From the NCBI GenBank assembly GCA_001769535.1, contig MEOH01000020.1:1-64000 (forward strand): a stretch of DNA of 64,000 bases, written 5' to 3'. Made by a program: the position numbers and the translations under genes. The first letter of the stretch is position 1; each line of letters starts with the position of its first letter. Of this stretch, positions 1-64,000 are shown piece by piece. This stretch comes from Bacteroidetes bacterium GWF2_38_335 (GTDB lineage Bacteria > Bacteroidota > Bacteroidia > Bacteroidales > GWF2-38-335). The notes under the pieces were generated by a model. It ran no database searches. It worked only from the letters and a program-made list of their open reading frames with translations, and was not told where the DNA came from.

Positions 1-97
1 GAACATTTGATTGTGTACCAAGAGCCGTATGAATCGAGAGGTTCAAGTACGGTTCTGTGAGAGGTTTAGGGGTGAAACTCCCCTTTACCTACTCGAC
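1..97 (+). mobile_element. 3' end of a group II intron (domains V and VI)
   Basis: Positions 22-55 form a 34-nt domain V hairpin: GAGCCGTAT pairs with GTACGGTTC across an inner stem and loop, the size and sequence typical of bacterial group II introns. Positions 61-93 form a domain VI-like hairpin (AGGT...GGGG against CCCC...ACCT) with a candidate branch-point A near 87. The intron therefore ends close to 97, with an uncertainty of a few bases. The reverse transcriptase gene and the 5' part must lie before the window. The intron sits about 100 bases beyond the 3' end of the split ardC gene. Homing-type introns of this kind are common in conjugative elements of Bacteroidota. Confidence 0.85.
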
Positions 98-200
98 TGC
101 GTCGGCGCGGGGTACGGGTGTACGCGATACCGGCGCAGGCCGGCATCAAAACGCAGTTTTGCTGCGCCGTGTATTTTTCTTCCCGCAATGCCGGAAAGAA

Positions 201-408
201 TCAGAAAGCTGGTTCTTCAATCACCTCAAACTGCAAAATCCAATCAGATGCCTGTTGTGCCTGTGAGGCGGCTTGAATAACGAATTTCTTATCGTTTTTC
301 ATCACAGAAAGCCAATTGTCGATATAATCCACATTGTCAGTTATTCGGCTGTTATATCCAAGATAGGCAAGGATAAAGGCGGATGTTATCTCGGCAATAA
401 GTTCTTCT
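201..408 (-). pseudogene. ardC: ardC 3' fragment, cut off by the RIT element
   Basis: Read on the minus strand from 407, this encodes 68 residues starting EELIAEI and ending in a TGA at 201-203. It has the features of the C-terminus of ArdC-type antirestriction/zincin proteins (EEL.AE helix, NWL..MKNDKKF, QAASQAQQASDWIL). It continues the ardC 5' fragment at 4250-4981: FGSKEYA-F at that break joins EELIAEI here. The Glu-containing helix, which supplies the third zinc ligand in gluzincin-like enzymes, is thus separated from the HEIGH motif. No start codon or promoter is seen, so this piece should be silent unless the RIT element excises. Confidence 0.85.
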
Positions 409-435
409 ACATTATCCTGAAGTTAGGATAATGTA
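408..435. repeat. 28-bp terminal palindrome at the left end of the RIT element
   Basis: TACATTATCCT is followed after GAAGTT by its exact reverse complement. The half-site CATTATCCT is the same nonamer that starts the right end of the element when read inward (4241-4249). The left end thus has an extra half-site outside the main inverted repeat at 437-459. It may be a recombinase binding site or a coupling sequence brought in at insertion. Confidence 0.75.
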
Positions 436-436
436 G

Positions 437-459
437 ATTATCCTAACTAAAATATTATC
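437..459 (+). repeat. RIT left inverted repeat
   Basis: This 23-bp sequence, from ATTATCC to ATTATC, is the exact reverse complement of 4226-4248. A further partial copy, GTTGTGATAATATTTTA, lies at 510-526 and recurs in direct orientation at 4221-4237 beside the right repeat. Such arrays of half-sites are expected where several tyrosine recombinase monomers bind. Confidence 0.85.
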
Positions 460-569
460 CTGACATTATTTCATAACTGTCTAATCAATAGGAATATATA
501 TTTGATATAGTTGTGATAATATTTTAATAAAATCTGTCTATTATTACTAAACACTAACAGTAATAATTT

Positions 570-1811
570 ATGGATATCAAAAAATTAAAGAAAACGCATC
601 CACAGCTTTTAGAATACATGAAAGTGAAGGGATATGGCAGGGTGGCCATCGGCGGTGTAAATATCATGCTCAGACGGTTGTTTGATCGTGAAGGTAAGTA
701 CAAGTCTTACAATGATTTCTACAAGAGATTTATTTCCAAGGAAGGCCTTGAAGGAAACACTAAAAGGCTTTGTTATTATCGCACATCAGTGCGTACTATT
801 CAAGGATTTGATGAGTTCGATCATTTTCCAAATAGGCTTAAATTCGCTCCGGTTCTGTACCAAGGAAGCAGTTATGATCACTTGAATTCTACATTCAAAA
901 ACATCGTTGACCATTTCAAGCAGAAAGCTGCAAAAAATGCTAAAAGTGAAAAATCAATAAGGGTAGAATCGAATATAGCATCCACTTTCTTATTTCATAT
1001 GCAGCAAAATGGGGCAGATGATTTATTTGGCATCACAGAATCCATGGTGCTTTCCTTTTTCTATGATGGTTACAAGCAGCTAAGATGCTGCTCCTATAGG
1101 ACTAAAATCAAAACCGTTTTAAAATCGACCATAGGAACTGATTACTATGTCGAATGTACACGTATCATGAATGACATTCCTCCTTTAAGAAACGGTAGAA
1201 AGAATTTTGCTACCCTTAAAGAAGATGAGATTCGTATCATTAAAGAGAATTTACAAGATGGTATGCGAAATGATTTGTCTTTGCGAGATATAGCTATTGT
1301 GTCAATGCTTATGCATACTGCAATAAGAGGAACTGACATAGCTCAAATGCAGATTGAAAATATTGATTGGAAAAAAGACCTAATTATTCTTACCCAATCC
1401 AAAACACAACAACATATGGTTTTGCCGCTTAGGGCTGTTGTTGGCAACCCTTTGGTAGACTACCTCATAAATGAACGCCCGAGTAATTTGGACATAAAGA
1501 ACATTTTCGCTAATGCCAACTGTCCGGAAAATCCAATAGAGTCAAGTACTATAGGAGGTATCGTCAGACGTTTTTTTGAAAAAATAGGGATAAGGTGCGG
1601 TGAAAAAGAAAATGGCATCCGATTGTTCCGGCGCTACTTGGCTTCTAAAATTCTCGAAAACGGCGTTCAACCCAGAGTTATAAGTGATATTCTTGGTCAT
1701 CTATCACCAGAATCTTTAAATCCATATATTGACACTGACATCAAGCATCTGCGTGAATGTGGGTTAAGTATTGAGAAGTATCCAGTTGGGAAGGAGGTAT
1801 TCGAGGTATGA
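570..1811 (+). CDS. RIT element tyrosine recombinase A
   Basis: A 413-residue tyrosine site-specific recombinase, the first gene of the trio. The N-terminal half is a helical core-binding region. The C-terminal catalytic domain shows the first Arg in TAIRGTD (near residue 253), a beta-hairpin Lys in TQSKTQQ, the box-II region IRLFRRYLA (near 349), ILGH (near 374) and the Tyr nucleophile in NPYID (near 384). In box II the usual HxxR reads RxxR, so the first His is missing. The start ATG at 570 follows an AT-rich leader just inside the left terminal repeats. The stop overlaps the next gene by ATGA, implying translational coupling. The three proteins probably act together in excision and insertion; the role of each is not known from the sequence. 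Confidence 0.88.
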   Translation: MDIKKLKKTHPQLLEYMKVKGYGRVAIGGVNIMLRRLFDREGKYKSYNDFYKRFISKEGLEGNTKRLCYYRTSVRTIQGFDEFDHFPNRLKFAPVLYQGSSYDHLNSTFKNIVDHFKQKAAKNAKSEKSIRVESNIASTFLFHMQQNGADDLFGITESMVLSFFYDGYKQLRCCSYRTKIKTVLKSTIGTDYYVECTRIMNDIPPLRNGRKNFATLKEDEIRIIKENLQDGMRNDLSLRDIAIVSMLMHTAIRGTDIAQMQIENIDWKKDLIILTQSKTQQHMVLPLRAVVGNPLVDYLINERPSNLDIKNIFANANCPENPIESSTIGGIVRRFFEKIGIRCGEKENGIRLFRRYLASKILENGVQPRVISDILGHLSPESLNPYIDTDIKHLRECGLSIEKYPVGKEVFEV

Positions 1812-3112
1812 AAACGATTGAAGAACTGGCCAAAATCTATTTGGATTACCATAAATCAAAAGGAAAGATATTAAATCCTAAGAGTTTCTTGAATTTAACA
1901 ACGTTTACTCGTTTCTGCGTGAATAAAAAAAATGTTCAGTATATATCGCAAGAACTGGTATATGATTGGTGCAAAAAACGCCAGAGAGAGACTGAACTAT
2001 CACACAACAGCCGAGCTGGCAGTATCCGACAATTTCTCAGATACACTAATAGCTGCGGATACACGTCCTTAGTCCAACCGCCACTAATCAAGATATCAAG
2101 GCCAAAGAAAGTTGTCTCAGAAACGGAGCTTCCTTTAGTTAAGACTTTCATATCAGAGATGATGGACAAATACATCTTTTACCTGAAAGCATCCAATCAT
2201 CTGTCAAGGTTTACACATAAGACTCTCATACGTTTTAATAAACACTGTGCATCGATTGACCTTGATATAAGGGTGCTCACAGATGATATTGTCAGTGGGT
2301 GGTTTGATAAAAGACCCGATGAAAAATGCAAATCACGGAATACACGGATACTCCCAGTGCGTAATTTATTGAAATATACTAACAAACACGGGTGGACAAA
2401 TGTGTTGATACCGGAAAACTTGCCTGCTGAGAAATCCAGATATAAACCCCATGCGTTCAATGAGGATGAATTAAGTGCATTTTTTCATTCTACTGTCACA
2501 ATTAAACTTATTGAGTGGGAAAACGAGATGAGATTTAAACTTAGGAAAATGCAAATACCCGTATACTTCCGATTGCTTTACAGTACTGGTTTGCGTACAA
2601 ACGAAGCTCGTATGCTCAGATGCAAAGATGTTGATCTTCAAAATGGCGTAATCAATATAGCTCATTCTAAAGGTATTGATCAACACAGAGTGGCGTTGCA
2701 TCCAACAATGTGGAACTTGTTGAAGCAATATAATGATGCTATGGAACGACTTATGCCCGACAGGAAAATATTTTTCCCCAACAAAAATGGCGGCTACTAT
2801 GGAATTGCGTGGCAGTCAAATAATTTTAGAAAAATCTGGAAAATCATATCCAGTGAACCTGCACGAGCTTATGACCTCCGTAGCCTTTACGCTGTGGCCA
2901 ACATCAATAGTTGGGATTATGACGGTACGGAGTGGTTTGACAAGTTGCTCTTTCTCAGCCACTCAATGGGGCATCGACAAATCGAAAGCACCTGTTATTA
3001 CTATCAACTTGTTCCTTTGTTCTTTAAGCAATTAGAAGAACTGACCGGGCAAGATCTTCACAACCTATTACCTGATCTTACAAACTTTTTTGAATATGAA
3101 GAAACAGACTGA
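1808..3112 (+). CDS. RIT element tyrosine recombinase B
   Basis: A 434-residue recombinase, second of the trio, starting within the stop codon of recombinase A. It has two SAM-like N-terminal segments (about 1-85 and 110-215) that look like an internal duplication: both contain an FTRF/FTHKTLIRF-like helix and a WCKKR/WFDKRP helix followed by SRNTR-like residues. The catalytic domain has STGLRTNEAR (Arg), HSKGIDQHR (Lys), YDLRSLYA (box II with Tyr in place of His), MGHRQIE and TCYYYQL, where the Tyr nucleophile should lie. Arg, Lys, the GH His and Tyr are kept, so catalysis is plausible but the site is non-canonical. It ends overlapping recombinase C by 17 nt. Confidence 0.87.
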   Translation: MKTIEELAKIYLDYHKSKGKILNPKSFLNLTTFTRFCVNKKNVQYISQELVYDWCKKRQRETELSHNSRAGSIRQFLRYTNSCGYTSLVQPPLIKISRPKKVVSETELPLVKTFISEMMDKYIFYLKASNHLSRFTHKTLIRFNKHCASIDLDIRVLTDDIVSGWFDKRPDEKCKSRNTRILPVRNLLKYTNKHGWTNVLIPENLPAEKSRYKPHAFNEDELSAFFHSTVTIKLIEWENEMRFKLRKMQIPVYFRLLYSTGLRTNEARMLRCKDVDLQNGVINIAHSKGIDQHRVALHPTMWNLLKQYNDAMERLMPDRKIFFPNKNGGYYGIAWQSNNFRKIWKIISSEPARAYDLRSLYAVANINSWDYDGTEWFDKLLFLSHSMGHRQIESTCYYYQLVPLFFKQLEELTGQDLHNLLPDLTNFFEYEETD

Positions 3113-4145
3113 ATCTTTAGTCATTGCAAAGGCAATGCGTGAGTGGGAGAAAATATATCTTTCCGAAATAAGGGCTTTTAGTCCCCATACTCTGAGGGCA
3201 TACCATGAAGCCATTACCCTATATATCATCTTCTTGAATGATGTCAAGTCAACCGATTGCGAAAATCTCTCAGGCGATAGCTTTTCGATAGTTAATATCC
3301 AAGAATGGATGTTGTGGTTAAAAAATGAAAGAGGTTGTTCTAACTCCACTTGTAATCAACGACTGACTTGCTTGAAGAATTTTCTTAAGTTTTTGAGCAA
3401 AAAAGATATCCGCTTTGTCCAAATAGAAATGGAAGCCAAAGAAGTTAAGCAAATGCGATATATCAGACCAGCACAGGTGGAAATAACACAAGAGTCCATT
3501 AAGACTCTTTTTAATGTCATCGACCTCAAAAACAAAATCGGAAAGCGTGATTTTACGTTATTCTATCTTATTTATAGTATTGGAGCTCGTATTGATGAGG
3601 TGTTATCGTTAAAAATGTCAGACATATATTTAAATGAGCCTAATGATAGAAACTATATCGCTGTCTTAGGCAAGAGATCTAAAAGAAGATCACCACCAAT
3701 ACTTAAAGATGTAGTTAAAGTTCTAAAAGGCTACATCGAGATGTTCCATGGCAAAAATCCTAATCTCGGTGACCTTTTGTTCTTCATTCATTATGACGGA
3801 AGAAAAAAGAAACTCACTCAAGAGGCGGTAAACAAGCGTCTAAAAATATATGCACAGAAAGCAAACAGTATTAATCCCCAAGTGCCTGATAATCTACACT
3901 GCCATCAGCTACGCCATGCACGAGCCAGTCATTGGCTAGAGCAACATCTCAACATCGTAGCCATCCAAAGACTGATGGGGCATTCTGACATAAACACGAC
4001 CATGCGCTATATTTTTGTCTCTACGGAGCAAAAGAATCAAGCCTTGGCAACGCTTGAGGATGATGTTATAAAAGCCACCGGCAAAAAGTGGAAAAATATC
4101 CGCAAGAAGAAAGACCTACTGGAATATCTTGGTCTTAAGGAATAA
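3096..4145 (+). CDS. RIT element tyrosine recombinase C (canonical active site)
   Basis: A 349-residue XerC/D-like recombinase and the third gene of the trio. The first ATG is at 3096; a TTG two codons earlier (3090) is possible. The N-terminal core-binding domain (about 10-105) begins with the typical SPHTLRAY motif. The catalytic domain carries the full set R-K-HxxR-H-Y: GARIDEV, GKRSKRR, CHQLRHARA, LMGHSDI and MRYIF. It is the only member of the trio with a complete textbook active site, so it may do most of the strand cleavage while A and B position the ends. The stop is 80 nt before the right-end repeat array. Confidence 0.9.
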   Translation: MKKQTESLVIAKAMREWEKIYLSEIRAFSPHTLRAYHEAITLYIIFLNDVKSTDCENLSGDSFSIVNIQEWMLWLKNERGCSNSTCNQRLTCLKNFLKFLSKKDIRFVQIEMEAKEVKQMRYIRPAQVEITQESIKTLFNVIDLKNKIGKRDFTLFYLIYSIGARIDEVLSLKMSDIYLNEPNDRNYIAVLGKRSKRRSPPILKDVVKVLKGYIEMFHGKNPNLGDLLFFIHYDGRKKKLTQEAVNKRLKIYAQKANSINPQVPDNLHCHQLRHARASHWLEQHLNIVAIQRLMGHSDINTTMRYIFVSTEQKNQALATLEDDVIKATGKKWKNIRKKKDLLEYLGLKE

Positions 4146-4198
4146 TTGAATTTTTTGAAGAAATATTATCCTAACCTTTAGTGGTGTTAAACGCTGAG

Positions 4199-4248
4199 AA
4201 CTAAAATATTATCGCCAAATGTTGTGATAATATTTTAGTTAGGATAAT
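4199..4248 (-). repeat. RIT right end: inverted repeat with nested hairpin
   Basis: Positions 4226-4248 are the right inverted repeat (exact partner of 437-459). Inside it, AACTAAAATATTATC (4199-4213) is an exact 15-bp inverted copy of 4226-4240 across a 12-nt spacer. Another half-site, ATATTATCCTAAC, lies at 4163-4175. The right end therefore has two inverted sites plus one spare half-site. Confidence 0.85.
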
Positions 4249-4249
4249 G

Positions 4250-4981
4250 AAAAGCGTATTCTTTTGAACCAAATTTGTTGTTAAGCGGTCGGTTTAGGCG
4301 GCTCGGGTGTCCAACTGCATGTCCAATCTCATGGAACAAAACTGAGTAATACGCATCAGCAGAAACAAACTGCTTTGTCAATGGCATGTAGATTTTATCT
4401 TCACTGGGTTTATAAAAAGCATCATCACGGGCAGCGTGTTCAATGTTAATTCCCATAAACGAAAGAATTGTTTCGGCTTTTTCGTCGCGCTCGATTTCCG
4501 AAAGGTTTTCGAGATCGTTTATTTTGTAGTATTCTTCTGGCAGTCCTTCAACACAATCAACATTAAAAACAGAGTAGTTTTTCAGATAACCGACTTTTTT
4601 GATGTTAAGGTTTTCAATGCTCTGTTTTTGCTGCAAAAGGTCTTCAACAAAACGGGTGATGTTTTTGCCTGTTTTCTCATCAAGGTACAAAACGGATTTA
4701 TACACTACCATAGCGGCTTTGCTGCCTTTTTTTATTCGGGCGTTGTATTTTTCAAGTTGCTTGAAAGTCAGCCATCGGTTGTACTTGTATTCCTTTTTGC
4801 GTTTGATATAGTTCAAAAGCAATTGGTTGATGCCGTTGTAAACATGGTCAGTCACCACATTTTTTGCAAAAGTATCACCGGTCAGGGAGTACCAGGATTG
4901 TGAGAAATTACTCTCTTTGTGTTCCTCCAACATTTCTATGATGGTGGCGGTTATTCGTTCGTAAATGTCATTTGTATTCAT
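4250..4981 (-). pseudogene. ardC: ardC 5' fragment (ArdC-type antirestriction/metallopeptidase), interrupted
   Basis: The reading frame starts at ATG 4981 and encodes about 243 authentic residues before running into the RIT repeat, where it gains a short foreign tail (HYPN) and stops at 4235. Residues 1-120 are the ssDNA-binding N-terminal domain of ArdC-like proteins (NRWLTFKQ, KKGSKAAMVVY). Residues 195-243 begin the metallopeptidase domain with HEIGH (217-221), GHPSRLNR and FGSKEYA. The rest of the domain is at 201-408. ArdC proteins are carried by conjugative elements and protect incoming DNA from restriction. The intact protein would be about 312 residues, a normal length. The start overlaps the upstream 55-residue gene by ATGA. 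Confidence 0.88.
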
Positions 4982-5145
4982 GATTTTGAGGTATTAATGA
5001 GTACTAAGTCAAATTTTTCAATAAAGGTTTTGAGGTTTGGATTTTTGGCAATTAAAATTTCAATTGCTTTGCTGTCATCCATGGGATTGGATTTGTCCGG
5101 CATGGGCTCCGGATTTTCTTTTGATATGGTTTTGATTTCATTCAT
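4978..5145 (-). CDS. Small protein upstream of ardC (55 aa)
   Basis: ATG at 5145 to TGA at 4978-4980 encodes 55 residues. The N-terminus is Pro/Asp-rich and the C-terminus is an amphipathic helix (AIEILIAKNPNLKTFIEKF) ending in a hydrophobic strand. The stop overlaps the ardC start (ATGA), so the two are probably translationally coupled. Short proteins of this kind with an NP.L..LI..F helix occur in front of ardC in Bacteroidota mobile elements. The function is unknown. The codon pattern, the overlap and the absence of any other frame here support it as real. Confidence 0.6.
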   Translation of the reverse strand: MNEIKTISKENPEPMPDKSNPMDDSKAIEILIAKNPNLKTFIEKFDLVLINTSKS

Positions 5146-5151
5146 GATAAA

Positions 5152-5190
5152 AGAAAAAAGGGTATCCCGAAGAGGATCAGGATACCCGAG
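5152..5190 (-). terminator. Intrinsic terminator after the 154-aa gene
   Basis: On the minus strand GGGTATCC (5187-5180) pairs with GGATACCC (5167-5160), followed by TTTTTTC. It lies 4 bases past the stop of the 154-residue gene and before the 55-residue gene, so the two may be separate transcripts or linked by partial read-through. Confidence 0.75.
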
Positions 5191-5193
5191 GGT

Positions 5194-5658
5194 TTAAAAT
5201 TCGATTTGTTTTTCAATCTCGCTGATTTTTGATACCAGAGTGTTGTTTATGGTTTCAACCACTTTTGTAAATACTTCAGAATTTGAAGTCTTGAAGGTGT
5301 TTCCGTTCTCGTCGGTCAGCACGATATTTTCGCTAAACTGATTAGCACCCACGACAAAAGATGTTAGTTTTTTGCGGCTTGCCTCAAGTTTTTCCCTTTT
5401 CTCGATCAGGGTTTTGAGGGTTTCAACCTTCTCGATTTTTTGGTCAAGAGTCAGAGTCGGAGCAATAACCGGAGCAACCACCGGAGGATTTTCCACCACT
5501 GGAGAAACAGGGTTTTTCACTTCGGGTTTTTCCTCCCCGTTAATTTTCACGTTTTCGGGCAGAGTGCCTTTAATCATGGCTACGCTGTTTTTTGATTTAA
5601 TTTCAATTACATCACTTTGTGATGCTTTTCCGTTGGTTTTCTTTGTTAAAGTTTCCAT
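5194..5658 (-). CDS. Hypothetical protein of the mobile element (154 aa)
   Basis: A soluble protein without signal peptide or membrane segment. Residues 1-45 are polar and low in complexity, 46-68 form a Pro/Val-rich linker (PVVENPPVVAPVIAPT), 70-100 predict a coiled-coil helix (KIEKVETLKTLIEKREKLEA), and the C-terminus ends in another amphipathic helix (VSKISEIEKQIEF). I do not recognise a domain of known function. It is encoded just upstream of the ardC pair in the same direction, which suggests an accessory role in the same conjugative element. A strong terminator follows directly. Confidence 0.65.
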   Translation of the reverse strand: METLTKKTNGKASQSDVIEIKSKNSVAMIKGTLPENVKINGEEKPEVKNPVSPVVENPPVVAPVIAPTLTLDQKIEKVETLKTLIEKREKLEASRKKLTSFVVGANQFSENIVLTDENGNTFKTSNSEVFTKVVETINNTLVSKISEIEKQIEF

Positions 5659-6168
5659 TGTGATAAAATTTATAGATTAATAATTAATTGATTTTTTGAC
5701 TGTTGCGAAAAAACCGCATATATGCAGATAAAAGATTTGGAGAGGAGTTCAAGACCTTTTAATCCGCTAATTTTCTGTTTTCTGCACATAACTGTATGTT
5801 TTTTAAAATTTTCCATATTGCATCTTAATTAGTTTATCGAGTATGTTCTGCCGGAAAAAGGAAAGCCGATGAATGACAGCCATCAACAGGGATAGTTCTT
5901 GGCGTCCTGGAGGGAAAGAAATAAATGATATTCGATGAAATAGAATTGATAAACCCGAACGGGACGCATAGAAATATCCATTTATCTTCTGTTGTGGAGG
6001 GCATTTCGGTTTTCCATCTTTGCAGATACATACCGATGCTAATTAAGTCGCATGGAATGGAATTTTAAAAAGGATGATGGTGCAGGAAACTTTAGGGATG
6101 GCGGAGGGGGAGGTGGAGAAATAAACTTAATCCTTTGATAGAATAATCTTTGATTTGTTGTTTACTTA
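5659..6168. other. Gene-poor spacer inside the mobile element
   Basis: No convincing gene or RNA is seen. A 28-codon plus-strand frame at 6052-6138 (MEWNFKKDD... with a run of six Gly) is too short and isolated to call. Longer frames here have no family features. The stretch may be remains of older insertions. Confidence 0.5.
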
Positions 6169-6783
6169 TTAATAATGAAACGAAACTCCAAGATTATATC
6201 CATCATCCCAGTGATTATATAAAACTTTATAGCCAGCAAAAATTGATAATCCATTAGTATTGTGCTTATATTCATAATTCAATTTTTTTGATCTCCAAAA
6301 ATAATCTAGCGAAAAACTTAAGCTCCCAGATGATTTTAAATATTTAAATTCCCCATTGGTGTGGCGAAATGATGTTAAATGAATAGGTTTAATATTACCA
6401 GAAATTGCTATATGTTTTGTTATTTTATGACGAAACGAATAGGAGTCCAGGGTAGAAGCTACTAGTATACCGGAGAATGTAATACCATCTTCGGCAAATA
6501 GCATTATTATCATTAATGGTGCCCCTAATAGAAGGGGAGGTGAAAAACTAAAATATCCTTTACCAAATTCAAGAGATCCATTAAATGAATGAAAACCATC
6601 ACCAGTTAGGGCAAATGTGCTAACCTGAAGAATATTTTCTGTTTTAATATTTTCATGAGTAAGGCGTGTATAGCTGAATGAATAATTAGGGTCATAACTA
6701 TCTTCCAGATTTAATTGTGCTTTTAAATTATCAACAGCGATTAAAGAAATTATGACGAGCAAAAAAATACTTAACTTTTTCAT
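6169..6783 (-). CDS. Hypothetical secreted/outer-membrane protein (204 aa)
   Basis: The N-terminus (MKKLSIFLLVIISLIAVDNLKAQ) is a clear Sec signal peptide, with cleavage expected after KAQ, a common site in Bacteroidota. The rest is rich in aromatic and alternating polar residues (YSFSYTR, GSLSFSLDYFW, LNYEYKHNTNGLSIFAGY) and ends in an aromatic residue (SFHY), suggesting a small beta-barrel or another exported beta protein. A hydrophobic stretch near 85-100 (LLLGAPLMIIMLF) might span the inner membrane instead. I do not recognise the family. It lies between the integrase and the ardC region and is probably cargo of the integrative element. Confidence 0.65.
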   Translation of the reverse strand: MKKLSIFLLVIISLIAVDNLKAQLNLEDSYDPNYSFSYTRLTHENIKTENILQVSTFALTGDGFHSFNGSLEFGKGYFSFSPPLLLGAPLMIIMLFAEDGITFSGILVASTLDSYSFRHKITKHIAISGNIKPIHLTSFRHTNGEFKYLKSSGSLSFSLDYFWRSKKLNYEYKHNTNGLSIFAGYKVLYNHWDDGYNLGVSFHY

Positions 6784-7004
6784 GGCGTTTTAGTTTAATG
6801 TTTAGATCAAAATTACTGTATAAAGAAGGCGAAAGGAAACGGGTAATCGCGGTCAAATTGCCTGTAATTGGGTTAATTACAAATCAAAGAGTGTTAACAA
6901 GCATGAGCTACGGTAATTCGCAAATATTTTATTTAAACAGTGTTGCGGTTGCGATTTTCGCAAATAGTATTTTGGCGATTATTGTTTTGATCTATACAAA
7001 AAGA

Positions 7005-7032
7005 AAAAAAAAGGGACCAAAAGTCCCTTTCA
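7005..7032 (-). terminator. Terminator after the integrase gene
   Basis: AAAGGGAC (7010-7017) and GTCCCTTT (7023-7030) form an 8-bp stem with a 5-nt loop, followed on the minus strand by a run of eight or more T. It lies just past the integrase stop at 7036-7038. Confidence 0.8.
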
Positions 7033-7035
7033 TTT

Positions 7036-8271
7036 TTAAATGCTAATCGAATACCTCCCATTCAAATGCTCCATATCCTTTCCCACTTTTTTATCCAGCA
7101 GTCGTGCATAAATTTTAGTCATATTAATTGAAGAGTGACCAAGCATTTTAGAAACTGATTCGATGGGAACGTTGTTATTGAGGGTAACAGTGGTGGCAAA
7201 GGTGTGGCGGGCAAGGTGACTGGAGAAGTTCTTTTCGATGCCGCAAATGGTGGCGATTTCTTTTAAATAAGAATTAGTTTTTTGATTTGTAATAACGGGC
7301 AGCAATTTGTTATTAAGTAGGCAAAATGGATCATTTTTATATTTATCAAGAATTTTTTGAGAAACTGAGAGAATTGGTATACTACAGAGATTGTCTGTTT
7401 TTTTTCTTTTTATTTTAATCCATTTGCCACCATCCGTACCGGTAACGATGTTTTCTTTAGATAAGTTATACAAATCCGAATGTGCCAGGCCTGTAAAACA
7501 GGAAAAAACAAAACAGTCGCGAACCTGACTCAAACGTTGTACATGAAGTTCCTTGTTAATTATTATATCAAGCTCTTCGTCATTTAAAAAACCACGGTCA
7601 ACTTTTTTAAGCTTCATTTTGAATGCAGGGAAGGGGTTCTGTTTTAAATCTCCGTTGGAAATGGCAATATTTATTATTTTTTTAAAGTTTTTGATGTATT
7701 TGAGGGTGGTATTGTGAGCACATTTCCTGACAGTTTTAAAATAAATTTCATAATCCTGTATAAATTCATTGTTAAGTTCTGTAAGGAACAAATCATCTTT
7801 TTGGTATTTAGATTTGATGAAATTCTCTGTATGTTTTAATGATACTTCATATCTTTCAATTGTTTCAGGAGAATAATCAATATTTTCAAGCTGTTTGATT
7901 TTTTTATTATGCTCCCGGTATAGAGCAAGAACTTTTTTTCCAGCATTATCTTCAATTCCCATGTATGCGTTTCTTATTGAAACTGCTGTAACAGGTTTGT
8001 TTTCGGCTCTAAGGTTAATAATAATACGTTGAATTTGAATTCTGATACTGTCCAAAAGAGCATTGACTGATTTGGCTTCTTTTGTGGTTCCTGATGCAAA
8101 TCCTTTTTCCGAACTCCATAAATTCGGATCGACTCCTTTGCATAATCCAGTGTCACATCGTTTACCATTTACGGTTATTCTCATGTAAATAGGGGCTTCC
8201 CCTGTTCTGAGCATTCTGGTTCTTTTAATAAAGAACAGCAAATTAAAGGTTGATTTGTAGTCCATAAACAT
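7036..8271 (-). CDS. IntDOT-like tyrosine integrase of an integrative element
   Basis: A 411-residue site-specific recombinase with the three-domain plan of Bacteroidota conjugative-transposon integrases: an arm-binding N-terminal domain (STFNLLFFIKRTRMLRTGEAPIYMRITVNGKR, shown here only as a family hallmark by STFNLLFFIKRTRML at 5-19), a SAM-like core-binding domain (about 115-215), and the catalytic domain. The active site shows Lys in IKRKKTDN, HLARHTFA, MLGHSS and the Tyr in KIYARL. The first Arg is replaced: FTGLAHSDL has Ala where most recombinases have Arg, as is known for IntDOT-type enzymes. The gene lies 240 bp from the 3' end of tRNA-Ser, the usual place for an integrase next to its attachment site. 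ATG at the third codon (8265) is an equally good start. Confidence 0.9.
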   Translation of the reverse strand: MFMDYKSTFNLLFFIKRTRMLRTGEAPIYMRITVNGKRCDTGLCKGVDPNLWSSEKGFASGTTKEAKSVNALLDSIRIQIQRIIINLRAENKPVTAVSIRNAYMGIEDNAGKKVLALYREHNKKIKQLENIDYSPETIERYEVSLKHTENFIKSKYQKDDLFLTELNNEFIQDYEIYFKTVRKCAHNTTLKYIKNFKKIINIAISNGDLKQNPFPAFKMKLKKVDRGFLNDEELDIIINKELHVQRLSQVRDCFVFSCFTGLAHSDLYNLSKENIVTGTDGGKWIKIKRKKTDNLCSIPILSVSQKILDKYKNDPFCLLNNKLLPVITNQKTNSYLKEIATICGIEKNFSSHLARHTFATTVTLNNNVPIESVSKMLGHSSINMTKIYARLLDKKVGKDMEHLNGRYSISI

Positions 8272-8353
8272 ACTTTTTTTAATTTAATAAAGGTCTTATT
8301 TATGGTTCAAAACACAAAATGCAAAGCGGTGCAAATCAGTGCATTATTATCAA

Positions 8354-8395
8354 ATTCGGTAGGCTATAAACGATGAAAAAATCGGCCTACCGAAT
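8354..8395. repeat. 11-bp inverted repeat between integrase and tRNA-Ser
   Basis: ATTCGGTAGGC (8354-8364) is matched exactly by GCCTACCGAAT (8385-8395). The spacer contains a second short stem, CGAT (8371-8374) with ATCG (8381-8384). It lies upstream of int and inside the presumed element end. It could be an integrase arm site, an operator for int or a transcript hairpin. Confidence 0.65.
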
Positions 8396-8442
8396 AGCAC
8401 ACCAAACAGTGGTGAAAATAGGTGCTTTTTGCTTCATTTAGG

Positions 8443-8482
8443 GGAAATAAAAAACCCTGATTGCATTTAAAATCAGGGTTTT
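8443..8482 (-). terminator. Terminator after tRNA-Ser
   Basis: A 12-bp perfect stem: AAAACCCTGATT (8451-8462) with AATCAGGGTTTT (8471-8482). Transcribed leftwards from the tRNA it is followed by TTTTTTATTT. It lies 25 bases past the tRNA 3' end. Since it is on the element side of the likely attachment site, the tRNA may now use a terminator supplied by the element. Confidence 0.8.
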
Positions 8483-8505
8483 GCGCTCTTTTGCATTGCT
8501 GCTCC

Positions 8506-8596
<91 letters not shown>

Positions 8597-8659
8597 GGAG
8601 GTTTTCTTGTTTAGCTGAATTATCGCAGTATTCCTGCGATTTCGCTTTTATGCGGTTGA

Positions 8660-8690
8660 CAAAAGTATGAAATAGATTTTTTATTTCAAA
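8660..8690 (-). promoter_or_regulatory. Bacteroidota-type promoter for tRNA-Ser
   Basis: On the minus strand TTTG (8690-8687), a 19-nt spacer and TACTTTTG (8667-8660) match the TTTG / TAnnTTTG consensus of the Bacteroidota housekeeping sigma factor. Transcription should start near 8653. The leader contains a perfect hairpin, ATCGCAG (8622-8628) with CTGCGAT (8634-8640), before the tRNA. Confidence 0.8.
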
Positions 8691-8812
8691 ATAAAAACAA
8701 TAATAGGATTGTTTTTTTTTAATTTTTAACTAAAATACCATCATTTCTTCTAACAATCCATTATTAAACCAATCTTTCCGGTAATTATTTATTTCCAATA
8801 TACTAATTTGCT

Positions 8813-8830
8813 TCCCGACAACTATCGGGA
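8813..8830. repeat. TCCCGA...TCGGGA hairpin (dispersed palindrome)
   Basis: TCCCGA (8813-8818) pairs with TCGGGA (8825-8830), just past the stop of the 479-aa gene. Related CCGAT/ATCGG or CCCGA/TCGAGGG palindromes occur near 23068, 23163, 47705 and 60484, all between genes. It lacks a T-run, so it is not a clear terminator. Confidence 0.55.
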
Positions 8831-8837
8831 CTGCTAA

Positions 8838-10277
8838 TCAGCCTATCCATCTCCTGAAATCAAAATAAACCATTGCATTCCGGTCAAAAGGATCTAACGA
8901 GTGTTTTTCCAATAATCCGTGGAATTCTTTCCATATCCTTTTCTTTTCACGGTTGCTTTCAGCTGAAATCAATTTTCTGATAATGTTGATGCTGCTTTTT
9001 TCAAAATCAAAATACCTCTTGTTTTGCTTCAAATACCTTTCCAATGAATCCAGTCTGCTTTCCACAACCTCAGTGTTTCCTAATTTCTCATGCAAAAATA
9101 AAAACAAAAGACGCGCTGTAATGTGCATGTCCTTCTTGCTTGCCTGATCATCATTGTTCAGGAATTCATTGACCAACCGAAGTGCCTTCCTGTATTCTCC
9201 GGTCATTATATGTACCGTGATATGTCCAAACAAAACCAGATTGCGTTCTGTTACCGGTAGGGCATTTTTTTCTTCCCAATCCATTACACTGTAGTTCTGC
9301 ATGTGTCTTTGAGCTTCCTGAAACTGCTCCGATTTAATAAACCATAAAAGTCTGAGAAGATACATGCGCCCCCTGTTCTGCTCATCCAATCCCTGACTGC
9401 CCGATGTGAAAAGCTCCAGCATAACCATACTTTCCTCAAAATCACTTTGCCTCATTGTTTGCAGATTCAGCAATGCAAGATTAGCAATTGCCCTGGCCTT
9501 TTCAACTTCATGTCCCATTTGATAAAACATTCCATCAGGCAGTTGCACCTGCTTGTAAAACCAGTTTCTGCTTTCTTCAAAATCCCCTTTCAGATAATTG
9601 AAAATCCCCGCAATATAATAATAACGTGACCGTGCCTTTTTTGACAAACCTGTCTCGTTCAGCCTTGTGAGAATTTCTGCTGACTTTTTAAGTTCCTCCA
9701 ACTCTTCAGCGCATCTGATAAACTCTTTCTCACTGTTGGTACGCACAAACTGAAGATATTCTTTTTCAATGATCAGATCATTGTCTAGAATGGCCAATAG
9801 ATGTGGAATATCCGACTGCATTTTTTCAATGTGCTTCCTCAATGAATCAATATTCCCTGTAGCAGCATACAATTCGGTTTTCATCTGCCCGATCCTGATC
9901 CGCCGGTCAATATGTCCGCCCTCCTCGGCCAACTTTCCTGCACGGTCAAGTTTCTTTTCCGCCACCCGGTGCATACCCCTTTCCATGAGGATGGCACAGG
10001 AAGATATCAAATGGTCAAGTACAGACTCCGGACTCTTCCCACGATGATAGAAAACCAGACTGTCTATTATTTTTTCAGTGAGAAGTTTTTTCTTCTGAGC
10101 AAAATACTTGCTTCCAACCTGCTTTTTTATCTCCTTTTCATCCCTGATTTTTTGTTCCGATACCATGTCGAATATTTTCATCAACTCCTGGCTCCCCTTC
10201 TCATACACAAAAGAAGCACCCATCCTGAAGTACCTCTTTTCAGTCCGTGACATGGTTTGAATCAATTCATATAACAT
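8838..10277 (-). CDS. Helical repeat (TPR-like) protein, cytoplasmic, 479 aa
   Basis: The protein has no signal peptide or membrane segment and is almost entirely alpha-helical. The N-terminal 110 residues are basic (SRTEKRYFRMGASFVYEKGSQ, abridged; KKKLLTEKIIDSLVFY). From about 110 on there are repeated helix pairs with TPR-like spacing (AEKKLDRAGKLAEEGG, YYYIAGIFNYLKGDFEESRNW, ARAIANLALLNLQ, ITARLLFLFLHEKLGN). Proteins of this type are widespread in Bacteroidota and lack a known function. It stands alone: tRNA-Ser is downstream and a secreted hydrolase diverges from its 5' side across an AT-rich gap of about 150 bases. A scaffold or regulatory role is only a guess. Confidence 0.8.
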   Translation of the reverse strand: MLYELIQTMSRTEKRYFRMGASFVYEKGSQELMKIFDMVSEQKIRDEKEIKKQVGSKYFAQKKKLLTEKIIDSLVFYHRGKSPESVLDHLISSCAILMERGMHRVAEKKLDRAGKLAEEGGHIDRRIRIGQMKTELYAATGNIDSLRKHIEKMQSDIPHLLAILDNDLIIEKEYLQFVRTNSEKEFIRCAEELEELKKSAEILTRLNETGLSKKARSRYYYIAGIFNYLKGDFEESRNWFYKQVQLPDGMFYQMGHEVEKARAIANLALLNLQTMRQSDFEESMVMLELFTSGSQGLDEQNRGRMYLLRLLWFIKSEQFQEAQRHMQNYSVMDWEEKNALPVTERNLVLFGHITVHIMTGEYRKALRLVNEFLNNDDQASKKDMHITARLLFLFLHEKLGNTEVVESRLDSLERYLKQNKRYFDFEKSSINIIRKLISAESNREKKRIWKEFHGLLEKHSLDPFDRNAMVYFDFRRWIG

Positions 10278-10431
10278 TATAAAATATTATTTAATTATAG
10301 TGTAAAAGATTAATAAACAAATATATAAAATATATTTTATAAAAAAGAAAATATTATAATATTACTATTTTTACTTTACAATGACAAAACATTGGATTAA
10401 TTTAGCTTCAACTTTTAAAATATTCAGAATC

Positions 10432-11805
10432 ATGATAAAAATAAAAATATTCGCAGCCACAGTGATAATCCTGATGTCACTGAATTCCTCAGCACAAACT
10501 CCGCCCGCATCCGTGGCAAGCTCTCTTCAAAACATTCTCGATAACGCCGTTTCTTCGTCCGATTTTTCCAAACCCGGCGCCATTATGCAGGTGGTTGTGC
10601 CCGGACAATGGACCTGGTCGGGTGCTTCGGGGTATGCAATATCCGGAATCACCGCCGGTCAGCCCGAGTCCCTTGCCGAACCCGGATTTCTCTTCAGAAT
10701 TGGCTCAATTACCAAAACCATGGTGGCTACTTGCATCATGAAAATGGAGCAGGAGGGACTGCTTTCTATCGACGATCCCATCAGCGATTATCTCAGGGCA
10801 ACTCTCATCAATGACACCCTGATGCCCAGCGAACCCATTCATATCCGCCATTTGCTCAACCACACCAGCGGCGTGTTTAACTCGGCCGATAATGAAGAAT
10901 GCCAGATGGATGTCCTTACAAACCCCCTTGGCGACCACACCCTCGAAGAGGCCATCTTTTGCGGTGGCAGTCAGGGCGAATATTTTCCTGCCGGCTTTGC
11001 CTGGGCTTATTCAAATACCAACTATTCACTCCTTGCCATGATTATAGAAGAAGTGTCGGGCATTTCTTATCAGGAATATATCACTCAAATTATCTTTGAA
11101 CCACTGAATCTGCAAAATACTATGATTCCGGCCGACAACCAGATCGACTCCCTGCACATGGGCTGCTACTGGAACATCGGTTACTGGATCGACCTCACCA
11201 TAATTAACCCCACAACATACACAGGCTGGGCTGATGTGGTTTCTACCACCGATGACCTGAACCACTTTTTTAGCAGTCTGCTTAACGGAGAAATTATCAG
11301 CGAATCCCAACTGGACAGAATGAAAACCATTGATCCGGTATCCTTCGACTACGGCATGGGTCTTGATTTTTATGAATACAGCGGACATAGCTATTTTGGC
11401 CATTACGGTGAGGTTGCCAATACCAGTGGAATGTTTTTTGCAGATATAAACTCAGAACTGGCGCCCAATGGATACTATATCTCCTATAATTTCAACTATC
11501 AGGGTGCGCCCATGTTTGATGAGTCCGTGATAAACCTGATGCTTGAACCCCTCAATGTAAATGTTCCTGAAATGCTAACTCTCAAAGTTTATCCAAATCC
11601 GGCTTCAGATTATTGCACTGTTTGCTTTCCCGTCCGAAGTTCAGAAACCATTATCAGTTTGTTTGACCTGAAGGGAAATAAGGTCAAAACTGTTGGTGTC
11701 CGGAGCGGAAACACAAAACATACCATCGATTTGACAGACTGTGCTCCGGGCTTGTATTTGATTACTGTCGACGGCTTTTCTGCACAGAAAATCCTGATTG
11801 AGTAA
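10432..11805 (+). CDS. Secreted serine hydrolase, beta-lactamase/DD-peptidase fold, with T9SS type A tail
   Basis: From ATG 10432 the protein starts with a good signal peptide (MIKIKIFAATVIILMSLNSS-AQT); an upstream ATG at 10381 would bury it. The domain is a class C beta-lactamase-like hydrolase: SITK (nucleophile Ser and Lys in FRIGSITKTM), YSN in WAYSNTNYS and a GHYGEV segment in place of the third motif. This family covers DD-carboxypeptidases and esterases, so the substrate cannot be fixed. The last 75 residues form a Por-type sorting domain (LKVYPNPASDY ... GLYLITVDG) that sends the protein through T9SS to the cell surface. The next gene begins 1 nt after its stop. Confidence 0.88.
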   Translation: MIKIKIFAATVIILMSLNSSAQTPPASVASSLQNILDNAVSSSDFSKPGAIMQVVVPGQWTWSGASGYAISGITAGQPESLAEPGFLFRIGSITKTMVATCIMKMEQEGLLSIDDPISDYLRATLINDTLMPSEPIHIRHLLNHTSGVFNSADNEECQMDVLTNPLGDHTLEEAIFCGGSQGEYFPAGFAWAYSNTNYSLLAMIIEEVSGISYQEYITQIIFEPLNLQNTMIPADNQIDSLHMGCYWNIGYWIDLTIINPTTYTGWADVVSTTDDLNHFFSSLLNGEIISESQLDRMKTIDPVSFDYGMGLDFYEYSGHSYFGHYGEVANTSGMFFADINSELAPNGYYISYNFNYQGAPMFDESVINLMLEPLNVNVPEMLTLKVYPNPASDYCTVCFPVRSSETIISLFDLKGNKVKTVGVRSGNTKHTIDLTDCAPGLYLITVDGFSAQKILIE

Positions 11806-11806
11806 G

Positions 11807-12694
11807 ATGATGGGAAAAGGAGAATTGCAGATTTTTCTGGGTGCATCACTCTTTGCATTCATTCCGGTCGCCATTTCTCTCGATCCCGCCTCCTCAATGG
11901 TGTCGCTGCTCACAGGCCGTTTGGTAGTGGCTGTGGTGGTGCTCGGAATAATCAAAGGAAAAGGGCTTGGTGCCAGAGCTTTAAATAAATCACAATTCAT
12001 AAAACTGACTGTTTGGTCGGTGCTGATGCTGGGTGCCATGCTCAGCTATTTTTATGCAATTGCTGTGACCGGAATGGCTGTTTCGGCCTCACTGCTGGGG
12101 ATGCAGCCACTTTTGCTGGTGCTGATGTCGGTTGTTTTTCTGAAAGAACGCCTGAGCATCCTGGCTGTTGCTGGAGCTTTGCTCACTTTGGTTGGGGTGT
12201 ATCTGATAACATCCGCAGGGCTTTCAGGTAATAATTTTTTCTTATATGGAATGGTGGCGGCTATTTTTTCGGCATTTCTGCTCGGACTGATTTTTGTGTT
12301 TCAGAAAAAACATCTGATGGAAATAGATGCTATGGATGCTGTGTTTTATCAGAGTTTGTTGCAGCTTCCTTTGCTGATACCTTTGTTTCTCTTTTATCCG
12401 CCTCAGTTTTCCTCAGATTACTTTATTGCTATTACATTGTTGGGACTGGTGTGCACGGTGGGCTCCTATGGACTGATTTATTCAGGGGCCAAAAAGGTCA
12501 GTACACAAAAAATAGGAGTATTGCAATGCATCGAATACGTCATTCCGGTTTTCATCGGAATACTGATTTTTAATGAAACTCCCGGAACAACTGTCTGTGT
12601 GGGTTCAGCGTTGATATTGGCAGCCAGCAGCATGGTGATGATGAAAACAAAAACCGCCCGGATATATAATCCAAAGCGGCTTTCCTCTATTTAA
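11807..12694 (+). CDS. EamA/DMT-family exporter
   Basis: A 295-residue polytopic membrane protein with about ten transmembrane helices in two EamA repeats (residues 5-130 and 150-285). Typical segments are FLGASLFAFIPVAISLD, ALLTLVGVYLITSAG and FIGILIFNETPGTT. EamA proteins export small metabolites such as amino acids and their analogues; the substrate here is unknown. ATG at 11807 is chosen; a TTG at 11798 would overlap the preceding gene. The tight spacing to the secreted hydrolase gene (1 nt) suggests a shared transcript, although a functional link is not obvious. Confidence 0.85.
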   Translation: MMGKGELQIFLGASLFAFIPVAISLDPASSMVSLLTGRLVVAVVVLGIIKGKGLGARALNKSQFIKLTVWSVLMLGAMLSYFYAIAVTGMAVSASLLGMQPLLLVLMSVVFLKERLSILAVAGALLTLVGVYLITSAGLSGNNFFLYGMVAAIFSAFLLGLIFVFQKKHLMEIDAMDAVFYQSLLQLPLLIPLFLFYPPQFSSDYFIAITLLGLVCTVGSYGLIYSGAKKVSTQKIGVLQCIEYVIPVFIGILIFNETPGTTVCVGSALILAASSMVMMKTKTARIYNPKRLSSI

Positions 12695-13132
12695 AGACTA
12701 TTCTACATTTTTTTTGTGGCAAAATCATTCAATCCGTTAAAAAATTTATCAGTCAGGATTATTATAAAAGACTACATAACCATAATTTGCCTGGAGATTT
12801 TTTTGCGGTTTTACATCAACCCGACCGCCGTTTTACTGGCAGTCAGGGTCGACATAACTTCTCTCAAAAAGACTGAAAACTATTTTTTTAACTATTCAAT
12901 TAACCTTTCATTATATAGATGAAAAAAATGATAAAAAGGTTGCTTGGGGTTTTAAAAATAATTATAAGTTCTTGAAAATCAGAAATAAAAAATGATAATT
13001 CGCTTGCTGATACCCCGCTGCTCTGCGGCGGGGTAGTTCATTTTGTCAAAAGTCACTATTTTTTTTTATAGTCACTATTTTTTTTTATTTTTACATAAAT
13101 TTGTCAGTCATTAATTCATAAATTTTACTCAA
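12695..13132 (+). other. Intergenic region with 40-bp dispersed repeat, tandem repeat and promoter
   Basis: Positions 13004-13043 carry a 40-bp sequence with a CCCCGC/GCGGGG hairpin, found again with one mismatch at 60582-60621. Positions 13051-13088 are a 19-bp unit (AGTCACTATTTTTTTTTAT) repeated twice in tandem. TAAATTTG at 13096-13103 fits a -7 element for the lipoprotein gene at 13133. The remainder shows no gene. Confidence 0.7.
13096..13103 (+). promoter_or_regulatory. -7 element for the 13133 lipoprotein gene
   Basis: TAAATTTG matches TAnnTTTG. The -33 position falls in the T-rich tandem repeat just upstream and no clean TTTG is present. A start near 13110 leaves a leader of about 23 nt. 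Confidence 0.5.
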
Positions 13133-14347
13133 ATGAAAACAAAAGTTTTTGTTATTATTTCAATGATTATCCTGGTTTCTTCATGCAAGAAAAAAGAGGA
13201 TTCTGAAATTTATAGTTTTTCAGGAAAAGTTCAAAAAGGGCCGTTTGTTATCGGAACTAATGTTACCTTATATGAACTTAATTCTTCATTGGGACAAACG
13301 GGGAAATCATTTATTACATCTGTTTCATCTGATGATGGATCATTTGGTTTTAGTGATATTGAAATGACTTCCGGCTATTGTCTTTTAACTGCCAACGGAT
13401 ATTGCTTCAGTGAAATTTTTGGCGAAGAATTGCCGTCGGGGATTTATCTTCAGTCAATTACAGATATAACCGGGAAAAACAAGTTGAACATTAATGTAAT
13501 GACTCATGTAATTACCGAAAGAGTTAAGACATTGGTGGCTTCGGGAGAAACATTTTCTTCGGCGCTTAATCAGGCAAAATCTGAACTATTGTCTTTTTTA
13601 CATGTTACTGAATCGGTCAGTCAGGATCTTGACGAACTTGATATTTCCCAAAATAATGAAGCAAATGCTATTTTACTGGCCTTTTCAACATTAATTCAGC
13701 GCTGGACATATTTATCAGATCAAAAACTTCATATGCCGTCTGAACTGACAGAATTGCTCGAAAATTTCAGAACCGATTTTAAAGATAATGGTCAAATCGA
13801 CAATCAGGCAATTATTGATACGCTTATATATAATACTTCTGTTCTGAATTTAATTGATGTCCGCGAAAATATTGAAACAAAATATACCGACATGGGAATT
13901 ACAACTGAAATTCCTGCTTTTGAAGAGTATATATATGTTTTTCAGCAAAACTACAGCGATACAATATATAACGATATTTGTTTTCCGCTGACTGCTGTTT
14001 CAGATATTATTATAGGCGGGACTGAAGTGCAAAATCTTTTGTATGGCACCGATTCCATTGATGTTAATTTGACAAGTTGTCTGGCCGCTTACATACCTTT
14101 TGATAAAAGTTTAGTTATTAAAATTATTGATGAAAGCGGAAATTACCCAATTTCTATAAATACTGATCATGGTGGTGGATGGAAAATTGACAGGGATATG
14201 GTAAATGGCTGGACTCTTATTCCACAAAGAAAAAATGCGCTAATAACAGCTGAGTTTAGCACATTCGTGCCGGGTCAGATATTTATTCAGTATTTTGTAA
14301 ATGGAGAAACCACCCCATCGTTGGTTAAAAAAATATATTGGGATTAA
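13133..14347 (+). CDS. Lipoprotein of unknown function (404 aa)
   Basis: MKTKVFVIISMIILVSSC is a lipoprotein signal with Cys18 as the lipidation site, followed by charged KKKEDSE. Residues 28-95 look like a carboxypeptidase-regulatory/Ig-like beta domain (FSGKVQKGPFVIGTNVTLYEL, abridged), often seen in proteins that begin by wrapping a parameter such as GKVQKGPF. Residues 110-260 are mainly helical, the rest is beta-rich and ends in KKIYWD. GKVQKGPF-type lipoproteins are common in deep-branching Bacteroidota and proteobacteria but have no assigned function. It stands alone with its own promoter. Confidence 0.75.
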   Translation: MKTKVFVIISMIILVSSCKKKEDSEIYSFSGKVQKGPFVIGTNVTLYELNSSLGQTGKSFITSVSSDDGSFGFSDIEMTSGYCLLTANGYCFSEIFGEELPSGIYLQSITDITGKNKLNINVMTHVITERVKTLVASGETFSSALNQAKSELLSFLHVTESVSQDLDELDISQNNEANAILLAFSTLIQRWTYLSDQKLHMPSELTELLENFRTDFKDNGQIDNQAIIDTLIYNTSVLNLIDVRENIETKYTDMGITTEIPAFEEYIYVFQQNYSDTIYNDICFPLTAVSDIIIGGTEVQNLLYGTDSIDVNLTSCLAAYIPFDKSLVIKIIDESGNYPISINTDHGGGWKIDRDMVNGWTLIPQRKNALITAEFSTFVPGQIFIQYFVNGETTPSLVKKIYWD

Positions 14348-14446
14348 TTGCCTGATTGTATTGCATTTTTTTTAAACAAGGAGTTTATATCAATAATTCA
14401 ATTGTGGTTTAATCCTTTTATAAGCCGCATTGAAAAGGGGATTTTA

Positions 14447-14875
14447 TTAAAATGCATTAACCAGCAACGTTATCAATAGGATAATTGCAATATTGGCAAA
14501 GGTGAACAGCAGTACAATTAACCTTTCTGGCAATATGCTCTTTGAATTGTTATCCTCTTTAAATAGCAGGGAATAAATCAAATATAAAAACGGAATGCAA
14601 ATTGATAAAATAGTCCATATTATTTTGACCTGCTTTTTTGGCATATCTCCATGCACCCGCTCGGTAAACCCTTTGTTTTCTTCTTCACATTCCTCTACTC
14701 TGTCCAGCTCTGCCTGTATTTTTCTGACTTTGTCGTGATCGAAATTGCGCTTCTTCACTTCCTCATCAGCTGCAGCAACTGCCTCTGGCTGATATTCACT
14801 CCTCAGATCTTCTGTGATTACCAGCAACTCATAATCTGAACGCTTTTCCATAACTGATTTGAACTCATTTCCCAT
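14447..14875 (-). CDS. Small membrane protein with two C-terminal helices
   Basis: The best start is ATG 14875 (MGNEFKSVMEKRSDYEL), because the longer frame to 14926 would run into the CDF gene. The N-terminal 60 residues contain the pattern SDYELLVITEDLRSEYQPEAV followed by EEVKKRN, a short helical motif seen in many small Bacteroidota membrane proteins. Two hydrophobic helices follow (IIWTILSICIPFLYLIYSLLF and LIVLLFTFANIAIILLITLLV, each abridged in reading). There are 142 residues. The function is unknown. It lies 22 nt downstream of the CDF transporter in the same direction, probably in one operon with CDF and phzF. Confidence 0.65.
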   Translation of the reverse strand: MGNEFKSVMEKRSDYELLVITEDLRSEYQPEAVAAADEEVKKRNFDHDKVRKIQAELDRVEECEEENKGFTERVHGDMPKKQVKIIWTILSICIPFLYLIYSLLFKEDNNSKSILPERLIVLLFTFANIAIILLITLLVNAF

Positions 14876-14897
14876 GTGAAAGCTATTAATATTTTTC

Positions 14898-15593
14898 TTA
14901 AACAGAATTGTTTTTTCTGAAATCAATCAAATCTTTTCCTGAGTGAATAATTAAATCAATGGCCCATTTTGTGATGATCAGCGAACTTATTATTCCGCTC
15001 GCCGCATCAAGCCAGTATAGATTGTAAAGCATTCCGGCAAGTAAGGCAATGATGGCAGTCAGACTGGTTAACCCGTCAGCAAGTACATGCAGGTATGCCG
15101 ACCTGATGTTGTGATCGCCCTCGCCATGCTTGTGATGAAGGACAATGGCACTGAGGATGTTAATCACAAACCCGATGGCTGCAACCAAAATGGCATCCCT
15201 GAAAACAATGGGCAACGGATCCATCAGTCTGCTTACTGATTCAACAGCCATTACAATTGCTACCGCTTCAAGCACCAAAGCACTTGTGAATCCTGCGAGT
15301 GCAAGCAACTTTTCTTTCTTGAATGAGAATTTCTTGGTCTCGGCATATTTTCTCGCCATTACATAAGCAATCCATGCCAGCCCCAATGCAAAAACATGCG
15401 TAAGCATATGGTAGCCGTCGGCCAGCAGTGCCATGGAATTGGTCAGATAACCGTAGATTATTTCAACCACCATAGTGGCACCGGTCAGCAGCACAACTAA
15501 TCCTGTCTTTCTTTCAAAATTTCCAGGTTCACTGTCTGAATGTTGATGCCCATGTTCATGTGGATGATCATGTGCCTGATGATTATCGCTCAT
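14898..15593 (-). CDS. dmeF: CDF-family divalent cation exporter, DmeF-like, lacking the C-terminal domain
   Basis: A 231-residue cation diffusion facilitator. The N-terminus is His-rich (NHQAHDHPHEHGHQH), followed by six transmembrane helices. The metal site is visible as LADGYHMLTH in helix 2 and HVLADGLTS in helix 5; the His at the end of HMLTH rather than Asp is typical of DmeF-type Co/Ni/Fe exporters. A second His cluster (HHKHGEGDHN) lies between helices 4 and 5. The protein stops at SGKDLIDFRKNNSV directly after helix 6, so the usual cytoplasmic dimerisation domain of 70-90 residues is missing. There is no sign of a frameshift. Two bases separate it from phzF upstream. Confidence 0.88.
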   Translation of the reverse strand: MSDNHQAHDHPHEHGHQHSDSEPGNFERKTGLVVLLTGATMVVEIIYGYLTNSMALLADGYHMLTHVFALGLAWIAYVMARKYAETKKFSFKKEKLLALAGFTSALVLEAVAIVMAVESVSRLMDPLPIVFRDAILVAAIGFVINILSAIVLHHKHGEGDHNIRSAYLHVLADGLTSLTAIIALLAGMLYNLYWLDAASGIISSLIITKWAIDLIIHSGKDLIDFRKNNSV

Positions 15594-15594
15594 T

Positions 15595-16386
15595 TTATAA
15601 TTTTTCGTTCCAGATTATTTCACTTATTGTTATTGCATTTCCGCGCAACAAGACCCTGTTTCCAACCTGAAGCTCACATTCCATTTCCCCGCCACGCTCA
15701 GATGCCTGAAAGGCTTTCAGTAACTTTTTCTGAAGCTTTTTGCCCCAATGTGGGGCCAGACTGCAATGAGCCGAGCCGGTCACGGGATCTTCGTTGATGC
15801 CGGCATAGGGTGCGAAAAACCGGGAGTAAAAATCGTACTTGTTATCTCCCTTGCAGGTGATTATGAAAGCCCCGCGATCTGATTGCTTTAATAAATTAAA
15901 ATCGGGTTGAATGGCTTTGAGTTTTTCCAAATTGTCAATTTCAATGAGGTATCTTTTTTCATTTTTTGCAGTAAAAAGAGGGGAGATGCCAAATGCTTTT
16001 TCAAGGATTTCATTGCTTTCGCAGGATATGAGTGGAACTTGAGGAAAATCCAGCTCAATCATTTGCCCGGTTTTTTTTGCTGTTAATACTCCGCTTTTTG
16101 TACTGAACTGTATGGCTGTTCCTTCATCAACCAAACGATTTTCAAACATAATATGTGCAGCCGACAGCGTGGCATGGCCGCACAGGCTGACCTCAATTTT
16201 GGGAGTAAACCAGCGAAGCGAGAAAAAATCCCCTTCTCTTAAAATAAATGCTGTTTCAGAATGGTTGATTTCAGCAGCCATGTGCAGCATCATTTCTTCG
16301 TTCAATGGCTCATCCAAAAGGCACACTCCGGCTGGGTTCCCCGTAAAGGGCTTGTGGGTAAAGGCGTTGACGGTATATGTTTTCAT
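15595..16386 (-). CDS. PhzF-family isomerase/epimerase-like protein
   Basis: A 263-residue protein of the PhzF fold. The N-terminal half has the hallmark FTGNPAGV and the catalytic Glu in NHSETAF (near residue 45), followed by SLCGHATLSAAH. The C-terminal half has INEDPVTGSAHCSLAPHW. PhzF enzymes isomerise 2,3-dihydro-3-hydroxyanthranilate, but most homologues sit outside phenazine pathways and act on unknown substrates; no phz genes are present here. The gene is 2 nt upstream of the CDF exporter on the minus strand and just downstream of the tRNA-like element at 16411-16503. Confidence 0.87.
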   Translation of the reverse strand: MKTYTVNAFTHKPFTGNPAGVCLLDEPLNEEMMLHMAAEINHSETAFILREGDFFSLRWFTPKIEVSLCGHATLSAAHIMFENRLVDEGTAIQFSTKSGVLTAKKTGQMIELDFPQVPLISCESNEILEKAFGISPLFTAKNEKRYLIEIDNLEKLKAIQPDFNLLKQSDRGAFIITCKGDNKYDFYSRFFAPYAGINEDPVTGSAHCSLAPHWGKKLQKKLLKAFQASERGGEMECELQVGNRVLLRGNAITISEIIWNEKL

Positions 16387-16410
16387 TTTGGTTGTTTATA
16401 TGGTATGTTT

Positions 16411-16503
16411 AGCACGTGTGATAGAAATCGAACCTGTTCTATGTCATTGGAAGCTCCACATTGGGCCTCGAAAGCCTGTGTGCTGCCATTACACTATGCC
16501 CGT
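16411..16503 (-). other. tRNA-like sequence, possibly a degenerate tRNA
   Basis: On the minus strand there is a convincing D-arm (GTGTAATGGCAGCAC), an anticodon-like hairpin with loop TTTCGAG (which would read TCG), a variable-arm-like stem TGGA-GCT-TCCA and a T-loop-like GGTTCGATT. The acceptor halves pair poorly (ACGGGCA with CACACGT) and the T-stem is weak. It overlaps the last 15 bases of the DUF4143 remnant. It is either a decayed tRNA, a remnant left by an insertion, or an unusual tRNA that needs a covariance model to judge. Confidence 0.35.
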
Positions 16504-17376
16504 TTCTGGCTGCAAATTAAGCAAAAAATCCTTAATGTTCATCCAGTGTATGCCGTTTTTGTCGGTGTTCCAGCCATATTCATCCATTGATAGAACGACT
16601 TTCGGAAAATGGTCTGTTACTTTTATCAGAGGGGCATATTCACGGGCTTCCACACGTTCTCCCAGCAAAGTGACACACACCTGAAGATATATTTTTTGCC
16701 CTTTCTTTTCTGCAATAAAATCAATTTCCTTGTCTTTTAGTTTGCCAATACTGACGTGATAATCCCGGGCAATAAGTTCGTTAAGCACAATATTCTCTAG
16801 TTGACCAGACAGCAATGAACTTCTGTTTCCTATTGTAGTTAAGGAGAATCCGGTATCGCAGAGGTAATATTTTTCCAGGGTTTCCAAATGTCTTTTTCCT
16901 TGCAGATCGTAACGCTTAATCTGATGAATAAAGTAGGCGTCCATGCTGAATTGAAGGTAGTTCAAAATGGAATCTGCTGAAATGCTTTTATGCTGAGCTT
17001 TTGAGTAGTCGCTGATGCTGCGGGCGCTTGTAATATTACCACAATTATCTATAATAAAATGCAAAAGCCGGTTCAGCATGTTTGGGTCGCGTATGGAATT
17101 TCGCAGCACGATATCCTTTAAAACAATGGTGTTATAGATAGATTCAATATATTGATACAATACCTGTTCATCCCATTGAAGATGGTGTAATCCGGGGAAA
17201 CCGCCATATTTCAGATAATCAGTCCAGCAGTTTATGCTCACGGTTTGATGCTGGTTGTAAATTTCTGTAAATTCTGAAAATGATAATGGATGAATCCGAA
17301 AATTGATATAGCGTCCTGATAACAATGTAGCCAGCTCTGATGAAAGCATGTGGGCATTCGATCCTGAAATATACAA
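16489..17376 (-). pseudogene. AAA-ATPase/DUF4143 protein, 5'-truncated
   Basis: The frame opens at the motif YISGSNAHMLSSELATLLSG, which in intact family members lies about 110 residues into the protein, after the Walker A and B motifs. An in-frame TAA lies four codons before the TTG at 17376 and no P-loop is found upstream, so the ATPase half has been lost. The DUF4143 nuclease-like C-terminal domain is complete (KEIDFIAEKKGQKIYLQV near 215-235). Intact proteins of this type are about 400 residues and are often linked to toxin or mobile-element contexts. The 3' end overlaps a tRNA-like sequence. This copy is probably non-functional. Confidence 0.75.
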
Positions 17377-17504
17377 TAATATAGATTAAAATCGACAAAT
17401 ATTATAAATAAAATAAAACAATCGACTATAAACGATAAAATTGTTAAAACATCAAATATTGCATTAATCTTTTAATAATTATGTATTTTTCCCTGAAAAG
17501 TAAA

Positions 17505-18260
17505 CTAAAACAATAAGCTATCTTCCATCATATCCTTTAACTCAGGATAATAATAATAGGCCTGAATATCCGGTGTGTTTCTTTCTTCGTTGGAGGTGAT
17601 GAGCTTGCTGATTGTATGGGCTTTCATCTTATCTGAAGCAAAGGGTTTCATAAGCGATTTGATTTCATTTTCATTAAGCGATTTGTCTATCCATTTTTTT
17701 GCATCGTCTGCTTCAAGTATTAAAGGCATGCGCTTTTTTTCGTTATGGATTTTAGCCATGAGCTCATTGGCTTCGGTGGTGATAAGCGAAAAAGTCTTTT
17801 CAATTTCTCCGCTTGCCTTATTGGTCCACTCGTCCCAGATTCCCGCAAAGACAAACAACTCATCGTCTTTCAGCGAAATGTAATGCGGTATTTTGACTTT
17901 CTTTTTGCCTTGTTTTACTGTCTGCCATTCATAAAAGCCCGAGCAAAGAATCAGACATCTTCTTGATTTGATGGATTTTTTGAAAGACGCTTTCTCGAAA
18001 ACAGTCTCGCTTTTTGCATTGAGTGTATATTTAGCCATCTCGGCAGCCTTTTCCTCATCAGCAGTCCACGACGGTACCAATCCCCAACTGAAAAGCTGTA
18101 TTTCCCCAGGCCTGTCATCTGTTATTACTGGCAGCTTTTCATGGTTAAAGCCCGCAGTGTAGTACTTATCATCAAACAAACTTAATTGCTTTGCATCAAT
18201 AACCCCTTTTTTTACAAGGATTTCCGGCTTCTTTTTAACTATCGCGTAATAAAAACACAT
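17505..18260 (-). CDS. yedK: SRAP (YedK/HMCES-type) abasic-site DNA-protein crosslink protein
   Basis: A 251-residue SRAP protein. After Met removal, Cys2 of MCFYYA is the residue that forms a thiazolidine crosslink with an abasic site in single-stranded DNA. The other family landmarks are NAKSETV (Asn and Glu of the active site), RRCLILCSGFYEWQ and KIHNEKKRMPLI with the conserved His. The family shields abasic sites during replication. Here the gene follows umuC by 64 nt in the same direction, so SRAP, UmuC and UmuD may be co-induced after DNA damage. Length and motifs are normal. Confidence 0.92.
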   Translation of the reverse strand: MCFYYAIVKKKPEILVKKGVIDAKQLSLFDDKYYTAGFNHEKLPVITDDRPGEIQLFSWGLVPSWTADEEKAAEMAKYTLNAKSETVFEKASFKKSIKSRRCLILCSGFYEWQTVKQGKKKVKIPHYISLKDDELFVFAGIWDEWTNKASGEIEKTFSLITTEANELMAKIHNEKKRMPLILEADDAKKWIDKSLNENEIKSLMKPFASDKMKAHTISKLITSNEERNTPDIQAYYYYPELKDMMEDSLLF

Positions 18261-18323
18261 ATTTTAGTTTCTGGTTTCTGGTTCCTTGTTTTAATTCCAA
18301 AATTCTTATTTAGGCATCCACAC

Positions 18324-19583
18324 TCACACTTTCACACTCACACTCAATATCTCCTCCCACCGCGTAGTAAACCTTCCCGAAAGCTTTTCCTGTCTCAGTT
18401 TCCATTCTTTTCCGTCGCCCAGAATGGCATACCGGATGGTGTCCCTGCCGAATTTTGAATTTAGCACATCAATTGATTCCATCAGTTTTTTCTTTTTGCT
18501 GCTGCCGGAGTCATCAAATAAACTGCCCTGGATTGATGAATCGGGTTCGAGGGAATCAACAATCACCCCGGCTTTTTTATATGCATATCCTTTCGAAAAT
18601 ATTTTTTCCAATCCCATCAGCGCATATTTTAGTAAAATCTGATTGTCATTTGTTGGAAATGGAAGCGAAATTGTGATGCTTTTTCTGTATTGTTTTTCGT
18701 TTTTGTTGAACGGATCTGTATGGATAAAAACCATGAGGATATTTGCCTGCGAATACTGCTTCCTGAGTTTCTCAGCGCACCTCGTCGCGTACGTTGCGAC
18801 TGCTTCTCGTAAAAAATCAATAGAATTGATTTTTTTACCAAAAGCACGGCTTGTACAGATGGCTTTTTTGTCTTTTATGTCATCTTCAATCCTTATGCAG
18901 GGGATACCCAAAAGTTCTTTTTTTGTGCGCAGCCCCATTACCGTCATATTTTTTCGGATCCACTCATCCGGTGCCAGGGTAAAATCATATGCGGAGTAAA
19001 TTTTATTTTTTGCCAGCATGGAAGCATATTGTCCTCCAACGCCCCATAAATCAGCCACAGAGGTGTTTTTTAATGCGATATCATGTTTTCGCGGACTGTC
19101 GATGGAATATACTCCGAAGTTTCTTTTTGCAGCTTTTGAAGCAATTTTCGCCAGTGTTTTGGTTTGGGCAAAGCCTATGCTGACTGGAATTCCGGTCCAT
19201 TTTTTGATTTTTGTGATAATCTCATCTCCGGTTTTTTGATAATTTATTTCTGTAATACCTGTAAAATCAAGGAAAGCTTCGTCAATGCTGTAAATTTCCA
19301 TTAAAGGGGTAAACCCGGAAAGTATATTCATAACTCTTTGGGACATATCACCATAGAGTGTGTAGTTTGAAGAAAAAAGTTGGATGTTGTGTTTTTTAAT
19401 TAAATCCTTTATATAAAAGGCAGGTTGTGCCATTTTGATTCCCAGTTCTTTAACTTCATTTGAGCGGGATATTATGCAGCCGTCATTGTTGCTGAGAACC
19501 ACAACGGGTTTGCCTTCAAGTGACGGATTAAAAACCCTTTCACAACTAACATAGAAGTTATTGCAGTCACACAGGGCAATCAT
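18324..19583 (-). CDS. umuC: UmuC, catalytic subunit of Y-family DNA polymerase V
   Basis: ATG 19583 gives a 419-residue protein beginning MIALCDCNNFYVSCER; the frame is open 13 codons further but those overlap umuD. The polymerase palm has CDCNNFY (first metal-binding Asp) and YSIDEAFLDF (the second Asp-Glu pair), the finger NNDGCIISRS, a helix-hairpin-helix near residues 170-200 and the C-terminal little-finger domain. It makes translesion DNA synthesis possible together with processed UmuD. The gene starts one base inside the umuD stop (TAATG), so translation is coupled. Confidence 0.95.
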   Translation of the reverse strand: MIALCDCNNFYVSCERVFNPSLEGKPVVVLSNNDGCIISRSNEVKELGIKMAQPAFYIKDLIKKHNIQLFSSNYTLYGDMSQRVMNILSGFTPLMEIYSIDEAFLDFTGITEINYQKTGDEIITKIKKWTGIPVSIGFAQTKTLAKIASKAAKRNFGVYSIDSPRKHDIALKNTSVADLWGVGGQYASMLAKNKIYSAYDFTLAPDEWIRKNMTVMGLRTKKELLGIPCIRIEDDIKDKKAICTSRAFGKKINSIDFLREAVATYATRCAEKLRKQYSQANILMVFIHTDPFNKNEKQYRKSITISLPFPTNDNQILLKYALMGLEKIFSKGYAYKKAGVIVDSLEPDSSIQGSLFDDSGSSKKKKLMESIDVLNSKFGRDTIRYAILGDGKEWKLRQEKLSGRFTTRWEEILSVSVKV

Positions 19584-20035
19584 TATAAAGGTTTTTGAAT
19601 AATAAAGGTAACTACGCCCCAAACCATGAAATTGTCAAATTCAGTAACTTTTATTGGTTTAAATTGATCATTTTCAGGTTTAAGATACAATTCATTTTTG
19701 CGGATGGTTATTCTTTTTACAGTAAATTCACCGTTTATGGAACAAATGGCTATTGAATTATTCTTGGGGTCAAGCGATCTGTCAACAACAAGCAGGGCAC
19801 CGTTATTGATTCCGGCATCTTTCATCGATTCGCCTTCAACGCGGACATAATAAGTCGCATCCGGATTTTTAATGAGCATTTTTGAAATATCGAGCCGGGT
19901 TTCAATGTAATCATCGGCTGGGGAGGGGAAACCGGCGGAAGTGGGAGAGCTGAACAATGGAATCTCCGGACCTTTTGTGGCCTCAGGGGTGTAAAAGGTC
20001 AGTTGTCCGGATTTTGATATTCTTTTAAGTTTCAT
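19583..20035 (-). CDS. umuD: UmuD, LexA-like self-cleaving subunit of polymerase V
   Basis: A 150-residue S24-family protein. The self-cleavage site is visible as SAGFP (Ala-Gly, residues 33-34), the Ser nucleophile in EGESMKDAGI (near 68) and the Lys in EFTVKRI (near 105). RecA filament-stimulated cleavage would yield the active UmuD' partner of UmuC. It is the first gene of a umuD-umuC-SRAP cluster on the minus strand. A -7-like TACCTTCG lies about 30 bases upstream of the start but no LexA box could be assigned, as the Bacteroidota motif is variable. Confidence 0.94.
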   Translation of the reverse strand: MKLKRISKSGQLTFYTPEATKGPEIPLFSSPTSAGFPSPADDYIETRLDISKMLIKNPDATYYVRVEGESMKDAGINNGALLVVDRSLDPKNNSIAICSINGEFTVKRITIRKNELYLKPENDQFKPIKVTEFDNFMVWGVVTFIIQKPL

Positions 20036-20061
20036 TTCAGGTAATGTTTCAATTACGAAGG

Positions 20062-20098
20062 TAAAAAAAAAGCCGGAATATCCGGCTCATTTTTTTTG
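20062..20098 (-). terminator. Terminator after the HMA-domain gene
   Basis: AGCCGGA (20071-20077) pairs with TCCGGCT (20081-20087). On the minus strand a run of nine T follows. It lies between the HMA gene stop (20112) and umuD, so umuD needs its own promoter. Confidence 0.8.
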
Positions 20099-20111
20099 TG
20101 TAAAAGGTTTA

Positions 20112-20474
20112 TTATTCCTGGGTTTCTTTATGTTCTCCTTCTGTATGTCCGCCTTCGCATTTGTGTGCTTCTTTCGGAGCTTTTCCGTTTACTGTGTATC
20201 CAAGGTTTAGCATTGCATCGGCCAAGCGGTTTTCGCTGGTTTTGTTTTTGTCAAATGTAACTTCAACCTCTTTTGTTTCCAGATTTACTGTGTAAGCTGT
20301 TACTCCGTCCATTTCGCTCAGTGTTTTTTCAATTTTGGCTTTGCCGCCTGGACAATGAAATCCAACTTTCATACTGATGGATTTTGTTTTTGGCGCATCC
20401 TGCGAAAATGAGTGGTTTGTGAATAAAAATCCACAGAGAAAAATTACGATTATTGCTAATGCCTTTGTTTTCAT
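20112..20474 (-). CDS. Exported heavy-metal-associated (HMA) domain protein
   Basis: A 120-residue protein with a signal peptide (cleavage after SFSQ near residue 25) and one ferredoxin-like HMA domain (33-95). The metal loop reads FHCPGGKAKIE, with a single Cys: the usual CxxC pair is reduced to CPGG. The C-terminal tail is rich in His and Glu (HKCEGGHTEGEHKE) and could add metal ligands. The family carries Cu or other soft metals, but with one Cys the binding mode is uncertain. A Cys-rich exported protein is encoded divergently, 265 bp away. The upstream region has a GTTTTAACA direct repeat between AATTGTT/AACAATT arms (about 20499-20524) that could be an operator. Confidence 0.8.
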   Translation of the reverse strand: MKTKALAIIVIFLCGFLFTNHSFSQDAPKTKSISMKVGFHCPGGKAKIEKTLSEMDGVTAYTVNLETKEVEVTFDKNKTSENRLADAMLNLGYTVNGKAPKEAHKCEGGHTEGEHKETQE

Positions 20475-20707
20475 GATAATAATTTTAGTTGTTTTTGCTT
20501 AGTTTTGAACAAAGAAATGACATAACACTGACTTAATCAATTGTTTTAACAGTTTTAACAATTATTTAATAGTTTATACTGAAAATATGACCGTTTGGTT
20601 GGGAAATGGCTTTGTGATTGGAAATTTTTCTTCATGTAATAAACCAGATTGCTTATTAATAATTTGTTAATGACAATAATCAAAAAAATGGATTAAAAAA
20701 TTTGTCT

Positions 20708-20715
20708 TAGTTTTG
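20708..20715 (+). promoter_or_regulatory. -7 element for the Cys-rich secreted protein gene
   Basis: TAGTTTTG matches TAnnTTTG and lies 24 bases before the ATG at 20739. No clear TTTG at -33. Confidence 0.45.
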
Positions 20716-20738
20716 CCCGCAAACATTATTATTGATAA

Positions 20739-21137
20739 ATGAAATTTGTTTTGATTTTAATTGCAGTGCTGTGTTTTACTGTTTCATACTCACAGGATAA
20801 AAAACCTGAAGTAAAGGAATTCAAATTCACTGATTGCAAATCAGATTGCAAAATCGGAGTCATAAGCAAAAAAGGCAAGGGAAAAAAAATGACTCTGGTA
20901 ACGGGAGTCAATGCCCAGTGCTGTATGAAGTTTGAATGTGATGTGAAAATGTCGGGCGACACGATGATTGTTAAAAGTCTGATGTTTGGAAGTCCATGTC
21001 GATGCTATTGTAATTATGAGCTTTCGTATGTAATCGGAAATATTAAATGCAAAAAAATAAAGGAGATAAAACTGGAACATGATTGGCATCCTGATTGGGA
21101 TACTCCTGAAGAAAGAAAGGCAAAGCTTGAAAAATAA
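20739..21137 (+). CDS. Cys-rich exported protein (132 aa)
   Basis: MKFVLILIAVLCFTVSYSQ is a Sec signal peptide. The mature part of about 113 residues contains eleven Cys, several in close groups (FTDCKSDCK, AQCCMKFEC, SPCRCYCNYEL, NIKCKK), suggesting disulfides or a metal site. The C-terminus is charged (HDWHPDWDTPEERKAKLEK). I do not recognise the family. It is divergent from the HMA-domain exported protein; a shared role in envelope metal handling is possible but unproven. Confidence 0.65.
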   Translation: MKFVLILIAVLCFTVSYSQDKKPEVKEFKFTDCKSDCKIGVISKKGKGKKMTLVTGVNAQCCMKFECDVKMSGDTMIVKSLMFGSPCRCYCNYELSYVIGNIKCKKIKEIKLEHDWHPDWDTPEERKAKLEK

Positions 21138-21265
21138 AAAACCGGCAAAAACCTTGTTTCTGCCGGCCGAACAGCACCTTGTTTTTGTTGTTTATTCTTG
21201 TTCTGCCTAAAAATTAAACTTTACTTTGCACCGTTCAAAGTTAAAACGATAAAAAAATTCAGAAA

Positions 21266-21976
21266 TTGTATATCGAATTTAAAAAATATCGAAAAAATAA
21301 CAGAATTATTAAAAATATATTAATAATACTGGGCTTTCAGTTGATTTTTTATTCTTGTAATTTTATAAAAAAAATTGCAGGGCCCGGTGAAAATAACAAG
21401 GCTGAATTTGAAGTTAACTGGGATAATAAATCTGAAAAAACCAACCAAAAAAAATATGATTACGAAAAATATAACAGCGTAGTCATTCAAAATGACAATG
21501 AAAGAGCAGACGCCAATGGTAAAATTCTTGAAGAATTCGTAAACAGGGGCCGAGACGATAGGTATGTTCTTTATTCCCACCAGTTTGGAGTCGAACTTGA
21601 AGGTACTGAATGTATCGAACTGCTTATCGAAATTGATCAATGGTTGGGCACTCCATATCGATATGGTAAAAAAGAAAAGCAGGTTGGCTCTGATTGCTCG
21701 GGATTTGTGACTTCTGTTTATAAAAATGTTTATGGCGCCGAACTGAGCCGCAGTTCACACGATATTTATAAGGACGTTACTCCGGTTGGTCGCGATGAAT
21801 TACAAGCCGGAGATATCCTGTTTTTTAAAATAAGAGGAAATAATATTTCCCATGTCGGAGTCTTTATTGCTGGCACAAAATTCGCACATGCAAGCATTTA
21901 CAGGGGAGTTGTTATTGACGACCTTGAAGATGAATACTACGATAAACATTTTTTCTCCGGAGGCCGCCTTGAATAA
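21266..21976 (+). CDS. NlpC/P60 family lipoprotein, peptidoglycan endopeptidase
   Basis: A 236-residue protein. No ATG precedes the signal, so translation probably starts at TTG 21266. The lipobox IFYSC (Cys31) anchors the protein. A polar linker (35-100) leads to an NlpC/P60 domain (about 115-236): WLGTPYRYG, the catalytic Cys in GSDCSGFV, His in SHVGVF and a third polar residue in FAHASIYRG. The enzyme should cleave gamma-D-glutamyl-diamino acid links in stem peptides at the outer face of the envelope. The following EamA gene overlaps its end. Confidence 0.87.
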   Translation: MYIEFKKYRKNNRIIKNILIILGFQLIFYSCNFIKKIAGPGENNKAEFEVNWDNKSEKTNQKKYDYEKYNSVVIQNDNERADANGKILEEFVNRGRDDRYVLYSHQFGVELEGTECIELLIEIDQWLGTPYRYGKKEKQVGSDCSGFVTSVYKNVYGAELSRSSHDIYKDVTPVGRDELQAGDILFFKIRGNNISHVGVFIAGTKFAHASIYRGVVIDDLEDEYYDKHFFSGGRLE

Positions 21977-22850
21977 TAAAATCCTTGCTCATCTGAGCGT
22001 TTTGGGCGCCAATATAATCTATGGCTTAAATTATGTTATTGCTAAAGGTATCATGCCCGATTACCTGTCACCCAGAGCAATTATTTTTTTAAGGGGTGTC
22101 GGTGCTCTTTTTGCTTTTTGGATGGTTCATATTCTCTTTATCAAAGAAAAAATTGAAAAGAAAGACCATTTCAAGCTTGCTTTTTGTGCTGTTTTTGGAA
22201 TCGTTATCAATCAAATAATGTTTTTTGAAGGATTGAATAAAACCACCGAAATCAATACTTCCATTATTATGACTATCAGCCCGATCCTGGTCATGTTCTT
22301 TTCCTATTTTATTTTAAAGGAAAAAGTTACGCTGCTCAGGATTTTGGGGATAATGTTTGGGGCAGCTGGTACAGTATATTTGATTTTGGGTAAGGGAGAA
22401 ATTAGTTTTAGCTCAGATACATTTACAGGAAATATTTTCATTTTGATCAATTCAGCCTCTTTCGCTTTTTATCTCGTGATAGTTAAACCACTTATGAATA
22501 AATACAAGCCTGTTACCATAATGATGTGGGTGTTTTTTTATGGGTTTTTAGGCGTGCTTCCTTTTACAACACATGAAATTATTAATTCTGATCTTTCTGC
22601 AATTCCATTTAATATTTGGATGTCAATTGTTTATGTAATTGTTGGAGCCACGGTTCTCGGATATCTTCTTTACACAATTGCGCTGCAGAAAATCAGTCCG
22701 ACCATCGTAAGTTTTTACCTCTACCTGCAGCCACTTATCGCTTCAATGATGGTGATTATGATGGGGCGCGGCACCCTCACCAGCACTGAAGTCATTGCCG
22801 CATTACTGATTTTTTCCGGAGTTTTTATGGTCAGCTACCGGAAGGGGTGA
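21930..22850 (+). CDS. EamA/DMT-family exporter
   Basis: A ten-helix transporter of about 306 residues with two EamA repeats (first from ILAHLSVLGANIIYGLNYV, second from DTFTGNIFILINSASFAFYLV, abridged). ATG 21930 overlaps the NlpC/P60 gene by 47 nt. A TTG at 21969 preceded by GGAGG is an alternative and would remove 13 polar residues. A duplicated helix motif ILKEKVTLLRILGIMFGAAG is typical of the family. Substrate unknown. It differs from the first EamA protein in this window and is not a recent duplicate. Confidence 0.85.
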   Translation: MNTTINIFSPEAALNNKILAHLSVLGANIIYGLNYVIAKGIMPDYLSPRAIIFLRGVGALFAFWMVHILFIKEKIEKKDHFKLAFCAVFGIVINQIMFFEGLNKTTEINTSIIMTISPILVMFFSYFILKEKVTLLRILGIMFGAAGTVYLILGKGEISFSSDTFTGNIFILINSASFAFYLVIVKPLMNKYKPVTIMMWVFFYGFLGVLPFTTHEIINSDLSAIPFNIWMSIVYVIVGATVLGYLLYTIALQKISPTIVSFYLYLQPLIASMMVIMMGRGTLTSTEVIAALLIFSGVFMVSYRKG

Positions 22851-23271
22851 TTTTTTTTGAAATATAGTTGTGGAATTGTAAATGTCCCGATTGAATGTCA
22901 GCACGGTAGGGACATGCTTCTGCATGTCCTGCTTCTGCATGTCCAAGACCACGGCCTGAAGCCAATCCCCCAACAATAAACCTTTGGGAAACAAAAGGAA
23001 CGCCGCAGGCAAAGAACAAAAACATGTATGAGGTACGAGGTTTGAGGTATGATGTCAAATGTCATTCCGATTGACTATCGGGTGAACAAAAGGAACGCCG
23101 CAGGCGAAGAACAAAAACATGTATGAGGTATGAGGTTTGAGGTATGATGTCAAATGTCATTCCGATTGACTATCGGGTGAACAAAAGGAACGCCGCAGGC
23201 GAAGAACAAAAAGAACTAAAGCCCGAAACCCGAAACCCGAAACAAAAAAGCAATCCAACCCCTCCCTTTTT
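22851..23271. repeat. 95-bp tandem repeat and short repeats between genes
   Basis: A 95-bp unit starting ACAAAAGGAACGCCGCAGGC is repeated about 2.3 times from 22991 to 23212 with few changes. Each unit contains the tandem words TATGAGGTA/CGAGGTTTGAGGTATGA and a CCGAT-TGACT-ATCGG palindrome. Before it, TGCTTCTGCATGTCC is repeated at 22915-22945; after it, CCGAAAC occurs three times near 23224-23243. No coding potential is seen. Confidence 0.8.
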
Positions 23272-24030
23272 TTACTTCCTGTGAACAATCCCCGCACTGG
23301 CCTGTGCCGTAGGCATTACAAGTATATCGTTAATATTTACGTGGGGCGGACGGGTTGCGGCAAAAAGAATAATTTCGGCAATATCGTCCGGACAAAGGGG
23401 AGTTAATCCTTTATAAACATTTGCAGCCCGGGTTTTATCTCCTTTAAAACGCACATCTGAAAATTCTGTTTCAACCATGCCCGGACAAACTCCGGTTACC
23501 CTGATTCCATGTTCAACCAGATCAATTCTCATGGCTTTGGTGAGTGAATCAACTGCGGCCTTTGTTGCGCAATATACATTACCGGCCGGATAAACTTCCT
23601 TGCCTGCAATTGAACCAACGTTAATTATTTGTCCGACATTTCGTTTTATCATTCCGGGTACCACAAGTCTTGTAATGTATAAAAGTCCTTTGATATTGGT
23701 ATCAATCATGCTTTCCCAGTCGACCAAAATACCATCCTGAATTTTATCCAACCCCGCGGCCAATCCCGCATTATTGACCAGTAAATCAATTTTTTTCAGG
23801 TGTTCAGGAATTGAATGAAATGCTTTTTCGGTTTCTTCATTTTTCGAAATATCAAATGAAATGGAATATACTTCGCATTTGCTGCTTTGCATTATTTCAT
23901 CTGTAAGTTCATCAAGCTTTTCCTTTCGCCGGCCTGTAATTATTACATTGAAATTATTTTGCGCAAGTAATATGGCAGTTGACTTGCCAATTCCGGATGT
24001 TGCTCCGGTTATCAGTGCAGTTTTATTCAT
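23272..24030 (-). CDS. Short-chain dehydrogenase/reductase (classical SDR)
   Basis: A 252-residue NAD(P)-dependent oxidoreductase with the classical set: TGATSGIG cofactor loop (residues 8-15), NNAGLAAG (near 89), Ser in NVGSIAG (near 140), YCATK catalytic Tyr-Lys (near 153-157) and CPGMVETEF. GRRKEK after the second strand suggests NADP preference. It resembles YdfG-type 3-hydroxy acid/serine dehydrogenases. The start overlaps the stop of the upstream membrane protein gene by 8 nt. Confidence 0.9.
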   Translation of the reverse strand: MNKTALITGATSGIGKSTAILLAQNNFNVIITGRRKEKLDELTDEIMQSSKCEVYSISFDISKNEETEKAFHSIPEHLKKIDLLVNNAGLAAGLDKIQDGILVDWESMIDTNIKGLLYITRLVVPGMIKRNVGQIINVGSIAGKEVYPAGNVYCATKAAVDSLTKAMRIDLVEHGIRVTGVCPGMVETEFSDVRFKGDKTRAANVYKGLTPLCPDDIAEIILFAATRPPHVNINDILVMPTAQASAGIVHRK

Positions 24031-25366
24031 GCGGGCTTGATTTTGGTTTAAGAAAAGGAAAGATATAGCTTAATTTACCAATAAGTTTGTCATAATCCAG
24101 AATTAACGACAACCCCATAAAAAGAAATGGCAGGGCAGGGGATTTATATCTCACAAGAGCTCCCAGAACCGGTGTGGTGAGTCCTGAAATACAAAATAAA
24201 ATCAACGTAAATGAAATGGCAAAATACAAAAGTGGAAAACTCCGTATTTTTTTAAAGGATCCAAATACAATACATAAAATGAAAAATAGCAGAAAAACGG
24301 TATTTTCTAAAGCAGACAATAGCATCATAAATGTATCCGCTTCAAAGAGATGAGGTCTGAATGCCGCATTGTAAAGGGCGTTTGGACAATTTGCTACGAT
24401 GCTTGTAGCAGTAGGCTCAATGGGAGGAAGGTATATTTTACTTCCGACCTGATCCAGCGAATTGGTATAGGTTATAAAGTCCTTTTGTTTTTGAGCCATA
24501 ATCAGGGGGAAATCGTAAGGCGGAATGATGTATTTGCTGTTCAGGGCCAAAAGTATAATAAGCAAATGAATGGCAGCAAATTTGATAAAATGAAATTTTG
24601 TACCGAACCTGTTGAATACAAAAAGTATAATTAAACCGGGAATCACCGCAATCAGCACATAAAGCTTTACGATGATCATAAAGAGAAACAAAATTGAAAT
24701 AAGGATCATGTTTAAAGCAATACGCTTGTTTTCTGTTGACAGTTTGTACACAAAATAAAACAGAAAGCCAAGGTTAAACATCAGCAAACCTTCTTTCAAA
24801 ACGGATGAACTGTGGAGTAAAACACTCGGAATAAAAAACAACCCGGCTATAAGCAGCCATTTCTTGTTTTTCATGAAAGGGAGTAAAATTTTAAACACGG
24901 CAAAAAGCCCCAGAAATGACAAAAATGCCATAAAAACTGTGTGTACAGAAAAATACCCAAATGAAAACAACATGACTATTGCATTAAATCTGATAACTGT
25001 CCTGTTGTCATTAAACAACTCATAATTAAAAGATTTATGCCAGAAACTGCATTCAGAATAGTATTTTTCCAGATGTTCCGAATCACTGCCAATTCCGGTT
25101 ATTATGCTGAAATAGTCGGATGGATTGTCAGACAAGGATTTGTAAATAATTTTTCCGTCGTCGAAATATTTGAAAATATCTGCATTTTCCCTGGTCTTGT
25201 AATAATGGGTATATATAAGCATCATCATTGTGCCGGCAAGAATTTTGATGATGAAAATTCCGGATAATACCCTGCGCGAAACACCTTCTAATCTGAACCA
25301 TTTAAGTTTATAGATCAGAAAAATAAAAATTGCGGTGTATAATATGGTTAGCATTATTTCTAACAT
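24023..25366 (-). CDS. Polytopic membrane protein of unknown function (447 aa)
   Basis: About ten transmembrane helices are visible. A long polar segment between helices 2 and 3 (about 60-115, with YFDDGKIIYKSLSDNP and YYSECSFWHKSF) probably lies outside the membrane. A second one is near 285-330. The plan recalls GT-C type glycosyltransferases or polysaccharide-repeat polymerases of Bacteroidota, but the acidic catalytic motif of GT-C enzymes is not clear, so no function is assigned. It overlaps the SDR gene by 8 nt, implying co-expression. Confidence 0.75.
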   Translation of the reverse strand: MLEIMLTILYTAIFIFLIYKLKWFRLEGVSRRVLSGIFIIKILAGTMMMLIYTHYYKTRENADIFKYFDDGKIIYKSLSDNPSDYFSIITGIGSDSEHLEKYYSECSFWHKSFNYELFNDNRTVIRFNAIVMLFSFGYFSVHTVFMAFLSFLGLFAVFKILLPFMKNKKWLLIAGLFFIPSVLLHSSSVLKEGLLMFNLGFLFYFVYKLSTENKRIALNMILISILFLFMIIVKLYVLIAVIPGLIILFVFNRFGTKFHFIKFAAIHLLIILLALNSKYIIPPYDFPLIMAQKQKDFITYTNSLDQVGSKIYLPPIEPTATSIVANCPNALYNAAFRPHLFEADTFMMLLSALENTVFLLFFILCIVFGSFKKIRSFPLLYFAISFTLILFCISGLTTPVLGALVRYKSPALPFLFMGLSLILDYDKLIGKLSYIFPFLKPKSSPHE

Positions 25367-25407
25367 GCTTCAAAAATACTAAAATGATTTTTGATTTGAC
25401 AGCCAAA

Positions 25408-25436
25408 CAAAAAAAAAGCCCCTGATGGGGCTTTAA
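25408..25436 (-). terminator. Terminator after the 204-aa lipoprotein gene
   Basis: AAGCCCC (25416-25422) and GGGGCTT (25427-25433) flank TGAT; on the minus strand eight or more T follow. It separates the lipoprotein gene from the membrane protein gene. Confidence 0.85.
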
Positions 25437-25454
25437 TTTTTTATTTTTGGTTAA

Positions 25455-26069
25455 TTATCTTGCTACGCTGAATTTACCATTCAGACGGACAGTTCCGATT
25501 TGATCACTTTTTGGATCATCAACATTCAAATTGAAATTACCACAGATTTTTTCATCAGTGATCTGTTCAATTGTAATTGTTCCCTGTTCTGGCATACCCA
25601 TTACCCAGTTAAACCAAACTGTTCCTTTTCCGATTACAATAATGTTTGCAGAGGCATAAATATCTGACTGATAATCGTTGTATTTGTATACGCCTGCTTC
25701 GATTTTTTTGCCGTTTTTGGCACGGAAAGTAACAAGGATGTCAATCTGTTCAGCATCATTTTGTTTGTTAACAAGTTCTTCCTGAGTGTAGTTGCTCATT
25801 TTAACTTCAATAGTGCTGTCATTCAATGTAGTAACGATTGATTGTTTGGCTTCAAATTTTGCGATTTCAATGTTTACATCGCCTTTCATCTGGTATTTAT
25901 AACCTTTAACCACCATAGTAATGGCGTTTTCGTAAGTACAAAGATCAACAACTTCTTCGGTTTTTGTTGTGTCTTTTGTCTCACCACCTTTTTTGTCTTC
26001 TTTCTTGTCGCCACATGCTGTAAATATTGCCAGTGCAATTATGGCTGAATAAAATAGAACTTTCTTCAT
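25455..26069 (-). CDS. Lipoprotein of unknown function (204 aa)
   Basis: ATG 26069 (MKKVLFYSAIIALAIFTAC) gives a lipoprotein signal with Cys19; the longer frame to 26123 adds a non-signal leader. GDKKEDKKGGETKDTTKTEE is a flexible acidic/basic linker. The rest is beta-rich and resembles calycin/lipocalin-like small exported proteins (KMSNYTQEEL, VTFRAKNGKKIEAGVYKYNDY, GKGTVWFNW, GNFNLNV). No known family is recognised. It has its own terminator and is probably monocistronic. Confidence 0.72.
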   Translation of the reverse strand: MKKVLFYSAIIALAIFTACGDKKEDKKGGETKDTTKTEEVVDLCTYENAITMVVKGYKYQMKGDVNIEIAKFEAKQSIVTTLNDSTIEVKMSNYTQEELVNKQNDAEQIDILVTFRAKNGKKIEAGVYKYNDYQSDIYASANIIVIGKGTVWFNWVMGMPEQGTITIEQITDEKICGNFNLNVDDPKSDQIGTVRLNGKFSVAR

Positions 26070-26191
26070 ATTTTTTTGTTTTTTAAAGTTAGTAATGGGC
26101 GCAAAAATAGCAAATTGTACCAAAACTTTACCATAGTGTTAAAAATAGCTGATAACTTCTGATTTAATTGGTTTGCTGAATCTTTATTTCC

Positions 26192-26836
26192 TTACATGTC
26201 AGCATATTTAAACCTTGTATGTAAAAGAAACATAATTTTGACTCCGATTGCTGTTTCCACAAAACCTGTAGTGATATCGCCCTTTTTCAGACTTATTGAA
26301 TTTCCTGGAAACATAGTGTAGAAAAACTCTGTATGAAATTCGGTAGGAGACTGATTGTTGTATTTGTAGAAACCAATGGCCGCATTAAATTCAAATCCGC
26401 TTTTGGATTTCATATTATCAAATCCTGTAATTTTTGCCGACGGGTCAAAATTTATTCTGTATCCTCCGCCCAAATTCAGATATCCGATAATTTTTTCTTT
26501 GCACCGTATATTGAAAACGGGCACTTTTAATTTGTAATTCAGGGGAAGCAAATCAAGTGAGGAAAAACCATATTCTGCTGAGTTTCCCTGGTTGTCTGAG
26601 ATTTTTCCGCCTTCATGTGAAAATCTGATCTCAGGGTAATTGTGCCTGATTATTTTGGTGCTTATTCCAAACCCATAGCCAGCTCCGGGTTCAACTGAAA
26701 ACCCTTTTTCTTCCGGAGTAAATGAAGGCAAAAATCCAGTCCCGGTAAAGGCAATTTCATAAATTGTGTTTTGGTATCTCTGCGAAAAACACACAAAAGT
26801 GGAAAAAGCCAATATGATCAAAAGAAATGATTTCAT
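26192..26836 (-). CDS. Exported beta-barrel-like protein (214 aa)
   Basis: Signal peptide MKSFLLIILAFSTFVCFSQ, then alternating aromatic/polar strands (GYGFGISTKI, FRFSHEGGKI-like, GYLNLGGGYRINF, GFEFNAAIGFYKY, FHTEFFYTMF, VETAIGVKIMF). This matches a small outer-membrane barrel of the OmpW/OMP_b-brl type. Function unknown. A GC-rich palindrome (CCCCTCC-AA-GGAGGGG, 26884-26899) precedes it on the 5' side. Confidence 0.7.
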   Translation of the reverse strand: MKSFLLIILAFSTFVCFSQRYQNTIYEIAFTGTGFLPSFTPEEKGFSVEPGAGYGFGISTKIIRHNYPEIRFSHEGGKISDNQGNSAEYGFSSLDLLPLNYKLKVPVFNIRCKEKIIGYLNLGGGYRINFDPSAKITGFDNMKSKSGFEFNAAIGFYKYNNQSPTEFHTEFFYTMFPGNSISLKKGDITTGFVETAIGVKIMFLLHTRFKYADM

Positions 26837-26924
26837 TGTTGTCTGTTTTGATCCAGGTTACAAACATTTCACCCTCCCACAGCCCCTCCAAGGAGGGGAG
26901 TTGTCACGTATAAAATTGCGCACA

Positions 26925-27000
26925 TCACCCATCATCCATCACCCATCACCCATAACCCATAACCCATAACCCATAACCCATCACCCATAACCTATAACCC
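26925..27000. repeat. Heptamer array (ACCCATA)n reaching the sucD stop codon
   Basis: About ten copies of a 7-bp unit, ACCCATA/ACCCATC, run from 26925 to 27000. The last, altered copy includes the TAG stop of sucD (26992-26994). Such arrays mutate by slippage; here this could move the sucD stop by a few codons. Confidence 0.8.
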
Positions 27001-27864
27001 CAACACCTCCACCATCCTTTTCCCAATCTCCGCCGGCGACTTAACAACATGTATTCCGCATTCGGTCATGATTTTCATTTTTGCCTCGGCAGTATCGCCT
27101 TTGCCTCCGATAATTGCTCCGGCATGTCCCATCCTTCTGCCTTTGGGGGCAGTCTGACCGGCAATAAACCCAACAACCGGTTTTGTTCCGTGTTCTTTAA
27201 TCCAGTAAGCGGCATCGGCTTCCATACTGCCGCCAATTTCTCCTATCATGATAATTCCTTCAGTATCAGGATCGTTCATTAATAATTCCACTGCTTCTTT
27301 GGTTGTGGTTCCGATGATGGGATCGCCTCCGATGCCTATGCAGGTTGATTGTCCAAGACCTGCTTTGGTTATCTGATCAACAGCCTCGTAGGTTAAGGTG
27401 CCCGAACGGCTTACAATACCAATTTTGCCCGGGTTATGAATGAATCCCGGCATGATGCCGACTTTGGCTTCACCCGGAGTAATGATTCCGGGGCAGTTCG
27501 GACCAATTAGTCTGCTGTTTTTTCCTTTCAGATATTCTTTTGCTTTAACCATGTCGGCAGTGGGAATGCCTTCGGTAATACAAACAATGACTTTTATACC
27601 TGCATCTGCAGCTTCCATGATCGCATCCGCTCCGGCTGAAGGCGGAACGAAAATTACAGAAACATCTGCTCCGGTATGCTCGACTGCTTCAGAAACAGTA
27701 TTATAAACAGGAATTCCTAAATATGATAAACCACCTTTGCCCGGTGTTACCCCTGCAACAATATGGGTTCCGTATTCTAACATTTGTGATGCATGGAAAG
27801 AACCTTCACCACCTGTGAAGCCCTGTACCACCACTTTCGAATTTCTATTTACCAGTACACTCAT
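26992..27864 (-). CDS. sucD: Succinyl-CoA synthetase (ADP-forming) alpha subunit
   Basis: ATG 27864 ([18 protein letters not shown]) yields 290 residues, the normal length; an upstream frame to 27948 is an artefact because the promoter -7 element lies at 27888-27895. The CoA-binding domain has the [12 protein letters not shown] loop and the C-terminal ligase domain carries the phosphorylated His in GHAGAIIGG. The enzyme links succinyl-CoA and succinate with ATP formation in the TCA branch or in propionate metabolism. The beta subunit gene sucC is not adjacent. The 3' end merges with a heptamer repeat. Confidence 0.95.
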
Positions 27865-27887
27865 TTTATTTGATTGTTTGATCTGAT

Positions 27888-27895
27888 CAAAATTA
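27888..27895 (-). promoter_or_regulatory. -7 element for sucD
   Basis: Minus-strand TAATTTTG matches TAnnTTTG, 23 bases before ATG 27864. No exact TTTG at -33. It supports the short sucD start. Confidence 0.45.
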
Positions 27896-27944
27896 AAAAA
27901 AATCCTTGATTGGAAAATTAATTGTGCGAATTTATTTTGTTTAA

Positions 27945-27976
27945 ACAAAAAAAACGTCCTTTAGGACGTTTTTTTA
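27945..27976 (-). terminator. Terminator after the PKD adhesin gene
   Basis: AACGTCC (27953-27959) and GGACGTT (27964-27970) with T runs on both strands. On the minus strand it ends the 1565-codon gene, whose stop is at 28000. Confidence 0.85.
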
Positions 27977-27999
27977 TTAATATCTAATATCCAATATCC

Positions 28000-30900
28000 C
28001 TATCTCAACAAATTAAACATTCCCTGCTTGTATTCTTCAATTCCATTGAGATATCTGACCTTGGCCTTCCATACATAGGTGTCGATATTCTGAAGTTTTT
28101 CCTTGTAAAATCCGTCCCATCCTTTTGCCAGATCATCGGAGAAGAATAATTCCTGTCCCCACCGATTGTAAATCCTGAATTCATAAACCTTATCAACTCC
28201 TCTGGCACACAGGTAAATTATGTCATTCTGACCATCTCCGTTTGGTGTAAATGCAAGTGGTACACCCATGTCTGATTCAAAATCAACATCAATTACAATT
28301 GTTTTAATTACTGTATCACAGCCCAGACTGTCAATTACTGTAACCGTAAATATAAAGGTTGCTGAATCAGTCGGATGAAATACCGGCTCAGGGCAATCAG
28401 TACAACTGAGCATTGAGGCGTAAATAGATGGTCCCCATGCAAAAATGGAATTGTCCTGATACCCGTCCAAGACCAAACTGGTTTCTTCTCCTAAGTAAAT
28501 TGAATCATGCGGAAATGCTGTCACAGTATAATCTGATGGCGAGAAAATATCGATAAATACTGTATCCGAGTTTTTGCACCCGTTTTCATCTGTAATATTT
28601 AATACATAGTGTGTAGGAAATAGAGGTGTTGCTGTTGGATTAGCTACAGTAGTTGAAGATAAGCCATCGGCCGGCGACCAAACAGGATTAAGATCTGTTC
28701 CTGATAGTTCAGCCGAACTGCCCGGGCAAATCAATTGGTCTTCTGATACAGTAATTTCAGGATTGGCATAAATTTCTATGGTATCGAATGCAGCAGTGTT
28801 ACAAACGGAATTACCCATTTCCAGTGAAATGTAATATACTCCCGGCTCTGTGTAATCAACAGGCATCGGATGCTGATCTGATGATCCTGTACCATTTCCA
28901 AAATCCCATGTGTAATAATCAGGAGTGGCTGTTCCAGTCGAGACATTAAAGTATGATACGCCACTTACCGATTCACAATAAGGCGGTGCTCCCATGTCAG
29001 TATTAAAGGCTGCAACCATGTCAATAATAAGAACTGATGGAAGTGCAGCAGTTTTTGCCTCGCAATTACCCGAGCCGTCATCATAGGTAATAAATGAGTA
29101 GAAGGTGCCCGGAGTGGCATAAATATGATATACAGTGTCGCTTACTTCTGCAGATCCACTTCCGTCACCAAAGTCCCAAATGATTTCATTGACATTATAA
29201 GTGTCGGTCATTACATATGAAATGGTATCTCCCAAACATGCTTCGACAGGGTCAACCACGAAATTTGCATACGCTCCGTTTACACTGATGTAATCGGTAA
29301 ACACAGTATCGTCTGAGCACCCGAATGTTGTAGTAACATTCAGGGAAACGGTGTACAAACCTGGAATCGAATAAGTATTTGAAACAGGGGATCCGAGAAT
29401 TGAAGTGTTGCCATCTCCAAAATCCCAACTCCAATCTTCTATATCTCCTGAATAACCATTAAAACTAAAAATTACGTTTGCCGGATTGCATTCGAAAAAG
29501 GTTTCATCGGCAATAAGGTCAGCATTGATATCCTGAACATGAATTAAATCTTCCACAAAACAGGTATCACGGCAGGTCGAATCACCATCAGCAACTGAAA
29601 TAAGCATTACATCGTAAGCTCCTGAATCTGCGTAGGTATGCAAAAATGGAAGCAATAAATTTGTTTCATGATACAAGCTGTCATTAACATACCAATAATA
29701 AATACAATTAATTCCGGATGAACTGTTTGATATTAGAACAGAGTCTCCTGCGCAAAGTGAGGTATCTGTAACATTAATAAGAGCATTTGGATACCATGAG
29801 GTCAGAGTAACAAAAACCGAATCCATGCATCCATATTCATCGGTAACGATCAAAGTGGGTTGGTAGGTTCCGCCTACCATATATTCCCATGCAATTGTAT
29901 CGTTAAATACATTATAGGTAGAATCCATTGTTCCGTCATCATTGAAATCCCAGTCCCATTCTACAATATCACCGGAAGGCAGTGTGTTAGATGTTTCATA
30001 AAACTCCACAATAAAAGGCGCACAACGGTCAAGGTTGTCGGTTGTGAAAGTCGCAACGGGCCTGAACAAATATACCGAATCACTGAAAGTGTCTGAGCAA
30101 CCGTTGATTGAATTTACTATTAGCGTAACATTAAAAGCTCCTGTATTTGAATAACTGTGGTTAATTGTTGTTGCTGTTGAAGGGTTAAAGTACAGGGCTG
30201 TTGGTCCGGCATCTCCAAAATTCCAGATAAACGGAGCCGTTGTAGTGGGATTATATGTGCCGTCAAAATCCTGGGATACCGAAGCATCAAAAATTCCCGG
30301 ATCAGCGGGGAACCCCGGATTGTTTGCACAAAGTGTGTCATCTGCAATCACAAATGAAGCCTGTACATCCCTCACGCGAATCATTATACTGTCAACAAAT
30401 TCACAATTGAATTTATGGATGATGGTATCAACATATAAATATGGTGGTTCTTCATACAGATATTCCGGGAACGGAAAATCGGGCGGACCAGTATAATTTG
30501 TGCTGTCGTTGAAAGCATAAAGTTTTACCCAATAATCACCTGTAGCAGCATAAGTATGCATCTGACTTAATGTTAATGTGGTGTCGTTTGGATAAATAAT
30601 ATTATCGGTAATTCCATCATCATAATCCCATAAAACACGTGTAACACTAACTACGTCAGCAGCGAAAGTGTAATCAAACGGCGCTGAACATTCGAAGTCG
30701 AAATCCAGTCCGGGCTTGATAATCGGACCTTTAATATATACCATACTGTCGGTGAGAACAGTGTCGTAGCATTGATTGTAACCTACAACCAGCTGAATAT
30801 CCATGTAACCAACAGTATCATCATAAAAATAGAAAGGATCTTCGTCGGATGATGTTCCGCCTTCTTCACCAAAATCCCAGTCCCAGGTGAAATTTGGATT

Positions 30901-32697
30901 GGTGTCGTCCATGTCAATAAATTCTCCGTCCCAAATAACGTATGAACTGTCATTGAATTGAACCGAATCAGGAAATGCGCAGGCATAATAAGTGTGTATG
31001 GCGCACGGACAAGGGTCTTCGTCATTTACGTCACCGGTAAAACATGGGCAGGAATAGTAGTATTCCTCATAATACGGAACACCCTCATCATCACTGAAAA
31101 TATAGTGAACTGCGTTGGGAACAATGCCAACATAAACATCATAGGAAGTAGTAGCTTCGCATCCCGAAGCTGTTGTGACAGTTAAAGTTACAGTTGCAAC
31201 TCCGTCATTTGAGTGCAAATAATCATTGTAATTATAATATTGCGTGGGGTTATTGTCGGTTGAAGTATTTGCCGGGTCGTTGTTGTCAAAATTCCAATCC
31301 CAGGTAACAAATCCTTCAAAACTTACACTGTCATAGGTGAATGTTATTTCCCTTTCACAGTCTCTTTGGGTAGTATCAATTTCAATGGTGATTTCAGGAT
31401 ACTGGATAGTAATGTAATTTGAGATCAAATGTGTTCCGATACAACCGTTGGCATTTGTAACTGTAAGTGCAACTGTAAAGTTACCTTCTGAACTGTAAAT
31501 ATGATCGACAGTTGGTACGGATTCTGTATCAAAACTTCCGTCACCAAAATTCCAGGTGTAAGTTGTGCCCGGACTTGATGCAGAAGCATCAAAGCTGACA
31601 GTAAAAGGCGTTTGGCAGGAAATAACCGGAGTAATGGCTTCAAAATCGGCAATGACCTGGTCAATGGTTATTGTTTGATATGCTGTGTCAATACATGTTA
31701 TATCAGCGGCATCCCAGGTAACCATTGTAATGGTAAATTCACCGGGAATTGAATAAACATGATGCCCGATTGTAGTTGTAGGGGTTCCATCACCATAATT
31801 ATAGTTTGTGGCAGTGCCACCCGATATGATGGTCATGTTGACATCTTCTCCGATACAGGCAATATTGCCGCCTAAAATTTCAAAATCAGCAACCATCTCT
31901 GATACTGTAATTGTGAAGGTAGTATCATCGATGCAGCCATTTGCCTCAGTAACCTGCATAGAACAGTTATAAGTTCCGGTTTCATAAAAATGATCAGGGT
32001 TGGCTTCGGTTGATTCGAAATCGCCATCACCATCAAGATCCCATTCATAGGTAATGCCTGTTCCGGTTGCCGTTCCGGTATATTCAGTAGTAAAAGGTGA
32101 GCATCCTGAAACCTGCGATGCGTTAAAATTTGCAAAAGGCTCAGGTGTCACTGAAATAAAATTTTCAAACTCAATAAAATCACTGCACCCGTTAACATCT
32201 GTTACTTCAAGGGAAATGGTATAGACTCCGGGAGAATAGGTGTTCGACGGACTAACAGAAGTTGAAGATACACCGCCACCAAGGTCCCACTGATATTGCG
32301 AAATTGCTCCGTCGCCCGGTGTGGAAGTATTTGTAAATACTACTAAAAAAGGAGCACATCCGGCCGAATCTGCAATTGAGAAACCCGCGGTGGGATTCGC
32401 AAAAACTGTAATTATCAGGGAATGTGTGTCGGTTGAAGTACCATTTGTGGTAGTCAGAATAACTGTGTAAGTGCCCGGAGTTGAATAGGTTGCGAGAGGG
32501 TCTTCAAGTGGTGAAGTGTTCCCGTTTCCAAGATCCCAGTTGTAGGTCAGGGTTCCCGATCCGGTTGACGTATTATTAAATACTACAACAAGCGGACTGC
32601 ATCCTGAAGTATCCGATGCCGAAAAGGATGCATTAACCTGCGAAAATAATTGTCCGGCTAGCAAAACCAGTCCGAACAGCAAAAATTTTATTTTCAT
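28000..32697 (-). CDS. Giant PKD-repeat surface protein with gliding-type (T9SS type B) C-terminus
   Basis: A 1565-residue exported protein. After the signal peptide (cleavage near residue 19 in GQLFSQ) come about sixteen PKD domains of 80-95 residues, each with WDFGDG/WDLGNG-type motifs and a YxxxGxYxV strand. Residues about 530-580 form an unusual Cys-rich insertion (SCPCFTGD, DPCPCAIHTYYACAF). The last 88 residues, from VPLAFTPNGDGQND, are a CHU_C/gliding-motility C-terminal domain ending YKQGMFNLLR, the type B signal for T9SS. It is expected at the cell surface in adhesion, gliding or matrix building. PorP/SprF-like and OmpA-like genes diverge from it, the usual companions of type B cargo. 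Confidence 0.93.
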   Translation of the reverse strand: MKIKFLLFGLVLLAGQLFSQVNASFSASDTSGCSPLVVVFNNTSTGSGTLTYNWDLGNGNTSPLEDPLATYSTPGTYTVILTTTNGTSTDTHSLIITVFANPTAGFSIADSAGCAPFLVVFTNTSTPGDGAISQYQWDLGGGVSSTSVSPSNTYSPGVYTISLEVTDVNGCSDFIEFENFISVTPEPFANFNASQVSGCSPFTTEYTGTATGTGITYEWDLDGDGDFESTEANPDHFYETGTYNCSMQVTEANGCIDDTTFTITVSEMVADFEILGGNIACIGEDVNMTIISGGTATNYNYGDGTPTTTIGHHVYSIPGEFTITMVTWDAADITCIDTAYQTITIDQVIADFEAITPVISCQTPFTVSFDASASSPGTTYTWNFGDGSFDTESVPTVDHIYSSEGNFTVALTVTNANGCIGTHLISNYITIQYPEITIEIDTTQRDCEREITFTYDSVSFEGFVTWDWNFDNNDPANTSTDNNPTQYYNYNDYLHSNDGVATVTLTVTTASGCEATTSYDVYVGIVPNAVHYIFSDDEGVPYYEEYYYSCPCFTGDVNDEDPCPCAIHTYYACAFPDSVQFNDSSYVIWDGEFIDMDDTNPNFTWDWDFGEEGGTSSDEDPFYFYDDTVGYMDIQLVVGYNQCYDTVLTDSMVYIKGPIIKPGLDFDFECSAPFDYTFAADVVSVTRVLWDYDDGITDNIIYPNDTTLTLSQMHTYAATGDYWVKLYAFNDSTNYTGPPDFPFPEYLYEEPPYLYVDTIIHKFNCEFVDSIMIRVRDVQASFVIADDTLCANNPGFPADPGIFDASVSQDFDGTYNPTTTAPFIWNFGDAGPTALYFNPSTATTINHSYSNTGAFNVTLIVNSINGCSDTFSDSVYLFRPVATFTTDNLDRCAPFIVEFYETSNTLPSGDIVEWDWDFNDDGTMDSTYNVFNDTIAWEYMVGGTYQPTLIVTDEYGCMDSVFVTLTSWYPNALINVTDTSLCAGDSVLISNSSSGINCIYYWYVNDSLYHETNLLLPFLHTYADSGAYDVMLISVADGDSTCRDTCFVEDLIHVQDINADLIADETFFECNPANVIFSFNGYSGDIEDWSWDFGDGNTSILGSPVSNTYSIPGLYTVSLNVTTTFGCSDDTVFTDYISVNGAYANFVVDPVEACLGDTISYVMTDTYNVNEIIWDFGDGSGSAEVSDTVYHIYATPGTFYSFITYDDGSGNCEAKTAALPSVLIIDMVAAFNTDMGAPPYCESVSGVSYFNVSTGTATPDYYTWDFGNGTGSSDQHPMPVDYTEPGVYYISLEMGNSVCNTAAFDTIEIYANPEITVSEDQLICPGSSAELSGTDLNPVWSPADGLSSTTVANPTATPLFPTHYVLNITDENGCKNSDTVFIDIFSPSDYTVTAFPHDSIYLGEETSLVLDGYQDNSIFAWGPSIYASMLSCTDCPEPVFHPTDSATFIFTVTVIDSLGCDTVIKTIVIDVDFESDMGVPLAFTPNGDGQNDIIYLCARGVDKVYEFRIYNRWGQELFFSDDLAKGWDGFYKEKLQNIDTYVWKAKVRYLNGIEEYKQGMFNLLR

Positions 32698-32831
32698 TAA
32701 TAATTCTATTAATAAATGGACTTAGGTCAAAACAATTTTCAAAAAATACCGTAATAAAATATATAACAGTCTTTTTTTTACAAATAAACTAATTTTTGAA
32801 GAATAAAAGTAGGTTTTTTTTATAAATGTTG

Positions 32832-32839
32832 TATTTTTG
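32832..32839 (+). promoter_or_regulatory. -7 element for porP/ompA-like operon
   Basis: TATTTTTG fits TAnnTTTG and is 24 bases before the GTG start at 32863, which it supports. The divergent PKD gene starts at 32697, so the 165-bp gap serves both. Confidence 0.5.
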
Positions 32840-32862
32840 TTTCGATTAAATACCTATAAAAA

Positions 32863-33879
32863 GTGAAAAAATATATCGTTTTAATAATATCGATTTTATT
32901 TTTTTCTGTGAATTTTTCAGTCTCACAGGATATACATTTTTCACAGTTTTACGCTGCTCCGCTTACGCTTAACCCTGCCGAAACAGGAAATTTTGACAGC
33001 GACTGGCGCATTTCTAATATATATCGCAATCAATGGCGGGCAATAGCCGGAATTCCATTCAGGACCATTTCAGTTGGTTTTGATAAAAATCAGAAAATTG
33101 CAGGTGAAGATTTTGCCTGGGGTGTTTATGTACTAAATGATCAATCTGGTCCTGCTACACTTGTCGCTAATAAACTATACGCTTCTTTGTCTTATTTCAA
33201 AGTTTTTAACGGACATAAACTGCGTTTTGGTTTACAACCCGGTTTTTCACTTAAAAGCATCAATTCTAGCAAACTTACTTTTCCCAGTCAATACGACAGA
33301 GACCTTGGTGATTTTAATACCGGATGGTACAATAATGAACCAAACCTTGGCGAATCAATGAATTATTTTGATTTGAACGTAGGAGTTATCTGGAGTAAAA
33401 AATTCGGGAAGATTGAACCGGTAGCCGGAGTTTCGGTTTTTCACGTTAATTATCCCAAGGAAGGATTTTATTCTGACAACGACCATTTAGCTCTCAGAAA
33501 AGTTATACATGTTTCAACAAAATATAACATTGGTACATCATATTACCTTGAGCCAAGAATGCTGTTAATGACTCAGCGCGCATCAAATGAGTTTGTACTT
33601 GGTTCAAATTTCGGGTACAAATTCCAGAAAAATGCCCTCAAAGCAAAATCTGTTTTTGCTGGTCCGTTTTTCAGATCAGGATATGCAAGAAATTTTGACG
33701 CATTATATTTCATCCTCGGAATGAACTTCAAAACTTTTGATGTGGGCTTCAGTTATGATGTGAATGTTTCCGGCTTAAAAACCGCAACAAATAAAAAAGG
33801 TGCCTTTGAAATATCATTTATTTACAAAGCCGCAACATCTATTCTTAACCAATACGATATTCCCTGTGACAGATTTTAG
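32863..33879 (+). CDS. PorP/SprF-family T9SS outer-membrane protein
   Basis: A 338-residue protein beginning at GTG with a signal peptide (cleavage after VSQ near residue 22). The mature N-terminus DIHFSQFYAAPLTLNPAETG is the family signature. The rest is a predicted outer-membrane beta-barrel. PorP/SprF proteins pair with individual type B T9SS cargos, as SprF does with SprB, and are needed for their export or anchoring. The divergent 1565-residue PKD protein is the probable partner. The gene overlaps the next one by 14 nt. Confidence 0.93.
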   Translation: MKKYIVLIISILFFSVNFSVSQDIHFSQFYAAPLTLNPAETGNFDSDWRISNIYRNQWRAIAGIPFRTISVGFDKNQKIAGEDFAWGVYVLNDQSGPATLVANKLYASLSYFKVFNGHKLRFGLQPGFSLKSINSSKLTFPSQYDRDLGDFNTGWYNNEPNLGESMNYFDLNVGVIWSKKFGKIEPVAGVSVFHVNYPKEGFYSDNDHLALRKVIHVSTKYNIGTSYYLEPRMLLMTQRASNEFVLGSNFGYKFQKNALKAKSVFAGPFFRSGYARNFDALYFILGMNFKTFDVGFSYDVNVSGLKTATNKKGAFEISFIYKAATSILNQYDIPCDRF

Positions 33880-36133
33880 AATAAAAACCATATTATTATT
33901 ATTATTATCAATTCTGTTTTTCTGCATTGTTTCTGTCGCTCAATCTCCGCAGAGCAAAATTAAATCATATTCTCCATGGAAAATAAAATCTTTTGCCAAG
34001 GATGCCAATAAACACGGAGGGATATATTCTGCCATTGATTTTTATGAGCATTATCACAATCTGAATCCTGATAAAGTAAATATTAAATGGGAGCTGGCTG
34101 AACTTTATAGAAAATCCAGAGATTATACAAAAGCTGAAGAGTTCTATAAACAGGTCTATGAAATGGCCTCAAAAGATTATCCTAAAGCATTGTTTTATTA
34201 TGCCCAGATGGCTAAAATGAACAGCAAATTCAATGAAGCAGCCAATTTGTTCAACACATTTAAAAAGGAATACAAAAACCAACCGGACGAACAGCTGATG
34301 AAAAAGCTTGTGAAAGCAGAAACCGATGGTTGTTTGATGGCCCTGACCATGAAAGATACTGCTTTAAAAATGGTTGTTACCCATCTCGATAAAACTGTAA
34401 ACAAACCTTATATTGACTATGCACCAATTCCGGTTGACAAAACAACAATGTTTTATGCTTCAATAATTGCCGACTCAATTATATATTACGATCCCGAAGA
34501 TACTGCCAATAAAAAACCGGTACGCAAATATTATATGGCCAAAAAATCCCTTGGACCTAAAGATGACTGGAAAGGTGGCTACGATGTGCCGTTACCTATA
34601 AATGATGAGGATTTTGATGTTGGAAACGGAACATTCTCTCCGGATGGTACTCAGTTTTTCTTTACAAAAACAATTAAAAAGCGCACGACCGGATATGTGA
34701 CTGAAATTTGGATGACTTCCAATAACGGCGGACAATGGGCAGAACCCGAAAAAATGCCCGATCCTATTAATATTGATGGATATTCTTCATCTCAACCTGC
34801 AGTCGGCGTTAGTACCAGAACACTTTTACCTGTTTTGTATTTTGTAAGCGACAGACCTGAAGGGGAAGGCGGACTGGACATCTGGTACGCAAATTATAAT
34901 CAGAAAACTAAATCCTATAAATCCCCCAGAAAAGCAGCTGCACTCAATACAGTTGGCGACGAATTCAGCCCTTCTTATGATATTGAAACACATCAGATGT
35001 TTTTTAGTTCAACCGGATGGCCCGGAATGGGTGGGTTCGACGTTTTCAAAAGTATCGGTGAGGAAGGAACATGGTCAAATCCCGCGAATGTCGGATATCC
35101 TGTCAACTCACCTGCAGATGATATTTATTATATTGTAAGCAAGGACAGGGAAAAAGGTTTCTTCGTTTCTAACAGGGAAGGCGGTTTTGCACTTAAAAAC
35201 CCAACTTGCTGCGATGATATTTATACCTTCAGATGGTCTGAATACATCCATATTGCCATTGATGGATACATTTTTGAAATGATGGAAAAAGGCAAGGAAA
35301 CCTCAAACGAACCCGAAATTATTTATGACCTTGGGGCTGCAGATTCTTTAAAAACTGCTATTGTAACTGATTCGGCTACTGTTGTTAAAGATACTTCTTA
35401 TACCGGACCAAAAGAAAAGTACGAATCAATTATTCCGGAAGCAACTGTTGGATTGTATCTCGTAAAAAATAACGAGTCGTTCTTCATTAAAAACCTGCCG
35501 TCAGATATCGAGGGAGAGTATTTTTTCGATCTCGAACAGGGAAACGACTATAAAATAATGGTTGAAAAAGACGGATATTTCAATAATCAGGGTTATTTTA
35601 CTACTAAGGATGTTGTTACTTCTGATACACTATTCCTGCCACTCGAATTAAAACCAATTCCTCAGGAACCTATTGTTATCAACAATATTTACTATGATTT
35701 TGATAAGGCAACTCTTACCGAAAGTGCTAAAAAAACCATTGACACCACTTTGCTTACCTTGCTTACTGAAAACCCATCACTGATCGTTGAAATTTCTTCA
35801 CACACCGACGGAAAAGGTGATGATTCATATAATCTTAAATTATCCCAGGGACGTGCTGAAAGCGTGGTGAAATATCTCGTCGAAAAGGGAGTTCCTGTCG
35901 AAAGATTATTGCCAAAAGGTTATGGCGAATCCAAACCAATTGCTGCAAATGAAAAACCCGATGGATCAGATAATCCTGAGGGCCGCCAGCTTAACCGCCG
36001 CACAGAGTTTAAAGTTATCGGTTCGAAAAACCAGTTCTCGAAACTGAACCAGAATCAGATGATTATCAAACGCAAAAATCCCGATGGAACCGAAGGCGAA
36101 GTAAAGGGCTTTGGATCGGAACAGATGGATTAG
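33866..36133 (+). CDS. OmpA-family protein with TPR and PD40 repeats (PorE-like)
   Basis: The likely start is GTG 33866, inside the porP 3' end, giving a signal peptide (IKTILLLLLSILFFCIVSVAQ, abridged in use). In order there are TPR-like helices (40-150), a WD40/PD40 beta-propeller (about 170-470, with FSPDGTQFFFT and SPSYDIETHQMFFSS), a carboxypeptidase-regulatory-like domain (about 525-600) and an OmpA peptidoglycan-binding domain (605-735: NIYYDFDKATL, SSHTDGKGDD, LSQGRAESV, NRRTEF). This plan is that of PorE/SprE-type periplasmic T9SS components, which tether the machinery to peptidoglycan. It is co-transcribed with the PorP-like gene. Confidence 0.9.
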   Translation: MTDFRIKTILLLLLSILFFCIVSVAQSPQSKIKSYSPWKIKSFAKDANKHGGIYSAIDFYEHYHNLNPDKVNIKWELAELYRKSRDYTKAEEFYKQVYEMASKDYPKALFYYAQMAKMNSKFNEAANLFNTFKKEYKNQPDEQLMKKLVKAETDGCLMALTMKDTALKMVVTHLDKTVNKPYIDYAPIPVDKTTMFYASIIADSIIYYDPEDTANKKPVRKYYMAKKSLGPKDDWKGGYDVPLPINDEDFDVGNGTFSPDGTQFFFTKTIKKRTTGYVTEIWMTSNNGGQWAEPEKMPDPINIDGYSSSQPAVGVSTRTLLPVLYFVSDRPEGEGGLDIWYANYNQKTKSYKSPRKAAALNTVGDEFSPSYDIETHQMFFSSTGWPGMGGFDVFKSIGEEGTWSNPANVGYPVNSPADDIYYIVSKDREKGFFVSNREGGFALKNPTCCDDIYTFRWSEYIHIAIDGYIFEMMEKGKETSNEPEIIYDLGAADSLKTAIVTDSATVVKDTSYTGPKEKYESIIPEATVGLYLVKNNESFFIKNLPSDIEGEYFFDLEQGNDYKIMVEKDGYFNNQGYFTTKDVVTSDTLFLPLELKPIPQEPIVINNIYYDFDKATLTESAKKTIDTTLLTLLTENPSLIVEISSHTDGKGDDSYNLKLSQGRAESVVKYLVEKGVPVERLLPKGYGESKPIAANEKPDGSDNPEGRQLNRRTEFKVIGSKNQFSKLNQNQMIIKRKNPDGTEGEVKGFGSEQMD

Positions 36134-36457
36134 AGGTTTGGAGGAAGTTGGAAGCCGGAAGCCGGAAGTCGGAAGTATTGATCAACCCTTTAAATCCAAA
36201 AAAGCAAACGGCCTGAAAGGCCAGCTCAATTCAGCCCCGGCTTTGTGCCTCCGCTAAAGTTTCAGCGACACGCGGCCAAGCCGCGGATTAATAAGCCTGG
36301 AGGGCTTATATTATGGTAGCCCCAGGCAATTGCCTAGGGGCCCGCCGGCCAAAATGCCATAAAAATCAAATACCCTATCCCGGCGGAAATGAATGAGGAA
36401 GTCCATTAAGTCGAAAGTTGGAAGTCAGGATACAAACCATCTAACCCCGGTTCCAGC
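36134..36457. repeat. Cluster of hairpins and short repeats between genes
   Basis: GGAAGCC/GGAAGTC words are repeated at 36146-36175. Then four stems follow in line: GGCCT-GAA-AGGCC (36210-36222), CGCGGC-CAA-GCCGCG (36271-36285), TAAGCC...GGCTTA (36292-36309) and CCCC-AGGCAATTGCCT-A-GGGG (36320-36340). No coding frame fits. It may be a dispersed extragenic repeat of this lineage or a transcribed structured element. Confidence 0.6.
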
Positions 36458-37360
36458 TCATTTTATTCTTTTCAGATAATTACTGAATTTTTCGGGTAAT
36501 TCCAATTGAAAATCAGTCATCAAATTAGTACCCGGATGCATAAATCTGATTCCTGTTGCAGCCAAAAACAACCCCTTATCCTTCGGATTCTTTTCATGAT
36601 TACCATAAAGTTTATCACCAAGTATGTGGGTTCCGTTTTTTGCCAGATGGATTCTGAGCTGATGCGTCCTTCCGGTTTTTGGAAAAAGATCAACCACTGT
36701 CAGGAAACCAAATTTGGCAGATTTGTATTCACCTGATTTGATGTATTGCGTTTCTGCATATTTTCCTTCAATATCATCAATTATTATTCCCTGTTTTTCT
36801 GTTGTTCCAATAACCACGGCACAATACTTTTTTTGAATCTGGTTTTCTTCAAACTGCTTATGCAGGGAAAGCTGCGACGATCGGGTTTTTGCAACAAGCA
36901 ACAATCCCCTGGTCTGGTTATCTAATCGGTGAACCGGACGAGCCACTGCCAATGCGTCGGGCAGGGTAGAAGGAGATAAATTAAATGGAAGGGCGTTTTG
37001 TATTGTTTTATAGTAATTTCCGCTTACCGGAAACCCTGCCGGTTTATTGATTACAGCAAGAAATTCATCTTCGAAGATCACTTCTATTTTTAGTTGGAAA
37101 ACTTTTTTGATTTCAGATTCATCCGCGCAAAGTTCAATGACATCATTTTTTCTTACGTAATCGGCGGTGTAACCTTTCTTTCCGTTTATCAGAACCCTTC
37201 CGTCAAGAATGGCTTTTTTTAATCCTTTTCTGGCTTTTAAGGTCTCGAATTTTCCAATAATATAATCACTCAGGCGAATATCGCCTGAAACGTCCCGGAC
37301 TATATGTTTTTCTGAAATTGTCAAAAAGAAATTTGTTTCTGCAAAATTGATAAAATACAT
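36458..37360 (-). CDS. RluA-family RNA pseudouridine synthase
   Basis: A 300-residue enzyme with an N-terminal S4 RNA-binding domain (about 20-90: GLKKAILDGRVLINGKKG region) and a PseudoU_synth_2 catalytic domain. The catalytic Asp is in RPVHRLDNQTRGLLL (near 147); GRTHQLRIHLA and GDKLYG are the other signatures. It isomerises uridines in rRNA or tRNA; which site cannot be told from the sequence. It is convergent with the OmpA-like gene and divergent from the hydrogenase operon. Confidence 0.92.
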   Translation of the reverse strand: MYFINFAETNFFLTISEKHIVRDVSGDIRLSDYIIGKFETLKARKGLKKAILDGRVLINGKKGYTADYVRKNDVIELCADESEIKKVFQLKIEVIFEDEFLAVINKPAGFPVSGNYYKTIQNALPFNLSPSTLPDALAVARPVHRLDNQTRGLLLVAKTRSSQLSLHKQFEENQIQKKYCAVVIGTTEKQGIIIDDIEGKYAETQYIKSGEYKSAKFGFLTVVDLFPKTGRTHQLRIHLAKNGTHILGDKLYGNHEKNPKDKGLFLAATGIRFMHPGTNLMTDFQLELPEKFSNYLKRIK

Positions 37361-37640
37361 TGATAATAAAAACTGGTAAAAGTGATTGAATGGTAATTAA
37401 AATCTATATGATCCGAAAATCCCCCATGACTAAAGACCAGTATCATACACCAAGACTGGTTTTTTTAAAGTATCATCACTCAAAACATCAATATTTATGA
37501 TGCGTTGAAGCAGATACATATTATACAACATATTCAAATCATGAATAAAATCATATTTTGACTACAAGTATCAGAAATACAGAAATTTAATTAATATTTT
37601 TCGATCATTATTTTAATTTGTTCTAAATATAAACCACGAA

Positions 37641-37660
37641 AACATGACTTTTATCATGTT
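37641..37660 (+). promoter_or_regulatory. CRP/FNR-type palindrome in the hox promoter
   Basis: AACATGA (37641-37647), a 6-nt spacer and TCATGTT (37654-37660) form a perfect palindrome with the geometry of CRP/FNR-family sites (half-site, N6, half-site). It abuts the putative -33 element. A redox- or nucleotide-responsive activator of this family is a reasonable guess. Confidence 0.5.
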
Positions 37661-37687
37661 TGGCATTTTTTAGCACAACTATATTTG
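37659..37687 (+). promoter_or_regulatory. Putative promoter of the hoxFUYH operon
   Basis: TATATTTG (37680-37687) is a good -7 element. TTTG at 37659-37662 is 17 nt upstream, slightly closer than the usual 19-21. Transcription would start near 37694, leaving a leader of about 55 nt. Confidence 0.6.
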
Positions 37688-37703
37688 TTAAGCGATTAAC
37701 AAA
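37684..37703. promoter_or_regulatory. Rex-type operator at the hox transcription start
   Basis: TTTGTTAA (37684-37691), GCGA and TTAACAAA (37696-37703) make a perfect 8-4-8 palindrome that fits the Rex consensus TTGTTAA-N4-TTAACAA. A further half-site TTAACAAA lies at 37718-37725. The palindrome overlaps the -7 element and the start, so a bound repressor would block initiation. Rex senses the NADH/NAD+ ratio. Confidence 0.72.
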
Positions 37704-37748
37704 TGAAAATTAATTTATTAACAAATTACTTAAATAGAGATTGATTTT

Positions 37749-39545
37749 ATGGAAGCTACTTTGCAAAAAATTGTTGAGAAATACGGCAAAGATTCAGCTC
37801 GCTTAATGGACATTCTTTATGATGTTCAGACTGAATTTAATTGCGTATCAGACGAAGCAGTTGAAAAAATTGCGGCTTTGCTAAACATTTCAGGTGTGGA
37901 TGTTGAGCAAACCAGATCATTCTACCATTTTTTCACCAAGAAACCAGCCGGTAAATATGCTGTTTATTTAAACAACAGCGCAGTTGCCGAAATGATGGGT
38001 GCAGGCGAAATTGCGAAAGCATTTGAAACTGCTGCAGGTGTTAAATTTGGTCAGGTGACTGCCGATGGAAAAATCGGTTTGCACTATACCGCTGATATCG
38101 GTATGAACGATCAGGAACCCGCTGCATTGATCAACGGCCAGGTTTTTACCAGTCTTACTCCCGCAAAAGTTAATGAAATTATTGCCGGAATTAAAGAAGG
38201 TAAATGTGTGAAAGATATGATTACAACTTACGGTGATGGCGTTAATGCCAATCCGCTGGTTAAATCAATGGTGAAAAACAACATCATGAACAATGGTCCT
38301 GTATTATTTACAGATTACCAGGTCGGAGCAGCTCTTAAAAAAGTTGTTGAAATGGGACCAAAAGCCGTTGTTCAGGAAGTTAAAACATCGGGCATCCGCG
38401 GTCGTGGAGGCGCAGGTTTCCCAACAGGTATGAAATGGGATTTCTGCTCACAGGCAGCCGGTGCAAAAAAATATGTTGTTTGCAACGCTGACGAAGGAGA
38501 ACCAGGTACTTTTAAAGACAGAGTGCTTCTTACCGAAAAAGCAAAAATGATGTTCGAAGGTATGGCCATCGGTGGTTTCGCAGTCGGAGCCGACGAAGGT
38601 GTTTTATACCTGAGAGGTGAATACAGATATTTACAGGCTTACCTTGAAAATTGCCTCAAAGAAATGAGAGACGCAAAATTATTAGGTAATGTTTTGGATA
38701 AATTTAAATTTGATATCAGAATTCAGTTTGGCGCAGGCGCTTATGTTTGCGGTGAAGAAACCGGACTGATCGAATCAATCGAAGGAAAAAGAGGCGAACC
38801 AAGAAACAAACCACCATTCCCTGTTCAGGTTGGCTTATATAACAAACCTACCATCGTGAACAACGTTGAAACTTTCTGCGCTGTATCAAAAATTATTGAA
38901 AAAGGTGGAGAATGGTATAAAGGCATGGGAACTGCCGAATCTTCAGGTACAAAAGTAATTAGTATCTCAGGTGACTGCGCAAAACCAGGCGTTTATGAAG
39001 TAGTTTGGGGAATGACTTTAACCGAAATGCTTGCTTTATGTGGCGCTGATGCTGCTAAAACTCAGGCTATTCAGGTTGCCGGACCATCCGGAGTTTGTGT
39101 TCCTCCTTCACAGTTTGGAAGAAAAATTGCTCTCGAAGATCTTCCTACCGGAGGTTCTATGATTGTTGTTGGTAACCAGAGAAATTTACTGAAAGACCTT
39201 TCATTGAATTTCATGGATTTCATGTTAGACGAATCATGTGGTTCATGTGTTCCTTGCAGAGCACTTAATCATATCATGAAGGAAAAACTTGAAAAAATTC
39301 TTAATGGAAACGGTATTAAAAAAGATATCGCTGACCTCGAAGAATGGAGCAATTCCCTCAGCAAAACTACCCGTTGTGGTTTGGGACAGACTTCTGGAAA
39401 CCCAATTTCCACAACAATTAAAAACTTCAGGAATAAATACGAAGAACTTGTAAAAGATGTTGATTATCATAGCGATTTTGATTTAGCAGCTTCTGTACAA
39501 ACTTCTTGTAATTATGTAGGTAGAAAGCCAAATATTCACCATTAA
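37749..39545 (+). CDS. hoxF: HoxF, NADH/FMN-binding diaphorase subunit of NAD-reducing [NiFe] hydrogenase
   Basis: A 598-residue fusion. Residues 1-150 are a NuoE-like thioredoxin-fold domain; the Cys ligands of the usual [2Fe-2S] cluster are missing (VYLNNSAVAEMM and DIGMNDQEPAALI occupy their places). Residues 180-598 are NuoF-like: RGRGGAGFPTGMKW (FMN/NADH), NADEGEPGTFKDR, GAYVCGEETGLIESIEG, and the [4Fe-4S] ligands in ESCGSCVPCR and TTRCGLG. It passes electrons between NAD(H) and the hydrogenase module through HoxU. The layout matches group 3d bidirectional enzymes of the Cupriavidus HoxFUYH type. First gene of the operon, behind a Rex-like operator. Confidence 0.94.
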   Translation: MEATLQKIVEKYGKDSARLMDILYDVQTEFNCVSDEAVEKIAALLNISGVDVEQTRSFYHFFTKKPAGKYAVYLNNSAVAEMMGAGEIAKAFETAAGVKFGQVTADGKIGLHYTADIGMNDQEPAALINGQVFTSLTPAKVNEIIAGIKEGKCVKDMITTYGDGVNANPLVKSMVKNNIMNNGPVLFTDYQVGAALKKVVEMGPKAVVQEVKTSGIRGRGGAGFPTGMKWDFCSQAAGAKKYVVCNADEGEPGTFKDRVLLTEKAKMMFEGMAIGGFAVGADEGVLYLRGEYRYLQAYLENCLKEMRDAKLLGNVLDKFKFDIRIQFGAGAYVCGEETGLIESIEGKRGEPRNKPPFPVQVGLYNKPTIVNNVETFCAVSKIIEKGGEWYKGMGTAESSGTKVISISGDCAKPGVYEVVWGMTLTEMLALCGADAAKTQAIQVAGPSGVCVPPSQFGRKIALEDLPTGGSMIVVGNQRNLLKDLSLNFMDFMLDESCGSCVPCRALNHIMKEKLEKILNGNGIKKDIADLEEWSNSLSKTTRCGLGQTSGNPISTTIKNFRNKYEELVKDVDYHSDFDLAASVQTSCNYVGRKPNIHH

Positions 39546-39555
39546 TATATAAAGC

Positions 39556-40377
39556 ATGGGATTATTTAATAATTTATTCGGAAAAAAACTACCTGTTGAA
39601 ACTCCACTGGATAAAGTTCAGGATACAGTTTCTTCAGCTAAGGAAGTAATAAAAACTGATATACAAAAAGAAGTAAATATGAGCAATAAAGTTAAATTTA
39701 TAATTGATGGAAAGGAATGCACAGCAGAAAAAGGCATGATGCTTGTTGATGCTGCCGCCGAAAACGGTGTTTATATTCCTGTTTTATGTCATATGAAAGG
39801 CATGATCCCAGCAGGATCTTGCAGAGTATGTACATGTAAAATCAATGGTAGAAATATGGCTGGCTGTACTACTCCCGTTGATGAAGGCATGAAAATTGAA
39901 AATGACACTCCCGAACTGACCGAACTCAGAAAAACTATCGTTGAAGTTCTGTTCGTTGAAGGTAACCATTTCTGCCCTGCTTGCGAAAAGAGCGGAAACT
40001 GCGAACTGCAGGCTCTTGGATACAAATACCAGATGATGGTTCCACGTTTCCCGTACTCATTCCCTCCAAAAGCAGTGGAAGCCGGTGCAGGAAAAATTTA
40101 CCTGGACAGAAACAGATGTATCATGTGCAAAAAATGCATCCGCACTGTTCATGTTGATGGTAAAAACGTATTTGCATTCAGAGGAAGAGGCGCCCATCTG
40201 GAAATCAACATCGACAAAACTCTTGCTGCTAAACTGACCGATAAACAGGCTCAGGAAGCTATGGATGTTTGTCCTGTTGGATCTATCCTTAGAAAAGAAA
40301 AAGGATTCGATGAGCCAATTGGTACTCGTAAATACGATAAACACCAAATCGGTAGTGAAATTGAAAAAGTTTCTTAA
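39556..40377 (+). CDS. hoxU: HoxU, iron-sulfur subunit of the diaphorase module
   Basis: A 273-residue protein. The conserved part begins at MSNKVKFIIDG (residue 42; internal ATG at 39679). Before it lies a 41-residue extension with an amphipathic start (MGLFNNLFGKKL), not usual for HoxU. Cluster motifs are a plant-type [2Fe-2S] (CHMKGMIPAGSCRVC ... GCTTPV), the His-Cys3 site HFCPACEKSGNC, and a [4Fe-4S] site DRNRCIMCKKC with CPVGSI. It wires HoxF to HoxY. The gene is 10 nt after hoxF. If the extension is translated it could help membrane association. Confidence 0.92.
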   Translation: MGLFNNLFGKKLPVETPLDKVQDTVSSAKEVIKTDIQKEVNMSNKVKFIIDGKECTAEKGMMLVDAAAENGVYIPVLCHMKGMIPAGSCRVCTCKINGRNMAGCTTPVDEGMKIENDTPELTELRKTIVEVLFVEGNHFCPACEKSGNCELQALGYKYQMMVPRFPYSFPPKAVEAGAGKIYLDRNRCIMCKKCIRTVHVDGKNVFAFRGRGAHLEINIDKTLAAKLTDKQAQEAMDVCPVGSILRKEKGFDEPIGTRKYDKHQIGSEIEKVS

Positions 40378-40403
40378 TTTAAAATTAATGGAGGTATAAT
40401 ATA

Positions 40404-40952
40404 ATGAGTAAACCAGTAGTAGCAACAGCTTCATTAGCCGGATGTTTCGGTTGTCATATGTCGATCCTCGATATTGACGACAGAATTTTACAACTCGTTG
40501 AGTTGGTTGAATTCAACAAATCACCGATTGATGACATTAAGACTTTCACCAAAATGTGCGATGTTGGTATCATCGAAGGTGGATGTTGCAACAGCGAAAA
40601 CGTTGAAAATCTTCTCGCTTTCAGGAAAAATTGTAAGATATTGATCTCTCTTGGCGAATGTGCTATCATGGGCGGACTGCCTGCATTGAGAAACGGAATT
40701 CCCGTTGAAGAATGCATCAACGAAGCTTATTGTGACGGCCCAACTGTAAGTCTGAACAAAGAAAGAATTCTTCCCAATGACGATGAACTTCCAATGATTT
40801 TGGACAAAGTTTATCCATTGCATGAAATCGTTAAGATCGATTATTATCTGCCAGGATGCCCACCAAGAGCCGACCTTATCTGGAATGCACTTGTAGCATT
40901 ATTAACCGGTAGTAAAATGGATTTACCTTACGAAGTTGTTAAATTTGATTAA
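40404..40952 (+). CDS. hoxY: HoxY, small subunit of NAD-reducing [NiFe] hydrogenase
   Basis: A 182-residue subunit that binds the proximal [4Fe-4S] cluster: Cys14 and Cys17 in AGCFGCHMS, and Cys in EGGCCNSE, LGECAIMGG and LPGCPPRAD. There is no Tat signal, consistent with a cytoplasmic enzyme. A clear GGAGG lies 8 nt before the ATG, rare in this genome, and may ensure strong translation. Length and motif order are normal for group 3 small subunits. Confidence 0.94.
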   Translation: MSKPVVATASLAGCFGCHMSILDIDDRILQLVELVEFNKSPIDDIKTFTKMCDVGIIEGGCCNSENVENLLAFRKNCKILISLGECAIMGGLPALRNGIPVEECINEAYCDGPTVSLNKERILPNDDELPMILDKVYPLHEIVKIDYYLPGCPPRADLIWNALVALLTGSKMDLPYEVVKFD

Positions 40953-40967
40953 GAAAGGAGTAGAACA

Positions 40968-42425
40968 ATGGCACAAAAAATCACTATAGAACCTGTAACC
41001 AGAGTCGAAGGACATGGTAAAGTTACCATTCATCTTGATGATCAGGGTAACGTTCAGCAGAGCAGGCTGCACATCGTTGAATTCCGCGGTTTCGAGAGAT
41101 TCGTGCAGGGCAGACCATACTGGGAAGCTCCCGTTCTCGTTCAGCGTCTTTGCGGAATTTGCCCGGTAAGTCACCATCTGGCTGCAGCAAAAGCGTTAGA
41201 TGTTATCGTTGGCGCAGGAACCGGTCATGGTTTAACACCCACCGGCGAAAAAATGAGAAGATTAATGCATTACGGACAAATGTTCCAGTCTCATGCATTG
41301 CATTTCTTCCACCTGGCAGCTCCCGATTTATTATTCGGTTATGATGCTAACCCGGCAATCAGAAACGTAATCGGTTTGATTATTACCCCCGAGTATAAAG
41401 ACCTCGCCGTTCAGGCAGTTCTTATGAGAAAATTCGGACAGGAAATCATCCGCGCTACAGCAGGTAAGAAAATCCACGGAACTGGTGCAATACCCGGCGG
41501 TATCAACAAAAATCTGAGCCTGGAAGAAAAGAATGAATTCCTGAATGGTCCGGATCCAATGAACATCGACAAGATGATCGCTTGGGCTCAGGCTTCAGTG
41601 GATTTATTGAAAGATTTCCATTCAAAGAATGCTGCATTTATTGATAATTTCTCAATGTTCCCGTCAAATCACTTATCATTGGTAAGAGAAGACGGCGCTC
41701 TGGATCTTTATCATGGTGTTTTAAAAGCAGTTGATTCTGAAGGTAACGTAATTTTCGACGGTGTTGATTACCAGAATTACACCGATTATATCGAGGAAGA
41801 AGTAAGATCATGGTCATACATGAAATTCCCTTACATCAAATCACTGGGCAAAGAAAAAGGATGGTACCGCGTTGGTCCGTTAGCACGTTTAAATACTGCT
41901 AAATTCATCCCAACCCCAATGGCTCAGAAAGAATTCGAAATTTACAAAGCTTATACCAATGGCAAACCAAACAACATGTGTATGCACAATCATTGGGCAC
42001 GTTTGATCGAATTGCTGCACTCTGCAGAAATGATTAAATTATTGCTGAATGATCCCGATCTCATGAAGAATGATTTGGTTACCAAAGGCAAAAAAGTTTC
42101 AAAAGGTGTTGGCTTAATCGAAGCTCCTAGAGGAACCCTCTTCCATCATTATGAAATCAATGAAAACGACCAGATTACAAAAGCTAACCTTATTGTTTCT
42201 ACAACAAACAATAACCAGCCAATGAACGAATCTGTTAATTTCATTGCAAAGAAAATGATGAACGGTCAGAAAGAAATCACTGAACCTATGATGAATGCAG
42301 TTGAAATAGGTATCAGGGCTTATGACCCATGCTTGAGCTGTGCAACCCACGCTTTAGGCAAAATGCCACTGGAAATTTCATTGTACAATGAAAACGACCA
42401 GTTACTTGACAGAATGAAGAAGTAG
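40968..42425 (+). CDS. hoxH: HoxH, catalytic large subunit of NAD-reducing [NiFe] hydrogenase
   Basis: A 485-residue large subunit. The Ni ligands are Cys62/Cys65 in RLCGICPVSHH (L1) and Cys455/Cys458 in YDPCLSCATH (L2). It is made as a precursor: 24 residues after His461 (ALGKMPLEIS ... DRMKK) should be removed by a HoxW-type protease once Ni is inserted. RVEGHGKVT and the internal GTGAIPGG are as in HoxH. A GGAG precedes the ATG by 7-8 nt. No hyp or hoxW genes are in the window. A strong terminator follows, so the operon is hoxFUYH only. Confidence 0.95.
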   Translation: MAQKITIEPVTRVEGHGKVTIHLDDQGNVQQSRLHIVEFRGFERFVQGRPYWEAPVLVQRLCGICPVSHHLAAAKALDVIVGAGTGHGLTPTGEKMRRLMHYGQMFQSHALHFFHLAAPDLLFGYDANPAIRNVIGLIITPEYKDLAVQAVLMRKFGQEIIRATAGKKIHGTGAIPGGINKNLSLEEKNEFLNGPDPMNIDKMIAWAQASVDLLKDFHSKNAAFIDNFSMFPSNHLSLVREDGALDLYHGVLKAVDSEGNVIFDGVDYQNYTDYIEEEVRSWSYMKFPYIKSLGKEKGWYRVGPLARLNTAKFIPTPMAQKEFEIYKAYTNGKPNNMCMHNHWARLIELLHSAEMIKLLLNDPDLMKNDLVTKGKKVSKGVGLIEAPRGTLFHHYEINENDQITKANLIVSTTNNNQPMNESVNFIAKKMMNGQKEITEPMMNAVEIGIRAYDPCLSCATHALGKMPLEISLYNENDQLLDRMKK

Positions 42426-42442
42426 TTCTTTATAAAATCAAA

Positions 42443-42478
42443 TCTAAAAACCCCATTGAATTTCAATGGGGTTTTTTA
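42443..42478 (+). terminator. Terminator of the hox operon
   Basis: AACCCCATTGAA (42449-42460) pairs with TTCAATGGGGTT (42461-42472), followed by TTTTATTT. It lies about 20 bases past the hoxH stop. Confidence 0.9.
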
Positions 42479-42509
42479 TTTCTTAAAATGCTAAAAAAGT
42501 TCCGATAAA

Positions 42510-43433
42510 TTACTCCCAATCGCAATAAATAAGATCCTCGCTAAAACAATAAGAACCTAATGATATGTCTTTTGATCCATATTCACTAAGATCAGTAGCC
42601 TTTAATATGTAGTTGTAATCACTGTATCCGGATAACACGTAATTTAAATCACTGCGATAGGATGGGGTTGACCATTCTCCGTAGTCTTTTTCAGTATCAG
42701 ATATACCGGTGTAATCTGAATAAAATTCAAGACGAATATATTCCTTTGAATCAGAGTAATTATTGAAGGCCAAAACAAAATCCCTGTAGTTTGAGGAAAA
42801 ATCAACATAGGCCATTCTGCTGTGTGTGGAAAAAAATTCTAAAGTAACGTCGGTTCCATATGGTTTTATTATAAGTTTTTCGTGATAATCGTAATCTGCC
42901 ACATCATAATATCGCATGACATATGCCAGATCCAAATCTTTTGAAATGGATGCTGATAATATTGTATTATATGGAAAATAAGGAACATTATAGAAAGTCA
43001 AATCGCGCACATTTAATTCAGGACCATAGTAAAAAAGTTCATTCTCAATAAGCATGTACAAACTGCTTCCGTCTTCACTCCAATCCATTTGAGTTATGTT
43101 TGTAAACTCAGTTAACTCGTCGATAACATTTCCACTAAAATCAATTATTACAGGGTAATTATCTTCTTTCAGATAGGCTATTTTATTGCCGTTTTTACTA
43201 ATCTGAACATTTGTTTTTTCAATTAGCGGAGTATTTGTTAACCTGATGGGCGCATTGTCAATATCTGTAAAATAATAAATGTCGTTTTCTGAAATGTATG
43301 CTATGTAATCCAATCCTTCATTTAAGTTTTGTAAATAATTATCAACTTCTGCCTGAGAAAGAAAGGGACTTTCACTTTTCTTGCATGAAGAAAAAAGGAT
43401 AAAAAGGGCAAATATTATAGTGATAGCTTTCAT
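42510..43433 (-). CDS. Lipoprotein with beta-propeller-like repeats (307 aa)
   Basis: Signal MKAITIIFALFILFSSC with lipidation at Cys17, then KKSESPF. The rest has repeating blade-like segments (EGLDYIAYISENDIYYFTD, KNGNKIAYLKEDNYPVIID, EDGSSLYMLIENELFYYG), typical of TolB/PD40-like propellers in which each blade reads 'x.Y...' strands. No enzymatic motif is seen. It starts 8 nt after the stop of the upstream barrel-like gene, so the two are probably one operon encoding an envelope pair. Confidence 0.72.
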   Translation of the reverse strand: MKAITIIFALFILFSSCKKSESPFLSQAEVDNYLQNLNEGLDYIAYISENDIYYFTDIDNAPIRLTNTPLIEKTNVQISKNGNKIAYLKEDNYPVIIDFSGNVIDELTEFTNITQMDWSEDGSSLYMLIENELFYYGPELNVRDLTFYNVPYFPYNTILSASISKDLDLAYVMRYYDVADYDYHEKLIIKPYGTDVTLEFFSTHSRMAYVDFSSNYRDFVLAFNNYSDSKEYIRLEFYSDYTGISDTEKDYGEWSTPSYRSDLNYVLSGYSDYNYILKATDLSEYGSKDISLGSYCFSEDLIYCDWE

Positions 43434-43441
43434 AAAGAAAT

Positions 43442-44086
43442 TTAATTAAATCGGTAATGAATACCGTAGTTTATTGTTGTGAAATAATTTATTGAACCGC
43501 CATCGGGATGGTATATGAACATATTATCATCAAGATCTCCAAGAAAAACATAGACATTATATATTGCCTGTAATGAAACTCCAAAATTTTCAGTAATGTT
43601 TATATTTACTCCGGCATTTGGACACAAAGCCAAATCTGTTCCAAAGGTTGTTCCATCAGTAATTGTTTCATCTTTTGAATAATAATCATATCCTGTGTAA
43701 AAAAAACCACCATGCAGTCCTATGGCTGGCTCAAATATTTCATTATCAATAAAATGTAACTCCATTTTCATCAGGAGCTGATACATTTTGTAGTCAGAAT
43801 AAGTGACATAACCAATTTCGGAATTGTCGGTTTGATAGTAAAATTTTTCTTCCTTTGGAGTGAATTTAGTCATTCCAAAGGAGCCGCCAATTCCAAATGA
43901 GGTACTTTTTTCAGCGTCGTTTAAATAAATATATGAAAAAGAATATAAGGGTGTCGGCTTATAAACCCAGTCTAATTTGTCCAGCAACTTAATAGATCCT
44001 ATCCTAAAAGATATCTCATTTTGAGAGAAAGAACTATTGCAAAATATAATAAGTAAGATAAAAATAAGCTTGTTTATTCTACACAT
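43442..44086 (-). CDS. Outer-membrane beta-barrel protein (214 aa)
   Basis: Signal peptide MCRINKLIFILLIIFCNSSFSQ, cleavage after FSQ. Alternating strands (YSFSYIYLND, TSFGIGGSFGMTKF, MYQLLMKMELHFID, PAIGLHGGFFYTGYDYY, NFGVSLQAIYNVYVF) end in YGIHYRFN with the C-terminal aromatic expected of outer-membrane barrels. It fits the porin-like OMP_b-brl class. Upstream gene of a two-gene unit with the propeller lipoprotein. Confidence 0.75.
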   Translation of the reverse strand: MCRINKLIFILLIIFCNSSFSQNEISFRIGSIKLLDKLDWVYKPTPLYSFSYIYLNDAEKSTSFGIGGSFGMTKFTPKEEKFYYQTDNSEIGYVTYSDYKMYQLLMKMELHFIDNEIFEPAIGLHGGFFYTGYDYYSKDETITDGTTFGTDLALCPNAGVNINITENFGVSLQAIYNVYVFLGDLDDNMFIYHPDGGSINYFTTINYGIHYRFN

Positions 44087-44149
44087 AACTTTAAAAATAA
44101 AATTTTGGTCAATTTAGCCTCATTTATAAAAAAAACCAAAAAATTTAAA

Positions 44150-44180
44150 ACAAAAAAACCGGCCTTTAGCCGGTTTTTTC
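44150..44180 (-). terminator. Terminator of ppdK
   Basis: ACCGGC and GCCGGT flank a CTTTA loop (about 44158-44174) with T runs on both sides. On the minus strand it follows the ppdK stop at 44199. Confidence 0.8.
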
Positions 44181-44198
44181 AATATTTCAGAATAATTA

Positions 44199-46919
44199 CT
44201 ATCCATGTTTAATTGCAGCCTGAGCAGCAGCAAGTCTTGCGATTGGCACCCTGAAAGGTGAGCAGCTCACGTAGGACAATCCAAGTTTGTGACAGAATTC
44301 AACTGAATTGGGTTCTCCGCCATGTTCGCCACAGATACCGAGTTTGATATCAGGACGGGCTTTTCTTCCACCTTCGCAGGCAATTTTCATCAGCTGGCCA
44401 ACAGTATCCTGATCAATTTGCTGGAACGGGTCAACCGGTAAAATTTTCTGATCAAGATAATCACCTAAAAATCCTCCGATGTCATCTCTTGAGAAACCAA
44501 AGGTCATCTGAGTAAGGTCATTGGTTCCGAATGAGAAGAAAGTAGCATATTTGGCAATCTTTTCAGCAGCCAGTGCAGCTCTCGGAATTTCAATCATGGT
44601 TCCGATCATATGCGGAATTTCCTTCATGTTGTATTTGGCCAGAACTTCAGGATACACTTTTTCGAAAATCTTATACTGATGCTGTAATTCTGTTTCGATA
44701 CAGGTAACAGGAATCATGATTTCGGGGAATACCTTTTTGCCTTCCTGCAACAGTTCAGCAGCAGATTCAAAAATAGCACGAATCTGCATTTCGGTGATTT
44801 CGGGGTAGGTGATGCCCAAACGAACACCGCGGTGACCCATCATCGGATTCACTTCATGCAGTTTGTTTGCTCTATCAAGGAACTGATCCATGGTGATGTT
44901 CAGAGCTTTTGAAAGTTTTATTCTTTCATCTTCGCGTTCCGGAACAAACTCATGTAATGGTGGGTCAAGGGTACGGAAAGTTACCGGGTAGCCATCCATA
45001 GCAGCCAGAGTTCCTTTGATATCTTTTTTCACGTATGGGAACAATTCATTCAGTGCAGCACGACGTTCAGCTTCGGTCGAAGAAATAATCATCTTACGTA
45101 AATAAAACAATGGTTCTTCAGAATTTTTACCGTAAAACATATGCTCGGTTCTGAAAAGTCCGATACCTTCTGCTCCAAATGTACGTGCTTTTGCAGCATC
45201 TTCGGGAGTGTCGGCATTGGTCCTTACTTTCATTTTCTTGAATTTGTCAACGATGGTCATGAATTTAACCAGGTTTTCATTTTCAGCAGCGCTAACTGTA
45301 GGAAGTTCGCCCTGATAAACAGTGCCTTTTGTTCCGTTTAATGAAATAACATCGCCATCGTTTAAAGTAACATCTTTCATTTTTATGGTTCTGTTACTCC
45401 AGTCAATTTTAATATCGGCAGCACCAACGATGCAACATTTTCCCCATCCGCGTGCAACCAGTGCAGCGTGTGAGGTCATACCACCGCGGGCAGTCAGGAT
45501 AGCCTGAGCAGCGCGCATACCTTCGATATCTTCGGGATTTGTTTCTTCTCTGACAAGGATCACTTTTGCTTTCGGGTCTTTTTTCACAGCTTCAACAGCA
45601 TCGGCAGCTGTCAGCACAATTTTACCGAATGCACCACCCGGACCGGCAGGCAGACCTTTACAAAGTACAGAAGCTTTTGTTTCAGCTTTTGGATCGAGGA
45701 GCGGGAAGAGGAGTTCTTCAAGCTGGGAAGGTTGAACGCGCAAAACAGCTGTTTTTTCGTCAATCATTCCGGCTGCAAGCATATCCAAAGCCATTTTCAC
45801 AGCAGCGGTACCATTGCGTTTACCAACGCGGCACTGCAGCATATATAATTTTTTCTCCTGAATAGTAAATTCAATATCCAGCATATCATGATAATGTCCT
45901 TCTAATCTTTGCTGAATTGCATTTAATTGCTGATATGCTTCAGGCATAGCTGTTTCAAGTGAAGCAAGATGTTTGGTGTGTTCAGATTTTCCAACTTCAT
46001 TGATTGGGTTTGGAGTCCTGATACCGGCGACCACATCTTCGCCCTGGGCATTAACAAGCCATTCGCCATAAAAGTAATTTTCTCCTGTTGCAGGGTTCCT
46101 TGTGAAAGCAACGCCGGTTGCAGAAGTATCGCCCATATTACCGAATACCATTGTCTGAACAGTAACAGCAGTTCCCCATTCGTGAGGAATACCTTCGATT
46201 TTACGGTAGGCAATAGCGCGTTTACCGTTCCAACTCTGGAATACAGCAAAAGCAGCACCCCATAATTGTTCCATTGGATCTTCGGGGAAAGCAACGCCTA
46301 AAACTTCTTTTACTTTGTTTTTATAAGCAACAATAAGTTCTTTTAGGTCAGTTTCGGTCAAATCAGTATCACTTTTGTAACCTTTGGATTCTTTCAGATT
46401 GTGCAATAAGTGCTCGAGCTGAACTCTAACGCCTTGTCCTTCTTTAGGTTCGATTCCGGCAGCTTTTTCCATAACAACGTCAGAATACATCTGAATCAGT
46501 CGTCTTTGTGAATCATATACAAAACGGGCATTGCCTGTTTTTTTAATCAGGGCTTCGCGTGTTTCATCGTTCAGACCAACATTCAAAACAGTCTCCATCA
46601 TTCCGGGCATTGATGCACGGGCGCCTGATCTAACGGACATCAGACAGGGATTTTCTTTGTCACCAAATTTTGTTCCGGTAATTTTTGCAATATGGGCAAG
46701 TCCGTTTTCAACTTCAGCTCTCAGCAGTTCCTGCAGTTTTTCTTTTCCAACAGTGTAATACTCGGTACAAACATCAGTGGTGATGGTGAATCCGGGAGGA
46801 ACAGGAATATCCAGTAAACTCATCTCGGCAAGGTTTGCACCTTTTCCGCCAAGCAAATTCTTCATATCGGCTTTACCTTCGGCCGATTTGTCTCCAAACA
46901 AATAAACGCGTTTTGTCAT
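44199..46919 (-). CDS. ppdK: Pyruvate, phosphate dikinase
   Basis: A 906-residue enzyme that interconverts pyruvate + ATP + Pi and PEP + AMP + PPi. The N-terminal nucleotide-binding domain starts KNLLGGKGANLAEMS. The swivelling phospho-His domain has GGMTSHAALVARGWGK with the catalytic His near residue 480. The C-terminal PEP/pyruvate barrel has GLFRTEHMF, RTLDPPLHEF, GHRGVRLGI and the terminal Cys in KLGICGEHGG. In anaerobes the enzyme works in PPi-based glycolysis or gluconeogenesis. It has its own leader with a 7-4-7 palindrome (46952-46969) and its own terminator. Confidence 0.97.
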   Translation of the reverse strand: MTKRVYLFGDKSAEGKADMKNLLGGKGANLAEMSLLDIPVPPGFTITTDVCTEYYTVGKEKLQELLRAEVENGLAHIAKITGTKFGDKENPCLMSVRSGARASMPGMMETVLNVGLNDETREALIKKTGNARFVYDSQRRLIQMYSDVVMEKAAGIEPKEGQGVRVQLEHLLHNLKESKGYKSDTDLTETDLKELIVAYKNKVKEVLGVAFPEDPMEQLWGAAFAVFQSWNGKRAIAYRKIEGIPHEWGTAVTVQTMVFGNMGDTSATGVAFTRNPATGENYFYGEWLVNAQGEDVVAGIRTPNPINEVGKSEHTKHLASLETAMPEAYQQLNAIQQRLEGHYHDMLDIEFTIQEKKLYMLQCRVGKRNGTAAVKMALDMLAAGMIDEKTAVLRVQPSQLEELLFPLLDPKAETKASVLCKGLPAGPGGAFGKIVLTAADAVEAVKKDPKAKVILVREETNPEDIEGMRAAQAILTARGGMTSHAALVARGWGKCCIVGAADIKIDWSNRTIKMKDVTLNDGDVISLNGTKGTVYQGELPTVSAAENENLVKFMTIVDKFKKMKVRTNADTPEDAAKARTFGAEGIGLFRTEHMFYGKNSEEPLFYLRKMIISSTEAERRAALNELFPYVKKDIKGTLAAMDGYPVTFRTLDPPLHEFVPEREDERIKLSKALNITMDQFLDRANKLHEVNPMMGHRGVRLGITYPEITEMQIRAIFESAAELLQEGKKVFPEIMIPVTCIETELQHQYKIFEKVYPEVLAKYNMKEIPHMIGTMIEIPRAALAAEKIAKYATFFSFGTNDLTQMTFGFSRDDIGGFLGDYLDQKILPVDPFQQIDQDTVGQLMKIACEGGRKARPDIKLGICGEHGGEPNSVEFCHKLGLSYVSCSPFRVPIARLAAAQAAIKHG

Positions 46920-46951
46920 GTTAAAACTTGTTTTTAATTATTAATTAATAT

Positions 46952-46969
46952 CTTACAAGAATTTGTAAG
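46952..46969. promoter_or_regulatory. Palindrome in the ppdK leader
   Basis: CTTACAA (46952-46958), GAAT and TTGTAAG (46963-46969) form a perfect 7-4-7 palindrome 33-50 bases before the ppdK ATG. It could be an operator or an RNA hairpin; the factor is unknown. Confidence 0.5.
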
Positions 46970-47126
46970 CATTTCATTTCCAATCCCAAATATGCGAATT
47001 TTTTTTCAGATTTCGTTTATATTCATAAAAGAATTGAAATAAATTAATTGCGGTTATGCAACTTTTTCTTTTGATTTGGAGTTAATAGATTATATTATTG
47101 CGAACTAATTAAAAAAAACTCCTGAT

Positions 47127-47666
47127 ATGAAAAGTCTGATAATCATAATTGTTCTGTTTTCATTGGGTTTAAAAATTTACCCTCAGAGTTGGAGAATAGT
47201 TGATCAAAGCGATTACAATATGAAATATAAACTTCCGAAAAGCTGGAATGTAGATGGTTTTGGAGCGAGTGATGACTGGGATGCCTATGGAAGCAGTGTT
47301 TGCCATTGTTCGGGAACAATAAATTTTTCGGATATTGATAGTATGCGTGTGGGAATGGTTGTATATCCATGCTTGAAAGAAGATGTTAATTCAGAGAAAA
47401 GACAGAAAGTCTGGAATTATGAATTTATTAAACAGGGGGACTTTGATACAATAAAAACAAAAAAACTGACTTTTATCCGCCAGAAATCCGATTTCGGGAA
47501 TGAAGATGATTATTACAACAGCAAAGATTATGAGGCATGGCAATTAATTGCCTATAATGGGAAATTTGCTTTTGTAATTTATTTTTGGGGAAGAAATGAA
47601 TCCATGAAAAGGGAAGAAAAAACGATTATTAAGATATTGGAATCGTTTATTGGTATAAAAAAGTAG
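47127..47666 (+). CDS. Exported protein of unknown function (179 aa)
   Basis: Signal peptide MKSLIIIIVLFSLGLKIYPQ with cleavage after YPQ. The mature part resembles small exported PsbP/DUF1795-like domains: an opening SQ.Y.MKYKLPKSWNV segment (YKLPKSWNVDGFG), a middle Cys pair (SSVCHCSGTI) and a final helix (KREEKTIIKILESFIG) typical of domains that start with a lipid- or protein-binding sheet closed by a helix. No function can be given. It stands alone between ppdK (divergent) and a 16-bp hairpin. Confidence 0.65.
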   Translation: MKSLIIIIVLFSLGLKIYPQSWRIVDQSDYNMKYKLPKSWNVDGFGASDDWDAYGSSVCHCSGTINFSDIDSMRVGMVVYPCLKEDVNSEKRQKVWNYEFIKQGDFDTIKTKKLTFIRQKSDFGNEDDYYNSKDYEAWQLIAYNGKFAFVIYFWGRNESMKREEKTIIKILESFIGIKK

Positions 47667-47737
47667 TCTCAAGAATATCATAAAAAAACTTTATGGTTCA
47701 CAAACCCCGACAAAAATGTCGAGGGTTGTTCGACTAA

Positions 47738-47774
47738 TAATTTATAAGAGCCCGAAAAGGGCTCTTATAAATTA
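47738..47774. terminator. 16-bp perfect hairpin between genes
   Basis: TAATTTATAAGAGCCC (47738-47753) and its exact complement at 47759-47774 enclose GAAAA. It may terminate the 47127 gene on the plus strand and act as a backstop for the minus-strand RNA that ends at about 47783. The T content after it is modest. Confidence 0.6.
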
Positions 47775-47782
47775 AGTCTCAC

Positions 47783-48558
47783 AAAAAAAAGGGAGCCATT
47801 CTTGACGATTGACTCCCTTTCACTTAAACAACTTTCGCTGCTCAAGTGCCAGACTTTTTCCGGACTGAACTTTATACTTTCGGCATCCTGCAAGCAGTTT
47901 GCTTCGGGTAAGTATCCGGTGTGCCGGCATTTGGTACGCAGCCTGATGATTTTATCGTTTCAGGCACCGATGTCGTTTCACGTAGGGGTTTCACGAGTTT
48001 CAGTTAACATACCTTATTCCGTTCTGCATCCACCGGCAGTGACTGACCTTCAGAATTCAACCGAAGTCTCATTCTTTCGGGCCCGACTCATGGAGCATGA
48101 TTTGCGGGTTCACTTTGAGTCTGTTTTCCTCCGAAAAGGTCAACAGTTCTTTTTTAGCTCTTTTGCTGTGCCACATCCTTCCTTGCGGTCGGCTGCAACA
48201 CCCGGGTTCGCCTTTTGTGCCGAAACACTTAAGGTGCCACTTGCGCGGGAGTCAGATCCCATCCTGCTTCATCTGCAATGATGTAAAACTTTGGTGGTTC
48301 ACTTTGTAATACGCCGATCCGAAAACCTGCGTCACTTTTTTAGCCCTGATTAATCGTCGCTCACTCCGCCTTGCGGCTTTGTCAACAACATTTGAAAACC
48401 ATTCACCGAAATGAACAATCCCTTTTAAACCGGAGTCAGAACCAGTCTCGCATCACCTGGCTTCTGCATTTTTTTGAAAGAACCTGATCAGTTTCCGCCA
48501 AACTAATGACGGTCTTTATCACATTCTGCTCACCAAACCTCAGTTCGTCAGCAGTCTG
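47783..48558 (-). ncRNA. Candidate long structured non-coding RNA (about 776 nt)
   Basis: A gene-free stretch, richer in G and C than the other intergenic DNA here, is framed on the minus strand by a consensus promoter (48565-48597) and an intrinsic terminator (stem 47810-47817 with 47791-47798, then eight T). No minus-strand frame of 60 codons or more is present. Many local stems are visible: CTGCT/AGCAG (48526-48554), a 7-bp stem at 48488-48506, GCC-GCAA-GGC with a GNRA loop (48368-48377), an interrupted GUGACGC stem (48306-48335), CUGUU/AACAG with inner CCU/AGG (48121-48146), CCGAA/UUCGG (48061-48080) and AUACUU/AAGUAU (47874-47915). It lacks the signatures of RNase P RNA, tmRNA, SRP and 6S RNA. 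The identity is unknown. Confidence 0.6.
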
Positions 48559-48564
48559 ATGAAA

Positions 48565-48597
48565 CAAATATACTACATTGGAATATGCAAAAGCAAA
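48565..48597 (-). promoter_or_regulatory. Promoter of the candidate long ncRNA
   Basis: Minus-strand TTTG (48597-48594), a 21-nt spacer and TATATTTG (48572-48565) match the Bacteroidota promoter consensus. Start expected near 48558. The adk-adk gene diverges from the same region. Confidence 0.7.
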
Positions 48598-48772
48598 TTT
48601 TTTAAGGTTTATAAATCAACATGTTATACACTTTGGTTATGAACAAATTGTTAATTGCTCTATACATTATTATAAATGCGGTTTATCTGGTTATTTTTTT
48701 AAAATTACAGACATTTTTTCTTGGTTATTAACAATCATAGTTTTATATTTATACGAACTAAACGAAGAACAA

Positions 48773-49942
48773 ATGCTGAACATTGCACTATTTGGCGCTC
48801 CGGGCGCTGGAAAAGGAACCCAATCCGAAAAACTTATTAAAGATCATAACCTTGCCTATATTGCAACTGGTGATATTTTACGAAGGGAAATTCAGGAGGG
48901 AAGCGATCTGGGAAGAAAAGCTAAAAGTATAATTGATGAAGGCGGTTTGGTATCTGATGAAATCATTGTTCAGATCATCGAAAAAAACATAACCACAAAT
49001 ACCGATGTTAATGGTTTTTTGTTTGACGGGTTTCCGCGTACCTATGTGCAGGCATATATTCTGGAAGGACTTTTACTTAAATTGAACACGGAACTTACCT
49101 GCATGCTTAGTCTGGAAATTACCGAGGAAGAAGCCATAGAAAGATTGCTGGAAAGGGCTAAAACCTCGGGCCGCTCTGATGATAACCTTAAAGTTATCAA
49201 AAACAGATTGAAGGAGTACCGTAATAAAACATTGCCTGTTGCAAATTTTTATAAGGATAAAAATATTTTCATGCCTATTAATGGTATGGGAACTATTAAG
49301 GATGTTTATGGCAGACTGAATGATGCCATCGAACATACACTTAAAAAAGCTTTGCTGAATGTGGTCATTTTTGGTCACCCCGGGGCTGGAAAAGGAACCC
49401 AGGCCCAAATGCTGGCAAAAAAATACAACCTTACTTATATCTCAACCGGAGATATGCTCAGGCAGGAAATAAACAAAGGCACCGATCTGGGGAAAAAAGC
49501 AGCAGCATATCTTAAAACCGGAGCTATTGTTCCGGATGAAATTGTAATCAGAATCCTGGAGACGAAAATCAAGAAAAACCAGAAATCAAAAGGGTATTTG
49601 TTTAATGGCTTCCCAAGAACCATGGTTCAGGCATATATACTTGAGGGACTTTTGCTAAAATTAAACTCATCCATTTCATGCATGATTGAAATAAAAGTTC
49701 CCATGCTCGAACTTTTCAGACGTCTTTCCAGTAGAGCAAAAACTGAAAGCAAAAAATCTTATGATACAGAGACCGAGGCAATCGTAAAAAGACTCGAAGA
49801 CTATGAGAATATCACCGTTCCGGTTGCAGATTACTACCGTTCGCAGAGCAGGGTTTTCACTGTTGACGGTATGGGCAACAAGGATGAGATATTTTTACGG
49901 CTTTCTGAACATATCGAGTCTGCATTTAAACGGGCCAGATAG
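48773..49942 (+). CDS. Tandem-fused adenylate kinase (two domains)
   Basis: ATG 48773 (MLNIALFGAPGAGKGTQ) gives 389 residues made of two adenylate kinases in series, domain 1 about 1-190 and domain 2 about 195-389. Both have a P-loop (GAPGAGKGTQ; GHPGAGKGTQ), TGD.LR and GFPRT, and share the exact segment VQAYILEGLLLKLN, pointing to internal duplication. Domain 1 has DGFPRT and a lid Arg in KTSGRSDDN. In domain 2 these read NGFPRT and KTESKKSYDTE, so the Mg-coordinating Asp and the lid Arg are lost; it may be regulatory or weakly active. Both are the short form without a zinc lid. An in-frame extension to 48578 is unlikely to be used. Confidence 0.9.
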   Translation: MLNIALFGAPGAGKGTQSEKLIKDHNLAYIATGDILRREIQEGSDLGRKAKSIIDEGGLVSDEIIVQIIEKNITTNTDVNGFLFDGFPRTYVQAYILEGLLLKLNTELTCMLSLEITEEEAIERLLERAKTSGRSDDNLKVIKNRLKEYRNKTLPVANFYKDKNIFMPINGMGTIKDVYGRLNDAIEHTLKKALLNVVIFGHPGAGKGTQAQMLAKKYNLTYISTGDMLRQEINKGTDLGKKAAAYLKTGAIVPDEIVIRILETKIKKNQKSKGYLFNGFPRTMVQAYILEGLLLKLNSSISCMIEIKVPMLELFRRLSSRAKTESKKSYDTETEAIVKRLEDYENITVPVADYYRSQSRVFTVDGMGNKDEIFLRLSEHIESAFKRAR

Positions 49943-50017
49943 TTTTTGATCAAATTAACCGTGTTTATTGGCAACTTTTTTTCAAAAATCAGGTCATATT
50001 GAAAATAACTTTGACCA

Positions 50018-51256
50018 ATGAAATTTTATTTTCTATTCCTGATAAGCTTTGCTTATTTTTCTGTTTTCTCTCAGGCTGATAAAATCAATGTGCTTTTTAT
50101 TGGCAATAGCATCACTTATTTCAACGACATGCCGCAATCCTTTAAAGAGATTGCAGATAGTAAAGGCGATTCAGTTGAAGTTACTGTATATGCTCCCGGG
50201 GGTACAGGTTTTATTCACTACTACATAGATCCCAATGTTTATAATTATTTCAGGGAAGGAACCTGGGATGTTATCATTCTTCAGCCAGGTTCAAATGAAT
50301 CACCTGGTTATTCCTATCCCATTAGTCAGACCTTAATGGAAGCCAGAATAATGCTCGATTCGGCATATAAATACAATCCGTGTGCAAAAATTCTGTATTA
50401 TGAAATTACTTATGGAATTTGGGGAAATACATTAACAGATATCACCAATTACAATAATACCATGGATTTGATCAGGGCCAACCTGACATACCTTGCAGAT
50501 TCAACTAAAAACTTTTTTGCTCCGGCAGGCGAAGTCATCAGTCACTTATGGAATGAAAATCCGGATAGTATGTTTTGGGGAAGCTATGGTGATATTCATC
50601 CCAATTACAAAGGCTCATATATTATTGCGTGCGCCTTTTATTCATCTGTTTTTCAAAAGCCATCTTTTGGAACCACTTATTTTAACAGTGTTGATACAGC
50701 CGAAGCAGAGTATTTTCAGCAGGTGTCAGATTCTATTGTGTTGAATCATTTTTCATTATGGAGAATAAATTCTTATAACCAATCGGTTTATTTTGATGTT
50801 ATTTCAGGTTTTGACTCGTTTTCTTTTGAAAATTTATCAGAAAATTATGACAGTTTACAATGGTCTTTCGGCAATGGGCAATACTCAAATGAGATTAATC
50901 CTGAAATTCAATATGAAGAAGCAGGGGATTACATTGTGAATTTAGACACATGGTTTCATGGTTGTCAGGCATCTCAAACTGACACAATTCATTTTTCAGG
51001 TACAGAAATTGAACAATTGGTTAATGATCAAATAATTACAGTCTGGCCGATACCAGCCAAAGACTTTGTGTATATAAAATCAGAAAATACGGATTTTAAT
51101 TGTGAAACAGAATTATTTAATGTTATTGGTGAGGTTATTCTGAAAACAAAGGATGGTATGATTCAAATCAGCAATTTTGAAAAGGGTTGCTATATAGTCA
51201 GGGTAAAAAATATGGAAACAGGTAATGTTTCTGTATTTAAAATTATAAAAGAATAA
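50018..51256 (+). CDS. Secreted SGNH/GDSL-type hydrolase with PKD-like domain and T9SS type A tail
   Basis: A 412-residue exported protein: signal peptide (cleavage after FSQ near 19), SGNH-like domain (24-225) with the nucleophile in FIGNSITYF, a GTGF block and the Asp-His pair in GDIHPNYKG, a PKD-like domain (about 265-330: LQWSFGNGQYS, EEAGDYIVNLDTW) and a C-terminal Por sorting domain (VWPIPAKDFVYI ... KGCYIVRV). The esterase/lipase substrate is unknown; carbohydrate esters are common for the family. It should be delivered to the cell surface. Confidence 0.85.
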   Translation: MKFYFLFLISFAYFSVFSQADKINVLFIGNSITYFNDMPQSFKEIADSKGDSVEVTVYAPGGTGFIHYYIDPNVYNYFREGTWDVIILQPGSNESPGYSYPISQTLMEARIMLDSAYKYNPCAKILYYEITYGIWGNTLTDITNYNNTMDLIRANLTYLADSTKNFFAPAGEVISHLWNENPDSMFWGSYGDIHPNYKGSYIIACAFYSSVFQKPSFGTTYFNSVDTAEAEYFQQVSDSIVLNHFSLWRINSYNQSVYFDVISGFDSFSFENLSENYDSLQWSFGNGQYSNEINPEIQYEEAGDYIVNLDTWFHGCQASQTDTIHFSGTEIEQLVNDQIITVWPIPAKDFVYIKSENTDFNCETELFNVIGEVILKTKDGMIQISNFEKGCYIVRVKNMETGNVSVFKIIKE

Positions 51257-51430
51257 AAAAAATTGACGAAAAAAATGTTTTTTTTACGACAATCAAGTAA
51301 GGAAAAAAAGATTTAAATATCAGATTATCAGCTATTAAATAAAATTATTATACAATATTTAATTAATAAGGGCTTTACAATAATCTTAATAATATCCTGA
51401 ATAAAATTCTTTTTACGAGATAATTGTCCC

Positions 51431-51438
51431 TATCTTTG
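51431..51438 (+). promoter_or_regulatory. -7 element for the KAS III gene
   Basis: TATCTTTG matches TAnnTTTG. It covers the GTG at 51438, which therefore cannot be the start; the ATG at 51465 is chosen instead. Confidence 0.6.
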
Positions 51439-51464
51439 TGAAAATTTTATTCCGTACAAGTTCT

Positions 51465-52547
51465 ATGACAAAAACTTTTTATTCAGTTATTTCCGGAGCA
51501 GGACACTATCTTCCAGACCAGATAATTAAAAACGAAAATTTCTTAAATAGTCAATTTTACGAATCTACAGGAACAGTCATTAACCAGGATAACTCAGAAA
51601 TTATAGAAAAATTTCACCAGATTACCGGAATCAGTGAAAGAAGATACAGCAGCGATGAGCAGGTTACTTCCGATTTGGGATATCTTGCAGCTGTTGATGC
51701 AATAAATAAAACAAAGATTAACCCGGAAGAGCTTGATTATATTATTGTTGCTCATAATTTTGGGGATGTGAAAAGTGATAATCGCAAAAGCGATATGGTT
51801 CCCAGTTTGGCTTCAAGAATTAAAGCTAAATTGGAAATTCAGAACCCATATACAGTTGCCTATGATCTGCCTTTTGGCTGTCCGGGCTGGCTACAGGGAC
51901 TTATTCAGGCTGATTATTACATAAAATCAGGTGATGCAAAAAAAATCATGGTTATTGGCACTGAAACTTTATCCAGGGTTTCAGATCCACATGACCGCGA
52001 CAGTATGATTTATTCCGATGGAGCAGGTGCTGTAATTGTTGAAGCTGTGGAAAGTGAAACACCTGTTGGAATTTTATCGCACCTTACAAGAAGTGACGCA
52101 GTAGATTACGCATATCTTTTAAAAATGGATAAATCTTATAACTCAGAGTATAAGGGAAATGAAATATTTTTAAAGATGAATGGCCGCAAATTATATGAAT
52201 ATGCACTAAAAACCGTTCCTCAGGTTATCCAGGACGCTCTTGCAAAAGCCAAAGTTTCTATTGAAAACATTAAAAAAGTCCTGATTCATCAAGCTAATGA
52301 AAAAATGGATGATGCCATGCTTGAAAGGTTGTTTAGGTTGAATCATATAAAAGATATTCCTAAAATGATTATGCCTATGACCATTGCTGAATTTGGAAAT
52401 AATTCGGTTGCAACTTTACCCATTCTTTTCGATTTTATTTTCCATGGAAAAATGAAGGATCACAGCTTTAATAATGGTGATCATATTGTTTTTGCTTCTG
52501 TTGGGGCCGGAATGAATGCCAATGCTGTGGTTTACAGGATGCCGTAA
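51465..52547 (+). CDS. 3-oxoacyl-ACP synthase III (FabH-like) family protein
   Basis: A 360-residue thiolase-fold enzyme. The Cys-His-Asn triad is visible in DLPFGCPGW, VLIHQANEKM and FGNNSVATL; SDGAGAVIVE is the usual glycine-rich motif. Residues 30-55 (FYESTGTVINQDNSE) form an insertion typical of KAS III homologues outside fatty-acid initiation, so it may serve another acyl condensation. It is not next to other fatty-acid genes. The gene is convergent with mnmH: the two stop codons abut (52547/52548) with no terminator between. Confidence 0.88.
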   Translation: MTKTFYSVISGAGHYLPDQIIKNENFLNSQFYESTGTVINQDNSEIIEKFHQITGISERRYSSDEQVTSDLGYLAAVDAINKTKINPEELDYIIVAHNFGDVKSDNRKSDMVPSLASRIKAKLEIQNPYTVAYDLPFGCPGWLQGLIQADYYIKSGDAKKIMVIGTETLSRVSDPHDRDSMIYSDGAGAVIVEAVESETPVGILSHLTRSDAVDYAYLLKMDKSYNSEYKGNEIFLKMNGRKLYEYALKTVPQVIQDALAKAKVSIENIKKVLIHQANEKMDDAMLERLFRLNHIKDIPKMIMPMTIAEFGNNSVATLPILFDFIFHGKMKDHSFNNGDHIVFASVGAGMNANAVVYRMP

Positions 52548-53579
52548 TCATTTCAAATTCATTTTGAAAGATTCAAGAATCTTTTCAGCATTTTCACCAG
52601 AAACATCTGAGTCAGCATTTATAATGTAAATCTCTTTACATTTTCTTCGCGAAGTGGCATGTGAGTAAGTATGGTCATAATACTCCAGAAGCATTTCAGC
52701 AACAGCATTGAAATTTTCCTGTTGAAGTAAGTCAATGGTTGTTTTAACCTTGTTTGGCCCGTATTTCTTTGAAATTCGGTTGATGATTTCGCTCAATTGT
52801 TCCTTATCGAAATACGCATATTCCTTAACAATTCTTTTTATCCTTATTTCTAAAGGCAAATCCAGACGAAATTGGGCACATTCGTTCATGGCTTCATAAA
52901 GCCTGTCGGGCAATCTCACTTTTCCAATGGATTTACTTTCATCTTCGAGCCAGACTATTTCCTTTCTATTAATTTCGGAAAACGCTTTATATAAATCATT
53001 TTCAAACTGCTCATTTGTAGGTTGTTCAGGCTGTCCGAGTGCTCCGAAAGCTGAACCTTTATGGTTAGCTATTCCTTCAAGGTCAATTACCTGATGACCT
53101 CTATTTCTGATTTCGTGAATGACTTCAGTTTTTCCACTGCCTGTTAAACCACCAAGGATTACAGCTTTCAATGGTTGTTCCCATGATTTTCTGATAAAAG
53201 TCCGGTACGCTTTGTAACCACCTTCGAGCAGGGACACTTTAATTCCGACCAACTCAAAAAGCCATGCCATACTTTCACTGCGCATACCACCACGCCAGCA
53301 ATGCATTAGTATTTCACCGTTGGTGGCAATCTTCATGGCTTGTTTTGCTTTTTCGGCAAAATCAGGGCCGGCAAGTTTAAGTCCTGAAATAATAGCAGCT
53401 TTTGATCCTTCTCTTTTGTATGTAGTTCCTACAATGGCTCTTTGCTCATCGGTGAAGAGGGGAATGTTAATGGCGCCCGGAATATGTCCTGCATTGTATT
53501 CGAGTGGTGCTCTTACATCAATGACAGGCAGCTTTTTTGCTAAATCAAGAAATTCTCCGGGTTGGATTTTTACAGCCAA
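52548..53579 (-). CDS. mnmH: tRNA 2-selenouridine synthase
   Basis: A 343-residue enzyme with an N-terminal rhodanese domain (VIDVRAPLEYNAGHIPGAINIP; catalytic Cys in LMHCWRGGMRS near 94) and a C-terminal P-loop domain (GGLTGSGKTEV near 145). MnmH replaces sulfur by selenium in 2-thiouridine at the wobble position of tRNA-Lys/Glu/Gln through a geranylated intermediate. Its presence implies selenophosphate (SelD) in this organism, although selD is not in the window. It is 60 nt downstream of the GNAT gene on the same strand. Confidence 0.94.
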   Translation of the reverse strand: MAVKIQPGEFLDLAKKLPVIDVRAPLEYNAGHIPGAINIPLFTDEQRAIVGTTYKREGSKAAIISGLKLAGPDFAEKAKQAMKIATNGEILMHCWRGGMRSESMAWLFELVGIKVSLLEGGYKAYRTFIRKSWEQPLKAVILGGLTGSGKTEVIHEIRNRGHQVIDLEGIANHKGSAFGALGQPEQPTNEQFENDLYKAFSEINRKEIVWLEDESKSIGKVRLPDRLYEAMNECAQFRLDLPLEIRIKRIVKEYAYFDKEQLSEIINRISKKYGPNKVKTTIDLLQQENFNAVAEMLLEYYDHTYSHATSRRKCKEIYIINADSDVSGENAEKILESFKMNLK

Positions 53580-53639
53580 TGTAATTCAATTTAAAAATGA
53601 TCAGGATGCAAATGTATAAAATGCCCTGACAGGAATCCT

Positions 53640-54122
53640 CTACAATCTGAAAATAAAATCATATTTTGCATCACCGGGTTGATAAAAGTCCTGAATAATT
53701 GCTTCCGCTATATATCCGTTTGTTTCATAAAATTTTCTTGTAGGAAGATATTTTTCAATTCCGGATGTCTCTGCAACTACCAGTCTGCCACCCATTTTCT
53801 TTATTGCCTCATGGGTTTTTTCAAGCAACATTTTTCCCAGTCCTTTTCCCCTGAAATCATGATGCGTGGCAATCCAGTACAAATCGTAACTTCCAACAGT
53901 ACAGGCGATAGGTCCGTAACATGAATAGGCCACCGTGCGGCCATCTACTTCAAGAAACAGGAAGTAATACTCTGATTTTTCCTGTCCCTGATCAAGAGCT
54001 TCCTGGGCGAGTTCAACGGCAACCGGAATTTCATAATCATAGAAAAAGCCTGTTGATTTCACGATATCCCTGACTGATTCGGGATCGGAATTTTTCATTT
54101 GGTTGCGGAATGTAATGTTCAT
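53640..54122 (-). CDS. GNAT-family N-acetyltransferase, last member of the KamA/ATP-grasp cluster
   Basis: A 160-residue acetyltransferase. The acetyl-CoA loop reads HHDFRGKGLGKMLLE, preceded by the strand YDLYWIATH. The N-terminal half carries TGFFYDYEIPVAVELAQEALDQG. It is too short to be AblB (beta-lysine N6-acetyltransferase), yet its position, 7 nt after an ATP-grasp ligase and in one strand with a lysine 2,3-aminomutase-like gene, makes an amino acid or dipeptide the likely acceptor. Confidence 0.85.
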   Translation of the reverse strand: MNITFRNQMKNSDPESVRDIVKSTGFFYDYEIPVAVELAQEALDQGQEKSEYYFLFLEVDGRTVAYSCYGPIACTVGSYDLYWIATHHDFRGKGLGKMLLEKTHEAIKKMGGRLVVAETSGIEKYLPTRKFYETNGYIAEAIIQDFYQPGDAKYDFIFRL

Positions 54123-54129
54123 AGTTTTC

Positions 54130-55116
54130 TTATCTTAGGTTTCTTGTTGCATCTTCAATTATTCTGACAACTGCGCTGGTGAATGTGTATCCGGCTTTTT
54201 CGCAGGCGCTGTAAAACCCGCTCCCGGGTGTAATACATGGATTGGCATTGACTTCAAGAACATAGGGATTGCCTTGCTTATCAACCCTGAAATCAACCCT
54301 TACAAATCCTGAAAGTTCGAAAGCATTCCAGCATTCAACACATATTTTTTTCAGTTTATCAACCAGTACGTTTTCAGAAGTTTCATCAATAAAACTGCGT
54401 GAAGTATTCTCATATTCAAAGCTGCCTTCTTCCCATTTTGCCCTGAAACCCATAATTTTCGGTTTGTCTTCGGGAAAATTGTGAAAGTTCATTTCCGGAA
54501 TAGGTAAAATCTCGGGACCTTTGTTTCCGCCCAGCATAGAGATATTGAATTCACGTCCGTCAACATATTCTTCAATGAAGAAATGATTTGTGCTCATGGT
54601 TTTGATTTTGTCAAATTTATCCACATCGGCACCTTTGAAAACCAAATCATCGTCGAATCCAAGAGAACCATCTTCGAGCTTGGGTTTTACCAGATAAGTT
54701 TTATCTTTTTTTAATTTGTGGGTTTCGTTAAGCTCGGCAGATTCGGGGGTCGGAATGTTGTTACGCTGCATCCAGACTTTTGCAAGCGGTTTGTTTGTGG
54801 TAATGAACAAACCATTTGTATTGACACCGGTATAGGGAATGCGTAGGTTGTTATATAAAGCCGGAGCAAAATATAAAAGTTCACCGTGGTTGTTGATGCT
54901 TTCAACCAGATTAAAAATCAAATCGGGTTTTTCGTCCAGAAGGGCTTTTTTGAATTTTGAAAGATCCAGGTTCACAGTAACCCTTGAAGTTTCATAACCA
55001 AGCTCTTTGAGGCAATTCTCTGCCAATTCTACCTGATCAAAAATATCCAGTTCATCCGGACCGGCATTTTCCTGCACTTCATTGAATGCGATTACAACTT
55101 TTTTAATTTCTTTCAT
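54130..55116 (-). CDS. ATP-grasp ligase, D-Ala-D-Ala-ligase-like (second of two)
   Basis: A 328-residue ATP-grasp enzyme. Motifs are IPYTGVNTNGLFITTNK (pre-ATP-grasp domain), KPKLEDGSLGFDDDL (glycine-rich phosphate loop), FIEEYVDGREFNISML, FVRVDFRVDKQGNPYVLEVNANPCITPGSG (abridged; metal-binding Glu/Asn in EVNANP). Ddl enzymes end in EVNTxPGFT; the difference NPCITPGSG suggests another acceptor. It is not next to mur genes but to KamA, another ATP-grasp and a GNAT, so an amide-forming role on a beta-amino acid is proposed. Confidence 0.88.
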   Translation of the reverse strand: MKEIKKVVIAFNEVQENAGPDELDIFDQVELAENCLKELGYETSRVTVNLDLSKFKKALLDEKPDLIFNLVESINNHGELLYFAPALYNNLRIPYTGVNTNGLFITTNKPLAKVWMQRNNIPTPESAELNETHKLKKDKTYLVKPKLEDGSLGFDDDLVFKGADVDKFDKIKTMSTNHFFIEEYVDGREFNISMLGGNKGPEILPIPEMNFHNFPEDKPKIMGFRAKWEEGSFEYENTSRSFIDETSENVLVDKLKKICVECWNAFELSGFVRVDFRVDKQGNPYVLEVNANPCITPGSGFYSACEKAGYTFTSAVVRIIEDATRNLR

Positions 55117-55133
55117 AAGAAAAAATTTATTCT

Positions 55134-55236
55134 ATGGTTCTTTTTGTTCTTTTTTTTTGTTTTTGTTTTTGTTTTTGTTTTTTTGCTGTTCCAAGTTTAC
55201 AACTTGGAACATGCAACTTGGAACATGCAATATGCA
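55134..55236. repeat. Simple repeats between the two ATP-grasp genes
   Basis: GTTTTT is repeated four times (55158-55182) within a longer T/G tract, followed by copies of AACTTGGAACATGCA (55199-55230) and a CCAAGTT-TACA-AACTTGG palindrome (55190-55206). The 124-nt gap is the only wide one in the cluster, perhaps after repeat expansion. Confidence 0.6.
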
Positions 55237-55240
55237 ACAG

Positions 55241-56218
55241 TTAATTATTCAGTCTTTCAACAGCCGAATCCATAATCATTTTAATCAGTTCCTCGTAGCT
55301 GATTCCTGCAAAACGACTGAGTATTGGCAGATCGGAGTGAATTGAATTCATTCCGGCCAACGGATTCACCTCAATAAAATTCAGAATTCCATTTTCATCC
55401 ATTCTGATGTCAATTCTTCCGCCATCACGGCAAGAGAGCACCTTCCAGCATTTTTCAGTCAGCTCAAAACAAAGTTTTGCCACTGATTCTTCGGGAACTG
55501 AATAATCAATATAGTTCTCGTAATTTTCTTTGTTTTCCAGACTGTAAATTTTGGTTTTTTCATTTTCACGGTAAACAACCTCCATAAGTCCAATTGCTCT
55601 GGTTTTTCTTCCGGTACCCACAATTCCGACTGTAAATTCCCTTCCGGGGAGAAACCTTTCGACCAGAACGGGTTGTTTGAATTTTTTCAGGAGCATGGAA
55701 CAAACTTCTTTCAGTTGTTCAGGCGAAGAGATTTTTGAAAGTCCGGAAATACCCTTGCCGGTTCCTTCGGCCACCGGTTTGGCAAATAAGGGATATTGGA
55801 GTTTTATATCATTAACATCTTCGATGGATTCCACAACAGCAAAATCGGGAGTAGGCAATCCGGCATCCCTGATAATCCTTTTTGTCAGACCTTTGTGGAG
55901 GGTTAATCCGAGCACTACGCCATCAGAAAAAACATAGGGAATATTATAAGCATCGAGGAGACATGGAACTTGTGCTTCACGGGCAAGTCCATACATTCCT
56001 TCGGAAATATTGAAAACGATATCCCATTTTTTTCCATCAACAAGTTTTTTTGCAAGACTGCGCACATGACCGATACGCTCAGTTTGGTATCCGTTGTGTT
56101 GCAACGCGTTTTCGATGTGGATTATGGTTTCTTCCTTATCAAATTCAGCAGTTTCTTCATGACCAAAACCTTCCTTCAGGTAGTCATCCCGAAGGTCATA
56201 CGTTATTCCGACAAGCAT
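55241..56218 (-). CDS. ATP-grasp ligase, D-Ala-D-Ala-ligase-like (first of two)
   Basis: A 325-residue ATP-grasp enzyme beginning MLVGITYDLRDDYL. The segment NISEGMYGLAREAQVPCLLDAYNIPYV (abridged) matches the Ddl-type N-domain, KPVAEGTGKGISG is the phosphate loop, LVERFLPGREFTVGIVG the central strand, and FIEVNPLAGMN carries the metal-binding Glu and Asn. It differs from the downstream ligase over its whole length, so the two probably add different groups. It starts 11 nt after kamA and is likely translated from the same message. Confidence 0.88.
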   Translation of the reverse strand: MLVGITYDLRDDYLKEGFGHEETAEFDKEETIIHIENALQHNGYQTERIGHVRSLAKKLVDGKKWDIVFNISEGMYGLAREAQVPCLLDAYNIPYVFSDGVVLGLTLHKGLTKRIIRDAGLPTPDFAVVESIEDVNDIKLQYPLFAKPVAEGTGKGISGLSKISSPEQLKEVCSMLLKKFKQPVLVERFLPGREFTVGIVGTGRKTRAIGLMEVVYRENEKTKIYSLENKENYENYIDYSVPEESVAKLCFELTEKCWKVLSCRDGGRIDIRMDENGILNFIEVNPLAGMNSIHSDLPILSRFAGISYEELIKMIMDSAVERLNN

Positions 56219-56229
56219 ATATATATTAT

Positions 56230-57495
56230 TTATTCCGTGTAATCCGGATATAAATAGGTTTTGCCTTCGTAATTTTTCAGTTTCAGTCCATTCTTTCCGT
56301 GTGAAGCAACATAGTTGGGCAATAAAGGAATTTTTCCTCCGCCGCCCGGGGCATCAATCACGTATGTGGGAATAGCATAACCCGAAGTAAAACCTCTTAA
56401 TCCTTTAATAATTTCCAACCCTTTTTGGACGGTTGTCCTGAAATGCCCCGAGCCCAGTATCGGATCGCATTGATACAGATAATATGGGCGTACGCGGAAT
56501 TTCAAAAGTCCGGTCATTAATTTACGCATCACTTCAACATCGTCATTTATTCCTTTAAGAAGGACGGTCTGACTGCCAAGCGGAATGCCTGCATTAGCCA
56601 GCATGGCTGTTGCTTCCTGCACTTCGGGAGTTAGTTCGTTGGGGTGTGTAAAATGAATGCTGACAAATAAAGGATGATATTTTTTGAGCATATCGGTGAA
56701 TTTCAGGGTAATGCGCTGTGGCAATACGGCAGGAACTTTTGTGCCGATACGGATAATTTCAACATGAGGAATTGCGCGAAGTCTTTTTAATATGTATTCT
56801 AAACGTTCTTCGGGAAGGGTAAACGGGTCACCGCCCGACATGAGCACATCGCGGATTTCAGGATGATCTTCAATATATTTAAATGCAGGTTCAAGGTCAT
56901 GTGTTGAAAAATGTGATTTTTCCTTTTTTGCAACCATATGCGAACGGGTACAGTATCTGCAATATGTGCTGCAAAAACCTGTAGCCAAAAATAAAACCCT
57001 GTCAGGATATCTGTGTACAAGATTATGAACCGGACTGCAATCATTTTCGTGAAGGGGATCCGAAGATTCACCTTCAAAGATTTTAAACTCCTCTGTTGAC
57101 GGAACGACTGCTTTGAACAATGGGTCATTTGGGTTTGAAAAATCTATCAGACTGGCATAATAAGGAGTTATTCTCAATGGAAGGGAGTCTTTATTGCCCT
57201 GTTCATGAGTGATGTTTAACTTAACGTGGAAAAATTTTTCGAGTTGGGAATAATATCTGAAGCTATTTCTGATCTGCCAGTGCCAGTCATTCCATTCCGA
57301 ATCAATTACACCGGGCAGGTATTCTTTTCTAAAGTCTAAGGTTGATTTTACTCTGTTTGAGTGAAGTAATGAATCTATTAATTTATGTCTGTTGATATGG
57401 TAGGGCTTAACCGAACTTGGAGGTTCTTCATCTCGGTTAACCTCTGTTTCTTTTATAAGTGAATCACTTAAAGAATTGCTTGCCATCGTTTTCAA
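56230..57495 (-). CDS. kamA: Lysine 2,3-aminomutase-family radical SAM enzyme
   Basis: A 421-residue KamA-type enzyme. The radical SAM cluster is CSTYCRYC (Cys175, 179, 182). The PLP Lys is in DAPGGGGK. The two Asp that bind the lysine side chain in the Clostridium enzyme are kept: YQCDPILG and YVIDAPGGGGK. This favours lysine over glutamate as substrate, producing beta-lysine. The C-terminal Zn-binding Cys of the clostridial enzyme are absent. Length argues against EpmB (about 340 residues). It heads a minus-strand cluster with two ATP-grasp ligases, a GNAT and mnmH. The ATG at 57486 is an alternative start. Confidence 0.9.
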   Translation of the reverse strand: MKTMASNSLSDSLIKETEVNRDEEPPSSVKPYHINRHKLIDSLLHSNRVKSTLDFRKEYLPGVIDSEWNDWHWQIRNSFRYYSQLEKFFHVKLNITHEQGNKDSLPLRITPYYASLIDFSNPNDPLFKAVVPSTEEFKIFEGESSDPLHENDCSPVHNLVHRYPDRVLFLATGFCSTYCRYCTRSHMVAKKEKSHFSTHDLEPAFKYIEDHPEIRDVLMSGGDPFTLPEERLEYILKRLRAIPHVEIIRIGTKVPAVLPQRITLKFTDMLKKYHPLFVSIHFTHPNELTPEVQEATAMLANAGIPLGSQTVLLKGINDDVEVMRKLMTGLLKFRVRPYYLYQCDPILGSGHFRTTVQKGLEIIKGLRGFTSGYAIPTYVIDAPGGGGKIPLLPNYVASHGKNGLKLKNYEGKTYLYPDYTE

Positions 57496-57898
57496 GTTAT
57501 TTATCGTTGATAATTAAATAAATTACTATAATTTTATTGATACAATTTTACATCAAAAATGAGAAAATGATTACTCTGATGTTGAAAAAATACATTGATT
57601 TTTCAACCGCATTTCTGATTTTTTTAATATTTATAACATGTTGATTGTCAGTAGTTAAAAACATGATTTTTTCGACTTTATTAACATTTTGAAAATCACC
57701 CTTTTAAAAACAGGTATTTTTTTTTGTAATAAAAAGGTCATTTATTTTTCTATTGAATAATTTGATGATAAATTTCGGGAAAAAATGGACTTTTTTTTTA
57801 TGATTCAGAGCAAAATATTCAAGGTTATTCGTTTTGATCCGGACAACTTAATGAAATTAAAATGCATTATATAATTGTCTGCTTAAAAATATCTGAAA
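57496..57898. other. AT-rich divergent promoter region
   Basis: About 400 bases between kamA (minus) and the PorP-like gene (plus). Long T and A runs are present but no clear TTTG/TAnnTTTG pair, repeat or short gene could be fixed. Confidence 0.5.
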
Positions 57899-58843
57899 AT
57901 GATAGAAAACTTTACGAAAATAAAAACTTTTACTTTGGTTCTTTTTATTGGACTTTTTCCATGTTTTTCCTTTTCTCAGCTATATTATCCCGGCGAAATA
58001 ATGCATTTTAATACAAGTATAAATCCTTCTGCGGCAACATCCACCACTGCCAATAAACTGCTAAGGTTTTCACATACCGGGTTTCCATTTAACAGTGGTG
58101 CTTACAGAAGTACTTATTTGCAATATTCAAAATCATTTCCATCCATTTTCTCCGGCGCCGGTGTTCTTTTTGAAAACCAATATTATGGTAAAAACAAAAG
58201 CTATTCCTATACATCATTATCACTTGCTTACAGAAATGTTATTTTCAATCAGGCCTTTATTTCAATTGGTATTGCACCAAAATATATTCGTGTGAATGCT
58301 CCCGGGGGGTATTTTGAAAATTACTCTTTTTTTGAAAACGAAACAGGGTATTCACAAAACAACTTGAATTTTAATCTTTCATTATCTGTTTTCAGCGAAA
58401 AGGACAGTTATTTTCTTTCTGCAGGTATTGTCAATTATATTCCGGAGTTCATGCAGCTTTCAGAGAACAGGAATTTTCCGGTTTACAGGTTTATTAATGT
58501 CGGGAATATTTATAAGTTTTTCAAACAGGGAACTACCAATACCAGATTGTTTTTTACTTATTTTAATTTAATGGATTTGAATGAAGTTCTACGCAATTCA
58601 TATTCGATAACTTTTTCTACACCAATAAGATTAACTAGAATGGCTACATGGATTCCTGGTATTTTTGTTTGTTATTCTGATAACTCAGTTCTTGATTTAT
58701 CTCCGGTTATTACCTTTAGTAAAAGAATGGGAATTGGAATAGTGAATTACCGTTTATCAGCAGTGACAAGTTACGATTGTACAGATTACACAACATTATA
58801 TAAAATGAAAGTTCAATTCAGTATCAACTATAATTTCAGATAA
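57899..58843 (+). CDS. PorP/SprF-like T9SS outer-membrane protein (second copy)
   Basis: A 314-residue exported protein: hydrophobic signal (TFTLVLFIGLFPCFSFSQ) and a mature N-terminus LYYPGEIMHFNTSINPSAAT that recalls the NPA(E/A)T signature of PorP/SprF. Strands follow to the end (VQFSINYNFR) as expected of an outer-membrane barrel. It is more divergent than the 32863 protein. The next gene (MuiA-like) begins 1 nt after its stop, so they form an operon; its T9SS cargo, if any, is not obvious nearby. Confidence 0.75.
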   Translation: MIENFTKIKTFTLVLFIGLFPCFSFSQLYYPGEIMHFNTSINPSAATSTTANKLLRFSHTGFPFNSGAYRSTYLQYSKSFPSIFSGAGVLFENQYYGKNKSYSYTSLSLAYRNVIFNQAFISIGIAPKYIRVNAPGGYFENYSFFENETGYSQNNLNFNLSLSVFSEKDSYFLSAGIVNYIPEFMQLSENRNFPVYRFINVGNIYKFFKQGTTNTRLFFTYFNLMDLNEVLRNSYSITFSTPIRLTRMATWIPGIFVCYSDNSVLDLSPVITFSKRMGIGIVNYRLSAVTSYDCTDYTTLYKMKVQFSINYNFR

Positions 58844-58844
58844 A

Positions 58845-60425
58845 ATGAAAAAATTTATTCTTTTAACTCTGGCGGCTTTTTTTGGCCTGATTGCAAATGC
58901 GCAAGTAAATGAAACAGAAATAACTCCGCGGATCAAAGAGGTTACCGTTTATACCTCGTCTGCCGAAATTGCCTATGAACAGGAAGTGAACCTGAAAGCC
59001 GGGAAAAACATGGTGGTTTTCACTGGCTTATCAACTTTTATAGAGTATAACACTATAAATGTGAGTGTCGATAAGCAGGATATAAACATCATAACTGTGA
59101 CTGACAGAATAAATTTTCTAAAGGAAAATTCCATTGACAGCAAAAATATCACCAATCTTGAAGACAGTATTGAAAGATTGAAAAAGGAAAAACTGCTGAT
59201 AGGATGCCGTACCGATGCGCTTGCAAGTGAGAAAAATGTGCTGTCCAAGAATGAATTTATTGGGGGAAAGGACAACGAAGTCAATACAACTGAAATTGAA
59301 AAAGCGTCCCAGTTTTTCGGACGCAGATATTACGAGATAAATAAGGAACTGTTTGTGCTTAATGAAAAAGAAAATGATATTGCTTACAGGATCAAAAAAT
59401 TCGAATCACAGATCAGTCAGCTCTCTGTGAGAAAAACTTCCAATGTGTCAGAAATTATTATTGTGCTTAATTCCAAAACAGCTCAAAAAGCCAAATTCAA
59501 TTTTAAATATCTGACATCTAAAGGAGGTTGGGCTCCGGTTTATGATTTGAAATATTATGGTCCGGACAGACCCCTCGAATTTGTTTTCAGAGCCAATGTT
59601 TTTAATGCATGCGGAATTCCCTGGGATGAGGTCAGTATAAAATTGTCAACAGCCGATCCCATCAGTGGATTTAATGCGCCCACATTAAACGGGAATAACG
59701 AGCAGACAAAAATTCCTGAAAATGTAACCTATGAAGGTAAGCAGGTTACTTTCCGGCAAATTGAAGTACCTGATGTTATTGCTGAATATAAAATTGAACA
59801 TCAGTACTCGGTTCCTTCCGATGCAAAACCCTATCTTGTTGATGTTTCTTCATTCGAAGTGCAATCATCATTCAAATATCTGTTAATTCCGAAAGTCGAT
59901 CCCTTTGGTTTCCTCATGGCTGATATTCCCGATTGGAACCGGCACAATCTGATTCCGGGTACAACCAACGTTTATAATATGGGTACTTATATGGGTAAAA
60001 CATTTTTAAATACCTATGCACCAAATGATACACTCAGTGTTTATCTGGGAAAAGACAGCAAGGTGCAGGCCATGCGCAAGGAGACAATTGACAACAAGAA
60101 CCGCAACATCATTGGTAATTTTGAAATTGAAGAGTCTGCAATTAATATTGTAGTTAAAAATGCCTACAGCGGTGCTTTGCAGGTAGAACTTCTTGATCAG
60201 GTTCCTTATGTTGATGAAGAGGATAAAATTAAACTTCAATTGTTTAACATCGAAGGAGCAGAGTATGTGAAGGCAGATGGAGAACTTCGCTGGAATTTTA
60301 AACTGGAATCGAAAGAGACTAAAGAAATCAGTTTCAAATATACTTTAAAAACTCCGAAAGACCTTTGGGAAAGCAACAGGTACGCAAAAAAGAGGTTCAG
60401 AACTATTTCATGCCCGGCGTTTTAA
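58845..60425 (+). CDS. MuiA-family (DUF4139/DUF4140) exported protein
   Basis: A 526-residue protein with signal peptide (cleavage after ANAQ near residue 19). Residues 30-125 are DUF4140 (ITPRIKEVTVYTSSAEI), 95-200 predict coiled coil, and 205-520 are the DUF4139 beta domain (TSKGGWAPVYDLKYYG, YLLIPKVDPFGFLMADI, SFKYTLKTPK). The family is named mucoidy inhibitor A after a Streptomyces gene, but its biochemical role is unknown. Coupled with a PorP-like barrel upstream. Confidence 0.87.
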   Translation: MKKFILLTLAAFFGLIANAQVNETEITPRIKEVTVYTSSAEIAYEQEVNLKAGKNMVVFTGLSTFIEYNTINVSVDKQDINIITVTDRINFLKENSIDSKNITNLEDSIERLKKEKLLIGCRTDALASEKNVLSKNEFIGGKDNEVNTTEIEKASQFFGRRYYEINKELFVLNEKENDIAYRIKKFESQISQLSVRKTSNVSEIIIVLNSKTAQKAKFNFKYLTSKGGWAPVYDLKYYGPDRPLEFVFRANVFNACGIPWDEVSIKLSTADPISGFNAPTLNGNNEQTKIPENVTYEGKQVTFRQIEVPDVIAEYKIEHQYSVPSDAKPYLVDVSSFEVQSSFKYLLIPKVDPFGFLMADIPDWNRHNLIPGTTNVYNMGTYMGKTFLNTYAPNDTLSVYLGKDSKVQAMRKETIDNKNRNIIGNFEIEESAINIVVKNAYSGALQVELLDQVPYVDEEDKIKLQLFNIEGAEYVKADGELRWNFKLESKETKEISFKYTLKTPKDLWESNRYAKKRFRTISCPAF

Positions 60426-60928
60426 ATCAGTGAGACTATAATTTCAGGAACGATAGTGAACTGAAATTATCTAGTCGAACTGATCCCGAGCAAAGTCGAG
60501 GGATCTCTTGGGTTTTATTGGCTTCGCCGAGCTCGTAAACTCGGTTCCACGCCCCTTGGGGCGAAATATAAAAGAAATCCTTTGCTGATACCCCGCTGCT
60601 CTGCTGCGGGGTAGTTCATTTGACACTTAATTGAAATACTTATTGAAATAATATCGTGTGAATTACCTTGTGAAATGATGATCCATTAATAGGATTTTGT
60701 TCTGAATTTCAGAGAAAAAATTCTTTTGTGATACAATTAGCTAATTGTATATCCTGATTTTAATTTATTTGAAAATTAGTTGTCCAAACAATTTTATTTT
60801 CTTATTTTTATCAATGTTGGATTAGATTTATATGCAATAAACATATTAAAAAACAGAAAATCTTTAAAAGAGATTCTTTTATTATTAGCAGGATATTAAA
60901 ATATATAGCATGTGAAAAAATATTGATT
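60426..60928. other. Intergenic region with dispersed repeats
   Basis: A CCCGAGCAAAGTCGAGGGA palindrome lies at 60484-60505, a CGCCCCTTGGGGCG palindrome near 60550-60563, and the 40-bp repeat shared with 13004-13043 at 60582-60621. The remaining 300 bases are AT-rich leader for the next gene with no clear signal. Confidence 0.65.
60582..60621 (+). repeat. 40-bp dispersed repeat, second copy
   Basis: Matches 13004-13043 at 39 of 40 positions. The core forms CCCCGC...GCGGGG. The two copies lie in intergenic DNA, each followed within about 350 bases by an exported-protein gene. Confidence 0.85.
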
Positions 60929-62995
60929 ATGAAAAAACTATACATGATTTTTATTGTCATTTCCATAATGATAACAAATACAATAAATGCTCAGGAAGAT
61001 TTTAATAACCCTATTGTTATTGGGGAAATAATTAGTAATTGTACATCGTATTTATCTTCAGGAAACACTTGTTCTCATTTAAATAATGTGGCAGGAGAAA
61101 GCAAAGATGTGGTGTATCAGTTTACCGTTTCCTCTGAAATGACAATATTTATAGATATGTGCTCATCTGATTATGATTCGTATGTTTTATTGTACAATTC
61201 AGACCTGATTGCAATTGCTGAAAATGATGACGGTTGCGGCAGTGGATCAACCGGAAGCTTTTTAACCTTTGTTTGTAGTCCGGGAGTATATTATATTGTT
61301 TGCGAGGGTTATGAAACAAATTGCGGTGTTTATGAATTACTTGTATATACAAATGAACCACCTGTTCCGGATGCAGTTTCATTGCCTGACGTAACAGGGG
61401 AGTGCTCTGCGACAATTACTGAAACTCCGACGGCAACCGATGAATGTTCAGGATTAATTTATGGTTATACTGAGGATTTACTTACCTATTCAGGAGGAGG
61501 AACCTATGTTGTTACATGGGTTTTTGAAGATGGTAATGGAGGAGTTTCATATCAAACACAAAATATTATTATTACTGACAATTTGGCTCCCGTTCCGGAT
61601 TTAGCAACTCTTACCGATATTACAGGAGATTGTTCGATTGAAATTACTATACCAACAGCAACAGACAATTGTTTGGGAACGGTATCGGCCACCACAAATG
61701 ACTTATTGAATTTTCCGGGAACAGGTACATACACAATTAACTGGATCTATACTGATGAAAATGAAAACTCAAGCACACAAAGTCAAAATGTAATTATCAC
61801 AGATAATACTGCTCCGGTTCCTGATATTACAACATTGCCTGATGTAACAGGTTATTGCTCTGTTTCAGCTCCGATACCATCAGCAACCGATGATTGTGCC
61901 GGAATTATTTTAGCAACTACATCCGATCCTCTTGTTTATTCAACTGTCGGGACCTATTCTATTACATGGAATTATAATGATGAAAGTGGAAATTCAAGCG
62001 CACAAACACAAAATGTAATCGTCAATTATTCGGGTGCTCCAATTCCTGATCTTCCTGAACTTCCTGCGTTGCATGGTGAATGCAGCATTACAGCCGATGT
62101 GCCGACTGCAACTGATAACTGCAGTGTTTCAATTAACGGAACAACTTCCGATCCGACAACATATACAGAACAAGGGACTTACATAATTAACTGGACATAT
62201 AATGATGGTGAAGGAAATATAATTTCACAAATTCAGGAGGTTTATATAGAAGACCTGAGCGCTCCAATTCCTGATATTACTGAATTACCAGTTATTTCAA
62301 ATGTTTGTTCAGTAACCATAACAGATATTCCAACTGCCACTGACAATTGTGGTGGATTTATAACAGCAACAACTGAAGATCCATTAATATATAACGAAGT
62401 TGGTATTTATGTGATATTTTGGATTTTTGATGATGGCTTTGGAAATATTGAATATCAGACTCAGGAAATAGAAGTTTTAGCATCTGAAATTATTTGTCCG
62501 GACGACTTAATTGTTAATCTGAATGATGGAGAAACCAATTACACTGTAACTGCCGATGAACTCAATGCTGCTTTTTCTGTAGAAAGTTGTAATGAAGATA
62601 TTCTTACAAATAGCGTTAATTCAGGAACCACACTCGCTGGTGAGATATTTGAAATTGGAACGCATCATATTGTTTGGACAGCAACATATGATGCGGAAAA
62701 TATTGATACCTGTGAAGTTGTTTTAACCGTTAATCCGTTTGTCAGTATTTCAGAGGTAAACAAAGTTAATTATGTTGTTTATCCTAACCCTTCAGATGGA
62801 AATGTATTTGTTTATTTTGAGGAAAGCAATGATATATCTGTTATTGTAAAAGATGCAATTGGAAGAATTGTGTATGAAAAACTTGAAAACGGAAATCTGA
62901 TCGAACTTGAATTAAATGGTTTCGATAGCGGCATGTATATGCTTGAAATAAAAAGTAATAATAAAAGTGTTTTTGCTAAAGTTATTTTAAAATAA
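60929..62995 (+). CDS. Secreted repeat protein (HYR-like repeats) with T9SS type A tail
   Basis: A 688-residue exported protein from ATG 60929 (signal MKKLYMIFIVISIMI, cleavage near NAQ). Residues about 25-145 form a PPC-like beta domain with Cys pairs (CSSDYDSYVLLY, NDDGCGSG). Five repeats of about 80 residues follow, each opening APVPD/APIPD...LP..TG.CS and holding a TATD.C motif and a TYTI.W.Y.D strand, as in HYR-type Ig folds. Two conserved Cys per repeat suggest disulfides. The end (VVYPNPSDGNVFVYF ... GMYMLEIK) is a Por sorting domain. A surface or released adhesive role is likely. Confidence 0.87.
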   Translation: MKKLYMIFIVISIMITNTINAQEDFNNPIVIGEIISNCTSYLSSGNTCSHLNNVAGESKDVVYQFTVSSEMTIFIDMCSSDYDSYVLLYNSDLIAIAENDDGCGSGSTGSFLTFVCSPGVYYIVCEGYETNCGVYELLVYTNEPPVPDAVSLPDVTGECSATITETPTATDECSGLIYGYTEDLLTYSGGGTYVVTWVFEDGNGGVSYQTQNIIITDNLAPVPDLATLTDITGDCSIEITIPTATDNCLGTVSATTNDLLNFPGTGTYTINWIYTDENENSSTQSQNVIITDNTAPVPDITTLPDVTGYCSVSAPIPSATDDCAGIILATTSDPLVYSTVGTYSITWNYNDESGNSSAQTQNVIVNYSGAPIPDLPELPALHGECSITADVPTATDNCSVSINGTTSDPTTYTEQGTYIINWTYNDGEGNIISQIQEVYIEDLSAPIPDITELPVISNVCSVTITDIPTATDNCGGFITATTEDPLIYNEVGIYVIFWIFDDGFGNIEYQTQEIEVLASEIICPDDLIVNLNDGETNYTVTADELNAAFSVESCNEDILTNSVNSGTTLAGEIFEIGTHHIVWTATYDAENIDTCEVVLTVNPFVSISEVNKVNYVVYPNPSDGNVFVYFEESNDISVIVKDAIGRIVYEKLENGNLIELELNGFDSGMYMLEIKSNNKSVFAKVILK

Positions 62996-63031
62996 TATAG
63001 TATTTTCATTTAAAAAAAAACCTAAATTAAT

Positions 63032-63499
63032 ATGAAACTATTTTCTACACTTGATGTCCTGAAACTGTCAATTGCCATTGAAAATAAAGAAAAGGCATTT
63101 TACAACACGGTGGCAGTACTGACTGAAAACTCCGATCTCGAGTATTTATTTATTCAGATGGCCGACGAAGAGGAATTGCACATTGAGTATTTGTTGCAGG
63201 CTTTTAAAAATCTGCAAACTTTAGGTGAGTTTCCGAATTATGACTTTAAAAGCAAAACCAATGAGGTGGTCGAAAAAATCCTGAAAACACCGAAAACAAT
63301 GGAATATCTCAAAAATTCTGATTTCGAGCGGTTGTGCATCAGCAGTGCCATTGAACAGGAAGATTATGCCATTGAATTGTATCGCGAAAGAGCAGAAAAA
63401 GTCGAAGATGCTGCTGAAAAAAAACTATTTTCCTGGCTTGCGGGGTGGGAGGAAAAACATCATGAGGTTTTGATTAAGCTTAAGGACTGTTGTTCCTGA
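63032..63499 (+). CDS. Ferritin-like/rubrerythrin-family diiron protein
   Basis: A 155-residue four-helix protein without a rubredoxin domain. Diiron ligands are visible as Glu in AIENKEKAFY, DEEELHIEYL (ExxH), AIEQEDYAIELY and EEKHHEVL (ExxH). Proteins of this type detoxify peroxide or oxygen in anaerobes, or take part in iron handling. The C-terminal Cys pair (KDCCS) is unusual. It stands alone between two envelope genes. Confidence 0.85.
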   Translation: MKLFSTLDVLKLSIAIENKEKAFYNTVAVLTENSDLEYLFIQMADEEELHIEYLLQAFKNLQTLGEFPNYDFKSKTNEVVEKILKTPKTMEYLKNSDFERLCISSAIEQEDYAIELYRERAEKVEDAAEKKLFSWLAGWEEKHHEVLIKLKDCCS

Positions 63500-63551
63500 A
63501 TATCATGAAGAAATTTAAAAAAAAACTTTATATAATTCTAATATAATTGAC

Positions 63552-64000
63552 ATGGATAAAAAAATATTGTTATCAGCTAAAATTTTGATTTTACTTATAA
63601 CTTTTATATCATGCAAAAACAAAAAAGACACAACGGGATGGAATTATAACGAAAGTGGATTTGAGGAAATAGTTTGTATTGAGCAGCCTACCGCTCCAGG
63701 AATGATTTTGGTTGAAGGTGGAAATTTCACATTTAAATTTGATAATCAGGCAGATCAACCAAAAAGTTTGTCTGCTTTTTATATCTCAGCACATGAAGAA
63801 ACCAACGGTCAGTATCTTTCATATCTCAATTTTCTTAAGAAAAGTTTTTCAAATGAAACTTATGTAGCAGCATTACCGGATACACTTGTATGGATGAGAG
63901 AAAATCTTCCTGATTCTGTAAAAAACTTTTTAGCAAATAATTATCTGAGAAATAAAATATTCCGCAATTACCCGGTTGTTGGCGTAAATCGTGTGCAGAT
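63552..64000 (+). CDS. GldK/GldJ-like lipoprotein, N-terminal part (runs off the window)
   Basis: ATG 63552 opens a frame that continues to the window end (149 codons). The lipobox FISC (Cys22) is followed by TTGWNYNESGFEE and PGMILVEGGNFTF, the opening of the FGE-sulfatase (SUMF1-like) domain found in GldJ/GldK/PorK, the lipoproteins that form the T9SS periplasmic ring. EETNGQYLSYLNFLKK matches the next helix. Whether it is GldK proper or a paralogue cannot be told from the first third. Confidence 0.7.
   Translation, partial: MDKKILLSAKILILLITFISCKNKKDTTGWNYNESGFEEIVCIEQPTAPGMILVEGGNFTFKFDNQADQPKSLSAFYISAHEETNGQYLSYLNFLKKSFSNETYVAALPDTLVWMRENLPDSVKNFLANNYLRNKIFRNYPVVGVNRVQ

Follow-up and report, generated by a model that had tools for sequence, protein, structure and literature searches.

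To our knowledge, few bacterial noncoding RNAs reach the size of the putative RNA described here (~776 nt). A precedent for repeated architecture is the tandem glycine riboswitch, in which two similar structured domains in tandem are followed by a terminator. OLE has a length of about 600 nt (PMC9723947). OLE, ROOL and GOLLD form homo-oligomers that are RNA-only assemblies, whereas the raiA motif is reported as a monomer in the same source (PMC12286853), so a multimer cannot be deduced from large size by itself. Group II introns include circularly permuted ones (PMC8637638).

The putative RNA occupies positions 47783–48558 on the minus strand of the window, the 64,000-nucleotide stretch of DNA analysed here (bases 1–64000 of the contig). 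It would resemble OLE, ROOL and GOLLD in being a stand-alone bacterial RNA of several hundred nucleotides with many helices, here predicted, and no protein product; unlike these, it has no Rfam match, carries two homologous tandem modules and is absent from the searched phage and plasmid records. With the tandem glycine riboswitch it shares twin domains in tandem before a terminator, but it has no riboswitch match and no gene directly downstream on its strand. Group II introns are likewise large multi-helix RNAs, and the window contains an end of such an intron at another place, whereas 47783–48558 shows no intron family match at E up to 10. Judged by its stand-alone position, size and predicted fold, the putative RNA is best read as being of the OLE/ROOL/GOLLD kind and a member of none of these families.

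The RNA sits in a 1.1-kb intergenic gap flanked by two plus-strand genes, one of unknown function without a Pfam match (47127–47666) and one encoding a double-domain adenylate kinase (48773–49942). The next minus-strand gene of known family, a pyruvate phosphate dikinase gene, starts at 46919, ~860 nt beyond the RNA and behind the opposing gene. A Pfam scan of the neighbours detected no mobile genes; a type IX secretion sorting domain was found in one neighbouring gene and, like the promoter type described below, points to a Bacteroidota host.

Directly upstream of the RNA, a motif scan revealed a promoter-like site, TTTG-N21-TATATTTG, on the minus strand (48597–48565). The spacing between TTTG and TAnnTTTG elements is 19–21. 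Both elements of this site agree with the Bacteroides consensus for the primary sigma factor, TTTG and TAnnTTTG, given in PMC7366714. The initial annotation had proposed a consensus promoter, of which the Bacteroidota-type match stands; on its own the motif is weak evidence, because the 64-kb window has five sites of this type where 2.55 would be expected, and 7 of 100 shuffles reach at least five. A scan for E. coli-type promoters returned sites no commoner than in its own shuffles. At the other end, the strong same-strand intrinsic terminator claimed earlier was borne out by an 11-bp stem followed by a U-run (47820–47783, minus strand; mean pair probability 0.97). This terminator is absent from the list of a simple terminator scanner, probably because 11 nt are spanned inside the 11-bp stem and the scanner permits 8. 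Past it, an inverted-repeat scan located a perfect 16-bp inverted repeat (47738–47774) between the terminator of the RNA and the end of the opposing gene, probably a second terminator common to both, giving two in a row. The G+C content of the RNA stretch (0.47) is above that of the adjoining spacers (0.345 and 0.228), as first described, and above that of the window (0.379).

Screening the whole window against Rfam 15 at gathering cut-offs gave two matches, neither within 47783–48558. At E up to 10, with and without flanks, nothing credible emerged for the feature, the sole match inside it being SAM-II (14.8 bits against a cut-off of 44; E 7.6), and the Rfam check for a known family thus returned no significant match. 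None of the OLE, ROOL, GOLLD, RNase P RNA, tmRNA, 6S and SRP models reached its gathering cut-off at the feature, and ARAGORN reported no tmRNA in the window, in agreement with the earlier exclusion of RNase P RNA, tmRNA, 6S and SRP RNA. Among titles and abstract openings, we found none describing such an RNA, the literature being compared by description and not by sequence.

The new result of this analysis is an internal duplication: a ~185-nt module occurs twice in tandem in the middle of the RNA, the two copies having diverged. Numbering the RNA as p = 48559 − window position, the best split self-alignment pairs RNA 100–269 with 284–458 and scores 51, compared with a maximum of 42 in 300 dinucleotide shuffles. 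Self-alignment and a covariance model delimit module A at RNA 102–283 (48457–48276, minus strand) and module B, its diverged tandem copy with the same fold, at RNA 286–471 (48273–48088, minus strand). The two are identical at 115 of 169 aligned bases, and the stretches UCUGACUCC, UUUCGG, CCGCAAGG, GCUAAAAAAG, UUUUCGGA and CAAAGUGAACC are common to both. A covariance-model search with the copy-A model detected no third module within the RNA.

In the predicted fold of either copy, a closing helix of 12–13 positions (P1) is followed by four hairpins with the loops UCUGACU, UUCG, GCAA and UUCG, in this order. Hairpin 1 comprises 48444–48431 in module A (loop UUCUGACU) and 48260–48247 in module B (loop AUCUGACU). 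Hairpin 2 carries its UUCG loop on a U-G pair (A, 48420–48397; B, 48234–48211), and 5 of its 10 pairs are changed on both sides between the copies. Hairpin 3, obtained from the fold and the structure-fitted alignment (A, 48389–48356; B, 48201–48168), presents the GNRA loop GCAA within CCGCAAGG; the GNRA-capped stem noted in the initial annotation is thus present once per module. Hairpin 4, again with a UUCG loop on a U-G pair (A, 48336–48307; B, about 48146–48121; all minus strand), is flanked by the fixed stretches GCUAAAAAAG and CAAAGUGAACC and has 6 of 11 pairs changed on both sides, counted over helices 6 and 7 of the structure-fitted alignment.

We compared the base pairing of the two copies by several approaches. 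The covariance model built from copy A alone (R1) detects copy B at 47.8 bits, whereas a sequence-only model (R3) reaches 13.8 bits. With the 115 identical bases held fixed and the 71 others permuted, 35 of the 38 pairs tested are intact in copy B, the null being 24.1 ± 2.1 (maximum 32), and none of 20,000 permutations reaches 35. Resolved by helix, the fraction of permutations as good was 0.005 for hairpin 2, 0.025 for hairpin 4, 0.030 for P1, 0.059 for hairpin 3 and 0.28 for hairpin 1, the weakest helix. In the structure-fitted alignment of A and B, which is biased toward the structure it was fitted to, 94.6% of cells are paired and 16 of 47 pairs are changed on both sides; neither value was reached in 500 shuffles, and slid controls pair 32–51% of cells. 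In a plainer test, the minimum-energy fold of each copy was projected onto the other through an alignment made from sequence alone; 27 of 43 pairs were kept in one direction and 34 of 51 in the other, not above the null, with the both-side changes in the second direction reached by just 240 of 5000 permutations. We attribute this negative outcome to gaps misplacing hairpin arms. A pairwise MAFFT alignment of the copies put GCTAAAAAAG in the wrong place. Both copies were consulted when the module structure was drawn, and the test yielding 35 of 38 pairs was designed after the plainer test had failed.

A structured RNA very probably exists, at minimum over the ~370 nt that the modules cover, because the A-only model finds copy B far above the sequence-only score and nearly all tested pairs are kept. 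The modules descend from a duplication and have apparently been kept by selection on base pairing. As no homologue was found, the covariation is that between two internal copies only; two copies within one molecule permit a test of structure even where no homologue is known.

For the RNA as a whole, the folding energy is better than that of shuffles on the minus strand only, with a z of −3.99 (20 shuffles) compared with −0.27 and +0.19 in two tests of the plus strand. The RNA nearly without its terminator (RNA 1–740) retained a z of −3.04, with 0 of 100 shuffles as good. Among eight 200-nt minus-strand windows the z values lay between −1.88 and +0.73, and the windows covering the modules were near or above 0; local folding of the module region is therefore at chance at this window size, which counts against a structured RNA. 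Unconstrained, the whole-RNA fold gives module A a different pairing, and a fold in which both modules are imposed is 18 kcal/mol less favourable. The proposal of a large structured minus-strand RNA without a family is thus carried by its promoter and terminator bounds, its folding and the kept duplication, and is weakened by the plainer test and by the module windows at chance.

The long-range closing pairs of the initial annotation did not survive. AUACUU/AAGUAU (RNA 644–649/680–685) is a local helix with a mean probability of 0.53, and the CUGCU/AGCAG pairing is absent from the predicted fold, AGCAG falling within a 12-bp hairpin with a 4-nt loop directly before the terminator (RNA 711–738; 47848–47821, minus strand; mean pair probability 1.00). 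The predicted closing helix is instead CAGACU/AGUCUG (RNA 1–6/704–709; 48558–48553 with 47855–47850, minus strand), with a mean pair probability of 1.00 in the energy model only. Outside the modules (RNA 1–101 and 472–738), the structure is a model from folding energy alone.

Taken together, we lean towards a stand-alone gene specifying a noncoding RNA of the large 'ornate' sort, ~776 nt long, whose twin modules would serve as a scaffold with two docking domains. The two tandem ~185-nt domains, sharing the same predicted secondary structure, would act as equivalent docking units, with the invariant loops and the A-rich segments left unpaired (UCUGACU, UUCG, GCAA, GCUAAAAAAG and CAAAGUGAACC) as candidate docking features. 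Such a scaffold may bind two copies of a partner or pair with further copies of itself, a mechanism suggested by the duplication together with the homo-oligomers known for OLE, ROOL and GOLLD (PMC12286853). The RNA is unlike a regulator of the next gene, because the terminator comes first and the next same-strand gene follows only after ~860 nt, behind the opposing gene. A bolder version, which we hold to be rather unlikely, is a new RNA class arisen by internal duplication, with pseudo-two-fold symmetry and an ordered RNA-only complex or a doubled partner, so far in one lineage. An unassigned large RNA in which an internal duplication can still be recognised would illustrate one way for RNAs of this sort to become larger.

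The repetition of the fixed loops would also suit a sponge-like regulatory RNA, for which CsrB and 6S are the models and in which a protein or small RNAs are sequestered by the recurring loops with no ordered assembly. Each fixed loop (UCUGACU, the UUCG pair and GCAA) indeed occurs twice in one terminated RNA. We nevertheless regard a sponge as unlikely, given just two repeats, each a large folded domain instead of one of many short ones, and no Rfam match to such families.

Less probable still is a cis-acting attenuator or a tandem riboswitch-like leader, in which the modules would control the terminator that they precede as two tandem structured domains. The terminator 5′ arm GGGAGUCA (47813–47820 region) is a perfect 8-nt complement of UGACUCCC in hairpin 1 of module B (48247–48254) and is complementary over 7 nt to module A, a complementarity seen in the sequence that may represent a switch or a chance match. 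What comes directly after the RNA is the second inverted repeat and the opposing gene, so that the putative RNA does not lie directly upstream of a same-strand gene as a riboswitch or attenuator would, and no riboswitch family reaches its cut-off.

The putative RNA is single-copy in its own genome, and a nucleotide search for homologues, as foreseen in the initial annotation, produced no credible one in the order and phylum genome samples, phages or plasmids. A DNA search of 60 relatives and 395 phylum genomes returned only the own locus as a full match (these and the following DNA-search counts include the own genome, the sole full match). Among 364 order genomes, 14 others gave 24–46-nt matches (E 9e-5 to 0.007), which were rejected as homologues: of the seven inspected, six lay within frames of 318–1015 codons and one covered the terminator only. 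Phage and plasmid records contained no DNA match. Pattern scans recovered the own locus only in 198 order genomes and 10 stretches in 84,980 species genomes, all of them inspected and none credible, with at most 11.6 bits for the RNA model R2, which scores 198 and 194 bits on the own locus. Three pattern scans of viral contigs gave 0, 13 and 8 stretches, none credible and the last eight without an R2 match. One viral contig (L042) reached 14.5 bits at its pattern site; another (L049) gave 26.6 bits off its pattern site, inside an open frame starting at 5634, and was taken as chance.

Searching directly with R2, we found the own locus only in 393 order genomes. When as many as 67 candidates per genome were scored in 39 relatives, two further matches appeared, one of 15.8 bits (E 0.23) and one of 14.1 bits (E 0.55), likewise judged to be chance. 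The sole other match in 395 phylum genomes (45 nt, 25.4 bits, E 6e-4) lies in a spacer between two open frames, covers hairpin 4 and its flank only, and was judged to be chance. Since searches over more than 40 genomes scored two (DNA) or six (model) candidates per genome, in genome sets that overlap, weak relatives can be missed. The pattern scan also showed AAAGTGAACCT twice, about 125 nt apart, in a Muriicola marianensis spacer (locus L009, 4180–4360), where no RNA-model match exceeded 7.7 bits.

The putative RNA is thus an orphan, with no credible homologue among the genomes and viral contigs searched, and this absence gives no sign of long conservation. It must accordingly be of recent origin, evolve fast, have arrived by horizontal transfer or occur only in unsampled lineages. 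Should a single lineage be its whole range, there may be more large functional RNAs, and with shorter lifetimes, than searches based on families can reveal.

A mobile-element RNA or remnant with no effect on the host, for instance a satellite or an intron that has been rearranged, would account for a G+C content above the local level of the genome. It would also fit a same-genus genome in which the adenylate kinase orthologue (83% identical) is separated from its upstream neighbour by a 92-nt gap; the RNA is absent there, with no R2 match. This origin is about as improbable as the attenuator, the RNA being single-copy, with no mobile gene among its scanned neighbours and nothing similar in the Rfam intron families or in the phage and plasmid records searched.

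Opposite the RNA runs a 159-aa open frame with a TTG start (47802–48281, plus strand), which we judged not to be a gene by length, Pfam and tblastn tests. Its 165-codon stop-free run was matched or exceeded in 147 of 2000 dinucleotide shuffles, and the frame is no longer than chance allows. It had no Pfam match at E 0.001 and no tblastn match among plasmids; on protein homology the answer is less clean, as 98 other genomes gave two weak matches (E 0.002 and 0.008), that at E 0.008 being antisense to a 535-aa ORF. The frame stops at 48281, short of module A, and the indels between modules A and B have lengths not divisible by three. With no long open frame listed on the minus strand either, protein coding in 47783–48558 is unlikely, in keeping with the initial description of a stretch without protein genes. 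The reading that there is no functional RNA here, and that the stretch is mere spacer or holds an overlooked protein gene on the plus strand, is accordingly very improbable: the open frame, the lack of relatives, the chance-level local windows over the modules and the negative plainer test would fit it, but the coding evidence, including the indels and the early end of the frame, goes against a gene, and one would not expect base pairs to be preserved between the copies of a duplication in mere spacer.

Elsewhere in the window, positions 20–97 of the plus strand, at the very start of the contig, match domain V/VI of a group II intron at 60.6 bits, and the intron is therefore cut by the assembly end. 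ARAGORN further called a 92-nt tRNA-Arg with the anticodon tcg on the minus strand (16412–16503), where the Rfam tRNA model stays below its cut-off and mechanical ORFs overlap the call; this element is a degenerate, false or odd tRNA.
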